From Deltaproteobacteria bacterium (GTDB taxonomy: Bacteria > Desulfobacterota > Desulfovibrionia > Desulfovibrionales > Desulfomicrobiaceae), in assembly GCA_009929795.1 (NCBI GenBank), contig RZZR01000007.1:1-43473 (forward strand): a stretch of DNA of 43,473 nt. Direction: 5' to 3'. Below, one piece after another: positions 1 through 43,473 of this stretch (positions are counted from its first letter, which is position 1; each line of letters begins with the position of its first letter). The position numbers and the translations under genes are program-made. The notes below the pieces were generated by a model, which was not told the origin of the DNA, did no database searches, and was given only the letters and a program-made list of their open reading frames with translations.

Positions 1-522
1 GGTCTGCATGCCTTCCTGATCCTCTGAGACCGCGCCCTTGTCCAGGCCGAAGCCCATGTTCCAATAGGACGAACCCACAGTCAGCATCTCGCTGATGCCT
101 AGGTAGTGATTCATGGAGTTGATGGTGTGCACGGATCCGGCCCGTCGGGCCGCAGCCACGCAGGCCCCGGGTTTGCGCCGAAACCAGCCCCCATTGGCCC
201 GGGCGACCATGAAGGCCCGGTCCATGAAGCATTTCAGAGGACCGGCCATGTCTGCGAAATAGACTGGAGATCCGAAGATCAGGCCATCGGCCTCCCGCAT
301 CCGCTCCAATGCCTCGTTCAGAACGCCGTCCTTCTGGATGCAGGTGCCGTCCTTGGTCTCCCAGCATTTCCGGCAGGCTAGGCAGCCTGGAATGGCCTTG
401 TGCCCGACCTGGATGATTTCGGTGGCAATGCCTTCGGCCTCCAGTTCCTGACAGACCGTCTGAACGAGCAGGGTCGTGTTCCCGCCCTTTCTGGGACTGC
501 CATTGATCGCTACGACTCTCAT
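1..522 (-). CDS. Flavodoxin-family / NADPH-dependent FMN reductase (partial, C-terminus off window)
   Basis: The reading frame starts at the ATG at 520-522 and runs off the left edge. The first residues, [16 protein letters not shown], are the phosphate-binding start of the NADPH-dependent FMN reductase/iron-sulfur flavoprotein family. A Cys-rich stretch (GCLACRKCW, then a further Cys) follows at about residues 45-60, and then the typical [19 protein letters not shown] flavin-binding segment. Family members are cytoplasmic FMN proteins that move electrons; the substrate cannot be read from sequence. The start overlaps the argH stop by four bases (ATGA), and the AGGAGG ribosome site lies inside the last argH codons, so translation is probably coupled to the arginine operon. 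Whether the Cys residues hold an iron-sulfur cluster is inference. Confidence 0.85.
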
Positions 523-1934
523 TTTCCGTCCTCCTTTACATTATACCGCCGCACCCAGGCCCGTACGGCTTCGATCTGACGCCCGACCGACACCGGGCCT
601 GTTCCTCCCGGGGTTTCTCGCCTGGCCACGGCATTGTCATAGTCCAAAAATGTGAACACATCCTCTCCGATCGATTCGGAAAAATACTGGAGTTCAGCCA
701 GGCTCAAATCTTCCAGGCCGCAGCCCAATTCCTCGGCCCTAGCCACGGCCCGGCCCGTGACATGGTGGGCATCCCGAAAGGGGAGCCCCCGGCCCACGAG
801 ATAGTCGGCCAGCTCCGTGGCGTTCAGAAAGCCCGAGCAAAGAGCCGATCGCATCCGTTCCGGCACGAAACCCAGTTCCGAAACCATCCCGGCCATCAAG
901 ACCAAGGATGCTGAAACCGTGTCGTGGGCGTCCATGAACGGGGCCTTGTCCTCCTGGAGATCGCGGTTGTAGGTCATGGGCAGACCCTTGAGGATCGTCA
1001 GCATGGCCGTCAGGTCGCCATAGACCCGGCCGGTCTTGCCCCGCATGAGCTCAGCCACGTCCGGATTCTTCTTCTGGGGCATGATGGACGAGCCCGTGGC
1101 GTACCCGTCGGGCAGGCGGACAAACCCAAAATTCGGGTTGGCCCAGAGAATGATCTCCTCGCAGAGCCGACTTAGATGAGCCATGATCGTGGCCGCGCAG
1201 AAGATGGATTCCAAAACGAAATCCCGGTCCGAAACCGCGTCCATGCTGTTGGCGAACACATCGTCAAATCCCAGGTCATGGGCTACAGATTCGGGGTCCA
1301 GGGGATAGGTCGTCCCGGCCAGGGCCGCCGCACCAAGAGGAGAGACCCGGGTTCGCCGGTCACAGTCCCGGACCCGGCCGTGGTCACGCATGAACATCCT
1401 GGCGTAGGCCAGAAGATGATGAGCCAGGCTGACGGGCTGGGCTGGCTGGAGATGGGTGTAGCCCGGCATAATTGTCCCCCGGTGCTCATCGGCCCTGGCT
1501 ACCAAAACCTCCACCAGACCGACCAGGCCCAGGCTCCATTGGCTGAGAGCATCGGACACGAAAAGGCGAAAATCCAGGGCCACCTGATCGTTGCGGCTGC
1601 GACCCGTGTGGAGCTTGCGGCCCACCGGACCCACCAGCTCCGTCAGCCTAGCCTCGACGTTCATGTGCACGTCTTCCAAATCCTCGCGCCAGACGAATGT
1701 CCCGGCCTCGATCTCCCCGGCAACTTCGTCCAGGCCCCGAATCAGGGTTTCGGCCTCGTCGGCCGTCAGCACCCCCTGCCGGGCCAGCATTCGGGCGTGG
1801 GCCTTGGAGCCCTCGATGTCCTGACGGTACAGACGCCGGTCAACATCCAGAGAACAGGTGTAGGCCTGAACTCGGGCCTCGGTTCCAGCCGAGAACCGTC
1901 CTCCCCACATTGCCCCGCCGGGCTTCTTCTTCAC
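519..1934 (-). CDS. argH: Argininosuccinate lyase
   Basis: Argininosuccinate lyase makes arginine and fumarate from argininosuccinate, the last step of arginine synthesis. At 471 residues the length is normal. The N-terminus MWGGRFSAG is typical of ArgH (W-x-GRF), [11 protein letters not shown] is the substrate loop, and [12 protein letters not shown] near residue 280 is the fumarase/aspartase-superfamily signature containing the catalytic serine. The gene overlaps the end of argG by ATGA at 1931-1934, and its own end overlaps the flavodoxin-like gene, so it sits in a translationally coupled operon argF-argG-argH. Nothing appears truncated. Confidence 0.98.
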
Positions 1935-3145
1935 TTCCGTCCCCCATCGGCCCGATCCCGGGCCCCGACGGCCATGAGCCTCAGGCCCTGGAGCCGAATG
2001 AACCCGGCCGCGTCGGCCTGGTTGTAGACCTCATCCCGCTCGAAGGTGGCCAGCTCCGGATTGTACAGGGAATATGGGGACTTACGCCCCAACGGCCAGG
2101 CCCCGCCCTTGTAGAGGCGCAGCCGGACCGTGCCCGAGACCCGCTCCTGGGCCTTGTCCATGAAAGCCTGCAGAGCCTCACGCTCCGGGGCGTACCAGAA
2201 CCCGTTGTAGATCATGGACGCGTACCTGGGGATCAGGCTGTCCCTGAGGTTCAAAAGCTCCCGGTCCAGGCACAGGCCTTCCAGATCCCGGTGGGCCGTC
2301 TGCAGGATGGTCCCGCCCGGAGTCTCGTACACCCCGCGGGACTTCATGCCCACGAATCGGTTCTCGACCATATCCACCCGGCCGATGCCGTGGCGTCCAC
2401 CCAGCTCGTTCAAACGGGCCAGCAGGGCCGCCGGGCCGAGCTTCTGGCCATTCACGGCCACGGGATTGCCGGCCTCGAAGTCGAGACTGATCTCCTCGGC
2501 CTCGTCCGGGGCCTTCGTCGGATCCACGGCCAGAAAATAGGTCCCCGATCCGGGCTCCAGCCACGGGTCTTCCAGCTCCCCGCCCTCGAAGCTCAGGTGG
2601 AGGATGTTCCGGTCCGAGCTGTATGGCTTCTCCTTGGTCACCGGAACCGGGATGCCGTTTTCCCGGGCAAAGGCCAGAAGTTCCGTTCGCGAATGGAGAT
2701 CCCATTCCCGCCAGGGGGCGATGGTCTTGAGTTCCGGAGCCAGGGCCATGGTCGTCAGCTCGAAGCGGACTTGATCGTTGCCTTTGCCCGTGGCCCCGTG
2801 AGCCACGGCCTGGGCCCCGACCTCGCGGGCGATTTCCACCATCCGCTTGGCGATGAGCGGCCGGGCCAAGGACGTGCCCAGCAGATACCGGCCCTCGTAC
2901 AGGGCGTTGGCCCGGAAGGCCGGGAAGACGAAATCGCGCACGAACTCGTCGCGCAAGTCTTCGATGAAGGCCTTTACGGCCCCGGTCTTCAGGGCCTTCT
3001 CCTCCAGACCGTCCAGCTCCTCGCCTTGGCCCAGATCAGCGGTCATGGTCACCACCTCGCAGTCGTAGGCGTACTTGATCCATTTAAGGATCACCGACGT
3101 GTCCAGTCCGCCTGAATAGGCCAACACCACTTTTTCAATCTTCAT
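1931..3145 (-). CDS. argG: Argininosuccinate synthase
   Basis: ArgG joins citrulline and aspartate using ATP, the second step in this operon. At 404 residues it is full length. The ATP-pyrophosphatase P-loop [12 protein letters not shown] is at about residues 9-20, and the second signature [13 protein letters not shown] is near residue 117. The downstream argH start overlaps its stop by four bases. The gap to argF upstream is 27 bases and holds a good ribosome site (GAGGTGAGAGG), so argF, argG and argH are almost certainly co-transcribed. No carbamoyl phosphate synthase or early acetyl-glutamate gene is present in the window. Confidence 0.98.
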
Positions 3146-3172
3146 CCTCTCACCTCCGGGCCCGATGGCGCC

Positions 3173-4075
3173 CTAAATTGTCGTATAGGCCCATTCAAGA
3201 ATGGCTTTTTGCATGTGCAGCCGGTTCTCAGCCTGATCCCAAACGATGGAGGACGAACCCTCCAGAACGTCCTCGGAGATCTCCTCGCCCCTGTGGGCCG
3301 GCAGACAATGGAGCACCTTGGCCCCGGAACCGGCCTTGTCCATCAGGGCTCCATTGACCTGGAACGGGGCAAAGTCGGCCTCACGCTCGGCCTGCTCCTC
3401 CTCCTGTCCCATGGAGGCCCAGACGTCGGTGTTCACGTAGTCCGCACCGGTCACGGCCTCGGCCGGATCGTCGGTCAACAGGACCTTGGCCCCAGACTGT
3501 CTGGCCCGGGCCAGTATCCCGGCATCGGGCTCATAGCCCTTGGGCGTGGCCAGACGCAACTCGAACCCGAACAGGGTCGAGGCGTTGATCCACGAGTGGG
3601 CCATGTTGTTGCCGTCACCGATCCAGGCCACCTTCAGGGAGGCCAAATCAGGGGTCCGCTCATACATGGTCAGCATGTCGCTCATGACCTGGCAGGGGTG
3701 GAACTCGTCCGTCAGGGCGTTGATGACCGGAAATCCGGCAAAGCGATCGAACTCCTCGACCACGGTCTGGCCGAAGGTCCGGATCACGGCCCCGTCCACG
3801 TACCGGGCCAGAACCCGGGCCGTGTCCCTGATGGGCTCGCTCCGGCCCAGCTGGCAATCCCTGGGCGTCAGGAAGATGACGTCCCCGCCCAGATGACGAA
3901 TGCCGACCTCGAAAGACACCCTGGTTCGGGTGGAGGCCTTCTCGAAAATCAGGGCCACCATCTTGCCCCGCAAGAGATCGCTCCGCTCCCGCTTTCGCTT
4001 CATCTCCCCGGCCCGCCTGACCAGGCCCATGGCCTCCTCGGCGGTCAGGTCCAGAATGGTCAAAAAACTCTTCAC
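3173..4075 (-). CDS. argF: Ornithine carbamoyltransferase
   Basis: This enzyme forms citrulline from ornithine and carbamoyl phosphate. The carbamoyl-phosphate motif STRTRVSFE, the FHPCQ motif and the ornithine-loop motif HCLPAHRGEEI are all present. I place the start at a GTG at 4075 (protein VKSFLTILDL, 300 residues), preceded by GGGAGC. The open frame continues upstream without homology, and 300 residues is the normal family size. It is the first gene of the arginine operon. A candidate promoter (4112-4139) and the terminator of the preceding gene (4161-4190) lie directly upstream. No convincing ArgR box was found. Confidence 0.95.
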   Translation of the reverse strand: MKSFLTILDLTAEEAMGLVRRAGEMKRKRERSDLLRGKMVALIFEKASTRTRVSFEVGIRHLGGDVIFLTPRDCQLGRSEPIRDTARVLARYVDGAVIRTFGQTVVEEFDRFAGFPVINALTDEFHPCQVMSDMLTMYERTPDLASLKVAWIGDGNNMAHSWINASTLFGFELRLATPKGYEPDAGILARARQSGAKVLLTDDPAEAVTGADYVNTDVWASMGQEEEQAEREADFAPFQVNGALMDKAGSGAKVLHCLPAHRGEEISEDVLEGSSSIVWDQAENRLHMQKAILEWAYTTI

Positions 4076-4111
4076 GCTCGCTCCCGTGCTGAAATCAGTG
4101 GAAACGGTCCT

Positions 4112-4139
4112 ACTAAACCCGGCCCACGCGATCTGTAAA
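4112..4139 (-). promoter_or_regulatory. Candidate sigma-70 promoter of the arginine operon
   Basis: On the minus strand a TTTACA (-35, five of six matches) is followed after 16 bases by TTTAGT (-10, four of six). It lies between the terminator of the PKD gene and the GTG start of argF, with about 36 bases from the -10 to the start codon. The position is right, but the match is moderate and no transcript data exist here. Confidence 0.4.
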
Positions 4140-4160
4140 GACCGGGGCAGGGCCGGTTCC

Positions 4161-4190
4161 AAAAACGAAAACGGCGGCCGAAGCCGCCGT
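4161..4190 (-). terminator. Rho-independent terminator with UUCG loop after the PKD gene
   Basis: A perfect 8-bp inverted repeat, ACGGCGGC / GCCGCCGT, spans 4171-4190. Read on the minus strand the loop is TTCG closed by C-G, an exceptionally stable tetraloop. The arm is followed by TTTCGTTTTT. It sits 22 bases after the stop of the PKD gene and before the argF promoter, so it separates the two transcription units. Confidence 0.85.
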
Positions 4191-4212
4191 AAATCGACAC
4201 GAAGAACCTGGA

Positions 4213-5982
4213 TCAGGCCCGTCTTCGGACCATGGCCAGCCGGATGACCAGCCAGACAATACCCAGTAGCAGCCATGTCTCCCAATGACTCGACCCGGAA
4301 TTCATGACGCAGCCTCCGCCGCCCCCGCCACCACCCGGACCGGGATCGGTGGAGTTCGAAACGGTCAGGTCAGGTGGCTTCCAGCCCTGGGGCGGGTCCA
4401 TGAGAATGATGATGCCACGGTCTCCACTGACGGGCTCCTTGGTCCACAGCCCGGCCATTCTCCGACCGAACCCCATCTGCCCATACATGATATCCGTTTG
4501 AGCGCCTGCCGGATCGACGAGATACCCGGCGATGATTCCATTCACAAGCAGGCTGGTCAGGCCGGTTGGCCACTGCCCATTGGTCAAACCATCGACCGCC
4601 TTGAAACGCGCATCCGCTGGAGGGCTGTATGGATAGTCCGGCTCGAGGATGCCGTATTCTGGAATATTTTTTCCTCCGGACACTCGAACTTTGGAAATAT
4701 ACCATGGCAAAACCAGCTCGGCCTGGGAAAAACTCACCGGACCGGCCTTGAACAAAATGCACAAACTACATGAATCCAAGAGCCAGACCATGACGTCCTT
4801 GTTGCGACTCATTTTGGCAGATACCAATGTCTCTCCTCCAAGGGCTCCGGAAAGAGTGCCGAGTGGAGACATAGCCAACGGCCCCATAGGGGGGAACCAT
4901 CTCGGTCCGCTAGCGACAACCAATCCAATATTATCAAATTGCACAAACCCCGCATCCGTGCCCGGCGTGCCGGGTTGCCATAGAAAATAATGCCACGTGC
5001 CGGTCAAATCGCCTTGAGTGAACACCCCACCATCGCGGACCCAAAAAACCTGCTCCATGTGAGTCATGGTCGTGCCGGTCAAAAATTGACCGGACAACTG
5101 AGCCACCTGATTGTCCGAGCAGACCGTGCCGGATACGATCTTGACCTCACCAGGGGCTGATGTCTTGAAGTACCCGGCCAGATTCTTGTCGATGTCGAGA
5201 TAGACGTTTCCGTTGACGGTTTTTCTCGGCTCGACCGGGCAAACAAAATTCAAATGACTGTTCACCAAATTTCCATAAATATTTACAGTCCAAAAACCCG
5301 AATACATCTTTTCAAGGGCGCCGGACGCTTTGAGTTCGGCACCAAACACATGCCAATCGCCATCAACCGAGGCGTCTTCCTCTCCTACTCTGATGATAAT
5401 CTGTTCTTCGTCTACGTTTCCCAAATTATCTGTCACCGTACACTTGGCCACGTACAGCCCGTTCGCAGTATAACTGTGACTTTCCAAGGGAGATCCGAGA
5501 TTTATCGTACTATTATCGCCAAAATCCCAAGAATATGTCATTATATCCGCAGGGATGAAGGTATCACAACGAAAAGCCACGCTCAACGGGGCCGGTCCAG
5601 CTTGAGGATTGGCCGTAAGCTGTCGAATCAGACTTGCTCCATCTTTGAAAACAGTTACAAAAAATGAATCCATCTTCGGTGGATGAGATGCATAATTTAC
5701 CGTACATTTCACCTCGTAATAGCCTGGAGTGGTGTATGAATGGGGAACCATATATAGTCCGCCCAAAATTGGCGCACTTCCATCACCAAAATCCCAATCA
5801 TAACCAATAATTGCACTTGGCGGGCTTAATTCATCACATCTACAGACAACATCCAAAGGAACTTTTCCCTGTGGAGGATTGACGGTCACCACCGGCACCG
5901 CCCAAGCATGGCAAAAAGAGAACACCACCCCCAATAGAACCACCATCGACAAAACCTTTCTAACCGCAGAATCTCTTTGCAT
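4213..5982 (-). CDS. Exported PKD-domain protein with C-terminal Gly-rich/Cys/TM/Arg sorting-like tail
   Basis: A 589-residue predicted surface protein. It has a signal peptide (about residues 1-28, ending CHAWA) and two PKD domains (about 32-112 and 117-200), each with the WDFGD motif and a later HSYT..G.Y..KCTV strand. A middle region of about 340 residues matches no family I recognise. The end is an eight-glycine run from residue 550, Cys558, a hydrophobic helix (about 569-585) and RRRA. That layout resembles the GlyGly/JDVT/Synergist-CTERM class of tails processed by intramembrane proteases, by resemblance only. The start is fixed by a strong GGAGGAGGAGGG site made from glycine codons of the gene before. 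The stretch 5250-5900 is visibly more AT-rich than the rest of the region, so recent acquisition is possible. Function unknown; PKD domains usually mediate binding. Confidence 0.85.
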   Translation of the reverse strand: MQRDSAVRKVLSMVVLLGVVFSFCHAWAVPVVTVNPPQGKVPLDVVCRCDELSPPSAIIGYDWDFGDGSAPILGGLYMVPHSYTTPGYYEVKCTVNYASHPPKMDSFFVTVFKDGASLIRQLTANPQAGPAPLSVAFRCDTFIPADIMTYSWDFGDNSTINLGSPLESHSYTANGLYVAKCTVTDNLGNVDEEQIIIRVGEEDASVDGDWHVFGAELKASGALEKMYSGFWTVNIYGNLVNSHLNFVCPVEPRKTVNGNVYLDIDKNLAGYFKTSAPGEVKIVSGTVCSDNQVAQLSGQFLTGTTMTHMEQVFWVRDGGVFTQGDLTGTWHYFLWQPGTPGTDAGFVQFDNIGLVVASGPRWFPPMGPLAMSPLGTLSGALGGETLVSAKMSRNKDVMVWLLDSCSLCILFKAGPVSFSQAELVLPWYISKVRVSGGKNIPEYGILEPDYPYSPPADARFKAVDGLTNGQWPTGLTSLLVNGIIAGYLVDPAGAQTDIMYGQMGFGRRMAGLWTKEPVSGDRGIIILMDPPQGWKPPDLTVSNSTDPGPGGGGGGGGCVMNSGSSHWETWLLLGIVWLVIRLAMVRRRA

Positions 5983-5985
5983 ACC

Positions 5986-6276
5986 CTACAACCCTCCTCC
6001 TCCGCTGTTTCCGCCACCACCATCCCCCACGCTTCCTTTACTCCCCTCCGACCCTACGGGTCGTTGCTCATTCACGCACGGCTCCTCGAAAAGCCCGATC
6101 CGTTCCTCCTTGACCACCCGGCACTCGCTCAACCGATAACTGGCCGCGGAACTGGGGGTACCCCGGTACCCAGGGCCGTTCACGCAATTGGAATCGTTGA
6201 AGCCCCGACCATAGCCGCCACAACCGTTCAAAAGGACCAAGGCCAGAATCACTCCGGCCAGCATCACTTTGGGCAT
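5986..6276 (-). CDS. Small Gly-rich lipoprotein
   Basis: A 96-residue protein starting at the ATG at 6276, which has a GGAGGTGGGCG ribosome site. An earlier in-frame ATG would overlap the previous gene and lacks such a site. The start MPKVMLAGVILALVLLNGC is a lipoprotein signal with lipobox LLNGC, so the Cys at residue 19 should be lipidated. The body is unrecognised, with two further Cys residues. The C-terminus is glycine-rich (GDGGGGNSGGGGL). It lies between an upstream lipoprotein gene and the PKD gene, only three bases from the latter, so the three form one operon. No family could be named. Confidence 0.75.
   Translation of the reverse strand: MPKVMLAGVILALVLLNGCGGYGRGFNDSNCVNGPGYRGTPSSAASYRLSECRVVKEERIGLFEEPCVNEQRPVGSEGSKGSVGDGGGGNSGGGGL
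5992..6003 (-). promoter_or_regulatory. Ribosome binding site built from glycine codons
   Basis: On the minus strand GGAGGAGGAGGG encodes the last four glycines of the small lipoprotein and also forms an extended Shine-Dalgarno sequence nine bases before the ATG of the PKD gene. Translation of the two genes is probably coupled. Confidence 0.7.
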
Positions 6277-6313
6277 CGCCCACCTCCATCGTCGGAAATT
6301 CTTTCCCGATGCG

Positions 6314-6985
6314 TCAATAAAATGCATCCAGTTCCCTGCGCCAGTCCCAGCAATGGTTCCAGGCCTTGACCGGCTTGCCCATGTCCACGGCCAGGACGTT
6401 GGCCACGGTCCAGACCGGCGACTCGGGCATCCGGCTTTTCCTGTTGAACAAGATGTAGTCCTGATCCAGAAAATGCTCCACCCGGCCGGCGTGGTCGAAG
6501 GACCAGATCACCTCGCCACTGTCCACGTCGTAGATGTCCACGACCATGGACATGGAGGTCACCCCCTGGGTCCCGCCGTTGAGATAATAGGGAACCCGCC
6601 CCCGGACCACGAGATCGAGTCCTTGTTCCTTGGCCAGAGCCAGAGCCTGATCCCGGTCCTTCCATCGCTGGTCCTCAAGAAAGACGAACCTGGGAAAGAC
6701 CCGCAGGCCGACCCAATTCTTCCAAACCATCCGACCGAGTTCCTTGCCCACCTGATGTCTGTCGTTCATGGCCTGCTCGATCTCGAAGGGCAGGCACAGG
6801 GCCGTCAAAGGCACCGGCGGATTGGACTCGGGCATGACCGAGACCGGACCGGGCGAGCGCTCCACACAGGCCTCCTGATAGACGACCTGGGAGCCAATCC
6901 TGGGCTCCCAGGATGCGTCGGTCCATTTGCACTGGCACCCGGCGCAGCACAGGGCCGTCAAGGCCAGAACGATGATTCGTGCCAT
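6314..6985 (-). CDS. Lipoprotein of unknown function
   Basis: A 223-residue protein with signal peptide MARIIVLALTALCCAGC; lipobox CAGC predicts lipidation at Cys17. The mature part has an alpha/beta look. The segment from about residue 110 (KEQGLDLVVRGRVPYYLNGG, then MSMVVDIYDVDSGEVIWSF) resembles the strand-rich region of TolB/CsgG-like lipoproteins, where a stem of this kind ("D-hydrophobic-V-xG...D..TG..LW") is common. I cannot confirm the family. It is the first gene of the lipoprotein/PKD cassette, 37 bases before the small Gly-rich lipoprotein. The 130 bases upstream of it hold no gene. Confidence 0.75.
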   Translation of the reverse strand: MARIIVLALTALCCAGCQCKWTDASWEPRIGSQVVYQEACVERSPGPVSVMPESNPPVPLTALCLPFEIEQAMNDRHQVGKELGRMVWKNWVGLRVFPRFVFLEDQRWKDRDQALALAKEQGLDLVVRGRVPYYLNGGTQGVTSMSMVVDIYDVDSGEVIWSFDHAGRVEHFLDQDYILFNRKSRMPESPVWTVANVLAVDMGKPVKAWNHCWDWRRELDAFY

Positions 6986-7114
6986 GCTTCCGTCCTGATG
7001 AAATGAGGTTTGAAATGGTTTTTGGACGGAAGAAATGCAAGAATCCGGCCAAGGTCCGGCTAAAAAATGGTCCTGATCCGACCTGAATTCAGGGAAGAAA
7101 CGATGATGCTCGGG

Positions 7115-8365
7115 TCAATTCGTCAGAGCTTTGACCCTGGCCCGGGCCTGCCCGACGATTTCGGCCTCGCCGTCCACTTTCCGGCCACGCATGAGGATTC
7201 GCCCGTCGCAAATGGTCGTGTCCACGCAATCGCCGTGGGCGCTGTAAACTAGATTGGAAATCAGGTTGTGGTTGGGCACCAGGGCCGGATGATCGAGATC
7301 CACCAGAATGCAATCGGCCAGCTCGCCGACGGCGATTTCGCCTCCGTCCAAGCCAAAGGCCCGATATCCGCTCCTGGTGGCCGCCCGGAAAGACTCCTCT
7401 GCGGTCACGGCCGTGGGATTCATGAGCTGATACTTGGCCCACAGGGCCGAAAACTTCATCTCCTCGAACATGTCCAGATTGTTGTTGGAGGAACACCCGT
7501 CGGTGCCCAGGGCCACGTTCACGTTTTGATGCAAGAAATCGCGAAATGGAAAGGCCCCGGAGCAGAGTTTCATGTTCGAAACGGGGCAATGGGCCAGGGA
7601 GGCCCCGGAGGCGGCCAGGAGATCCCGCTCCCGTCCGTCCAGCCAGATGGCATGGACCAGAATCGTCTGCGGCCCAAGCAGGCCGAGGTTGTACAGATAC
7701 TCTACCGGCCGGCAACCGTGAGCGGCCAGACAATCGTCGACTTCCCCCTTCGTCTCGGACACATGTATCTGAACGAAAAGGCCATATGTGGCCGAATAAT
7801 CCCTGGCCCATTCCAGGCCCTGGCGGGAGACCGTGTAAATGGAATGGGGGCCGAGACAGAAACCGAGGCGGTCCGGCCAATCTCGACTAGCTTCCATGGA
7901 CAAGGATATCCTGGACTGCAATTCGCCCAGCCGACTCGAATCATTCATATCGATAAAGTCTCCGCTGAGACGGGCCCGCAGGCCCATTTCGCTCACGGCC
8001 CGGACAATGCCCGGCAGATGCCAGTACATGTCGGCAAAAAAGGTCGTGCCCGATTTGATCATCTCCAGACAGGCCAGACGGGTTCCCGTATAGACATCCT
8101 CTTCGGTCATTCGGACTTCAAAGGGCCAGATATGCTCCGCCAGCCAGGAGTGGAGCTCCATGTCGTCGGCATAGCCGCGGAGCAGAGTCATGGCCGCATG
8201 GGTGTGGGCATTGGCCAAACCGGGGAGGATGGCCAGATTCGAGGCGTCGATGACTTCATCAGCCGCCTGGCCCAGATTCGGACCAATGACTGAAAACCGA
8301 TTGCCATCGATAAACACGTCCTGCCGCATGCCGTCCAGCAAACCGTTTTTGATCAGCAGACTCAT
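7115..8365 (-). CDS. mtaD: Amidohydrolase, 5-methylthioadenosine/S-adenosylhomocysteine deaminase-like
   Basis: A 416-residue cytoplasmic metal-dependent deaminase of the ATZ/TRZ-MtaD group. Metal ligands are visible in NAHTHAAMTLLRG (about residue 60), in IHVSETKGE (about 200), in LVHAIWLDGRE and in LGTDGCSSNNNLDMFEE. The last is the typical aspartate motif of MTA/SAH deaminases. The family deaminates S-adenosylhomocysteine, methylthioadenosine or adenosine; which one is used here is not decidable from sequence. The ribosome site GAGGTGGG precedes the ATG. It is monocistronic and divergent from the flavoprotein gene at 8548. The gene symbol is by family similarity. Confidence 0.88.
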   Translation of the reverse strand: MSLLIKNGLLDGMRQDVFIDGNRFSVIGPNLGQAADEVIDASNLAILPGLANAHTHAAMTLLRGYADDMELHSWLAEHIWPFEVRMTEEDVYTGTRLACLEMIKSGTTFFADMYWHLPGIVRAVSEMGLRARLSGDFIDMNDSSRLGELQSRISLSMEASRDWPDRLGFCLGPHSIYTVSRQGLEWARDYSATYGLFVQIHVSETKGEVDDCLAAHGCRPVEYLYNLGLLGPQTILVHAIWLDGRERDLLAASGASLAHCPVSNMKLCSGAFPFRDFLHQNVNVALGTDGCSSNNNLDMFEEMKFSALWAKYQLMNPTAVTAEESFRAATRSGYRAFGLDGGEIAVGELADCILVDLDHPALVPNHNLISNLVYSAHGDCVDTTICDGRILMRGRKVDGEAEIVGQARARVKALTN

Positions 8366-8547
8366 TCAACCCACCTCGCTGAATTACGTTCTCTTCCATG
8401 ACGGTCTCCAGACAGAAGCAATGACGGCGGGCATTGACAGTCCGGGATGATCATGGACAAAAGGACCCGGTCAACGGGTATCGTGACCGGCGGCACGCCG
8501 ACGTTTCATTTTTCATAAACCGACATTCCCACGGGGTCCAACACATA

Positions 8548-9939
8548 ATGACCAGCAAAATTTTCGACGTCGTCATCGTCGGCGGAGGCCCGGCCAGGCT
8601 CTTTGCCGCCCACTACCTAGCCCGGCATTCCAACCTCGACGTCCTGCTCATCGAAAAGGGCAAGGCTCCCCTTGTCCGCCGCTGCCCCATGAAAGGCACG
8701 GACGAATGCCTCCATTGCCGCCCCTGCAACATCCTCTCCGGCTTGGGCGGAGCCGGACTCTTTTCCGACGGCAAATTGAATTTCATCCATCGTCTGGGCA
8801 AGACCGACCTGACGCAGTTCATGTCGGCCACCCGGGCCGAGGATCTCATCCGCGAGACCGAAGCCATCTTCAACGAGTTCGGCATGGACGGCGACGTCTA
8901 CCCGACCGACATGGACACGGCCCGAGCCATCCGCAAGAACGCCAAGAAGTACGGGGTCAACCTGCTGGTCATCAAGCAGAAGCATCTGGGCAGCGACCGT
9001 CTGCCCCACCACATCAACGCCATGGTCGAATCTTTGACTGGACGGGTCGAGATGCGAACCGGAGAGGAGGTCAAGACCGTCGAGGTGACCGACGGTCGGG
9101 TCCGATCCGTGACAACGGATCAGGCTACCTACCGAGCCAGAAACGTCATCCTGGCTCCGGGCCGGGTCGGAGCCGAATGGATGTCCCGCCTGGCCCAGGA
9201 GCACGGTCTTGGCCTGTACCAGCGAGGCATCGAGGTGGGTGTCCGGGTCGAGGTCCACAACGAGATCATGCAGGACCTCTGCTCCATCGTCTACGACCCG
9301 ACCTTCTTCATCCAAACCAACAAATACGACGATCAAACCCGGACCTTTTGCACCAATTTCGGCGGCTACGTGGCCCTGGAAAACTACCAAAGCTTCGTAT
9401 GCGTCAACGGCCATGCCTACATGGACCACAAATCCGAGAACACGAACTTCGCCTTCCTGTCCAAGGTGGTCCTGAACGATCCGGTCACGGACAACCAGTC
9501 CTACGGCGAATCCATCGGCCGCCTGTCCACTCTCATCGGCGGCGGCAAGCCCATCCTCCAGCGATTCGGCGACCTCAAGCGCGGCCGTCGGAGCACATGG
9601 TCGAGAATCAGGAACAGCTATATCGAACCGACCCTCAAAAGCGTGGTCTGCGGCGACATCGCCATGGCCCTGCCCGAGCGAATCCTGACCAACATCGTCG
9701 ACGGTCTGGAAAAATTGAACAACGTCGTCCCGGGCGTGGCCAACGACGAGACCCTCCTCTACGCCCCGGAGATCAAGTTCTTCGCCACCCAGGTGGAAAC
9801 TGACAACGACCTCCAGACCTCCGTCCAGGGCCTCTACGTGGCCGGAGACGGCCCCGGAGTGGCCGGCAACATCGTCTCGGCCAGCGCCACCGGACTCGTC
9901 CCGGCCAAGGCTATTGTCGCCAAGACCCAGGCTCTGTAG
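8548..9939 (+). CDS. FAD-dependent oxidoreductase (COG2509-like) with altered dinucleotide motif
   Basis: A 463-residue flavoprotein. I chose the ATG at 8548 because the Rossmann strand begins immediately (KIFDVVIVGGG). A Cys-rich loop RRCPMKGTDECLHCRPC (about residues 45-65) followed by LSGLGGAGLFSDGKLN is characteristic of the COG2509 "FAD-dependent dehydrogenase" group. The C-terminus has the second FAD motif GLYVAGDGPGVAGNIVSA. The first motif reads GGGPAR, so the third glycine of GxGxxG is arginine 17 (codon AGG at 8596-8598); one base change from GGG would explain it. The physiological substrate of the family is not known. The cysteine synthase gene follows 52 bases later on the same strand. 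Confidence 0.85.
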   Translation: MTSKIFDVVIVGGGPARLFAAHYLARHSNLDVLLIEKGKAPLVRRCPMKGTDECLHCRPCNILSGLGGAGLFSDGKLNFIHRLGKTDLTQFMSATRAEDLIRETEAIFNEFGMDGDVYPTDMDTARAIRKNAKKYGVNLLVIKQKHLGSDRLPHHINAMVESLTGRVEMRTGEEVKTVEVTDGRVRSVTTDQATYRARNVILAPGRVGAEWMSRLAQEHGLGLYQRGIEVGVRVEVHNEIMQDLCSIVYDPTFFIQTNKYDDQTRTFCTNFGGYVALENYQSFVCVNGHAYMDHKSENTNFAFLSKVVLNDPVTDNQSYGESIGRLSTLIGGGKPILQRFGDLKRGRRSTWSRIRNSYIEPTLKSVVCGDIAMALPERILTNIVDGLEKLNNVVPGVANDETLLYAPEIKFFATQVETDNDLQTSVQGLYVAGDGPGVAGNIVSASATGLVPAKAIVAKTQAL

Positions 9940-9991
9940 CCCCGAGACCAAAAGCCCTTTCGACACCATTGGCAGCATCGACGGAGAAACC

Positions 9992-10879
9992 ATGCTCACC
10001 GACAACATATTGGACCTCATCGGCAACACCCCCCTCATCCGCCTGAAGGACGAACCCATCTACGCCAAGGCCGAATTCCTCAATCCCGGGGGAAGCATCA
10101 AGGATCGGGTGGCCCTGGCCATGCTCGAAGGGGCCGAACGCGACGGCCGCCTCGGACCCGGGTCCGTCATCGTCGAGCCCACCTCGGGCAACACCGGCAT
10201 CGGCCTGGCCCTGGTCGGCCGGCTCAAGGGCTACACGGTGCGCATCGTCATGCCCGAGAACATGAGCGAGGAACGCAAGAAGCTCATTACCTCCCTTGGC
10301 GCCGAACTCATCCTCACTCCTGCCCGGGAGTCCATTGCCGGGGCCGTGCGCGTGGTCAGGGAAATGCAGGCCGCCGACCCCGAAATCTTCGTCCCCCAAC
10401 AATTCGAGAACCAGGACAACCCTCGAGTCCACTATCAGGAAACGGCCCGTGAGCTCTGGCGTCAGACTTCGGGCAATATCGACTGCTTCGTGGCCGGGGT
10501 GGGCAGCGGCGGAACCCTTCAGGGCATTGGAACCTTCCTCAAGGAGCACCGGCCCGGGATCCGCATCGTGGCCGTGGAGCCTAAGAACGTCTCGGCCCTC
10601 CTTGGCCACGAGCCTGGTCTGCACCAGATTCAGGGCATCGGAGACGGTTTTGTTCCCGCCGTCCTGGATGTCTCCATCGTGGACGAAATCATCGAGGTCA
10701 CCGATGAGGACGCCATCGAAACCACCCGGGAACTCGGCCGCAACTTCGGCCTGCTGGTGGGCATTTCCTCCGGGGCCAATGTCTGGGCGGCCCGACGACT
10801 CGTCGAGCGCGGCTGCGGCAGCGTGGCCACCATCCTTCCCGACCGGGCCGAACGCTATTTCAGCACCGCCCTCATGTAG
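9992..10879 (+). CDS. cysM: Cysteine synthase (O-acetylserine sulfhydrylase, CysM-like)
   Basis: A PLP enzyme that makes cysteine from O-acetylserine (or a related activated serine) and sulfide. The PLP lysine is Lys37 in NPGGSIKDR. The substrate loop PTSGNTGIGLA and the phosphate-binding GVGSGGTLQG are present, as is the end motif ISSGAN. The 295-residue length and the MLTDNILDLIGNTPLIRL start fit CysM. The start has GGAG seven bases upstream. The short form and the ending DRAERYFSTALM are closer to CysM than CysK. It follows the FAD oxidoreductase in tandem. Which sulfur donor is used cannot be told. Confidence 0.93.
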   Translation: MLTDNILDLIGNTPLIRLKDEPIYAKAEFLNPGGSIKDRVALAMLEGAERDGRLGPGSVIVEPTSGNTGIGLALVGRLKGYTVRIVMPENMSEERKKLITSLGAELILTPARESIAGAVRVVREMQAADPEIFVPQQFENQDNPRVHYQETARELWRQTSGNIDCFVAGVGSGGTLQGIGTFLKEHRPGIRIVAVEPKNVSALLGHEPGLHQIQGIGDGFVPAVLDVSIVDEIIEVTDEDAIETTRELGRNFGLLVGISSGANVWAARRLVERGCGSVATILPDRAERYFSTALM

Positions 10880-11028
10880 AGTCGAAGCCTTTTGCCTCCT
10901 CAGACGCCCCGTTCGGGTTCAACCCGTACTGTATCTTTCTTCGGCCCTTCGTGCTAGGACTCCGAACGTGGACAAAAGATTCGAAATCGCCCCTTTCCGG
11001 AAGGAAACGCAGTCTGGAGATCACAACC

Positions 11029-12138
11029 ATGGACATTCTCATAAAGTCTGAACAGGGCATGCCCCCATACCTGAACAACATCCCCATCGGGATTCTGCTC
11101 GTCAACGCAGAGCACGAGATATGCGGGGTGAACACTGCGGCCGTGGGCATGCTCGGCATGGAAGAACACGATATCTGCGAACTCATCAACACACCCGATC
11201 CCCAACGTCTGAATTGTCATTTCTGGCAATCGTTGTCCCGACTGATCAAAAACGAGGAAAACGGACCATTTTTCATTTCCCATTACAGCGTGGGCAAAGG
11301 GGAGAGCAAATATCTGATCGTCAACTCGTCCGAGGTGGCCTTGGGCGACCATGTGCATGGCCATGTCGTCTGCATCGATGTCATCACCCACGAGCAGCTC
11401 AAGGGACTCAAGGACTACGCCATTTTGAACTCCAGCAGCGCCTTGCACAAAGACCGGTCCGAAGCACTCCTGCAGTTGTCGCAATCGGTCTCCCACCAGA
11501 TCCTCAACCCGATCATGTCCATTTCCGGTTTTTCCAGGCTCGTTCTCAAAAACGAAGGACTCGACTCCATCTGCCGCAAACATATGCAGGTAATCGTCAA
11601 GGAGGCAATCCGCCTGGAATCCATCGTCAAGGCCCTCTCCAGCTATGCAGGCATGAATCCGAAAGCGAGAAAACGGATCGTTCTCGACGAACTGATCCAT
11701 GCAATGGAGGAAACGCTCTCCAAGGAATCGGCCCTGAAGGCTAGGCCGCACTCCCTGAATGTCAAAACCGAAGGCAAAACAGGTCATTTCTGGGGCGAGC
11801 CTCGCCTGATTACCATCGCTTTCCAGGAAATCATGAAAAACTGCGTCGATTTCAGCTGGCCGGAAAAAGTATCTGTATCCATCAAAGTCGAAGGTGAGGC
11901 CCAGGGTCTGACGTTCAGGATCGAGGACCAGGGCATGGGCCTCAGGAACGAGTCCGTCTCCTTTGTCTTCGACCCGTTCTTTTCGACCAAACCCGATGGC
12001 ATCGGCATGGGTTTGACTAGGGCCAGGCGAGGAATTCTCGAACATCGGGGCGATATTGATTTCAAAAGCGAGCTTGGCAAAGGGTCTACAGTGACCCTCT
12101 TCATCCCGCAACGCCAACGACAAAATCAGCAGAGCTGA
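11029..12138 (+). CDS. Orphan PAS-domain sensor histidine kinase
   Basis: A 369-residue kinase without a membrane segment, so probably cytosolic. An N-terminal PAS-like domain (about 10-115, beginning NNIPIGILLVNAEHEI) precedes the dimerisation domain with H-box SVSHQILNPIMSISGFS, where His156 should be phosphorylated. The HATPase domain carries an N-box variant (EIMKNCVDFS), G1 (IEDQGMGL), F-box (FDPFFSTK) and G2 (GIGMGLTRARRGI). No response-regulator gene is next to it; convergent glnK follows. Neighbouring amtB-glnK and the NtrB-like domain order make a nitrogen role tempting, but nothing in the sequence proves this. The start at 11029 has GGAG upstream; in-frame codons before it lack homology. 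Confidence 0.88.
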   Translation: MDILIKSEQGMPPYLNNIPIGILLVNAEHEICGVNTAAVGMLGMEEHDICELINTPDPQRLNCHFWQSLSRLIKNEENGPFFISHYSVGKGESKYLIVNSSEVALGDHVHGHVVCIDVITHEQLKGLKDYAILNSSSALHKDRSEALLQLSQSVSHQILNPIMSISGFSRLVLKNEGLDSICRKHMQVIVKEAIRLESIVKALSSYAGMNPKARKRIVLDELIHAMEETLSKESALKARPHSLNVKTEGKTGHFWGEPRLITIAFQEIMKNCVDFSWPEKVSVSIKVEGEAQGLTFRIEDQGMGLRNESVSFVFDPFFSTKPDGIGMGLTRARRGILEHRGDIDFKSELGKGSTVTLFIPQRQRQNQQS

Positions 12139-12224
12139 GAGAAAGTCCTACCAGTCCCGGGAAAAACCAGGGGCCGACCACTGCATCGCGGCCGACCCCA
12201 TGAATGTCCACAAGACTGTCGAAC

Positions 12225-12566
12225 CTAGCCTATGGCCGTGGAGCCTTCCTCCCTGGTTCTGACCCTATAGGATTTCAGGATTTCCTGGACGAAAATCACC
12301 CCGTCCCCCTCCTTGCCGGTGTAGGCCCCCTTCATGATGGCCTCCACGGCCGCGTCCACGAAGGTGTCGTTGACCCCGATCTCCAATCGAACCTTCTTGA
12401 GCAGGTTCACTTCCATGACCACTCCCCGGTAGGTTTCGGTAAATCCCTTCTGCCTGCCGCTGCCCAAAACGTTGGTCACGGACATATTGAAAATCTGCCG
12501 GGAATAGAGTTCCGCCTTGACCGCATTCAGGCTTTCGGGCCTGACGAATGCAATGATCATCTTCAT
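12225..12566 (-). CDS. glnK: Nitrogen regulatory protein PII (GlnK type)
   Basis: A 113-residue PII trimer subunit that senses 2-oxoglutarate and ATP/ADP and blocks the ammonium channel. The first residues MKMIIAFVRPE, the T-loop start GRQKGFTETYRG and the C-terminal signature TGKEGDGVIFV are typical. The T-loop has Tyr46, but the position of the uridylylated Tyr51 is Met51, so classical uridylylation by GlnD cannot occur there. The start at 12566 has GGAGG upstream and lies 17 bases after amtB, in an amtB-glnK order that supports a channel-partner role. The convergent 86-base gap to the histidine kinase contains no clear terminator. Confidence 0.95.
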   Translation of the reverse strand: MKMIIAFVRPESLNAVKAELYSRQIFNMSVTNVLGSGRQKGFTETYRGVVMEVNLLKKVRLEIGVNDTFVDAAVEAIMKGAYTGKEGDGVIFVQEILKSYRVRTREEGSTAIG

Positions 12567-12583
12567 AATCCGATTCCTCCGGC

Positions 12584-13945
12584 TTATTCCGTGGTAAAAA
12601 TCTGGAACCCGCTGTAGGACTCCATGCCGTGTTCGCTGATGTCCAGGCCCTTGAGCTCCTCTTCCCTCGTCACCCTGATCCCGACGATGGCTTTGATTGC
12701 CAGAAAGGCGAGCAGGCCGCAGCCGAAGGCCCAGACAAAGGCCGTGCCCACACCCAAGAACTGAATGAGAAGCTGGCCGATGCCTCCCCCATACAGAAGA
12801 CCGGTCAGATCGCCATACCCGGGTGCGGCGAAGATCCCGACACAGATCGTTCCCAAGGCCCCGCACACCCCGTGTACGGAAACGGCGCCCACCGGATCGT
12901 CGATCTTGAGGACCTTGTCCAAGAACTCGATGGACAAGACCACTGTCAGGCCGCACAGAATACCGATGACGATGGCCCCGACCGGTGAAACTTCGAAGCA
13001 TCCGGCCGTAATGCCCACCAGGCCGGCCAGAACTCCGTTCAGGCTCATGGATATGTCCGGCTTGCCGAATCTGATCCAGGCCATGATCATGGCGCCAAGG
13101 GCTCCGGCCCCGGCGGCAAGACTCGTGTTCACCGCAATGTACCCGATGGTTCCATCGGCCGTGGTCGTGCTTCCGGGATTGAACCCGAACCAGCCGAACC
13201 AGAGGATAAAGACGCCCAGGGCTGCCAAGGGCATGTTGTGCCCGGTGATGGCCCGGGACTTGCCGTCAACGCTGTATTTCCCGGTCCTGGCCCCGAGGAC
13301 GACGGCCCCGGCCAGCCCGATCCAGGCCCCGACAGAGTGGACCACGGTCGAACCTGCGAAATCCACGAATCCCAGCCCCTCAAGCCACCCCGCGCCCGAA
13401 TCGCCGAGCCACAAACTTCCCCAGGCCCAATGGCCGAAAATGGGATAGATGAATCCGGTGACAACAAGACTGACGATGACGTACGCCTCGAACTTGGTCC
13501 GCTCGGCGATGGCTCCGGAAACGATGGTCGCCGCCGTGGCCGCGAACACGGACTGGAAGAACCAGAAAGTCAGGGTCCACTGACCCTCGGCTGTGGTCGC
13601 GTCCGTTCCGGCCAGACTGAAGCCCGATGACCCGAACCAGCCGCCCACATCCGTCCCGAACATGAGCCCGAAACCGATGAGAAAAAAAATCACCGACCCG
13701 GCACTGAAGTCGAGGACATTCTTCATGATGATGTTCCCGGCGTTCTTGGCCCTGGTGAATCCCGTCTCGACCATGGCGAACCCGGCCTGCATGAACATGA
13801 CCAGAACCGCCGCCAATAGCGTCCAAAGAATATTGGCGTTGGCCTGGCTCAAAAACTCTTCGGCCTGGGCCGTCTCCGGAACCAAGGCGATCAATGCTCC
13901 AATCAGCATGGGCGCGGCCCATATCTTCCTCTTTCTCAATTCCAT
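12584..13945 (-). CDS. amtB: Ammonium transporter
   Basis: A 453-residue membrane channel for ammonium. A signal-like N-terminus ends at TAQAEEF (about 30), followed by eleven predicted membrane helices. Channel residues are visible as the histidine in STVVHSVGAW (about 170) and in SVHGVCGALGTI (about 330), which match the twin histidines of AmtB, and the family signature DFAGSTVVH is present. AGGAGG precedes the ATG. It is first in the amtB-glnK operon, with a candidate sigma-54 promoter 43 bases upstream, as expected for a nitrogen-limitation gene. Confidence 0.96.
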   Translation of the reverse strand: MELRKRKIWAAPMLIGALIALVPETAQAEEFLSQANANILWTLLAAVLVMFMQAGFAMVETGFTRAKNAGNIIMKNVLDFSAGSVIFFLIGFGLMFGTDVGGWFGSSGFSLAGTDATTAEGQWTLTFWFFQSVFAATAATIVSGAIAERTKFEAYVIVSLVVTGFIYPIFGHWAWGSLWLGDSGAGWLEGLGFVDFAGSTVVHSVGAWIGLAGAVVLGARTGKYSVDGKSRAITGHNMPLAALGVFILWFGWFGFNPGSTTTADGTIGYIAVNTSLAAGAGALGAMIMAWIRFGKPDISMSLNGVLAGLVGITAGCFEVSPVGAIVIGILCGLTVVLSIEFLDKVLKIDDPVGAVSVHGVCGALGTICVGIFAAPGYGDLTGLLYGGGIGQLLIQFLGVGTAFVWAFGCGLLAFLAIKAIVGIRVTREEELKGLDISEHGMESYSGFQIFTTE

Positions 13946-13987
13946 GGCACTTCCTCCTGGGCTGAGTTATGACGATGTTGGAGACAG

Positions 13988-14003
13988 GGCAAAATATGGA
14001 CCG
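13988..14003 (-). promoter_or_regulatory. Candidate sigma-54 (-24/-12) promoter for amtB-glnK
   Basis: Read on the minus strand, CGGTCCATATTTTGCC contains the invariant GG (-24) and GC (-12) separated by exactly ten bases, with a T-run before GC as in TTTGC. The -24 box matches only partly (CGGTCC against TGGCAC). The -12 element is about 43 bases upstream of the amtB ATG, and the gene class is a classic RpoN target. No upstream activator site was identified. Confidence 0.45.
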
Positions 14004-14251
14004 AAATTTCAACATACTGATTCTCATGAATTATTTTTATTCAACGAAAAGAGGATTGGCTAAAAAATTACAAAATTGGAATTATAGAATAATAATCTGG
14101 GATATATTTAAGTAAAATTGCTAAAAATGAAAAAGCCGGCTCAATACCGGCTTTTTGTGAATTTCAACCCAGTCCCAAAAGGTACTATTCGGCCAATTAA
14201 TAAAAAAAATGAAACATAATATATTTATTTATTAATATTTACCCAAAATCA
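14004..14251. other. AT-rich non-coding patch
   Basis: About 250 bases between the amtB promoter and the next gene hold no plausible gene. The base composition is sharply AT-rich (for example 14190-14250 is almost only A and T) within an otherwise GC-rich window. It contains one clear terminator (14130-14156). The rest could be the activator-binding region of amtB or a junction left by insertion of the unknown lipoprotein gene; neither can be shown. Confidence 0.6.
14130..14156 (-). terminator. Bidirectional-looking Rho-independent terminator
   Basis: AAAAAGCCGG, a seven-base loop and CCGGCTTTTT form a GC stem with A/T flanks on both sides. It lies about 95 bases after the stop of the minus-strand lipoprotein gene (14252) and upstream of the amtB promoter, so its likely job is to end the lipoprotein transcript. 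Confidence 0.85.
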
Positions 14252-15235
14252 TCAATTTATTCCCACACTCGAGTCGACAATATCGGGAATCCGGACATTC
14301 TCCCAAAATTCCATCCCGAACACAGCCCGGTACTCGTCACCTCCCAGCAAAGCCTGGCATCGGCGGGCAAACTCACCCAAATGAATTTCCAATTCATCCA
14401 TATAGGCCTGCCTGGACATTTCGCCTGTTTCCCATCGATCGTCGAGGTCGGCCTTATTTTCGAGCAACCGATTCTGGGCCTCGACCATCTCCGGGGCAAG
14501 GGCGTACGCCCGATCGGGCCCAAGATGTTTCTCGACGAGGAGGATGAGCAACTCGTTCAGATATCCCCGCCAGAGATCGCTTGCCTTGGCCTTGCTATCG
14601 GGCTCGACATGGACCGGGTGACCGAACCAGGCCTCGAACAACGCTCTTTCCGATCTCTTGGACCCAGCCGTTACCTCCACGCGCGTCGCGTTGAGCCCTT
14701 GCGGCTCTGGGGCCTTTTGCAGACAGAGTTCCAAAGCATAGGATCCATAGGGCCATCCCGTGAACCCGTAGGTCCCATAGATGGCTGCAAAAAAAGCATA
14801 CCCCCTGGCCTTGGCCACGGTCTTGCCCGTGTAGTAGAGGCCCCTATTGGCGCATTGATGGCAGACCCCGATCTGCCCGTACAGACCCAGAGGCCACTTG
14901 CACGGTTCCTGGGAGGCTAAAAAATCAACGGTCGTCAGGTCTACCGTCCCATTTGTCCGTGTTTCTTCAAGATATAAGCCTCCATCACTCTTTCCGAAGC
15001 ATCCCCACCTCGACGTGGCGTTGTCCGAGGTCAGGGCCTTGAGATAAGTATGGTCGGCCTGCTCGGCTGCGATGATGGTAGAATACACCTCGGACCACAG
15101 GCTGCCCATGACATGAGCTTCCGGTTCATCGAAATCGTCACTTCCACCGCATCCCACCTGGAGAACCGCGCCGACCAGGACCAGAGATCCCAAGATCGCC
15201 ACGATCTCGACAAGTCGTCGGCCTCGATCAATCAT
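14252..15235 (-). CDS. Lipoprotein of unknown function
   Basis: A 327-residue protein with a long basic signal peptide (MIDRGRRL then a hydrophobic stretch) and lipobox LQVGC near residue 29, so it is probably lipid-anchored. Features in the mature part are several cysteines, including a CHQC pair (near residue 125), and a helical, charged C-terminal third. The central YGSYALELCLQKAPEPQG region is not a motif I know. I do not recognise the family. The gene ends next to an AT-rich patch with a terminator, and the glycosyltransferase stop lies just 12 bases upstream of its start, so it may be the last gene of the HD-tmk-GT unit. Confidence 0.7.
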   Translation of the reverse strand: MIDRGRRLVEIVAILGSLVLVGAVLQVGCGGSDDFDEPEAHVMGSLWSEVYSTIIAAEQADHTYLKALTSDNATSRWGCFGKSDGGLYLEETRTNGTVDLTTVDFLASQEPCKWPLGLYGQIGVCHQCANRGLYYTGKTVAKARGYAFFAAIYGTYGFTGWPYGSYALELCLQKAPEPQGLNATRVEVTAGSKRSERALFEAWFGHPVHVEPDSKAKASDLWRGYLNELLILLVEKHLGPDRAYALAPEMVEAQNRLLENKADLDDRWETGEMSRQAYMDELEIHLGEFARRCQALLGGDEYRAVFGMEFWENVRIPDIVDSSVGIN

Positions 15236-15247
15236 GATCCTCCCTCC

Positions 15248-16027
15248 TCATGTTGACGGTTTCTCGATATCCTGACGGGCCCGGATATCCATCAGATGAG
15301 CATACTTCAGAAAGCCGTAGTACATGGAGTTGACAGCCAGTAAAAATCCGGCCCGGCCGTCCAAAAATCCCCGCTTTAAAACGTAGTATTTGAGAAAATA
15401 GCCCAGACCGTGCCCGACGGCCTTGACCAGGCCTGCCTTTCGACCCTGGCGGTGCATCTCCTCGGCTGCCTTGAGGGTATAATAGTTGATTTTGTCGATA
15501 TGTTCGGTCAGATCCCGATACGGGTAGTGAACGATATGTCCCGGCAGGCTCTCGACCCTGCCTCGGGACCGGAAGCCGTAGTGGGGGCCGGAATGATGGA
15601 TCTCGGTGGTGTCAAAACGGAAGACCCGGAGCAGACGGTCCGGGTACCACCCGCTGTGACGCATGAACCGATCCAGATAATACGAGGATCTGGAACACAT
15701 GAATCCGTCGGGCCCATTGGATGGCATCCCGTCAAGGGCCCGGATGGTCGCATCCCGAAGGGTGTCGTCCATGGCCTCGTCCTGATCGAGCGAAACCACC
15801 CAGCCCGAACCAATCCGCTCGAAGGCGAACCGGAACTGGGGCACAGGCCCCTCCCAGGTCCGGAGCAGCACCTCGGCTCCGTGCTCCCTGGCCACCTCGA
15901 CCGTGGCATCGGTGCTCTTTGAATCGACCACGAGAATCCGGTCGCAAAAATCCAGGCTACGGAGACAGTCGGCCAGAAGCCTCTCCCCGTTGAAGGTCAG
16001 AACTAGACCGGTCACGGGCTGCTTCAC
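15248..16027 (-). CDS. Family 2 glycosyltransferase (WaaE/KdtX-like)
   Basis: A 259-residue GT-A enzyme. [22 protein letters not shown] and [21 protein letters not shown] are the nucleotide-sugar-binding start, and [12 protein letters not shown] supplies the metal-binding DxD-type motif (about 80). The later RLLRVFRFD and [18 protein letters not shown] segments are typical of the small LPS-core glucosyltransferases (WaaE/KdtX group). It probably adds a sugar to lipopolysaccharide core or another surface glycan at the inner face of the membrane. It overlaps thymidylate kinase by ATGA (16024-16027). The acceptor is not known. Confidence 0.85.
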
Positions 16028-16674
16028 GATACTCCCCGTCCGGCCATCCAGGCCTCCAGAACCGACCGGATCTTTTCAAAAACCTCGTCCACATGGCCGG
16101 CGGCCTCGATGATTTGAAACCGGTCTTGGTGCAAGGCCGCCCAGGTCAGGTAACCTTCCCTAACCCGGCCATGAAAGGCCAGACTCTCGGCCTCGAAACG
16201 CCCTTCGGAAGAGGCCTTGTTCTCCTTGAGGTTCCGGGTCAAGGCCCGTTTCAGACCCACCTCCGGAGCCAGGTCCAGCAACAGGGTCAAATCGGGCCAG
16301 AGTCCGGACACCGCCACCTCGTTCAGGCCTTGAAGCAGCTTTGGATCCAGCCCTCGGCCGTACCCCTGGTAAACCACGGTCGAGTCCGCATACCTGTCGC
16401 AGACGACGATCCCTCCGCGTTCGAGGGCTGGGCGGATGAGAGAGGAAACATGCTGAGCCCTGTCGGCGAGATAGAGGAAGAGCTCACTCAAAACATCCAG
16501 ATTCGAATTGGCCGGGTTCAAGAGGATCCGCCGAAGTTCCGCACCCAGGGAACTCCCCCCCGGCTGACGGGTTCTGACGACCTCCCGCCCGAGGGACTTC
16601 TCGAGATATCCGGCCAGCAAATCAGCCTGGGTGCTCTTGCCGCATCCTTCAATGCCTTCCAGTGTTATGAACAT
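16024..16674 (-). CDS. tmk: Thymidylate kinase
   Basis: dTMP kinase phosphorylates dTMP to dTDP for DNA synthesis. The 216-residue length is standard. The P-loop [10 protein letters not shown] is at residues 7-16. [16 protein letters not shown] (about 93-108) is the DR(Y/F) thymidine-binding motif, and a basic LID region follows. It lies 24 bases downstream of the HD/OB nuclease gene and overlaps the glycosyltransferase gene that follows. Confidence 0.96.
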
Positions 16675-16698
16675 GGTTTTCCTTTGTCGACGAAATAT

Positions 16699-17748
16699 TC
16701 AGAACGGGGGCTCGTCCGCAAGGCCGTCCTCGTTGAAGGACAGCGGAATGGTCAACTGGGTTGTGGACTTCGATCTAGGTCGTGGATCGTCTTTCGGCGG
16801 TCTGACCGGCTGAAAGAGAAAACGATTCATGGACCGGACATACGGGCTCCAATGTCCGGGTTCCACCTCGTTCAGTGCCTCCTCGGTTGTCTTGAGCTTG
16901 GCATCCATATTGTCCGCTAGATGCAGAACCCATGCCTCGGCGGTCTTGGGTCTTCTTGGTGCCCCGAACTCATATTCCCCGTGGTGACTGAGAAGCAGAT
17001 GCTTGAAGTGGAGGATATCGTCCTCGCTCAGGCCCTTGGCCTTCTCCAGAAACGGATTCAGCACCAGCAGGCCCATGACCACGTGCCCCACCAGCCGACC
17101 CTGATTGGTGTAGTCGCGAGACAGCCCTGAACTCAATTCCCAGGCCTTGCCCAGGTCGTGGAAGGCTGCCGCGGCAAGAAGACAGTCCCGATCCAGGATT
17201 GGGTACAGGCGGGATATCTCCAGGCAGATCTGGCACACGGCCAAGGTGTGCTCGAGCAATCCTCCAGCGTAGGCGTGATGGATGGATTTGGCTCCGGGCG
17301 CCCAGAGCAACGCGGCCTTGATCTCATCATCTCCCAGAACCCTGGCGCAGAAACGCCTCCAGGATTTCGATCCAATCTCCCGGCGGAGCAATTCGGCCAG
17401 ACGGACCCACAATTCCTCCGGCGGAAGGTCCGACATGGCCAAAAAATCGGCCATGTCTACTTCGCTCTCATCCACAGTTTCCAGGGAATCGACGATCATC
17501 TGAACCTGGTCGTTGAAATTCGTGGCCTTGCCGGAAACAACGACAAAGAGTCCAGACTGGAGTTCCCGGTATTGACCGCTCTGGGGACTCCAGATCCGAC
17601 CGGGCATCTCACCCGTCTTGTCCATGATCCGAAGACTCCAAAAGGGCCCGTTCTTTGCCTGGCCCAGTCTGGCTTCGGCCAGATAAAAAACGTCCTGGAC
17701 CGCATCCCCGGACTTCAATTCCGAAACGAACCGTGTTTTTTTCTTCAC
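16699..17748 (-). CDS. OB-fold/HD-domain 3'-5' exoribonuclease, YhaM-like
   Basis: A 349-residue protein combining an N-terminal OB-fold nucleic-acid-binding domain (about 5-95, with GKATNFNDQVQMIVDS) and an HD phosphohydrolase domain (about 150-310). Metal-ligand motifs are HHAYAGGLLEHTLAV, AAAFHDLGKAWE, LLSHHGEYEFG and LADNMDAKL. This arrangement is that of the YhaM/CBF1 exoribonuclease family. I place the start at a GTG at 17748 (protein VKKKTRFVSELKSG) preceded by AAGGG. The open frame goes on far upstream across surE on the other strand and has no homology there. A GTCAGG-N6-CCTGAC inverted repeat lies 40 bases upstream. Confidence 0.8.
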   Translation of the reverse strand: MKKKTRFVSELKSGDAVQDVFYLAEARLGQAKNGPFWSLRIMDKTGEMPGRIWSPQSGQYRELQSGLFVVVSGKATNFNDQVQMIVDSLETVDESEVDMADFLAMSDLPPEELWVRLAELLRREIGSKSWRRFCARVLGDDEIKAALLWAPGAKSIHHAYAGGLLEHTLAVCQICLEISRLYPILDRDCLLAAAAFHDLGKAWELSSGLSRDYTNQGRLVGHVVMGLLVLNPFLEKAKGLSEDDILHFKHLLLSHHGEYEFGAPRRPKTAEAWVLHLADNMDAKLKTTEEALNEVEPGHWSPYVRSMNRFLFQPVRPPKDDPRPRSKSTTQLTIPLSFNEDGLADEPPF

Positions 17749-17787
17749 GTATTGCCAACCCTTCTGGCTTTGGGTAGAAAAACAAAC

Positions 17788-17805
17788 GTCAGGACATGGC
17801 CTGAC
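17788..17805. repeat. Short inverted repeat between divergent nuclease and surE genes
   Basis: GTCAGG, six bases, CCTGAC is a perfect 6-bp dyad in the 141-base divergent region. It could bind a dimeric regulator or be chance. No matching second copy was noticed. Confidence 0.35.
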
Positions 17806-17889
17806 ACACCCCATGAAAACTACAATTAAGGACAATCCCCGGCCTTTGGCAAGACCGGACCGGGTTGTCTTGCACCGGCAAACGCTACC

Positions 17890-18675
17890 ATGCACATTCT
17901 TTTGACCAATGATGACGGAATTCGTGCCATCGGCCTGAGAAGCCTCTACCAAGCCCTGGTCGCAGCCGACCACCGGGTCACCGTGGTCGCGCCCATGACC
18001 GAACAGAGCGCGGTGGGACACGCTGTGACCATGTTCTCCCCTCTGCGGCTTAAGCTGGTGGAAGAAGCTGGATTCGTGGGACACGGCGTGTCCGGAACCC
18101 CGGCCGATTGCGTCAAGTTGGCCCTGGCTTCCCTGCTGGACTCGACGCCGGACAGAATTGTTTCCGGAATCAACAGTGGGGCCAATGTCGGAGTGGACAT
18201 CCTCTACTCGGGAACGGTGTCTGCGGCCACTGAAGGGGCCCTGACCGGCATTCCCGCACTGGCCGTTTCCGTCGACGACTACCGGCCGACGGATCTCGCC
18301 CATCAGGCCAGATTCGCGGCCTCCTTCCTTGAATCTCCAGTATGGGAAAATCTGCCCGAACGCTGCGTTCTGAACCTCAACCTCCCCGCCGGTCCCTTTT
18401 CCGCCCACAAGCCACTGCGGGTCTGCCCCCAGACCACGGCCGTCTACAGCGACGAATACGATATCAGGATCGACCCCCGGGGCAACCCCTACTACTGGCT
18501 CCACGGGCAGATTCCTCGAGATCGGCTTGGACCTGGAACCGACCGCGAACTCTTGGACCGGGGACATATCACCCTGACCCCACTTCGATTTGATTTTACA
18601 GACCATGCATTGCTCGACCGAATCGCCGCTGTGTGCGCACCGATGGACCCGGTCGAATTCCTCTCAAAAGACTAA
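17890..18675 (+). CDS. surE: 5'/3'-nucleotidase SurE
   Basis: SurE dephosphorylates nucleoside monophosphates and needs a divalent metal. The N-terminus MHILLTNDDGI carries the two metal-binding aspartates (residues 8-9). SAVGHAVT provides the Ser ligand (about 40), and SGINSGANVG the Asn (about 95). At 261 residues it is normal. It opens an apparent operon surE-fba-gap: 15 bases separate it from the aldolase. Linking a nucleotidase to two glycolytic genes is unusual, but spacing may only mean shared transcription. Confidence 0.95.
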   Translation: MHILLTNDDGIRAIGLRSLYQALVAADHRVTVVAPMTEQSAVGHAVTMFSPLRLKLVEEAGFVGHGVSGTPADCVKLALASLLDSTPDRIVSGINSGANVGVDILYSGTVSAATEGALTGIPALAVSVDDYRPTDLAHQARFAASFLESPVWENLPERCVLNLNLPAGPFSAHKPLRVCPQTTAVYSDEYDIRIDPRGNPYYWLHGQIPRDRLGPGTDRELLDRGHITLTPLRFDFTDHALLDRIAAVCAPMDPVEFLSKD

Positions 18676-18690
18676 ACCCAGGAGGTTATT

Positions 18691-19617
18691 ATGCCGCTCA
18701 CTTCACCCAAAGACATGTTCGCAAGGGCCTACAAGGAAGGCTTCGCCGTCGGTGGATTCAATGTCAACAACATGGAAATAATCCAGGGCATCATGGCCGC
18801 CGGGGAGGCTGAACGATCCCCCCTCATCCTCCAGGTTTCGGCTGGAGCCCGCAAGTACGCCGGGCAAGAATACATTATCGGTCTGGTGGAGATCGCCACC
18901 CGGGACAGTGATCTTCCGGTGGTCCTCCACCTGGACCACGGTCCGGATTTCGAGATGTGCAAAAACGTCATAGACGGTGGATTCACCTCGGTCATGATCG
19001 ACGGATCCCATCTGCCTTACGAGGAGAATATCGCCGTGACCAAAAAAGTCGTTGACTATGCCCACGGCAAGGGGGTCTGGGTGGAGGCCGAACTGGGGCG
19101 GTTGGCCGGCATCGAGGAACATGTCCAGTCCGAGGAGAACGTTTACACCGACCCCGACCAGGCCGTTGAATTCGTTCAGCGCACCGGGTGCGACTCTCTG
19201 GCCATCGCCATCGGGACCAGCCACGGGGCCTACAAATTCAAGGGCAAACCTCGTCTGGACTTCGATCGGCTCGACAAGATCACCTCCCTCTTGCCCGACT
19301 ATCCCCTGGTCCTTCACGGGGCCTCTTCGGTCATTCCCGAGTACGTTGAAATGGCCAACGCCTACGGGGGCAAGATCGCCGGAGCCAGGGGCGTTCCCGA
19401 GGACCTGCTCCGCAAGGCCGCCGCTTCAGGCGTCTGCAAGATCAACATCGACACCGACATCCGCCTGGCCGTGACCGCCGTCATCCGCAAGCATTTTCAG
19501 GAACACCCAGACCATTTCGATCCTAGGCAATATCTGACCCCGGCCCGCCAGGCCGTCCAGGACATGGTCCGGCGCAAGATCCGCCAGGTCCTGGGTTCCT
19601 CCAACAAGATCGACTAA
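18691..19617 (+). CDS. fba: Class II fructose-1,6-bisphosphate aldolase
   Basis: A zinc-dependent aldolase that cleaves or forms fructose-1,6-bisphosphate, 308 residues. Zinc and substrate motifs are VVLHLDHGPDFE (catalytic Asp and zinc His), VWVEAELGRLAG, AIGTSHGAYKF and LVLHGASS, followed by KINIDTDIRLA. This is the bacterial class II, FbaA/GatY-like group. A strong AGGAGG lies seven bases before the ATG. It stands between surE and gap, so it acts in glycolysis/gluconeogenesis. A second, unrelated aldolase-like gene lies at 33059. Confidence 0.95.
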   Translation: MPLTSPKDMFARAYKEGFAVGGFNVNNMEIIQGIMAAGEAERSPLILQVSAGARKYAGQEYIIGLVEIATRDSDLPVVLHLDHGPDFEMCKNVIDGGFTSVMIDGSHLPYEENIAVTKKVVDYAHGKGVWVEAELGRLAGIEEHVQSEENVYTDPDQAVEFVQRTGCDSLAIAIGTSHGAYKFKGKPRLDFDRLDKITSLLPDYPLVLHGASSVIPEYVEMANAYGGKIAGARGVPEDLLRKAAASGVCKINIDTDIRLAVTAVIRKHFQEHPDHFDPRQYLTPARQAVQDMVRRKIRQVLGSSNKID

Positions 19618-19635
19618 CCAAGCAAGGAGCGCATC

Positions 19636-20646
19636 ATGCCCGTAAGAATCGGAATGAACGGCTTCGGCCGCATCGGAAGGTACATGGCCCGAATTCTTGC
19701 CGGAAGCAAAACCGCCGAACTTGTCGTGGTCAATGCCCGGGCATCCAACCACGATCTGGCTCACCTTCTGAAATACGATTCCGTTCACGGAATCTTCCCA
19801 GGATCCGTGCAAGCCAACGAGGAAGGCTTTCTGCTCGATGGAAAACAGGTCGCCGTCACCCGTCAGGGCCCCGGAGAATGGAAATGGTCGGATCGTCAGG
19901 TCGATATCGTTCTGGAGACGACCGGCAAATTCAACGACAGGGCCAGCTGCGAAAAGCATCTGTCCTGCGGGGCCCGCAAGGTACTGGTCAGCGCCCCGGC
20001 CAAACAACCGGATCTGACCGTGGTCATGGGTGTCAACGACAATCTCTACGATCCGGAAAAACATCGAATCGTTTCCAACGCCTCCTGCACCACCAATTGT
20101 CTGGCCCCGGTCTGCCACGTTCTCCACGATAGATTCGGCATTGAACACGGCATGATGACCACCATCCACTCCTACACCATGAGCCAGCGCATCCTGGACG
20201 GCTCCCACAAGGATCTCCGACGGGCCCGGGCGGCGGCCATGTCCATGATCCCCACAACCACAGGAGCGGCCAAGGCCGTATTCGAGGTCATACCTGAGTT
20301 GAGCGGACGCCTCTTCGGCATGGCCATTCGGGTTCCCACCCCCAATGTCTCGCTGGTCGACCTGGTGGTCAGGCTCGAAAAACCCACCGACAAGAAGGGA
20401 TTGAACGAAACGCTCAAGGCCGCAGCGGCCGGAGAGCTGGCCGGAGTGACCGACTACACGGAGCTTCCCCTCGTTTCCGTGGATTTCATCGGCAGCACCT
20501 TCGGCGGTGTCGTTGACGGCTCCTGCACGGAAGTCATTGGCGGCAACATGGCCAAGCTCATCGTCTGGTACGACAACGAAGCCGGGTTCTGCTGGCAGCT
20601 CACCCGTCTCATTGATCTGGTCGCCGGATCCCTGCCCTCTCGGTGA
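19636..20646 (+). CDS. gap: Glyceraldehyde-3-phosphate dehydrogenase (type I)
   Basis: GAPDH interconverts glyceraldehyde-3-phosphate and 1,3-bisphosphoglycerate. At 336 residues it is full length, with NGFGRIGR at residues 8-15, the catalytic Cys151 in SNASCTTNC and the C-terminal WYDNEAGFCWQ. The residue after the second beta strand, normally Asp in NAD-specific enzymes, is Ala34 in VVVNARAS, so cofactor choice may be relaxed towards NADP. It follows fba after 18 bases. The inverted repeat at 20661-20700 may also end this transcript. Confidence 0.96.
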   Translation: MPVRIGMNGFGRIGRYMARILAGSKTAELVVVNARASNHDLAHLLKYDSVHGIFPGSVQANEEGFLLDGKQVAVTRQGPGEWKWSDRQVDIVLETTGKFNDRASCEKHLSCGARKVLVSAPAKQPDLTVVMGVNDNLYDPEKHRIVSNASCTTNCLAPVCHVLHDRFGIEHGMMTTIHSYTMSQRILDGSHKDLRRARAAAMSMIPTTTGAAKAVFEVIPELSGRLFGMAIRVPTPNVSLVDLVVRLEKPTDKKGLNETLKAAAAGELAGVTDYTELPLVSVDFIGSTFGGVVDGSCTEVIGGNMAKLIVWYDNEAGFCWQLTRLIDLVAGSLPSR

Positions 20647-20660
20647 CCGATCGAAATCAC

Positions 20661-20700
20661 AAAAAAGGGCGCTTCCGAATCACTCCGGAAGCGCCCTCTC
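20661..20700 (-). terminator. Rho-independent terminator between convergent gap and purM
   Basis: A perfect 11-bp stem, GGGCGCTTCCG / CGGAAGCGCCC, with an eight-base loop, occupies 20667-20696. On the minus strand it is followed by six T, giving an ideal terminator for purM. On the plus strand the tail is weaker, so for gap it may act only partly. Confidence 0.9.
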
Positions 20701-20719
20701 GATGAAAAAAGAACAGATC

Positions 20720-21769
20720 CTACTTCGGGAAAACGATTGTCACCGTGCTTGGTCCCTCGGCCTCGACGATCTCGCCGATGACCCAGGCATCCTCGTCCAA
20801 CCCCCGCAACCTGGACATGACGCTTTCCTCGAGATCCGCCCGGACCACGAGAATGTAGCCGATGCCGCAGTTGAATATCTGAAGCATCTCCTCCCAGGAC
20901 AAATTTCCCTGGGCCTTGAGCCAGTCAAAGACAGGAGGCACCGGCCAGGCTTCAAAATCGACACGGGCCGAACAGCCTCGAGGCAAAACCCGGGGAATGT
21001 TGTCGTAGAATCCGCCTCCGGTCACATGCACCATGCCCCGGATCTCGAGGTCCCGCAGCAGGTTGAGGATCGTCGAGACATAGATTCTGGTCGGTTCGAG
21101 CAACACGCTGGATACGGAACGAGATGTGCCTGGAAAGATATCATTCCCCCGCAGACCGGATTCCGTCAGGAGTTTACGGACTAGGGAAAAGCCGTTGGAG
21201 TGAATACCCGAAGAGGCCAACCCGATAATCCTGTCCCCCTTGCGGATGGCCATCCCGTCCACAAGCTTCTCGTCGTCCACCAACCCGACGCAGAATCCAG
21301 ACAGATCGTATTCTCCGGGAGCATAGAAATCGGGCATCTCGGCGGTTTCCCCGCCCAAAAGAGCGCACCCCGCCTCTTGGCACCCGGCCACCACTCCGGA
21401 CACGACCTGTTCGGCGACATCGATCATCAGTTTTCCGGTAGCAAAGTAATCCAAAAAAAACAAAGGCTTGGCACCTTGAACCAATATATCGTTCACACTC
21501 ATGGCCACCAGGTCGATCCCCACGGTGTTGTGGACATCGAACAGAAAAGCCAGCTTGAGTTTGGTTCCAACCCCATCGGTGGAGGCCACCAGCAACGGAT
21601 GCTTGCAATTGGACAAGTCGGGCTTGAACAGGCCACCAAACCCGCCGATTCCGCTGACGGTTCCCTTGGTGCGTGCCTGGTTGACGAGGTTTCTGATTCG
21701 GCCCACGAATTCGTTGCCGGCCTCAATGTCCACTCCTGCTTCTCGGTATGCTTTGCCTCTATCGTTCAT
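20720..21769 (-). CDS. purM: Phosphoribosylformylglycinamidine cyclo-ligase
   Basis: PurM (AIR synthetase) closes the imidazole ring in purine synthesis. The start MNDRGKAYREAGVDIEAGN matches the family's N-terminus, so I choose the ATG at 21769 rather than one 30 bases earlier. Core motifs include the ATP-loop GVGTKLKLAF, VAMSVNDILVQGAKPLFFLDY (about 90), ALLGGETAEMPDFY, and HVTGGGFYDNIPRVLP. The length is 349. It is monocistronic, ending at a strong terminator, and divergent from the small exported gene at 21911. Confidence 0.97.
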   Translation of the reverse strand: MNDRGKAYREAGVDIEAGNEFVGRIRNLVNQARTKGTVSGIGGFGGLFKPDLSNCKHPLLVASTDGVGTKLKLAFLFDVHNTVGIDLVAMSVNDILVQGAKPLFFLDYFATGKLMIDVAEQVVSGVVAGCQEAGCALLGGETAEMPDFYAPGEYDLSGFCVGLVDDEKLVDGMAIRKGDRIIGLASSGIHSNGFSLVRKLLTESGLRGNDIFPGTSRSVSSVLLEPTRIYVSTILNLLRDLEIRGMVHVTGGGFYDNIPRVLPRGCSARVDFEAWPVPPVFDWLKAQGNLSWEEMLQIFNCGIGYILVVRADLEESVMSRLRGLDEDAWVIGEIVEAEGPSTVTIVFPK

Positions 21770-21910
21770 GGTCTCATCTGTCCTCGTTGTTCCATGCAAC
21801 CAGCCCGTTCGGCCGATTTCGGCCCCTTCATTGCAAGGCTTTCAAATACTGTCTTTCGTTGCAAACCACAAGACGAACATTGAAAACCGTCCAGAGGAGA
21901 TCTTATCAAT

Positions 21911-22165
21911 ATGAAATTTTTAATTATTCTTGGAGCAGCCCTTTTCTGTCTCTTGACGTTTGGGGCATGGGCCGCGGCCTCCAACCAAACCGAGGCAGGT
22001 CGGGAAAATGCCACCATCTTCATCGGGCAAGATCCTGTGACGGGCGACGATGTCATCCAGGTCGGCCCTCGGCAGGACATGGGGAACGACAGGGAAACCC
22101 GGGTCTGGCAGGGACCGATCATCGTCGAGCCTCGGATTCGGGACCTTGACCGAAAACGGAAATAG
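21911..22165 (+). CDS. Small exported protein of unknown function
   Basis: An 84-residue protein with a clear signal peptide (MKFLIILGAALFCLLTFGAWA, cleavage likely after AWA). The mature part of about 63 residues is polar and charged, with no Cys (NATIFIGQDPVTGDDVIQV and a basic end DRKRK). A GAGGAGA ribosome site lies just upstream, which makes it likely to be a real gene. No family is recognised. It converges with the AI-2E-family permease gene 18 bases away. Confidence 0.65.
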   Translation: MKFLIILGAALFCLLTFGAWAAASNQTEAGRENATIFIGQDPVTGDDVIQVGPRQDMGNDRETRVWQGPIIVEPRIRDLDRKRK

Positions 22166-22183
22166 ACCCGCTATCCGGGAGGA

Positions 22184-23266
22184 TCATGCTGAAGCTGTGC
22201 CGGGCATGGAACGTCTAGCCAGCATGGCCACCAGCACGGACTGGAGAAGCGTGGCTAATGGAATGGCGAAAAAGACCCCCCAGATCCCCCAAAGCCCGCC
22301 GAAGACCAAAATGGAGGAGATTATGGCTATGGGATGCAGATCCATCACCTCCGACAGGAGAACGGGCACCAGGATATTTCCATCAAAGATCTGGATGACC
22401 GTGTAGGCCGCCATGAGGATCAAGAAGTCCGACCCCCAGCCCCATTGGAAATAGGCCAGAATGGCCACGGGAAACGTCACCAGGGTCGCCCCCACATAGG
22501 GTATGATGACTGAAATACCCACGAGCAGGCCGAGGAGCATGGCGTAGTTCAGATCAAGATACCAAAAGACTGCGTAGCTCAAACCCCAGATGATGAAGAC
22601 CTCCCAAATCTTTCCTCGGACATAGTTTCCGGTCTGCAGTCGGACATCCTGCCAGACCTGACTGGCCAAGCCGTGATCTGCCGGAAGAAGATTCCGGACC
22701 CAGTCGAGCAGTTTGTCTTTGTCCTTGAGGAGAAAAAAGACCATGATCGGAACGAGAACCATGTAGACGACAAAAGTCAGCGCGCTACGGACCGAGGCCA
22801 GGGAATACGTCACAGCCTGTCGGCCCAGGGATGTGGCTTCGGAGGCGATGGTGCCCAGAAGGGTGTTGACCTGCTCCGGAGAGATGAACTGGGGATATTT
22901 TTCCGGAAGCTTTAGGAGCTCCTGCTGGCCGACCCTGACGATTTCCGGAAGCTGACCAATGAATTGGGTGATCTGTTTCGAGAGAATTGGCAGCAGACCA
23001 AGCACCAAGACCACCAAAAAACACATGAACAGGGTGAAGACGATTCCAACGGCCAAAAGCCTGGGCATGCGAAGCCGAAGAAGCGGCTTAACCAGACCTT
23101 CCAGCAAAAATGCAATGACCACGGAACCGATCAGGGGTGCCAAAAGGTCGCCGAAGAACAGGACGACCCCGGCCCCGATCAGAAGGACAACGAAAAGGAC
23201 GACCACCTGCGGGTCGGCCAAAAAGGATCGCATCCATCGCCGTATGAGTTCCATGGCCAAGTCCAC
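22184..23266 (-). CDS. AI-2E/PerM-family transporter
   Basis: A 360-residue integral membrane protein of the AI-2E transporter (PerM/UPF0118) family. It shows the usual pattern of paired helices at the N-terminus (about 14-80), a soluble middle (about 85-150) containing ELLKLPEKYPQFISPE, and four to five helices after it with PIMVFFLLKDKDKLLDW. The ending LVPVLLSEVMDLHPIAIISSILVFGGL is a strong family match. Members export signals or act as sodium/proton antiporters; substrate is unknown here. It is transcribed away from the HAD-STT3 genes. Confidence 0.87.
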   Translation of the reverse strand: MDLAMELIRRWMRSFLADPQVVVLFVVLLIGAGVVLFFGDLLAPLIGSVVIAFLLEGLVKPLLRLRMPRLLAVGIVFTLFMCFLVVLVLGLLPILSKQITQFIGQLPEIVRVGQQELLKLPEKYPQFISPEQVNTLLGTIASEATSLGRQAVTYSLASVRSALTFVVYMVLVPIMVFFLLKDKDKLLDWVRNLLPADHGLASQVWQDVRLQTGNYVRGKIWEVFIIWGLSYAVFWYLDLNYAMLLGLLVGISVIIPYVGATLVTFPVAILAYFQWGWGSDFLILMAAYTVIQIFDGNILVPVLLSEVMDLHPIAIISSILVFGGLWGIWGVFFAIPLATLLQSVLVAMLARRSMPGTASA

Positions 23267-23430
23267 CCCTGCGTTGCCGGATATATGGAGAACGGACGAT
23301 TTTGACAGCCCGGTAATGTGCCGCTACATACGGCAGCCAAGCTCCGGCCGTCCCAAAAACCGTTTCTGGCAGTGTATAGAGCAGTCGAACCGGACCGGCA
23401 ACCTTTTTTCACGACCTCTCGGACCATGGT

Positions 23431-23904
23431 ATGCTGAACATCGACATCCCCGGACGGGAGAACCCTCTGAATCTGAACCACTTGGTTCTGGACTACAACG
23501 GGACCATTGCCCTTGACGGCACCCCGCTTCCCGGTTTTGGGTCAAGAACCGCCGCCCTGGGTCAAACCATGAGCATTCATGTCCTGACCGCCGACACCCA
23601 TGGCACGGCCACCGCAATGCTAAGGATGTTCGGGATTCAGGCATGCGTCATCGGCTCCTACCGCCAGGACGAGCAAAAACTCGAATTCATCCGTAAGCTT
23701 GGCCCCGAAAACTGTGCCTGCATAGGAAACGGCCGCAACGACCTGCTCATGCTCGAGGCCGCAGCCCTGGGTATTGCGGTCATCCAGTCCGAAGGGGCCT
23801 ACGCAAGCCTCGTGGCCGCTGCGGACATTGTCTGCACCTCCGTTCTCGACGCCCTGGATCTCTTTCTCCACCCTCTGCGCCTGGTCGCGACGCTCCGCCT
23901 TTAG
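23431..23904 (+). CDS. HAD-family protein, COG4087 (soluble P-type ATPase-like)
   Basis: A 157-residue protein of the HAD fold. Motif I is LVLDYNGTIALDG: the nucleophile Asp is present, but the second Asp of DxD is replaced by Asn. Motif IV-like CIGNGRNDLLMLEAA supplies the metal-binding Asp. No cap domain fits within this length. The COG4087 group is described as soluble P-type-ATPase-like phosphohydrolases of unknown role. It lies 15 bases before the STT3 gene, so the two are probably co-transcribed. The ribosome site is weak. Confidence 0.8.
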   Translation: MLNIDIPGRENPLNLNHLVLDYNGTIALDGTPLPGFGSRTAALGQTMSIHVLTADTHGTATAMLRMFGIQACVIGSYRQDEQKLEFIRKLGPENCACIGNGRNDLLMLEAAALGIAVIQSEGAYASLVAAADIVCTSVLDALDLFLHPLRLVATLRL

Positions 23905-23919
23905 CTCCAAGGAAATCCC

Positions 23920-26109
23920 ATGAACCCAAAAAAGATTGATGCGCTTCAGTTGACCCTGGCCATCTGCCTCCCCTTGGGCTTCGGCATCATCCTCAGACTC
24001 TTTGAAGCTCCACACTGGGACAATCCGAGCCTTTGGGTCGACGGCGAGCCCCTCATGGCCACCCACGACGCCTATGCCTGGCTGGCCGGGGCCGAAGGTG
24101 CGGGGCGACTGACGGGGCAGCCTCTTTCTTTGCTGCTCAAATACTTGGCCATGTTCACCGGGATTGACACCGGGGTCCTCTTCTTCTGGCTTCCGGCCTT
24201 GGTGGCGCCCCTGGTGGCCGTTCCCGTGGTTCTCATTTGCCGCTTCTTCGGGGCCGTCGAGGCCGGAATCCCGGCCGGAGTCCTAGCCGCCTCAGGCTTC
24301 GGATTCTTGGCTCGGACCCGAATCGGGTATGGGGACACAGACATCTTGACCCTGTTTCTGCCCTTCATGCTTGTGGCCGCACTGATCTGGTGGCTGGAAT
24401 CGGGCATTGACGACCGGTGGCGAATCCGTTTCGCGCCCCTCTCCCACGATGCCCTGGCATCACGGTCTACTGGAGTGTTCCGGGCCCTGTCCGCCGGTCT
24501 CGTCTGGAATTTCTACCTCTGGTTCTATCCCAGCGCGTATCCCATCACTGTGACCGTCTTCGCCATCGCCGTGGCCGTGGCCCTCTGGCAATGGCAGGCC
24601 TCGCCACGGACGACTCTAGCCTTTCAGGCCGGGATTGTGGTCGCCTTGGGCCTTTTAGGATGGAAGGGAATACTCTTGGCCATTGCAGGCATCCTGGCCG
24701 AACCGCATCTGCGGGCTCGTCGCATCCGGCACTGGGTCGCGATCTTTTTGGCCCTGGTTCTGGCTCTCATCCTGTATCAACGGGGTTTGAACGCAATCTG
24801 GGGCATCGTCAGCCCGGTACTCGGCTACCTCAAACCCGAAGCGGCCCTGGAAACGGCCAACGCCTCGTTCCAACTCCCAGGGGTGGTCCAGAGTATCCGG
24901 GAGGCCCAAAATGTATCCATCACCGAACTCGGGTCTAGGCTGGCATGGCTTTTCATCTATTTCGCTGCAGGGCTCTGCGGCTTGGCCGTGGTCTGTCTGC
25001 GACGGCCCCTAGCCCTGACCCTGCTGCCGTTCATCGGTCTGGCTCTGGCCTCGGTCAAGCTCGGCAACAGATTCACCATGTACGGGCCACCGGTCCTGGG
25101 CATTGGTCTCGGGCTCGGACTGGCCCTGCTCCTCCCCAGAATTCTGCCCAAGCCGGCCAGGGCAAGATGGCTGGTCCAAATTATTCTGGCCGTGGCCTTG
25201 GCCTGGCCGGCCGTTCAACTCTCCAGACAGTTCAGGCCAGGTCCCATCTTGCCCAACGTCTTTGCCCAGACTCTTCTGGATCTGAGAGAGAATTCATCAG
25301 AAGACGCCCAGCTCTGGCAATGGTGGGACTACGGCTATGCCGCCCAGTACTATTCCCAAAGAAGGTCCTTTGGCGACGGAGGAGATCATGAGGGCCCACA
25401 CCTCTATCCCCTGGCCGTGGCCCATGCCACGGCCGCTCCTCTGCAGGCAGCCCAGACCATACTCTTGGTTGCCGCCACCCAGCAGGAGCAATGGGCCGAA
25501 TGGTCCGCCCAGGGCAAGACTCCGACCAATCCTGAAGGAACGATACCGTATTATCCGACAGATCCCGTACTTCCCTTGCGAGGGATGACCGGATCTGAGG
25601 CCGCGGAGTTCATGGCCTCCCTGGCCACAAAACGCCAAACCTGGCCCCACGACCTGCCCGATCAACTTTTGGTGCTTTCCTGGGAAAATCTCCGCCTAGC
25701 CTATTGGATCTGCACCTTTGGCAACTGGGATCTGGCCACGGAAAAAAGCCGGGGCGGAGGCATCCAGGCCCTGACCGGACAGGCCAAATTCGACACCAAA
25801 CAGGGCCTGGTCATCCTGCCCCAGGGCACCGTCGAACTGAAGACAATGAGGGCCATTGATGACAAAGGCCTTCGTGAAACGGCCTGGAAACGCTCCAAAG
25901 GCTTCCATCTTTTGATCAACAATCTCAGCCGGGAGGCCTTCCTGATGGACGACCTGGTCCACGACTCCATGCTTGTACAAATGCTCCTGACCGATCCCGA
26001 ATCATTTTCATCGGAATTTGAGCTCGTCCTGGACCGATTCCCTTGGAATCGCGTATACCGAGTCCGCTCCGAATCATTCCCCGGACGCCACGAATCCGCT
26101 AACGAATAA
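23920..26109 (+). CDS. STT3/PglB-type oligosaccharyltransferase
   Basis: A 729-residue membrane protein that should transfer a lipid-linked oligosaccharide to asparagine (N-glycosylation) at the outer face of the inner membrane. About 13 membrane helices fill residues 10-430, followed by a soluble domain. Catalytic signs are Asp50 in ATHDAYAW, Asp139 and Asp141 in GYGDTDI, Glu336 in SITELG (TIxE-type loop), and WWDYG at residues 468-472 for sequon recognition. These are spaced as in Campylobacter PglB. STT3 homologues are known in Desulfovibrio and Campylobacter. No glycan-assembly cluster is adjacent; the nearest glycosyltransferase is about 8 kb away. The acceptor proteins are unknown. Confidence 0.93.
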   Translation: MNPKKIDALQLTLAICLPLGFGIILRLFEAPHWDNPSLWVDGEPLMATHDAYAWLAGAEGAGRLTGQPLSLLLKYLAMFTGIDTGVLFFWLPALVAPLVAVPVVLICRFFGAVEAGIPAGVLAASGFGFLARTRIGYGDTDILTLFLPFMLVAALIWWLESGIDDRWRIRFAPLSHDALASRSTGVFRALSAGLVWNFYLWFYPSAYPITVTVFAIAVAVALWQWQASPRTTLAFQAGIVVALGLLGWKGILLAIAGILAEPHLRARRIRHWVAIFLALVLALILYQRGLNAIWGIVSPVLGYLKPEAALETANASFQLPGVVQSIREAQNVSITELGSRLAWLFIYFAAGLCGLAVVCLRRPLALTLLPFIGLALASVKLGNRFTMYGPPVLGIGLGLGLALLLPRILPKPARARWLVQIILAVALAWPAVQLSRQFRPGPILPNVFAQTLLDLRENSSEDAQLWQWWDYGYAAQYYSQRRSFGDGGDHEGPHLYPLAVAHATAAPLQAAQTILLVAATQQEQWAEWSAQGKTPTNPEGTIPYYPTDPVLPLRGMTGSEAAEFMASLATKRQTWPHDLPDQLLVLSWENLRLAYWICTFGNWDLATEKSRGGGIQALTGQAKFDTKQGLVILPQGTVELKTMRAIDDKGLRETAWKRSKGFHLLINNLSREAFLMDDLVHDSMLVQMLLTDPESFSSEFELVLDRFPWNRVYRVRSESFPGRHESANE

Positions 26110-26220
26110 CTCCGTATCGCCTAGGGAAATCGGCCTTTGGCCAGCTTATTGTCTTGACGGAGCTACGTGCCCGAAGTACGAAAGATTCATATTCTCATCA
26201 AACAAGCGGGATTGAACCCT

Positions 26221-27093
26221 ATGTCACAACCCTCCTTCGAAACGCTGAATCTTCGCAAAACCCCCAAGATATCCGACAAGGAATTTGTGGACTTGCGAAA
26301 TTTCATTTACGAAAGCACAGGCATAGATATTCCGGAAAAACGAAAATATCTTCTGGAGACCAGACTTGGCACCCGTCTCAAGGACCTGAGCCTGAATACC
26401 TTTGGCGACTACTTCAACTATCTGAAGTTCGACCCCGGCAAAACCCGGGAGATGGAGAATCTCTTCCAGCAGATCACAACCAACGAAACCAGCCTGTTTA
26501 GGGACGTCAAGCAGCTCCAGGTTTTCGAAGACTTTGTTCTCAAGGATATCCTGGAACGCCAGGCTTCTACCAAGGAACTCAACATCTGGTCGGCCGGCTG
26601 CTCCTCCGGCGAGGAGCCGTACACCTTGGGCATCATGCTTCATGAGGCCCTGCGCATGGCCATTATCGGCTGGAGAGTCAGGATCACCGCCAACGATCTG
26701 TCCTCTGCCATGCTGGAAAAGGCCAGACGCGGTGTGTACAATGACTACGCCATCCGGACCACACCTCCGGACATTCTGAACAAGTACTTCACCAAGGAGA
26801 CGGACGGCTACAAAATTCATCCGAAAGTCGCCAAACTGGTGACCTTCTCCCAGATCAATCTCAACGACCGTCTGGCCCTCAAAAAAATTCCCAAATCACA
26901 CGTGGTGTTCTGCCGAAACGTCATCATCTATTTCGACGATGAAATGAAAAAAAAGGTCATCTCTGCTTTTTACGACAATCTCCATCCCGACGGGTATCTT
27001 GTGCTCGGACATTCCGAAAGCATCCACAAGATCAGTCGGTCGTTCCAGCCGGTCATGAAGCCCGGCGGGATTGTCTACAAACGCATGAGTTGA
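26221..27093 (+). CDS. cheR: CheR-type chemotaxis methyltransferase
   Basis: A 290-residue SAM-dependent methyltransferase that should methylate glutamates on chemoreceptors. The N-terminal helical domain (about 15-85) is followed by WSAGCSSGEEPYTLGIML (SAM motif I, about 122-140), ITANDLSSAMLEKARRG and NVIIYFDDEMKKKV. TTNETSLFRD is the usual CheR loop. An alternative GTG at 26167 has GGAG four bases upstream and adds 18 residues. I prefer the ATG because a weak promoter-like TTGACG-N17-TACGAA at 26154-26182 would place the transcript start after that GTG. It opens a run of signalling genes. Confidence 0.9.
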   Translation: MSQPSFETLNLRKTPKISDKEFVDLRNFIYESTGIDIPEKRKYLLETRLGTRLKDLSLNTFGDYFNYLKFDPGKTREMENLFQQITTNETSLFRDVKQLQVFEDFVLKDILERQASTKELNIWSAGCSSGEEPYTLGIMLHEALRMAIIGWRVRITANDLSSAMLEKARRGVYNDYAIRTTPPDILNKYFTKETDGYKIHPKVAKLVTFSQINLNDRLALKKIPKSHVVFCRNVIIYFDDEMKKKVISAFYDNLHPDGYLVLGHSESIHKISRSFQPVMKPGGIVYKRMS

Positions 27094-27153
27094 GGGAAAC
27101 GATGCTCCCCCGGCCAACAATGATCGATACCCGTAACGACACGGAGCCATAGA

Positions 27154-28368
27154 GTGAATAAGGTCTGTTTGGAACATCTGGAAACCGGCATGGTTCTGGC
27201 CAAGGACATCCCTGGCCTTGATGGCGGCGTCTTCATGGCCAAGGGAACCTGTCTCGATCCCGGCAGCATCGAGGCCCTGGACGATCTCGGCGCTCCCTTC
27301 GTCTTTGTGACGCCCGGGCATGACGATACCTCGCTCGCCGTGTCCAGGACCGAGGACTACGTCGCCCGTTTCTTCGCCTATGTGAACCCGGACAACCCGG
27401 CCATCCTTGAGCTCTACCGACTGGTTCTTGAGCGGGCCTACAAATCGGTTTTCCCCAAATGGCTTTTGCCTTGCGAAAAGGATTTACGGGCCAAGAACGT
27501 CGAACATATGAAGGACTTGTTTTTCAAGGATCATGGCGACATAGACGAACTGGTTCGTCACGAGACCGAGTTGGCCTCCTTTCCCGACGTCTATTTCAAG
27601 ATCAAGGAAATCCTCGACTCACCGACCAGTTCGGCCGCCGACATCGCCAAGGTCGTCGCCAGCGATGTCGGCTTGTCGGCCAAACTCCTGCGCCTGGTGA
27701 ACAGCTCCCTCTTCTCGTTCAGTTCAAAGATCGATTCAGTGACCCACGCCGTTTCTCTCATTGGTACCCGAGAGCTGGCCACCCTGGCCCTCGGCATCTC
27801 CACCATCAATTTTTTCAAGGACATCCCGCCAGAACTCATCGACATGAAAGTCTTCTGGCGGCACTCCCTGAGTTGCGGGGTTTTCGGCAAGCTCATCGCC
27901 GGGCAGATCCCTGAATTTAAGGCCGATAAATTTTTTACGGCCGGCCTGCTTCATGACTGCGGCAGACTCATCATGTACAAAAACATGCCCTACGCTTCGG
28001 TGCAGGCCTTGTTGAGCGCCAGGACGGAGATGCTCCCTCTGGTCGATGCCGAACAGCAAATTCTGGGTTTCAATCACACGGAGGTGGCCCGCAAGCTCAT
28101 GGAGACGTGGTCGTTCCCGTCTAATCTGACGACAATCATTGGCGGACACCACGACCCCATGGCCTCCGATGAGCCGCGTGAGACGGCCGTCATCACTCTG
28201 GCCGATATCCTCGCCAATGCCGCAGCCATTTCATCCGGTGGGACGTTTGTCCTCCCGGCCCTTCCGGACGATGCTTGGGAAATTCTCGGCCTGAAGCCCG
28301 AAAAACTCAAGGCCATCCTCCAGGATCACGATCGATCGATCGCCGAAGTGACCGCGGTTTTCCTATAG
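27154..28368 (+). CDS. HDOD-domain signalling protein
   Basis: A 404-residue cytosolic protein. The first 60 residues, with CLEHLETGMVLAKDIPGLDG and FMAKGTCLDPGSIEAL, resemble the DUF3391-type N-domain of HD-GYP/HDOD proteins. The HDOD domain follows (about 140-340), with LASFPDVYFKIKEIL, LLRLVNSSLFSF, THAVSLIGTRELATLAL, LLHDCGRLIMY, FNHTEVARKLMETW and GGHHDP. Some HD-type ligands remain (HDCGR, HH), but HDOD domains generally lack phosphodiesterase activity and act as signalling scaffolds. The start is a GTG with a purine-rich upstream. It lies between cheR and cheX, so a regulatory role in the same pathway is inferred. Confidence 0.87.
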   Translation: MNKVCLEHLETGMVLAKDIPGLDGGVFMAKGTCLDPGSIEALDDLGAPFVFVTPGHDDTSLAVSRTEDYVARFFAYVNPDNPAILELYRLVLERAYKSVFPKWLLPCEKDLRAKNVEHMKDLFFKDHGDIDELVRHETELASFPDVYFKIKEILDSPTSSAADIAKVVASDVGLSAKLLRLVNSSLFSFSSKIDSVTHAVSLIGTRELATLALGISTINFFKDIPPELIDMKVFWRHSLSCGVFGKLIAGQIPEFKADKFFTAGLLHDCGRLIMYKNMPYASVQALLSARTEMLPLVDAEQQILGFNHTEVARKLMETWSFPSNLTTIIGGHHDPMASDEPRETAVITLADILANAAAISSGGTFVLPALPDDAWEILGLKPEKLKAILQDHDRSIAEVTAVFL

Positions 28369-28453
28369 TCCGGCGTATCGCCCTGACGGATTCATCCGAT
28401 CTTGAAACGCTGGGTTCTCGTTGATCACCCATACAGGACCAGGCCAAGAACCT

Positions 28454-28936
28454 ATGTCCTTTCACTATGATGTAAATTTTATCAATCCCTTTCTCGAAGG
28501 CGTTCTGAACGTCTTGTCCACAATGGCCAACGTCGAGGCCCGGCCGGGCAAACCGTTCCTGAATAAAAAGAGAAAAGCCTTAGGCGACGTGACCGGAGTC
28601 ATCGACGTCAGCGGATACGCCAGGGGCACCATCGCCCTGTCTTTGTCCAAAGAGTCCATCCTGAAAATCGTCAACAACATGCTCTACGAAAACTACACGG
28701 AGATAGACGACCAGATCATGGACGCCGTAGGAGAACTCACGAACATGATCACCGGCCAGGCCCGGGCCAAACTCTCCGAGCAGGGTATGAGCTTCCAGGC
28801 CTCCACCCCTCACGTGGTCAACGGCAAGGGTGTTAAGGTCGAACACATCGAAACGGCACCGATTCTGGCCATTCCGTTCCAGACCCCGGACGGAAACTTC
28901 ACAGTCGAAGTATGCTTCACCGAGAACGAAACCTGA
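28454..28936 (+). CDS. cheX: CheX-family CheY-P phosphatase
   Basis: A 160-residue CheC/CheX/FliY-family protein. Its active helix reads DAVGELTNMITGQAR, with Glu94 and Asn97 forming the ExxN motif that removes phosphate from CheY-P. A single such motif and this size fit CheX, which dimerises through its strands. The ATG at 28454 is preferred: the residues before it in the open frame look non-coding. It lies in the cheR-HDOD-cheX-REC/TPR run. No cheA or cheY gene is in the window, so its partner is elsewhere. Confidence 0.9.
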   Translation: MSFHYDVNFINPFLEGVLNVLSTMANVEARPGKPFLNKKRKALGDVTGVIDVSGYARGTIALSLSKESILKIVNNMLYENYTEIDDQIMDAVGELTNMITGQARAKLSEQGMSFQASTPHVVNGKGVKVEHIETAPILAIPFQTPDGNFTVEVCFTENET

Positions 28937-28937
28937 G

Positions 28938-30131
28938 ATGACTCGTACAACTCAACCCATGAGAATCAACCGTCTCGGGATACAAACCACTGACCAACCT
29001 CGAAGTGGAGCCAAATCAGGCAATCCCCGCAACGAACCCCCGAAAATAATATCTACGGTCATTGCCACGTCCTCGGAAATCAATTTCGAAGTCGACAGTG
29101 AAAACGTCAGGCGACTCGGCTTTCTCCTCTGCAGTCGATTCTCCTCATCCTCGGCTGTGCTTGACTACATCCGATACAACAAGGTTCCCCTGATCGTTCT
29201 GGACTCCAACATCGACGACGTCCCCCTACACGATCTCATCTACGCCATCCGCAAACTCCTCAAGGCCGAGTACTCACAAATCGTGGTCATCTCGGACCAG
29301 GCCGACGAAAATTTCGTTCTTGATGCGGTCATGGCCGGTTGCACGGGCTTTGTCCTCCGGCCCTACACCTTCGAAACCTTGAGCAAGCACGTCCGTCACA
29401 AGCCCGATGTCGACGAAATCAGCCTCGACGAGCAACAACTCGCCCAGGCTCAGGCCAGCCTGAGCACCGGACAATTCAACGAAGCCATCCAGAATTTCGA
29501 AGAACTTGTCGAGAACGCCGACAGGGAAAACAGGGACGAAGCCCGGGAATACTTCGATCTGGGGGCCAAATGTCTTCTTGAAAAAAAATTCGGCAAGGCC
29601 ATCATCGCCTTCAACAACACGCTACGGATCAATCAACTTTACATCAAAGCCTACGAAGGCCTGGCCGGGGCCTTCAAGGGCAAGGGCGACCTGGAAAAAT
29701 ATCAGCTCTATCTCCAGAAGGCCGCTGACGAATATGCCCGGATGGACAATTTCGCCCAGGTCAAAAGAATCTTCGGCGAGATACTCAAAAGGGACATCCA
29801 CGCCCCGAATCCCTATAACACCCTGGGCATTGAACTCCGTCACAAGAAGATGTTCAACGAGGCCATCAGCGCCTACCAAAACGCCCTCAAACTGAGTCCC
29901 GTAGACGAGAACATCTTTTTCAACCTGGCCAAGGCCCACCTGTTCGCGCGCAACTACGAACAATCCCTGGAATCCTTGAAACAGGCGTTGAAACTCAATG
30001 CCGATCACACAGAATCGGCGGCACTCTACACCAAAATGACGGGGAAAACGTGGGAAGAGGACCCCCGTGGGTCCTTATTGGACAAGTATCTTCTATCCGA
30101 TGCGAGTGAAAGCCAGCACAACGAGACATGA
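28938..30131 (+). CDS. Degenerate receiver domain fused to TPR repeats
   Basis: A 397-residue two-part protein. Residues about 36-150 have the receiver fold: an Asp at 89 in PLIVLDSNID (phosphorylation site), Ser119 in IVVISDQ, and RPYTF at 141, where active receivers have Lys. The N-terminal acidic pair of receivers is replaced by TVIATSSE, so phosphorylation is unlikely. The rest (about 170-385) is a string of TPR helices with motifs such as YNTLGIELRHKKMFNEAISA and AYQNALKLSP. The start is taken as the ATG at 28938, one base after the cheX stop. It overlaps the next gene by ATGA. A scaffold role for the signalling module is inferred. Confidence 0.85.
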   Translation: MTRTTQPMRINRLGIQTTDQPRSGAKSGNPRNEPPKIISTVIATSSEINFEVDSENVRRLGFLLCSRFSSSSAVLDYIRYNKVPLIVLDSNIDDVPLHDLIYAIRKLLKAEYSQIVVISDQADENFVLDAVMAGCTGFVLRPYTFETLSKHVRHKPDVDEISLDEQQLAQAQASLSTGQFNEAIQNFEELVENADRENRDEAREYFDLGAKCLLEKKFGKAIIAFNNTLRINQLYIKAYEGLAGAFKGKGDLEKYQLYLQKAADEYARMDNFAQVKRIFGEILKRDIHAPNPYNTLGIELRHKKMFNEAISAYQNALKLSPVDENIFFNLAKAHLFARNYEQSLESLKQALKLNADHTESAALYTKMTGKTWEEDPRGSLLDKYLLSDASESQHNET

Positions 30132-30346
30132 ACGTATCTGATCAGACCACAATACGGCCATGCCCGATCTGCGGAAAAATGGTCGACCCCGGCAAGGAGC
30201 GGCACACCCTCTACCAATGCCGAAACTTCCTCCTCGAACTCTATTTCAAGGAGATGAACCCTGCAAGGAGGATAGCCGTTGAAAAACGTATCGACCTCCT
30301 AAACGAGAGGCTCTCCCTCCACGGAAAGAACCTACTGGACACCTGA
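30128..30346 (+). CDS. Small zinc-ribbon-like protein
   Basis: A 72-residue protein with an apparent metal site, CPICGKMVDPGKERHTLYQC, in which Cys12, Cys15 and a later Cys and His could bind zinc, followed by a charged helix with KEMNPARRIAVEKRID. The ATG overlaps the stop of the TPR gene by four bases, so translation is coupled. No family was recognised. It converges with the Lon-like protease; only 13 bases separate the two stops. Confidence 0.65.
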   Translation: MNVSDQTTIRPCPICGKMVDPGKERHTLYQCRNFLLELYFKEMNPARRIAVEKRIDLLNERLSLHGKNLLDT

Positions 30347-30359
30347 AGATCTTTTTCGA

Positions 30360-32753
30360 TCAGGTTCTCCGCCTCGGCTTCTTGACTCGCTCGTCAGCCA
30401 AGGCCGCCAGTTCCGAGAGCCTACGGTCGACGGCCTCGTAAATCGAGTTCTTGGAAAATCTACCGTTTTTGAGCCGCGCCCCGGCCCTTCTCCCAGTCAG
30501 AATCTCCAGTGCCTCCTCAATGGTTTGAACCGGAAAGATGTGAAACATCCCGGCGGCCACAGCCTCGACCACCTCGTCCCGCATCATGAGGTTAATGACG
30601 TTGTCACGGGGTATGAGCACCCCCTGCTCCCCAGTCAATCCCCGTCTCCGACAGACCTCGAAGAACCCCTCCACCTTTCTGGCTACTTCCCCGACGGCCA
30701 TAATGGCTCCCGACTGACTGACCGCTCCGGTAAATGCGTATCCCAGATTGATGGGAACCCCTGAAAGGGCCGAAAGCAATGCCGCCAGCTCAGCTCCGGA
30801 GGCCGAATCGCCGTCCACATGGGCGTAGCTCTGTTCGAAGCACAGACTCCCACTCATCACCAGGGGCTTGTTTCGGGCAAATAAATCCAAAAGGTAACTC
30901 TTGAGAATCATCATCCCTTTGGTATGGATGGGCCCTCCGAGTTCGGCCTCCCGTTCCAGGTCAAGAATACCGCCGTGCCCGACCCCCACTATACACGATA
31001 TCTCGTGGGGCAACCCCATGACGTATCCGCCGATTTCACTCACCGAGAGGCCGTTGGCCCGACCCGCGGCAGAACCCTGGGTTCTGACCTTAATCACCTC
31101 CCGGTCATAATCGTCCAAAAATTCCTGTTCGTAGAGATTGGCCCGGTAAAGCTGATCCTCCAGGGCCTCGTTCACCGATTCGAGGCCCACTGAGGACCTC
31201 CCAGACAGTCCTGCCAAGGCGTTGGCCTCGATCATCACATCACGGATGCGGGAAAATTCCAGGGATAATTTCTGCTGATCCTGAGCCAGCCGGGAACTGG
31301 CATCGACCAGCCTGGCTAAGCCGTCCCTGGAAAAGGGCCGCAAGGAGGCCTCCTCGGCAATAACCAGCAGATGACCGATGAAATGCTCGATGGTCTCCGG
31401 ATTCCGGTCGACCCGTTCCTGGATATGGGCCTTGAGCTTGAAAAACTTGCCAAAACGGTCGTCGTTGAGAAGTAACGTCTCGTACATGGCGTCGGTTCCG
31501 ACTAGGATGATCTTCAGATCCAAGGGAATGGGTTCGGGCTCCAGGGTTTTTGTCCTGACCAGATCATAGTGGTCCGTCGGATCCTCGAGCCCCGCCTGTC
31601 GGGATCGAAGGCACCTGAGCAAACCCTCCCAGGAAAGGGGATGGGTCAGGAGGTCCTCGGCGTGAAGGACGAGGAATCCGCCGTTGGCCCGATGGATGCT
31701 TCCCGGTTTCAGGAGGGTGAAGTCCGTGTAGTAGGTGCCCAGCTCAGTTTCCCTCTCGATGCAACCGAGCAGATTGAAAAACGAGGGATTGTTTTCGACT
31801 ATAACCGGAGCCCCCCCGGTCTCCTCGTGGTCGACAAACAGATTGACCTCGTAGCGATAAAAGAAATTGTCAGCCACCAAGGACTCCGGCCCCTGATCCT
31901 GGCCAGGCTCCGGCCCCCGGAACCTGTGGATGTTGTCCAGCATGTCGGCCTTCATCCTGTCCAGGAAGGTCGTACTCTCTTCAGACCAGGAGGAATCCTG
32001 GCGGAAGGTCTCCAGTGCCCGGTCGATGACCACACTGCCGACTTTCCGGTCCAGTTCCCGCTCCTTGTCCTTCAGGGTCTGCTCCGCCCGATCGATCTGC
32101 CTGGACATGTCCATGACCTTATCCATGATCTCACCGGTCTCGGATTTCAGACGGCGACGAACCTCCGGGGTCAACTTCTCGTACTCCTCGGTCGTCAGAA
32201 CCTTCCCCTCCACCAGGGGGTAGAGGGACAGCCCTCCACCCTCGTCCAGATTGAGGCTAAAGCCGTTCCGCACGGCCGTCGCATCCATTGACTCCAGCAG
32301 ACCTTCCCGGGTCTGGTCGAACTCCTTGACCAGGTTGTCGTGCTGCCGGGCATAGCTCTCCTGCTCGAATTGCTCCGGGAGTTCTTCCCTGATCCGACGA
32401 ACCGCATCGGTCAGTTCCTGCTTGAAACGCCGACCTCGACCCGCCGGAAACCGAAGGGCTCTTGGACGATCCTGGTCCTGAAAATTATGAACATAGGCCC
32501 AGTCGTCGGGTCGGGACAAAGTGGCGGCCCTAGGGCCGAGAAAGGTCCTGACCAGATGGCTTCTGCCGAAGCCGGCCTCGCCAGCCACGAAGACGTTGTA
32601 CTCCATGCCGGGAATCTCAAGGGCCAGATTCAAGGCCCGAATGGCCCGGGGCTGGAAGGATACCTGCTCGTTTCGCGTCCGATCGGCCTTGACCTGCCTC
32701 GGATTGAGCCGCACCCGGAGATGGGATGGGGAAAGGGTCTGTTTTTTGGTCAT
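30360..32753 (-). CDS. Lon-like ATP-dependent protease (COG1067)
   Basis: A 797-residue cytoplasmic protease of the Lon-B-like/LonC group (AAA_32 plus Lon proteolytic domain). The N-terminal AAA core has a Walker-A variant GEAGFGRSH in which the usual Lys is Arg, a feature known in this COG. Walker B-type GGFLVLHAEDLL is at about 350. The S16 protease domain has the catalytic Ser650 in GDSASGAELAAL and Lys693 in GEVARKVEGF, spaced 43 residues like E. coli Lon. It probably degrades damaged proteins; substrates are unknown. The upstream neighbour, 39 bases away, is a small unknown gene on the same strand. Confidence 0.93.
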   Translation of the reverse strand: MTKKQTLSPSHLRVRLNPRQVKADRTRNEQVSFQPRAIRALNLALEIPGMEYNVFVAGEAGFGRSHLVRTFLGPRAATLSRPDDWAYVHNFQDQDRPRALRFPAGRGRRFKQELTDAVRRIREELPEQFEQESYARQHDNLVKEFDQTREGLLESMDATAVRNGFSLNLDEGGGLSLYPLVEGKVLTTEEYEKLTPEVRRRLKSETGEIMDKVMDMSRQIDRAEQTLKDKERELDRKVGSVVIDRALETFRQDSSWSEESTTFLDRMKADMLDNIHRFRGPEPGQDQGPESLVADNFFYRYEVNLFVDHEETGGAPVIVENNPSFFNLLGCIERETELGTYYTDFTLLKPGSIHRANGGFLVLHAEDLLTHPLSWEGLLRCLRSRQAGLEDPTDHYDLVRTKTLEPEPIPLDLKIILVGTDAMYETLLLNDDRFGKFFKLKAHIQERVDRNPETIEHFIGHLLVIAEEASLRPFSRDGLARLVDASSRLAQDQQKLSLEFSRIRDVMIEANALAGLSGRSSVGLESVNEALEDQLYRANLYEQEFLDDYDREVIKVRTQGSAAGRANGLSVSEIGGYVMGLPHEISCIVGVGHGGILDLEREAELGGPIHTKGMMILKSYLLDLFARNKPLVMSGSLCFEQSYAHVDGDSASGAELAALLSALSGVPINLGYAFTGAVSQSGAIMAVGEVARKVEGFFEVCRRRGLTGEQGVLIPRDNVINLMMRDEVVEAVAAGMFHIFPVQTIEEALEILTGRRAGARLKNGRFSKNSIYEAVDRRLSELAALADERVKKPRRRT

Positions 32754-32792
32754 CTTAGTGTTGGTTTGATTTGAAGGCTACACGGACCGCGA

Positions 32793-33062
32793 TCAATTCC
32801 TGGCCGCTTCCTTGAGAACGAACCGGGCAAGGTCCGCGTCGTAGAGCTTTGACGGATCCGGCCCTCGACGCCCTTCCTCCCTAAACATTCTGATGGCCCG
32901 GTTCACCAGGTCGAGATCAAGCCAGCCGTGCCTGTCCCAGACCTCGGACCGGTCTCGGTTCCAAAGTCTGAATTCGATACTTCCCTCCGACTCTCTGACA
33001 TACATCCGCTCGCGCTTGTCCGCCGCGTTCGGATAATAATATATCCCTTGGTCGTCTCTCAC
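32793..33062 (-). CDS. Small conserved-looking protein of unknown function
   Basis: An 89-residue soluble protein with many charged and aromatic residues (GIYYYPNAADKRERMYVR, FRLWNRDRSEVWDRHGWLD). There are no Cys residues and no signal peptide. The ATG overlaps the stop of the aldolase/ADHS-like gene by four bases, so the pair is translated together. It may be an accessory factor, but I do not recognise it and cannot assign a role. Confidence 0.72.
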   Translation of the reverse strand: MRDDQGIYYYPNAADKRERMYVRESEGSIEFRLWNRDRSEVWDRHGWLDLDLVNRAIRMFREEGRRGPDPSKLYDADLARFVLKEAARN

Positions 33063-33826
33063 TGGTTCGCCCCTCCATGCACGATCTTCACGACGGACTC
33101 CAAGGCCGCCTTGGGATCGGTCTGCTGAAAAATATTCCGGCCGATGCTGACTCCGCGGACTCCGGTCTCCATGATCTCACAAAGCTGTGCCTGAAAGGAC
33201 GCAAAATCGGCCTGTCTCGGCCCTCCGGCGACGATCACCGGCACTGGACAATGCTCCACGGCCCTGGAAAAGCTCTCTTTGTGACCAGAATACGGGACCT
33301 TGATGAGATCGGCGCCGATCTCGGCCCCCAGACGGATGCAATGAGCCACCAGTGAGGAGTCCGACTCGTTCACGATCTGTCCCCCCCGGGCATAGATCAT
33401 GGCCAAGACCGGCAGGCCCAACTGATGGGCGTCCTCGACGACCATGCCGAAATCTGCCAGCATCCTGTCCTCGAAATCGTTGCCGATGTTGACGTGGACG
33501 GACACCGCATCGGCTCCGGCCCGCAGTGCCTCCGGCACCGAGCAGACCAGGGCCTTGGCGTAGGGCGGGATGCCGTGTCTTGTTCCGGCCGAAAGGTGAA
33601 GAATGAGCCCAAGACGCGGCGGGATAGATTGCAGATAGGCTTGAGCCATGCCCCTGTGGAGAATAACTCCCTGGATAGGGCATCCTTTGAGCACGTCAAA
33701 AATCGTCTTCGGATTCTCGAATCCGGGCAAGCTCCCCTCGCTGACGCCATGATCCAGAGGCAGGAGAACCGCTCGACCGCTCTTGGGGTCAAAAAAACGC
33801 TCAAGCTTCCATTTCCAACTCTTCAT
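33059..33826 (-). CDS. Class I aldolase / 2-amino-3,7-dideoxy-D-threo-hept-6-ulosonate synthase-like
   Basis: A 255-residue TIM-barrel enzyme of the archaeal-type class I FBP aldolase/ADH synthase family. Catalytic positions are Asp25 in LPLDHGVSEG, Tyr145 in AMIYARGG and the Schiff-base Lys176 in LIKVPYSG. VIVAGGPRQ binds phosphate. The start at 33826 has GGAGGAATTT before it; extending upstream adds an unrelated tail. Homologues act either as fructose-bisphosphate aldolase or in the alternative shikimate route with dehydroquinate synthase II. No such partner is adjacent here; a small unknown gene overlaps instead. Which activity applies cannot be read from the sequence. Confidence 0.82.
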   Translation of the reverse strand: MKSWKWKLERFFDPKSGRAVLLPLDHGVSEGSLPGFENPKTIFDVLKGCPIQGVILHRGMAQAYLQSIPPRLGLILHLSAGTRHGIPPYAKALVCSVPEALRAGADAVSVHVNIGNDFEDRMLADFGMVVEDAHQLGLPVLAMIYARGGQIVNESDSSLVAHCIRLGAEIGADLIKVPYSGHKESFSRAVEHCPVPVIVAGGPRQADFASFQAQLCEIMETGVRGVSIGRNIFQQTDPKAALESVVKIVHGGANQ

Positions 33827-33887
33827 ATCCAAATTCCTCCATTCAAAGGAGATGATGCGTCGACCAAATCCGGCCGTCGCCAAGTCT

Positions 33888-35114
33888 TCACGGTCCGATC
33901 AGACATCTCCGGCCTTTGCGCTGCAGCCAAGCCAGACCCAGGCCCCGCCAATAGAGGCCCGGGAAGGCCGGTGTCTTAGGACCGCAAGGAAGGCTCGATC
34001 CGCTCAAAAGGGCCCTGACTCCCTCCAATTCGTCTAAAAGGACCCCTTCTTCCATGCTCCCGGGCAACAGAGTCCGAAGGCAGGAGGCCGGAGCCAAGCC
34101 GGAACCGGTCATTCGGCCCAGAAGGGTCCCCTTCCATTTATACGGACCGGGCAAAACATCAAGGGCCGGGCCGGGCCGGAAAAAAACCCGGCCCTGATCG
34201 ATCACAGTATCTCCAGGCGGTAGTACGATCCCCGGACCAAGCCCTCGGGTCTCGTCGGCTGCTGAACGAGCCCTGGTTTGAGGCCGAGAATCGGCATCGA
34301 TGACCGCGCATGTTTTTTTCCCCAGCAGAGCCACGAAAAACCCCTGGGATCCCGAGGCCTGGCCGTCCACGGTCAGGGTCCCCAATTGTGGATCCGATCT
34401 GCCGACGACACCCTGAAAAACGGGCACCTCGCATCCTTCGAGGCCCAATTCAGCCACGGCCCATTCAACCTGACGCTCGTTCTCCTCGGGATTCGTCGTG
34501 CAGGTCGAATAGACCAGCCTTCCACCCGGGGCCAGAAGGGCCGCGGCCCGGGCCAGAATCCGACGCTGAAGGACCCGAAGAACCGTGGTCTTCTCCGCCG
34601 GCCAAAGTTCGCGAATGCCGGGGTGACGCGATTCTGTCCCCCACCCGCTACAGGGGACGTCGCAGAGAATGAAGGGCCATCGACCGTCGAGCAGGGGAAT
34701 CGATTCCCCGGGATACGAGGAGCAGACCACGTTCAGGTGGCTCATCCGCCGCATGTTGGCCTGCAGGGTAACCATGCGGGTCCGATTGGGCTCGTTGGCC
34801 ACCACCAGCCCCTCCGGGCCGACCATCTGGGCCAGCATACCGGTCTTGCCTCCCGGACTGGCGCACATGTCTAAAACGACGGATCCGGAAGTGGGGGCCA
34901 GGGCCAGCGGCGGGAGCATGGACGACTGATCCTGGATGTAGAGAAATCCGAAGCGAGCGGCCAGTGACCCGCCCAGTGAAAACGGTTCACGCCCCAGGAT
35001 TCGCCCGAGGGCCCACAAAGGCATGGATTCAAACTCGAAGCCCTCAGCCCGGAGAAGACTCTCGACCGGCCCGATCTGTTCCGGATCGCAGACCAGACGA
35101 AAAAAACGCCTCAC
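33888..35114 (-). CDS. rRNA cytosine-C5 methyltransferase (RsmB/RsmF family)
   Basis: A 408-residue NOL1/NOP2/Sun-type methyltransferase. The lead motif IQDQSSMLPP, the SAM motif VLDMCASPGGKTG (about 85-97), the CDVPCSGWGT catalytic-Cys motif and the second catalytic YSTCTTNPEENE are all in place. The C-terminal 140 residues, with a KWKGTLLGRMTGSG segment, suit the RsmF-type substrate-binding part. It should methylate a cytosine of 16S rRNA, or tRNA in related members. The gene is on the same strand as the aldolase-like gene, 61 bases before it. Confidence 0.9.
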   Translation of the reverse strand: MRRFFRLVCDPEQIGPVESLLRAEGFEFESMPLWALGRILGREPFSLGGSLAARFGFLYIQDQSSMLPPLALAPTSGSVVLDMCASPGGKTGMLAQMVGPEGLVVANEPNRTRMVTLQANMRRMSHLNVVCSSYPGESIPLLDGRWPFILCDVPCSGWGTESRHPGIRELWPAEKTTVLRVLQRRILARAAALLAPGGRLVYSTCTTNPEENERQVEWAVAELGLEGCEVPVFQGVVGRSDPQLGTLTVDGQASGSQGFFVALLGKKTCAVIDADSRPQTRARSAADETRGLGPGIVLPPGDTVIDQGRVFFRPGPALDVLPGPYKWKGTLLGRMTGSGLAPASCLRTLLPGSMEEGVLLDELEGVRALLSGSSLPCGPKTPAFPGLYWRGLGLAWLQRKGRRCLIGP

Positions 35115-35156
35115 TTCAAACTACCGATGTCCGGGAATCTCGGCCCGCTTGGCCCA

Positions 35157-36296
35157 TCACGACCCGGCCCCGGAAGTCAAATTCACCGGCTCGGAGCCTT
35201 GTCCCCCATCTGTGGGCGGACGCTGGCCCCAATCCAAAGTTTGGGTCAGAAGCCCTTCGTTCTCCAGATAGGCCAGAATGGCCGTGGCACCGACCAGGGT
35301 CACCCTGGAAAACCGGTCCAGATCGACCATCAGCATAGGCACCCCACGATATCCGGAGAATCTGAAATAATCTTTGGCACGGCTTATCCTCTCATCCTTG
35401 GCCGGATTGATCCGCGTCTTGGGGGGCTCATCCCCCATCTCCATCTCCAAAATGGCCAGGAAGGGATTCTCCATTGTCGCGTTGGAGGCCAGAAAATGGG
35501 CGATGCGGGACAGGTCGCGGGGCTTGTTGTCCATGATGTGGAAGGACCAAGGAAAATCGCCCAGGTCGTTGACAGACAGATTGCCCAGGACCTTGGCGCA
35601 ATGCCCGCAGTGAAGACTGACGAAGAGGTGGAAGGAAGGGTATTCTGTCCACGGATCGCCACCTTCGGGCCATTCCAGAAAGGATGTCTGCTCGAGCCTT
35701 GGGGGAATGGGGTCGAGCTTGAGGATCGTGTTGGCCGCGAACCCCGATGTCCAGATAGACAGGCCCAAAAGGACCACGGCCACGGATTTTCGGGCCAGGC
35801 CATACTGGAGGAGAATCAAAAACAACCCCAGGCCGATAGCGATGCAGAGCTGACATCTCTCGCCCAGCCCCATGAACTGAAACCCGAGAAGGGCCCCGTC
35901 AAATGCCAGGGCCCCAAGCAAGGCCATGGCGAACATGGGCCAAAGAAAAGACGTTCTGTAGCGGCCGGCGAAAAAAGCAAGAAGCCAGAGGAGCAGGAAA
36001 AAAACCGCTCCGGCCTGGGTCAGGGCCAGCTCTCCCCATCGCACGTATTCCCCCACCACCTCGCAGGACAAGGTTGTGCACATTCCCCGGCCCTGGGAGA
36101 CCGTCATCCATACGTCGACCGACAGGGCCAGGGCCATGCCGGCAATGAAAATCAGGAGAAAAAATTGTGCACTCAGCACCCGTCTCTTCAGAAACCGCCA
36201 AGGCCCCCCGGCACGATCCCCTGGGGATGTCTTGCCGTCCACAACGATGCGGTCTGACTCACACGACTCGGAGTGGGTCCACTCTGGATATCTCAT
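35157..36296 (-). CDS. Vitamin K epoxide reductase-thioredoxin fusion
   Basis: A 379-residue membrane protein. The VKOR domain has four to five helices (about 45-190), with Cys73 and Cys78 in the outer loop (CTTLSC) and the CxxC Cys148/Cys151 in ERCQLC, which carry electrons to quinone. The thioredoxin-like domain (about 215-350) has its own active site C230-G-H-C233. Such fusions make disulfide bonds in exported proteins, replacing DsbA/DsbB. The ATG overlaps the stop of the MscS gene by four bases. An atypical hydrophilic N-terminus of about 35 residues precedes the first helix. Confidence 0.9.
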   Translation of the reverse strand: MRYPEWTHSESCESDRIVVDGKTSPGDRAGGPWRFLKRRVLSAQFFLLIFIAGMALALSVDVWMTVSQGRGMCTTLSCEVVGEYVRWGELALTQAGAVFFLLLWLLAFFAGRYRTSFLWPMFAMALLGALAFDGALLGFQFMGLGERCQLCIAIGLGLFLILLQYGLARKSVAVVLLGLSIWTSGFAANTILKLDPIPPRLEQTSFLEWPEGGDPWTEYPSFHLFVSLHCGHCAKVLGNLSVNDLGDFPWSFHIMDNKPRDLSRIAHFLASNATMENPFLAILEMEMGDEPPKTRINPAKDERISRAKDYFRFSGYRGVPMLMVDLDRFSRVTLVGATAILAYLENEGLLTQTLDWGQRPPTDGGQGSEPVNLTSGAGS

Positions 36297-37375
36297 TGAC
36301 TCTCGTCCTTAGGCAGGGTTTTCACGTGTACGTCTCGCTGCGGAAACGGAATTTCAATGCCTTCGGCCAGAAACCTCTTGTATACGTCGGTGTTGAGGAG
36401 ATGGGTGACTTTCCCCCGCATGACCGGCCTCTCGACCCAGCAGAGCAGCTCGTGGTCGAGGCTGGAATCTCCGAAGGCCCGAAAGCGGACCCGGGGCTCC
36501 GGGGTTCGACAGACCTCTGGGCGATTCAGGGCCACATCCATCAGGACCTTGTGGACCTTGTCAATGTCAGAGCCGTAGGCCACGCCAACCTTGATACGAA
36601 TCCGATATTTTTCGGAAGGGCCGCCGGCCTCATTGATGATCTTGGTGTTGCCCATGATGGCGTTGGGCACGGTGATCTCGACGTCGTCTCTGGTCAGCAT
36701 TCGGGTACTTCGAATGCCGATGTGGGTCACCTCTCCCCGTTCCCCCGAGTCGAGTTCGATGAAATCCCCGATCTTGTACGGGGCGTCGGCCAGGATAAAA
36801 ACGCCGGCGAACAGATTGGCCAGGGTATCCTTGGCCGCGAAGGAAATGGCCAGGCCGACGATGCCGGCCGAAGCCATCCAGGCCGTGACGTTTATGTCCC
36901 AGGCCAAGCAGACAAAATACGCGGCCAGGGCCACCAGGAGGATCATCAAAAGATTCTTGAACAATGGCAGAGTCCGGGCCTGGATGAAGGAGCGCTCTTC
37001 TCCGTCCCGGCTGAGAGCCGTCAGGGCCACCTGGACGAATCGGGCTGCGGCCAGGCTCCAAATGAAAATGGCCATGGTCTTCAGTAGAGCCAGGGCCACT
37101 CCGGCCAGGGTCTCGGATAGATCCAGCCTGTCCTTGGCCAAGGCCAGACCGAACAGCATGATGCTAACAAAAATGGGCTTGTGGACGATGGCCAATATCT
37201 GATCGTCCAGAGCGATCCTGGTCTTGACCAGCCATCTTTGCAGCACCCGAGTCATGAGCACGTCCGCGATCTTGGCCATCCCACCAAAGGCCAGAACAAT
37301 CAGGGCGGCTTGAACGAGCGGATTGGGAGAGACTCCCGACAGCAGGTCGATCACATGCCCGAGTCTATCATCCAT
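36293..37375 (-). CDS. Small-conductance mechanosensitive channel (MscS family)
   Basis: A 360-residue MscS-type channel that relieves osmotic pressure. Four to five helices cover residues 20-190. The pore helix and beta-domain region is clear: SAGIVGLAISFAAKDTLANL and AGVFILADAPYKIGDFIELD, then GERGEVTHIGIRSTRM. The alpha-beta C-domain follows (about 270-350). It is the first gene of a pair with the VKOR fusion. The upstream region toward the outer-membrane protein gene holds 29 bases only, so it may belong to that longer unit. Confidence 0.93.
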   Translation of the reverse strand: MDDRLGHVIDLLSGVSPNPLVQAALIVLAFGGMAKIADVLMTRVLQRWLVKTRIALDDQILAIVHKPIFVSIMLFGLALAKDRLDLSETLAGVALALLKTMAIFIWSLAAARFVQVALTALSRDGEERSFIQARTLPLFKNLLMILLVALAAYFVCLAWDINVTAWMASAGIVGLAISFAAKDTLANLFAGVFILADAPYKIGDFIELDSGERGEVTHIGIRSTRMLTRDDVEITVPNAIMGNTKIINEAGGPSEKYRIRIKVGVAYGSDIDKVHKVLMDVALNRPEVCRTPEPRVRFRAFGDSSLDHELLCWVERPVMRGKVTHLLNTDVYKRFLAEGIEIPFPQRDVHVKTLPKDESQ

Positions 37376-37404
37376 GGTCTCGTCCCCTCAGGATGTTTTC
37401 GCGG

Positions 37405-38286
37405 TCAGAATTCATACGAGATGTTCAGGCTTCCTCCCCAGCCGTTGTCGAGCCTATGCCGATCATGGGTCGTTCCGTCATTCTTGTAGACCACGAGTTT
37501 GCGCTGGAAGAGAAATTCCGGTCCGGCCGTGACCGTCAAACCTTCGATCGGAGCATAATCGGCCCAAAGTCCCAGACTCATGGTCTTGGTCTCCAGATAG
37601 CCGCCATCCTTGATAGGACTGCCGTCGGCCAGTCGATAGGTCAGCGTGTCCCATGCGTAGCGCAGCCGAGCCTGCCATTCGTCGTTCCATCTCCATGCCG
37701 CCTGGGTTCTGGGAAAGCCGAGGCTCAAGGAGGGCCCGCTCTGGGCGAACTGGTTCCAGTTGACCCCGACAAGAGGAAACGCCACCACGTTCACCTTGCT
37801 GGCCACGGCCATGGCCCCGAACATGGCCTGCCATTCCTGGTTCCAGAACCAGGTCAGAGCCCCACCTCCGGCCAGCCCCAGAGAACCGCTCGTCTGCTCT
37901 TCGAATCCGGCATAGACTCCGCCCAGGAGCATGTACCCCAAACGCTCGGAAAACATGCCATCGTACCGGGCCTTGAGCCCTACGCTATGAAGGTCGTTGA
38001 CCGGATTCCTGCTCCGCTCGTCAAAGGGAAGCTTGTCCGTATCCGACCACCCGAGCGTCAGATGATCGTAGCTCAGGGTGAAATACTTCCATGTCAGTTC
38101 CACCCCGGCCGTGGTCATCTCCACTTCGCCCTCGTCGCCATTCAGTGCGGCCTTGGCCCGGTATCCTCCGGTGGCCTCGATCTTCCAGTCCGTGCCCTGA
38201 CCTTGGGCCTTGGCCTGCCCAGCCGGAAAACCTAGAAAAAAGGCCGCCAGAAACACAACCGTGGCCAGTTTCGCTTTCGACATCAT
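37405..38286 (-). CDS. Putative outer-membrane beta-barrel protein
   Basis: A 293-residue exported protein. The signal peptide runs to about 27 (GFPAGQAKA). Alternating aromatic strands follow throughout (YFTLSYDHLTLGWS, LGYMLLGGVYAG, WQAMFGAMAVASKVNVVAF). The last residues, LNISYEF, end in Phe, which is the usual signature for BAM-assembled outer-membrane proteins. No known family was recognised; the closest general type is a small barrel of porin or MipA/OmpW-like kind. It overlaps the nitroreductase gene by ATGA (38283-38286). Confidence 0.8.
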   Translation of the reverse strand: MMSKAKLATVVFLAAFFLGFPAGQAKAQGQGTDWKIEATGGYRAKAALNGDEGEVEMTTAGVELTWKYFTLSYDHLTLGWSDTDKLPFDERSRNPVNDLHSVGLKARYDGMFSERLGYMLLGGVYAGFEEQTSGSLGLAGGGALTWFWNQEWQAMFGAMAVASKVNVVAFPLVGVNWNQFAQSGPSLSLGFPRTQAAWRWNDEWQARLRYAWDTLTYRLADGSPIKDGGYLETKTMSLGLWADYAPIEGLTVTAGPEFLFQRKLVVYKNDGTTHDRHRLDNGWGGSLNISYEF

Positions 38287-38819
38287 ATTTCCCCGGTGTA
38301 CTGTTCATTGTGGATGCGATCCCAGGCCAATTTGGAGGTATCATGACCGGGAAGAGCCCTGTCCGGTCTTCCGATGGCCACCATGGCCAGGACCTGGAGC
38401 CGGCCGGGCACGCCAATGGTCTCTCGGACGACGCTCTCAGCCAATCGGCCGTCGGCGTGGAAACGTTTACGGACCTGGATCCAGCAGGAACCCAGCCCCA
38501 GGTTTTGGGCCGATAGGTGGACAATCAGGGCGGCGATGGAGCAGTCCTCAATCCAGACATCGCAGCGGGCCTCGTCGCCGCAGATCACCACCCCCAAGGC
38601 GGCATCGGCCAGGAACGAGGCACCGTGGGCTTTGCATCGCGAAAGATCCCGCAACGTCTCTCGATTCTGGACGAAGACGAATTCCCATGGGTTCAGGGAC
38701 CGCGAGGAAGGTGACCGAAGCACGGCCTCGCGCAAGATAGCCATCTCCTCGTCCGTCAAGGGCTCACCGGTATAGTTCCGCCCACTGCGGCGAGTCCGTA
38801 AGACCTCTATGAACTCCAT
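38283..38819 (-). CDS. Nitroreductase-family flavoprotein
   Basis: A 178-residue FMN enzyme of the nitroreductase family. MEFIEVLRTRRSGRNYTGE is the family's start with the FMN-binding Arg/Ser. SPSSRSLNPWEFVFV follows (about 37-51), and the end VLAMVAIGRPD carries the usual IGxP strand. The start at 38819 has AAGGAGAAG upstream; a longer open frame has no homology. Members reduce nitro compounds or quinones, so the true substrate is uncertain. It begins 14 bases after the zinc-ribbon membrane protein gene stops. Confidence 0.88.
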   Translation of the reverse strand: MEFIEVLRTRRSGRNYTGEPLTDEEMAILREAVLRSPSSRSLNPWEFVFVQNRETLRDLSRCKAHGASFLADAALGVVICGDEARCDVWIEDCSIAALIVHLSAQNLGLGSCWIQVRKRFHADGRLAESVVRETIGVPGRLQVLAMVAIGRPDRALPGHDTSKLAWDRIHNEQYTGEI

Positions 38820-38833
38820 GATTCTTCTCCTTT

Positions 38834-39562
38834 TCAGTCGAGCCAAAGATCCCGGGCCTCGCGAACCAGAACCGCCGCTCCCCAGACCAAAGCCAACAGG
38901 CAAAGCGCCGCTCCGAAAACATGGACGCCCAGTCCCAGGGCCTCAGCCTGATGCAGCAAGCCCCATTGCGTCAACAAAACATTCCAGTCGTGGTATCCAG
39001 GAACGTCCCGGCCGGTGACACCGCCCAGAAGCATCAGTTGCTGGACCCGGCCATCGGCCACGTACGGGGCCACGTCAAGCAGGCTTTCCCCGGCCCACCA
39101 CAGGCCCACGACTGCCCCGAAAGCGTCCTCGGTCCTCAGAAGCAGGACTAGGCAGCAGACCAGTGGAACCAAAACCTGCATCAGACTCCCACCCAGCACG
39201 GTCATTGTCCGGCCTAGGGGGATGAAGACGATGTGCCCGGCCTCGTGAAAGACGAGGTTCACTCCATGGAGCCAGGACGACCCGGCCGTGTTTGAGGCCA
39301 CCGGAGCCAAGACGAACAGAGCTGTCAAAACCAAGAGAACTGCCAGCAATAGGGCCCTCAGCGCCCAGGACACCGGGTTGACGTCAACCCTCTCAGGCAT
39401 GAGGCGCCCCCAAAAGGAACTCCAGGCCCGGTTGTCGTTCCGGACTTGGGATTCGGCCTTCATTTCGGCCAGAAATTCCCTGTACCGGACAAACACGACG
39501 CCGCATCGGGGACACTCTTCCCGGCCTTCGGAAACCTGCGCCCGGCATTTTGGGCATTTCAT
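38834..39562 (-). CDS. Zinc-ribbon membrane protein with HEAGH metalloprotease-like motif
   Basis: A 242-residue protein. A zinc ribbon opens it (Cys3, Cys6, Cys17 and Cys20, MKCPKC and CPRC). A hydrophilic linker runs to about 62, followed by about five membrane helices. The second membrane part contains HEAGH at residues 106-110, the metal motif of M50-type site-2 proteases. The second M50 motif (NxxPxxPLDGG) is not seen, and the DW in the loop GYHDWN is only a possible third ligand. Whether it cleaves proteins is open. The gene follows the aminotransferase by nine bases, in the same direction. Confidence 0.75.
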   Translation of the reverse strand: MKCPKCRAQVSEGREECPRCGVVFVRYREFLAEMKAESQVRNDNRAWSSFWGRLMPERVDVNPVSWALRALLLAVLLVLTALFVLAPVASNTAGSSWLHGVNLVFHEAGHIVFIPLGRTMTVLGGSLMQVLVPLVCCLVLLLRTEDAFGAVVGLWWAGESLLDVAPYVADGRVQQLMLLGGVTGRDVPGYHDWNVLLTQWGLLHQAEALGLGVHVFGAALCLLALVWGAAVLVREARDLWLD

Positions 39563-39571
39563 GGACGTTCG

Positions 39572-40747
39572 TCAGATCCGCTCGAAATATCGGCCTAGCC
39601 TCTCCAATCCTTCCCGGATCCGGGCCAGGGAGTTGGCATAGGACAGACGGATGCAGCCCTCCCCGCCGGGGCCGAAATCCACTCCCGGAGTCACGCCCAC
39701 TCCGGCCCGCTCGAGGATGTCCCGGCACAGGGCCAGGGAACTGCCTTTGAACTTGGCGGCCATTTCCGGCACGGGAATGAAGACGTAGAAGGCCCCGGTG
39801 GGCCTGGCCGGAAGATGAAAGCCCATAACCTGGAGGGTGTCGATCATGAAGCGTCGTCGCTCGTCGTAGACGGCCCGCATCCGGGCCACGTCCCGGGCGG
39901 CCTCCCGGAGGGCGGTCACGCCGGCCCATTGGGCCATGCTGTTGGCGCAGATGAACAGGTTCTGGGCCAGGCAGCGCATGGCCGAAACGGCCCAGTCCGG
40001 AACAACGACGTAGCCTAGCCGAAATCCCGTCATGGCGAAGGCCTTGGAAAAACCATTCAGGACAAAGGCCTGGTCGTCGAACTCCAAAAGGCTGCGCTCC
40101 TCGCCCTCGTAGATCAGCCCGTGATAGATCTCGTCGGACACAAGAATGAAGCGCCGATCCCTGGCCAGCCTGGCCAGGTCGGTCATGGTCTGGGTATCCA
40201 GAACCGTGCCCGTCGGGTTGGCCGGAGAGTTGACCACAACTGCCCGGACGCGACCGCCTTCGGCATCGAGCTTGACAATCAGGTCGGAAATATCGAGGCG
40301 GTAGCCCTTTTCGGGCCGAAGCGGCACGGTCACCGGCTCGCCTCCGGCCAGACGGATGAAATTGGCGTAGCAGGCGTACCCGGGGTCGGTGATGACCACC
40401 TTGTCTCCCGGTTCCAGCAGGGCCGTGAAAACCAGAAGCATGGCCGGTGACGTTCCCTGGGTGACAAATATCCGCCCAGGATCCAGGGCCAGGCCATGGG
40501 CCCCGCCGTATCTCCCGGCAATGATCTCCCGGAGTTCGATGATGCCCTGACTGTGCGTGTAGTGGGTCCGGCCCTCGGCCAGTGCCCGACAGGCCGCAGC
40601 CTTGATGCACTCGGGCGTTTCGAAATCGGGTTCGCCGATCTCGAGGTGGACGATGTCCCGGCCTTCGCGCTCCAAGGCGTGGGCCCGCTCTAGAATGTCC
40701 ATGACCAGAAAGGAACTCGTTTTTGCGGCCCGGTCGCACACCTTCAT
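39572..40747 (-). CDS. Class I/II PLP aminotransferase
   Basis: A 391-residue aspartate/aromatic aminotransferase-like enzyme (fold type I). Key motifs are the LEIGEPDFETPE start, TQGTSPAMLL, NSPANPTGTV (about 175), SDEIYHGLIYEG and the PLP-lysine site LNGFSKAFAMTGFRLGY (about 235). The Arg binding the substrate carboxylate is in CIRLSYANS. The start at 40747 has AAGGAGA upstream. The amino donor and acceptor are not deducible; the group includes aspartate, alanine and LL-DAP aminotransferases. It follows the RlmI-like gene by 13 bases. Confidence 0.9.
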   Translation of the reverse strand: MKVCDRAAKTSSFLVMDILERAHALEREGRDIVHLEIGEPDFETPECIKAAACRALAEGRTHYTHSQGIIELREIIAGRYGGAHGLALDPGRIFVTQGTSPAMLLVFTALLEPGDKVVITDPGYACYANFIRLAGGEPVTVPLRPEKGYRLDISDLIVKLDAEGGRVRAVVVNSPANPTGTVLDTQTMTDLARLARDRRFILVSDEIYHGLIYEGEERSLLEFDDQAFVLNGFSKAFAMTGFRLGYVVVPDWAVSAMRCLAQNLFICANSMAQWAGVTALREAARDVARMRAVYDERRRFMIDTLQVMGFHLPARPTGAFYVFIPVPEMAAKFKGSSLALCRDILERAGVGVTPGVDFGPGGEGCIRLSYANSLARIREGLERLGRYFERI

Positions 40748-40760
40748 GGCCGTATCTCCT

Positions 40761-41960
40761 TCAATCCACGGCCAGGACCAGGCCCTTGAGGTATTCACCT
40801 TCGGGAAAGGCCAAATCCACCGGATGGTCCGCCGCCTGGGTCATCCGTCCGACGATTCTCACCCGGCGGCCGGAATCCAGGGCCGCCCCGGCCACGATCT
40901 TTTGGAACAAGGAGGCGTCAACTAGGCCCGAGCAGGAAAAGGTGATGACGAATCCCCCAGGCCTGGCCAGACCCATGGCCAGCAAATTAATATCCTTGTA
41001 TCCTCGTGCGGCCCGCTCCACGTGGGCCTTGGAGTCGGCGAACTTGGGTGGATCGAGAATAACCAGGTCGAAGCGCCGCCCCTCGGCACGATAGGCACGA
41101 AGTCGGCTGAACACGTCGGCCTCCTCGTACTCACTTGCTCCTAAAAACCCGTTCAGGTCCGACGAGGCCCGGCAGAGATCCAGGGCCTCGGCCGAGCTGT
41201 CGAGATGGACGACTCTCCCGGATCCGGCGGCAAGGGCGGCCAGGCCGAATCCTCCGCTGTAAGAAAAGCAATTCAGGACTTCCCCGCCGGAATGAACGAA
41301 ACGCCCCATGGCCGCCCGATTCTCGCGCTGGTCGAGATAGAAACCGGTCTTGTGTCCCTTGCGGACATCCACCAGGAACCGTAACCCATTTTCCACGATC
41401 TCGATCCGTGCCGGAGGCTCCGCCCCGGCCAGCAGACCAGCCCGGGGCTGCAGGCCTTCCTTCCGCCGGACCTCGGCCTCGGACCGTTCATATATTCCGT
41501 CCCAAGGTCCGAGACCGGAAAGGCCCTCCACGACGGTTTCCCGCCAAGCCTCTGCCCCGGCCGAAAGAAACGAGACGACCAGAAAACCATCATAGCGGTC
41601 CACGACGAGCCCGGGCAGTCCGTCGGATTCGGCGTTAACCAGTCGAATTCCCGGAGCCTTGCTTGCGGAGACAAGGCCTGTCCTGGCCCGGACGGCAGCC
41701 TCCAGCCTGCGGCGAAAAAAGGCCGTGTCCACGGATTCCTCAGGATCGAAACTCCAGATTCGGGCCCGGATCTGAGATGCCGGAGACCAGGCCGCCCAAG
41801 CCAGAAAATTGCCCCGACTGTCGAGAACCCTGATGGTGTCGCCATGGCCGGGAATGCCCATGACCTCCTGTACGGCCCCGGAAAAAATCCAGGGATGTCT
41901 TCTGAGCAGGGATTTCTCCCGTCCGGCCTTGAGCCGGATCGAACAGACCTCGTTTTCCAT
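40761..41960 (-). CDS. Class I SAM-dependent rRNA methyltransferase (RlmI-like)
   Basis: A 399-residue methyltransferase of the RlmI/RlmK (YccW) group. The N-terminal PUA-type domain has LLRRHPWIFSGAV (about 18-30). The SAM motif is NCFSYSGGFGLAALAAG (about 235), and VILDPPKFADSK (about 305) is the DPPxF motif of the family. VITFSCSGLVD matches the C-terminal Cys loop. Homologues modify a cytosine in 23S rRNA. The gene starts the aminotransferase/membrane-protein/nitroreductase/OMP run; the promoter was not identified. Confidence 0.92.
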   Translation of the reverse strand: MENEVCSIRLKAGREKSLLRRHPWIFSGAVQEVMGIPGHGDTIRVLDSRGNFLAWAAWSPASQIRARIWSFDPEESVDTAFFRRRLEAAVRARTGLVSASKAPGIRLVNAESDGLPGLVVDRYDGFLVVSFLSAGAEAWRETVVEGLSGLGPWDGIYERSEAEVRRKEGLQPRAGLLAGAEPPARIEIVENGLRFLVDVRKGHKTGFYLDQRENRAAMGRFVHSGGEVLNCFSYSGGFGLAALAAGSGRVVHLDSSAEALDLCRASSDLNGFLGASEYEEADVFSRLRAYRAEGRRFDLVILDPPKFADSKAHVERAARGYKDINLLAMGLARPGGFVITFSCSGLVDASLFQKIVAGAALDSGRRVRIVGRMTQAADHPVDLAFPEGEYLKGLVLAVD

Positions 41961-42126
41961 GATCGCATTGTTCCTGGCTGTAATGTTAAGAAAACCTTAT
42001 CTGGCAGTCCGTTCAAAAAACCCAAGCAAAAGGAGCAAAAAATTCAGTGTTGAATCGAAATTTTTTGGTGCGCAAATTCCTGAGCCTTTTGCGGTGACCC
42101 GAAAATTGGGATTCTTCAATAAATTG

Positions 42127-42609
42127 CTAAAGTTTGTAGCCGATGGTCCGCAGAAAATCCTTACGCTTGGATACATCGTCGTCAGTCTCGATTCCCTTGG
42201 GCGCGAACCCGTCGATGACCCCCACGATCCCTCGTCCCTGTGCCGTCTCGCAGACCACGACTTCCAGGGGATTGGCTGTGGCGCAATGGATGCGGGCCAC
42301 CTCGGGAACGTTCTTGATGGTATTCAGGACATTGACCGGAAACATGTCCCTCATGAAAAGAATGAACGTGTGTCCAGCCGCCAATACCTGGGCGTTCCGA
42401 ACAGCCAAATCCACTAGACCCTGGTCGGTGCCCGAACGTCTGACCAGACAATCTCCAGAGGCCTCGCAAAATGCCAGTCCAAACTTGGCCCCGGGCACCG
42501 TACCGACCATGGCTTCGTGGACGTCCTCCACAGTCTTGATGAAATGGGAATGGCCCAAGATGAGGTTCAGGGACTCGGGATTCTCGATGTGCACCACGGA
42601 AAGATTCAT
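42127..42609 (-). CDS. Adenosine-specific kinase (COG1839/DUF355)
   Basis: A 160-residue small protein of the family first described in Pyrobaculum as adenosine-specific kinase. Characteristic segments are [17 protein letters not shown] (about 19-35), [19 protein letters not shown] (about 42-60) and the C-terminal [22 protein letters not shown]. The full length is normal. It has a good AAGGAGG ribosome site. It lies 34 bases after an unknown lipoprotein and has 166 gene-free bases behind it. Enzyme activity is family knowledge and has been shown for few members. Confidence 0.85.
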
Positions 42610-42643
42610 GGCCGTCCTCCTTGGAGGTTGCGGTTGTTTACAA

Positions 42644-43135
42644 TCATTGGGGAATGACAGCGGGTTTCGGCTCCAATGCCGAAGGCAGCCGGGTCAGGCC
42701 CCCCAGAACGATCAATTCGTTGGCCCGGTCCAGAAGTCTATAGTTCACCTCCATGTCCACACCTATGAAAATCTCGGCATAATAGGTGTACCCGGCGACC
42801 AATTGAACACCGAGAGCGTTCTGTTTGCCGTCAACCTCCGAACTCATCAGATAGATACCCGGGGCCAAGTCGGCCACGGCATAGGTCCCCGGCCTGATCT
42901 CCGCCAGAGGGACCCGGTCCACGGCCAGCCTGGCCGTGACCTTGCTGGCCCGAACCGAGGGTCTCCACAGAACGCAGAACAGGGCCCGGCCCGGGGAGGG
43001 GTCCGGGAGAACCCGCATGGGCACCCCCATGGCCGGAGATGAGGACTCAGATCTCGACGACCCAGTTGTTTCACACCCGCAAAAAACCGCCATACAGACG
43101 AGGACGGGCAGCCATGTCCGCAAGGAAATCTTCAT
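42644..43135 (-). CDS. Small lipoprotein, DUF2846-like
   Basis: A 163-residue lipoprotein. The signal peptide [21 protein letters not shown] ends in lipobox FCGC, so the Cys near residue 21 is probably lipidated. The mature part has strands such as [19 protein letters not shown] and [14 protein letters not shown]; this "carboxypeptidase-like" strand pattern is seen in DUF2846 lipoproteins, although I am not certain. I chose ATG 43135 because it lies ten bases after AGGAGG; a GTG at 43141 (overlapping the RND stop) is also possible. It sits after the RND permease. Confidence 0.72.
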
Positions 43136-43137
43136 TG

Positions 43138-43473
43138 TCACGAGGCCTCCTTGGCCTCTTTTCCGCCCAGATCTTCAAAGCGGATGAAGAAGATAAGCAG
43201 GGCCGGAATGAGCAGGACCGTGAACACCGTGGACACGGCCAACCCGCCCAGGATGACGCTGCCCAGCCCTCGGTAGAGTTCCGAACCCGGACCCGGGGCC
43301 ACAACAAGGGGGAGCATCCCGAAGATGCTCGTGAAGGCCGACATGAAAATGGGCCGGATTCGGGTTCTGACCGCATCCCAGACCGCCTCGCGATGGCCCA
43401 TTTGCTGTTCGCGGACATTGTTCAAGCTCTGGTGAACGATGAGGATGGCGTTGTTGACCACCACCCCGATGAG
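43138..43473 (-). CDS. RND efflux permease, C-terminal end (partial)
   Basis: The last 111 residues of an RND-type efflux permease (AcrB/CzcA superfamily) running off the right edge. The start visible here, LIGVVVNNAILIVHQ, is transmembrane helix 10-11, and RTRIRPIFMSAFTSIFGMLPL is the typical RPI motif. GLGSVILGGLAVSTVFTVLLIPAL and a short charged tail end it. Substrates cannot be inferred from this fragment. A small lipoprotein gene follows within three bases. Confidence 0.95.
   Translation of the reverse strand, partial: LIGVVVNNAILIVHQSLNNVREQQMGHREAVWDAVRTRIRPIFMSAFTSIFGMLPLVVAPGPGSELYRGLGSVILGGLAVSTVFTVLLIPALLIFFIRFEDLGGKEAKEAS

Follow-up and report, generated by a model that had tools for sequence, protein, structure and literature searches.

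A conserved cheR-HDOD-cheX operon of Desulfovibrionales next to a separate REC/TPR-CCHC gene pair

Several described systems share components with the locus studied here. In Desulfovibrio vulgaris, cheA3 stands at the end of an operon that also carries several chemotaxis genes and parA, and the cheA3 mutant shows a soft-agar motility defect, unlike two other cheA mutants (excerpted text of PMC3944678). The CheC/CheX/FliY phosphatases are reported to contact the active-site Lys of the receiver, and roles in CheX catalysis are assigned to an acidic residue and an Asn (excerpted text of PMC3035606). As for HDOD proteins, the available portion of PMC6543031 describes the domain as being without phosphodiesterase activity, places members of the family in attachment and flagellar control, and reports that one of them, SadB, binds c-di-GMP. 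In the open-licence literature on HDOD, CheX, CheR and chemotaxis in Desulfovibrio/Desulfobacterota, we found no description of a cheR-HDOD-cheX operon, and excerpted text of PMC3333781, PMC4395418 and PMC7698151 likewise contained nothing about it.

Two adjacent conserved units

The window analyzed here is a stretch of 43,473 nucleotides (contig RZZR01000007.1, positions 1 to 43,473) from a 3.17-Mb genome of 407 contigs that is 96.4% complete. A tight run of five genes on the + strand had been proposed in the initial annotation and was confirmed, with intergenic gaps of 60, 85, 1 and -4 bases. In order, these are cheR (26221-27093, 290 aa), an HDOD gene (27154-28368, 404 aa, GTG start), cheX (28454-28936, 160 aa), a gene for an atypical receiver with TPR repeats (REC/TPR; 28938-30131, 397 aa) and a gene for a small protein with a putative metal site (CCHC; 30128-30346, 72 aa). 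The family calls made for the first three products also held, as all their Pfam matches were above cut-off: PF01739 (6.6e-56) and PF03705, covering the SAM-binding and N-terminal domains, for CheR, of the receptor methyltransferase family, PF08668 (4.1e-61, 206 bits, cut-off 22.9) for the HDOD protein, and PF13690 (1.6e-25, 89.4 bits, cut-off 27) for CheX, of the CheY-P phosphatase family. Directly upstream of cheR, on the same strand, lies a gene for an STT3/PglB-like oligosaccharyltransferase (23920-26109), and on the other side a Lon-like protease gene (30360-32753) is oriented toward the five genes. Promoter-like matches at the locus were near chance (4 vs 2.3 expected) and terminator-like matches numbered 10 vs 5.2 expected, with none in either class being decisive.

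The description of the locus as being without CheA or CheY applies to the locus only. No CheW-domain match is found on the window contig, and the five genes form no complete chemosensory cluster. The genome, however, contains 10 CheW-domain matches spread over several contigs, together with 10 MCP-signal matches and FliM/FliN, and one of the CheW-domain matches belongs to a protein that has all CheA domains.

To follow the five genes in relatives, each protein was searched in 61 genomes of the order, namely the window's own genome and 60 relatives. The genes cheR, HDOD and cheX were contiguous and in the same order in 14 of the 61 (G000, which is the window's own, G001, G024, G028, G029, G033, G035, G036, G037, G041, G044, G049, G053 and G059), and these 14 are spread over six genera; two further genomes (G050 and G060) carry CheR-HDOD without CheX. 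A scan of named contigs with the triad CheX alignment detected 424 relatives, the best 80 of which were kept, and the top 16 of these 80 loci all have cheR-HDOD-cheX. It should be considered that seven of the 16 are contigs already counted among the relatives, that one (L128) is fragmented and that in another (L123) CheR is partial; the 22 other triads referred to below are thus made up of 13 from the relatives and nine from additional named contigs. Gene maps of the fetched loci were drawn by simple ORF picking, such that small genes and start positions are rough. The cheR-HDOD-cheX triad is an old, conserved orphan chemotaxis operon of Desulfovibrionales, and the proposal of a dedicated adaptation module of unfamiliar layout stands for the first three genes, although not for a five-gene unit. 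In the f4 genomes (L074-L080), the triad is situated between the gene for ribosomal protein L27 and obg, an odd site for chemotaxis genes.

The last two genes follow a distribution of their own. The REC/TPR gene is present in 22 of the 61 genomes, the CCHC gene in 21 and both in 20, and the two adjoin each other both in the window and at 17 of the 20 REC/TPR loci that were fetched; a contig break divides the REC/TPR gene in G017, and G059 has the two genes on separate contigs. Around the pair in relatives are genes for Lon, a U32 peptidase, a GidA-type protein and a pseudouridine synthase, with no chemotaxis genes. In four of the f4 genomes, the Lon relatives adjoin the REC/TPR gene upstream, on the same strand.

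That all five genes constitute one dedicated module, as the initial annotation had it, would be in line with the last two gaps (1 and -4 bases), which suggest a single transcript in this genome. Against this, the pair adjoins none of the 22 other triads (for one of which, L116, the sequence ends 115 bases downstream), and neither gene occurs in the flanks of the 16 best named triad loci. The same five-gene order, when sought in other genomes, was seen only here, as far as can be judged when the genus consists of this genome alone and offers no congener. Nor do the triad and the pair co-occur: across the 61 genomes, seven have the triad and REC/TPR, seven the triad only, 15 REC/TPR only and 32 neither (Fisher p 0.34). 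In G029, whose genome is a single contig, about 412 kb separates the triad (2.10 Mb) from the pair (2.51 Mb). On synteny and co-occurrence (61 genomes, 22 other triads), a five-gene module was therefore rejected, and we give it very little credence as an account of the locus, in which two conserved units adjoin. The pair, independent in relatives, would have come to lie beside cheX in this lineage. It represents a second conserved, uncharacterised unit.

Features of the encoded proteins

The CheX catalytic motif has the spacing D-x3-E-x2-N and is accompanied by a Pro. This signature, DAVGELTN with the Pro, is intact in 14 of 14 aligned sequences, that is, 13 triad members and the second copy of the window's own genome, with the triad CheX of L080 left out. 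The triad CheX proteins form a single clade (17 rows, SH-aLRT 99), and their PDB relatives include CheX structures. As CheX keeps the phosphatase signature, CheY-P hydrolysis is predicted for it. The second CheX of the genome is encoded on another contig (C19; L089:7057-9061), where it is followed, 1 base on, by a gene for a HEAT-repeat protein with a C-terminal receiver, both being situated downstream of a TolC-type outer-membrane gene.

The HDOD protein consists of a small N-terminal beta domain and an HDOD/HD domain, in which seven HD-type ligands (H237, H267, D268, H308, H332, H333 and D351) are invariant in 16 of 16 sequences. HDOD structures head the list of folds matching the model (pLDDT 87.9), the best being SadB (Z 24.6, rmsd 3.5 over 278 residues). 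HD-GYP phosphodiesterases are defined by a GYP motif. Although the HD-type ligands are present, this motif is absent after the HH ligand pair in the HDOD alignments, and HD-GYP structures are far below HDOD ones in structural score; an HD-GYP enzyme was thus ruled out.

For CheR, 70 sequences were gathered and 61 were used in the tree, after one had failed the blastp trim and seven duplicates of loci from the 61 genomes, as well as rows of 180 residues or fewer, had been left out; the partial and fragmented CheRs of L123 and L128 were likewise not used. The triad CheRs (23 rows, two of them from the CheR-HDOD pairs) form one clade with a support of 100. Their nearest non-triad relatives lie in clusters of the order HEAT-CheR-ParA-CheW-CheA (34 loci and the genome's own copy on contig C29), which the triad clade joins through a nesting branch with a support of 92, as obtained by a quick tree method. 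The simplest reading of this topology is that the triad CheR is an old duplicate of the cluster CheR. The two groups can be told apart by a short motif, FRD in 23 of 23 triad CheRs and FRN in 33 of 33 cluster CheRs. Pentapeptide-dependent CheRs are recognized by an insertion of the type found in the Salmonella enzyme. Since the triad CheR, like the cluster CheRs, is without this insertion, it is probably pentapeptide-independent. Further CheRs are encoded in the genome, and some of its chemoreceptors end in ...EEFERF, ...DDFERY and ...DNVELF (L107, L109 and L110, on contigs C48, C15 and C5), which resemble C-terminal CheR/CheB tethers.

The receiver of the REC/TPR protein is weakly matched (PF00072, 29.7 bits, below the cut-off of 30.2), with TPRs alongside. 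It had been described as having lost its acidic pocket and Lys, and this is correct in that the acidic pair is gone and the Lys is replaced by Arg in 21 of 21 homologues. The phospho-acceptor Asp, however, is kept in 21 of 21 homologues and aligns opposite the CheY Asp, such that an aspartate-less receiver was ruled out. Because the receiver Lys that the phosphatases contact is Arg here, action of CheX on the REC/TPR protein is unlikely. One could still imagine that the operon captured REC/TPR and CCHC as CheX partners in this lineage, with REC/TPR titrating or redirecting CheX, so that the adaptation module would have five parts and be controlled by the HDOD protein through a nucleotide; we regard such a capture as highly improbable. 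The 72-aa CCHC protein had no family above cut-off in Pfam or NCBIfam, and its Cys and His residues are conserved across 19 aligned sequences.

A candidate target array and the role of the triad

The HEAT-CheR-ParA-CheW-CheA cluster is found in 35 of the 61 genomes, including 14 of the 14 with the triad, an association with a naive p of 1e-4 that should be read with care, as it ignores relatedness and the 14 triad genomes fall in six genera. In 21 of the 35 genomes the triad is absent, and the cluster therefore works without it. Each cluster has its own CheR, and many have CheB and a REC-GAF-HD protein upstream. Exceptions to the full gene set are L230, which is clipped at the contig end, L249 and L250, where neither ParA nor CheW was matched, and L256, which is without HEAT in the available stretch. 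Judged by parA and the terminal cheA only, the cluster is likely the same as the D. vulgaris cheA3 operon. FliM/FliN are present in 14 of 14 triad genomes and in 55 of the 61 overall.

With moderate confidence, we propose that the triad is an unlinked cassette for adaptation (CheR) and signal termination (CheX) that serves a cheA3-like array and includes an HDOD regulator, with the REC/TPR pair being separate. CheR would methylate the chemoreceptors of the array encoded by the genome's HEAT-CheR-ParA-CheW-CheA cluster, and CheX would hydrolyse the CheY-P produced there. As a regulatory scaffold, the HDOD protein would adjust how active the two enzymes are, and it may do so by sensing a nucleotide, for instance c-di-GMP, in the manner of SadB. 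It should be noted that the cluster's own CheR, often with its own CheB, and the second CheX and other CheRs of the genome are points against assigning the triad to this array.

Instead, the triad could be an unlinked source from which all arrays are generally supplied with CheR and CheX, with no preference for the cheA3-like one. In other bacteria, the targets of CheR and CheX are soluble or shared, and the scatter of CheW-domain matches over several contigs and the flagellar switch genes of every triad genome fit such a supply; the descent of the triad CheR from the CheR of one cluster type, and the presence of this cluster in every triad genome, do not, and we find a general supply rather unlikely. 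Less probable still is an arrangement centered on the HDOD protein, in which CheR and CheX were recruited to act, outside chemotaxis, on partners in a pathway of surface attachment or c-di-GMP. The complete HD-type ligand set, the SadB-like fold and the attachment and flagellar functions of HDOD proteins (as given in part of PMC6543031) are consistent with this arrangement, but CheR and CheX retain their family features and CheR derives from a chemosensory cluster.

If a cassette for the cheA3-like array is the correct reading, then a chemotaxis system has duplicated its methyltransferase and moved the copy to a separately controlled operon, together with a phosphatase and an HDOD regulator. 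This would link second-messenger signalling to receptor adaptation in sulfate reducers, in which motility has been tied to the cheA3 operon.

Comparison with known systems

Among the closest systems is the HEAT-ParA cluster, the source of the CheRs most closely related to that of the triad. It differs in that it forms a full sensory cluster, CheA and CheW included, but has no CheX, and its HD protein is of the REC-GAF-HD type rather than the triad-type HDOD. The same three families as in the triad are combined in single chemotaxis operons of other Desulfobacterota, with CheX, CheR, CheD, HDOD and CheB (L136, L141 and L143), yet the gene order is different and CheD, CheB and a second CheX are added; their CheR and HDOD proteins score ~210 and ~145 bits, as compared to ~450-550 and ~510-700 bits for triad members. 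In L143, the operon (CheX/CheR/CheD/HDOD/second CheX/CheB) adjoins FliL.

CheX matches occur in 129 of the 297 genomes of a phylum sample, and CheX beside a single receiver gene is a common arrangement: among the best 80 of the 424 CheX relatives, 44 of the 64 non-triad loci have a receiver match at most 700 bases from CheX. While the phosphatase family is the same, the triad CheX is without a nearby receiver, except for the unrelated REC/TPR gene in the window. SadB, the Pseudomonas HDOD motility regulator and closest structural match of the triad HDOD protein, has an N-terminal YbaK-like domain (available portion of PMC6543031) where the triad protein has a short beta domain, and the triad protein, in turn, shares its operon with CheR and CheX. 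Finally, the scattered F3-class cheX/cheY/cheZ genes of Campylobacterota resemble the triad as accessory genes kept in a fixed order away from the main cluster, although the genes and the lineage are different and HDOD is not mentioned in the excerpted text of that source (PMC9321776).
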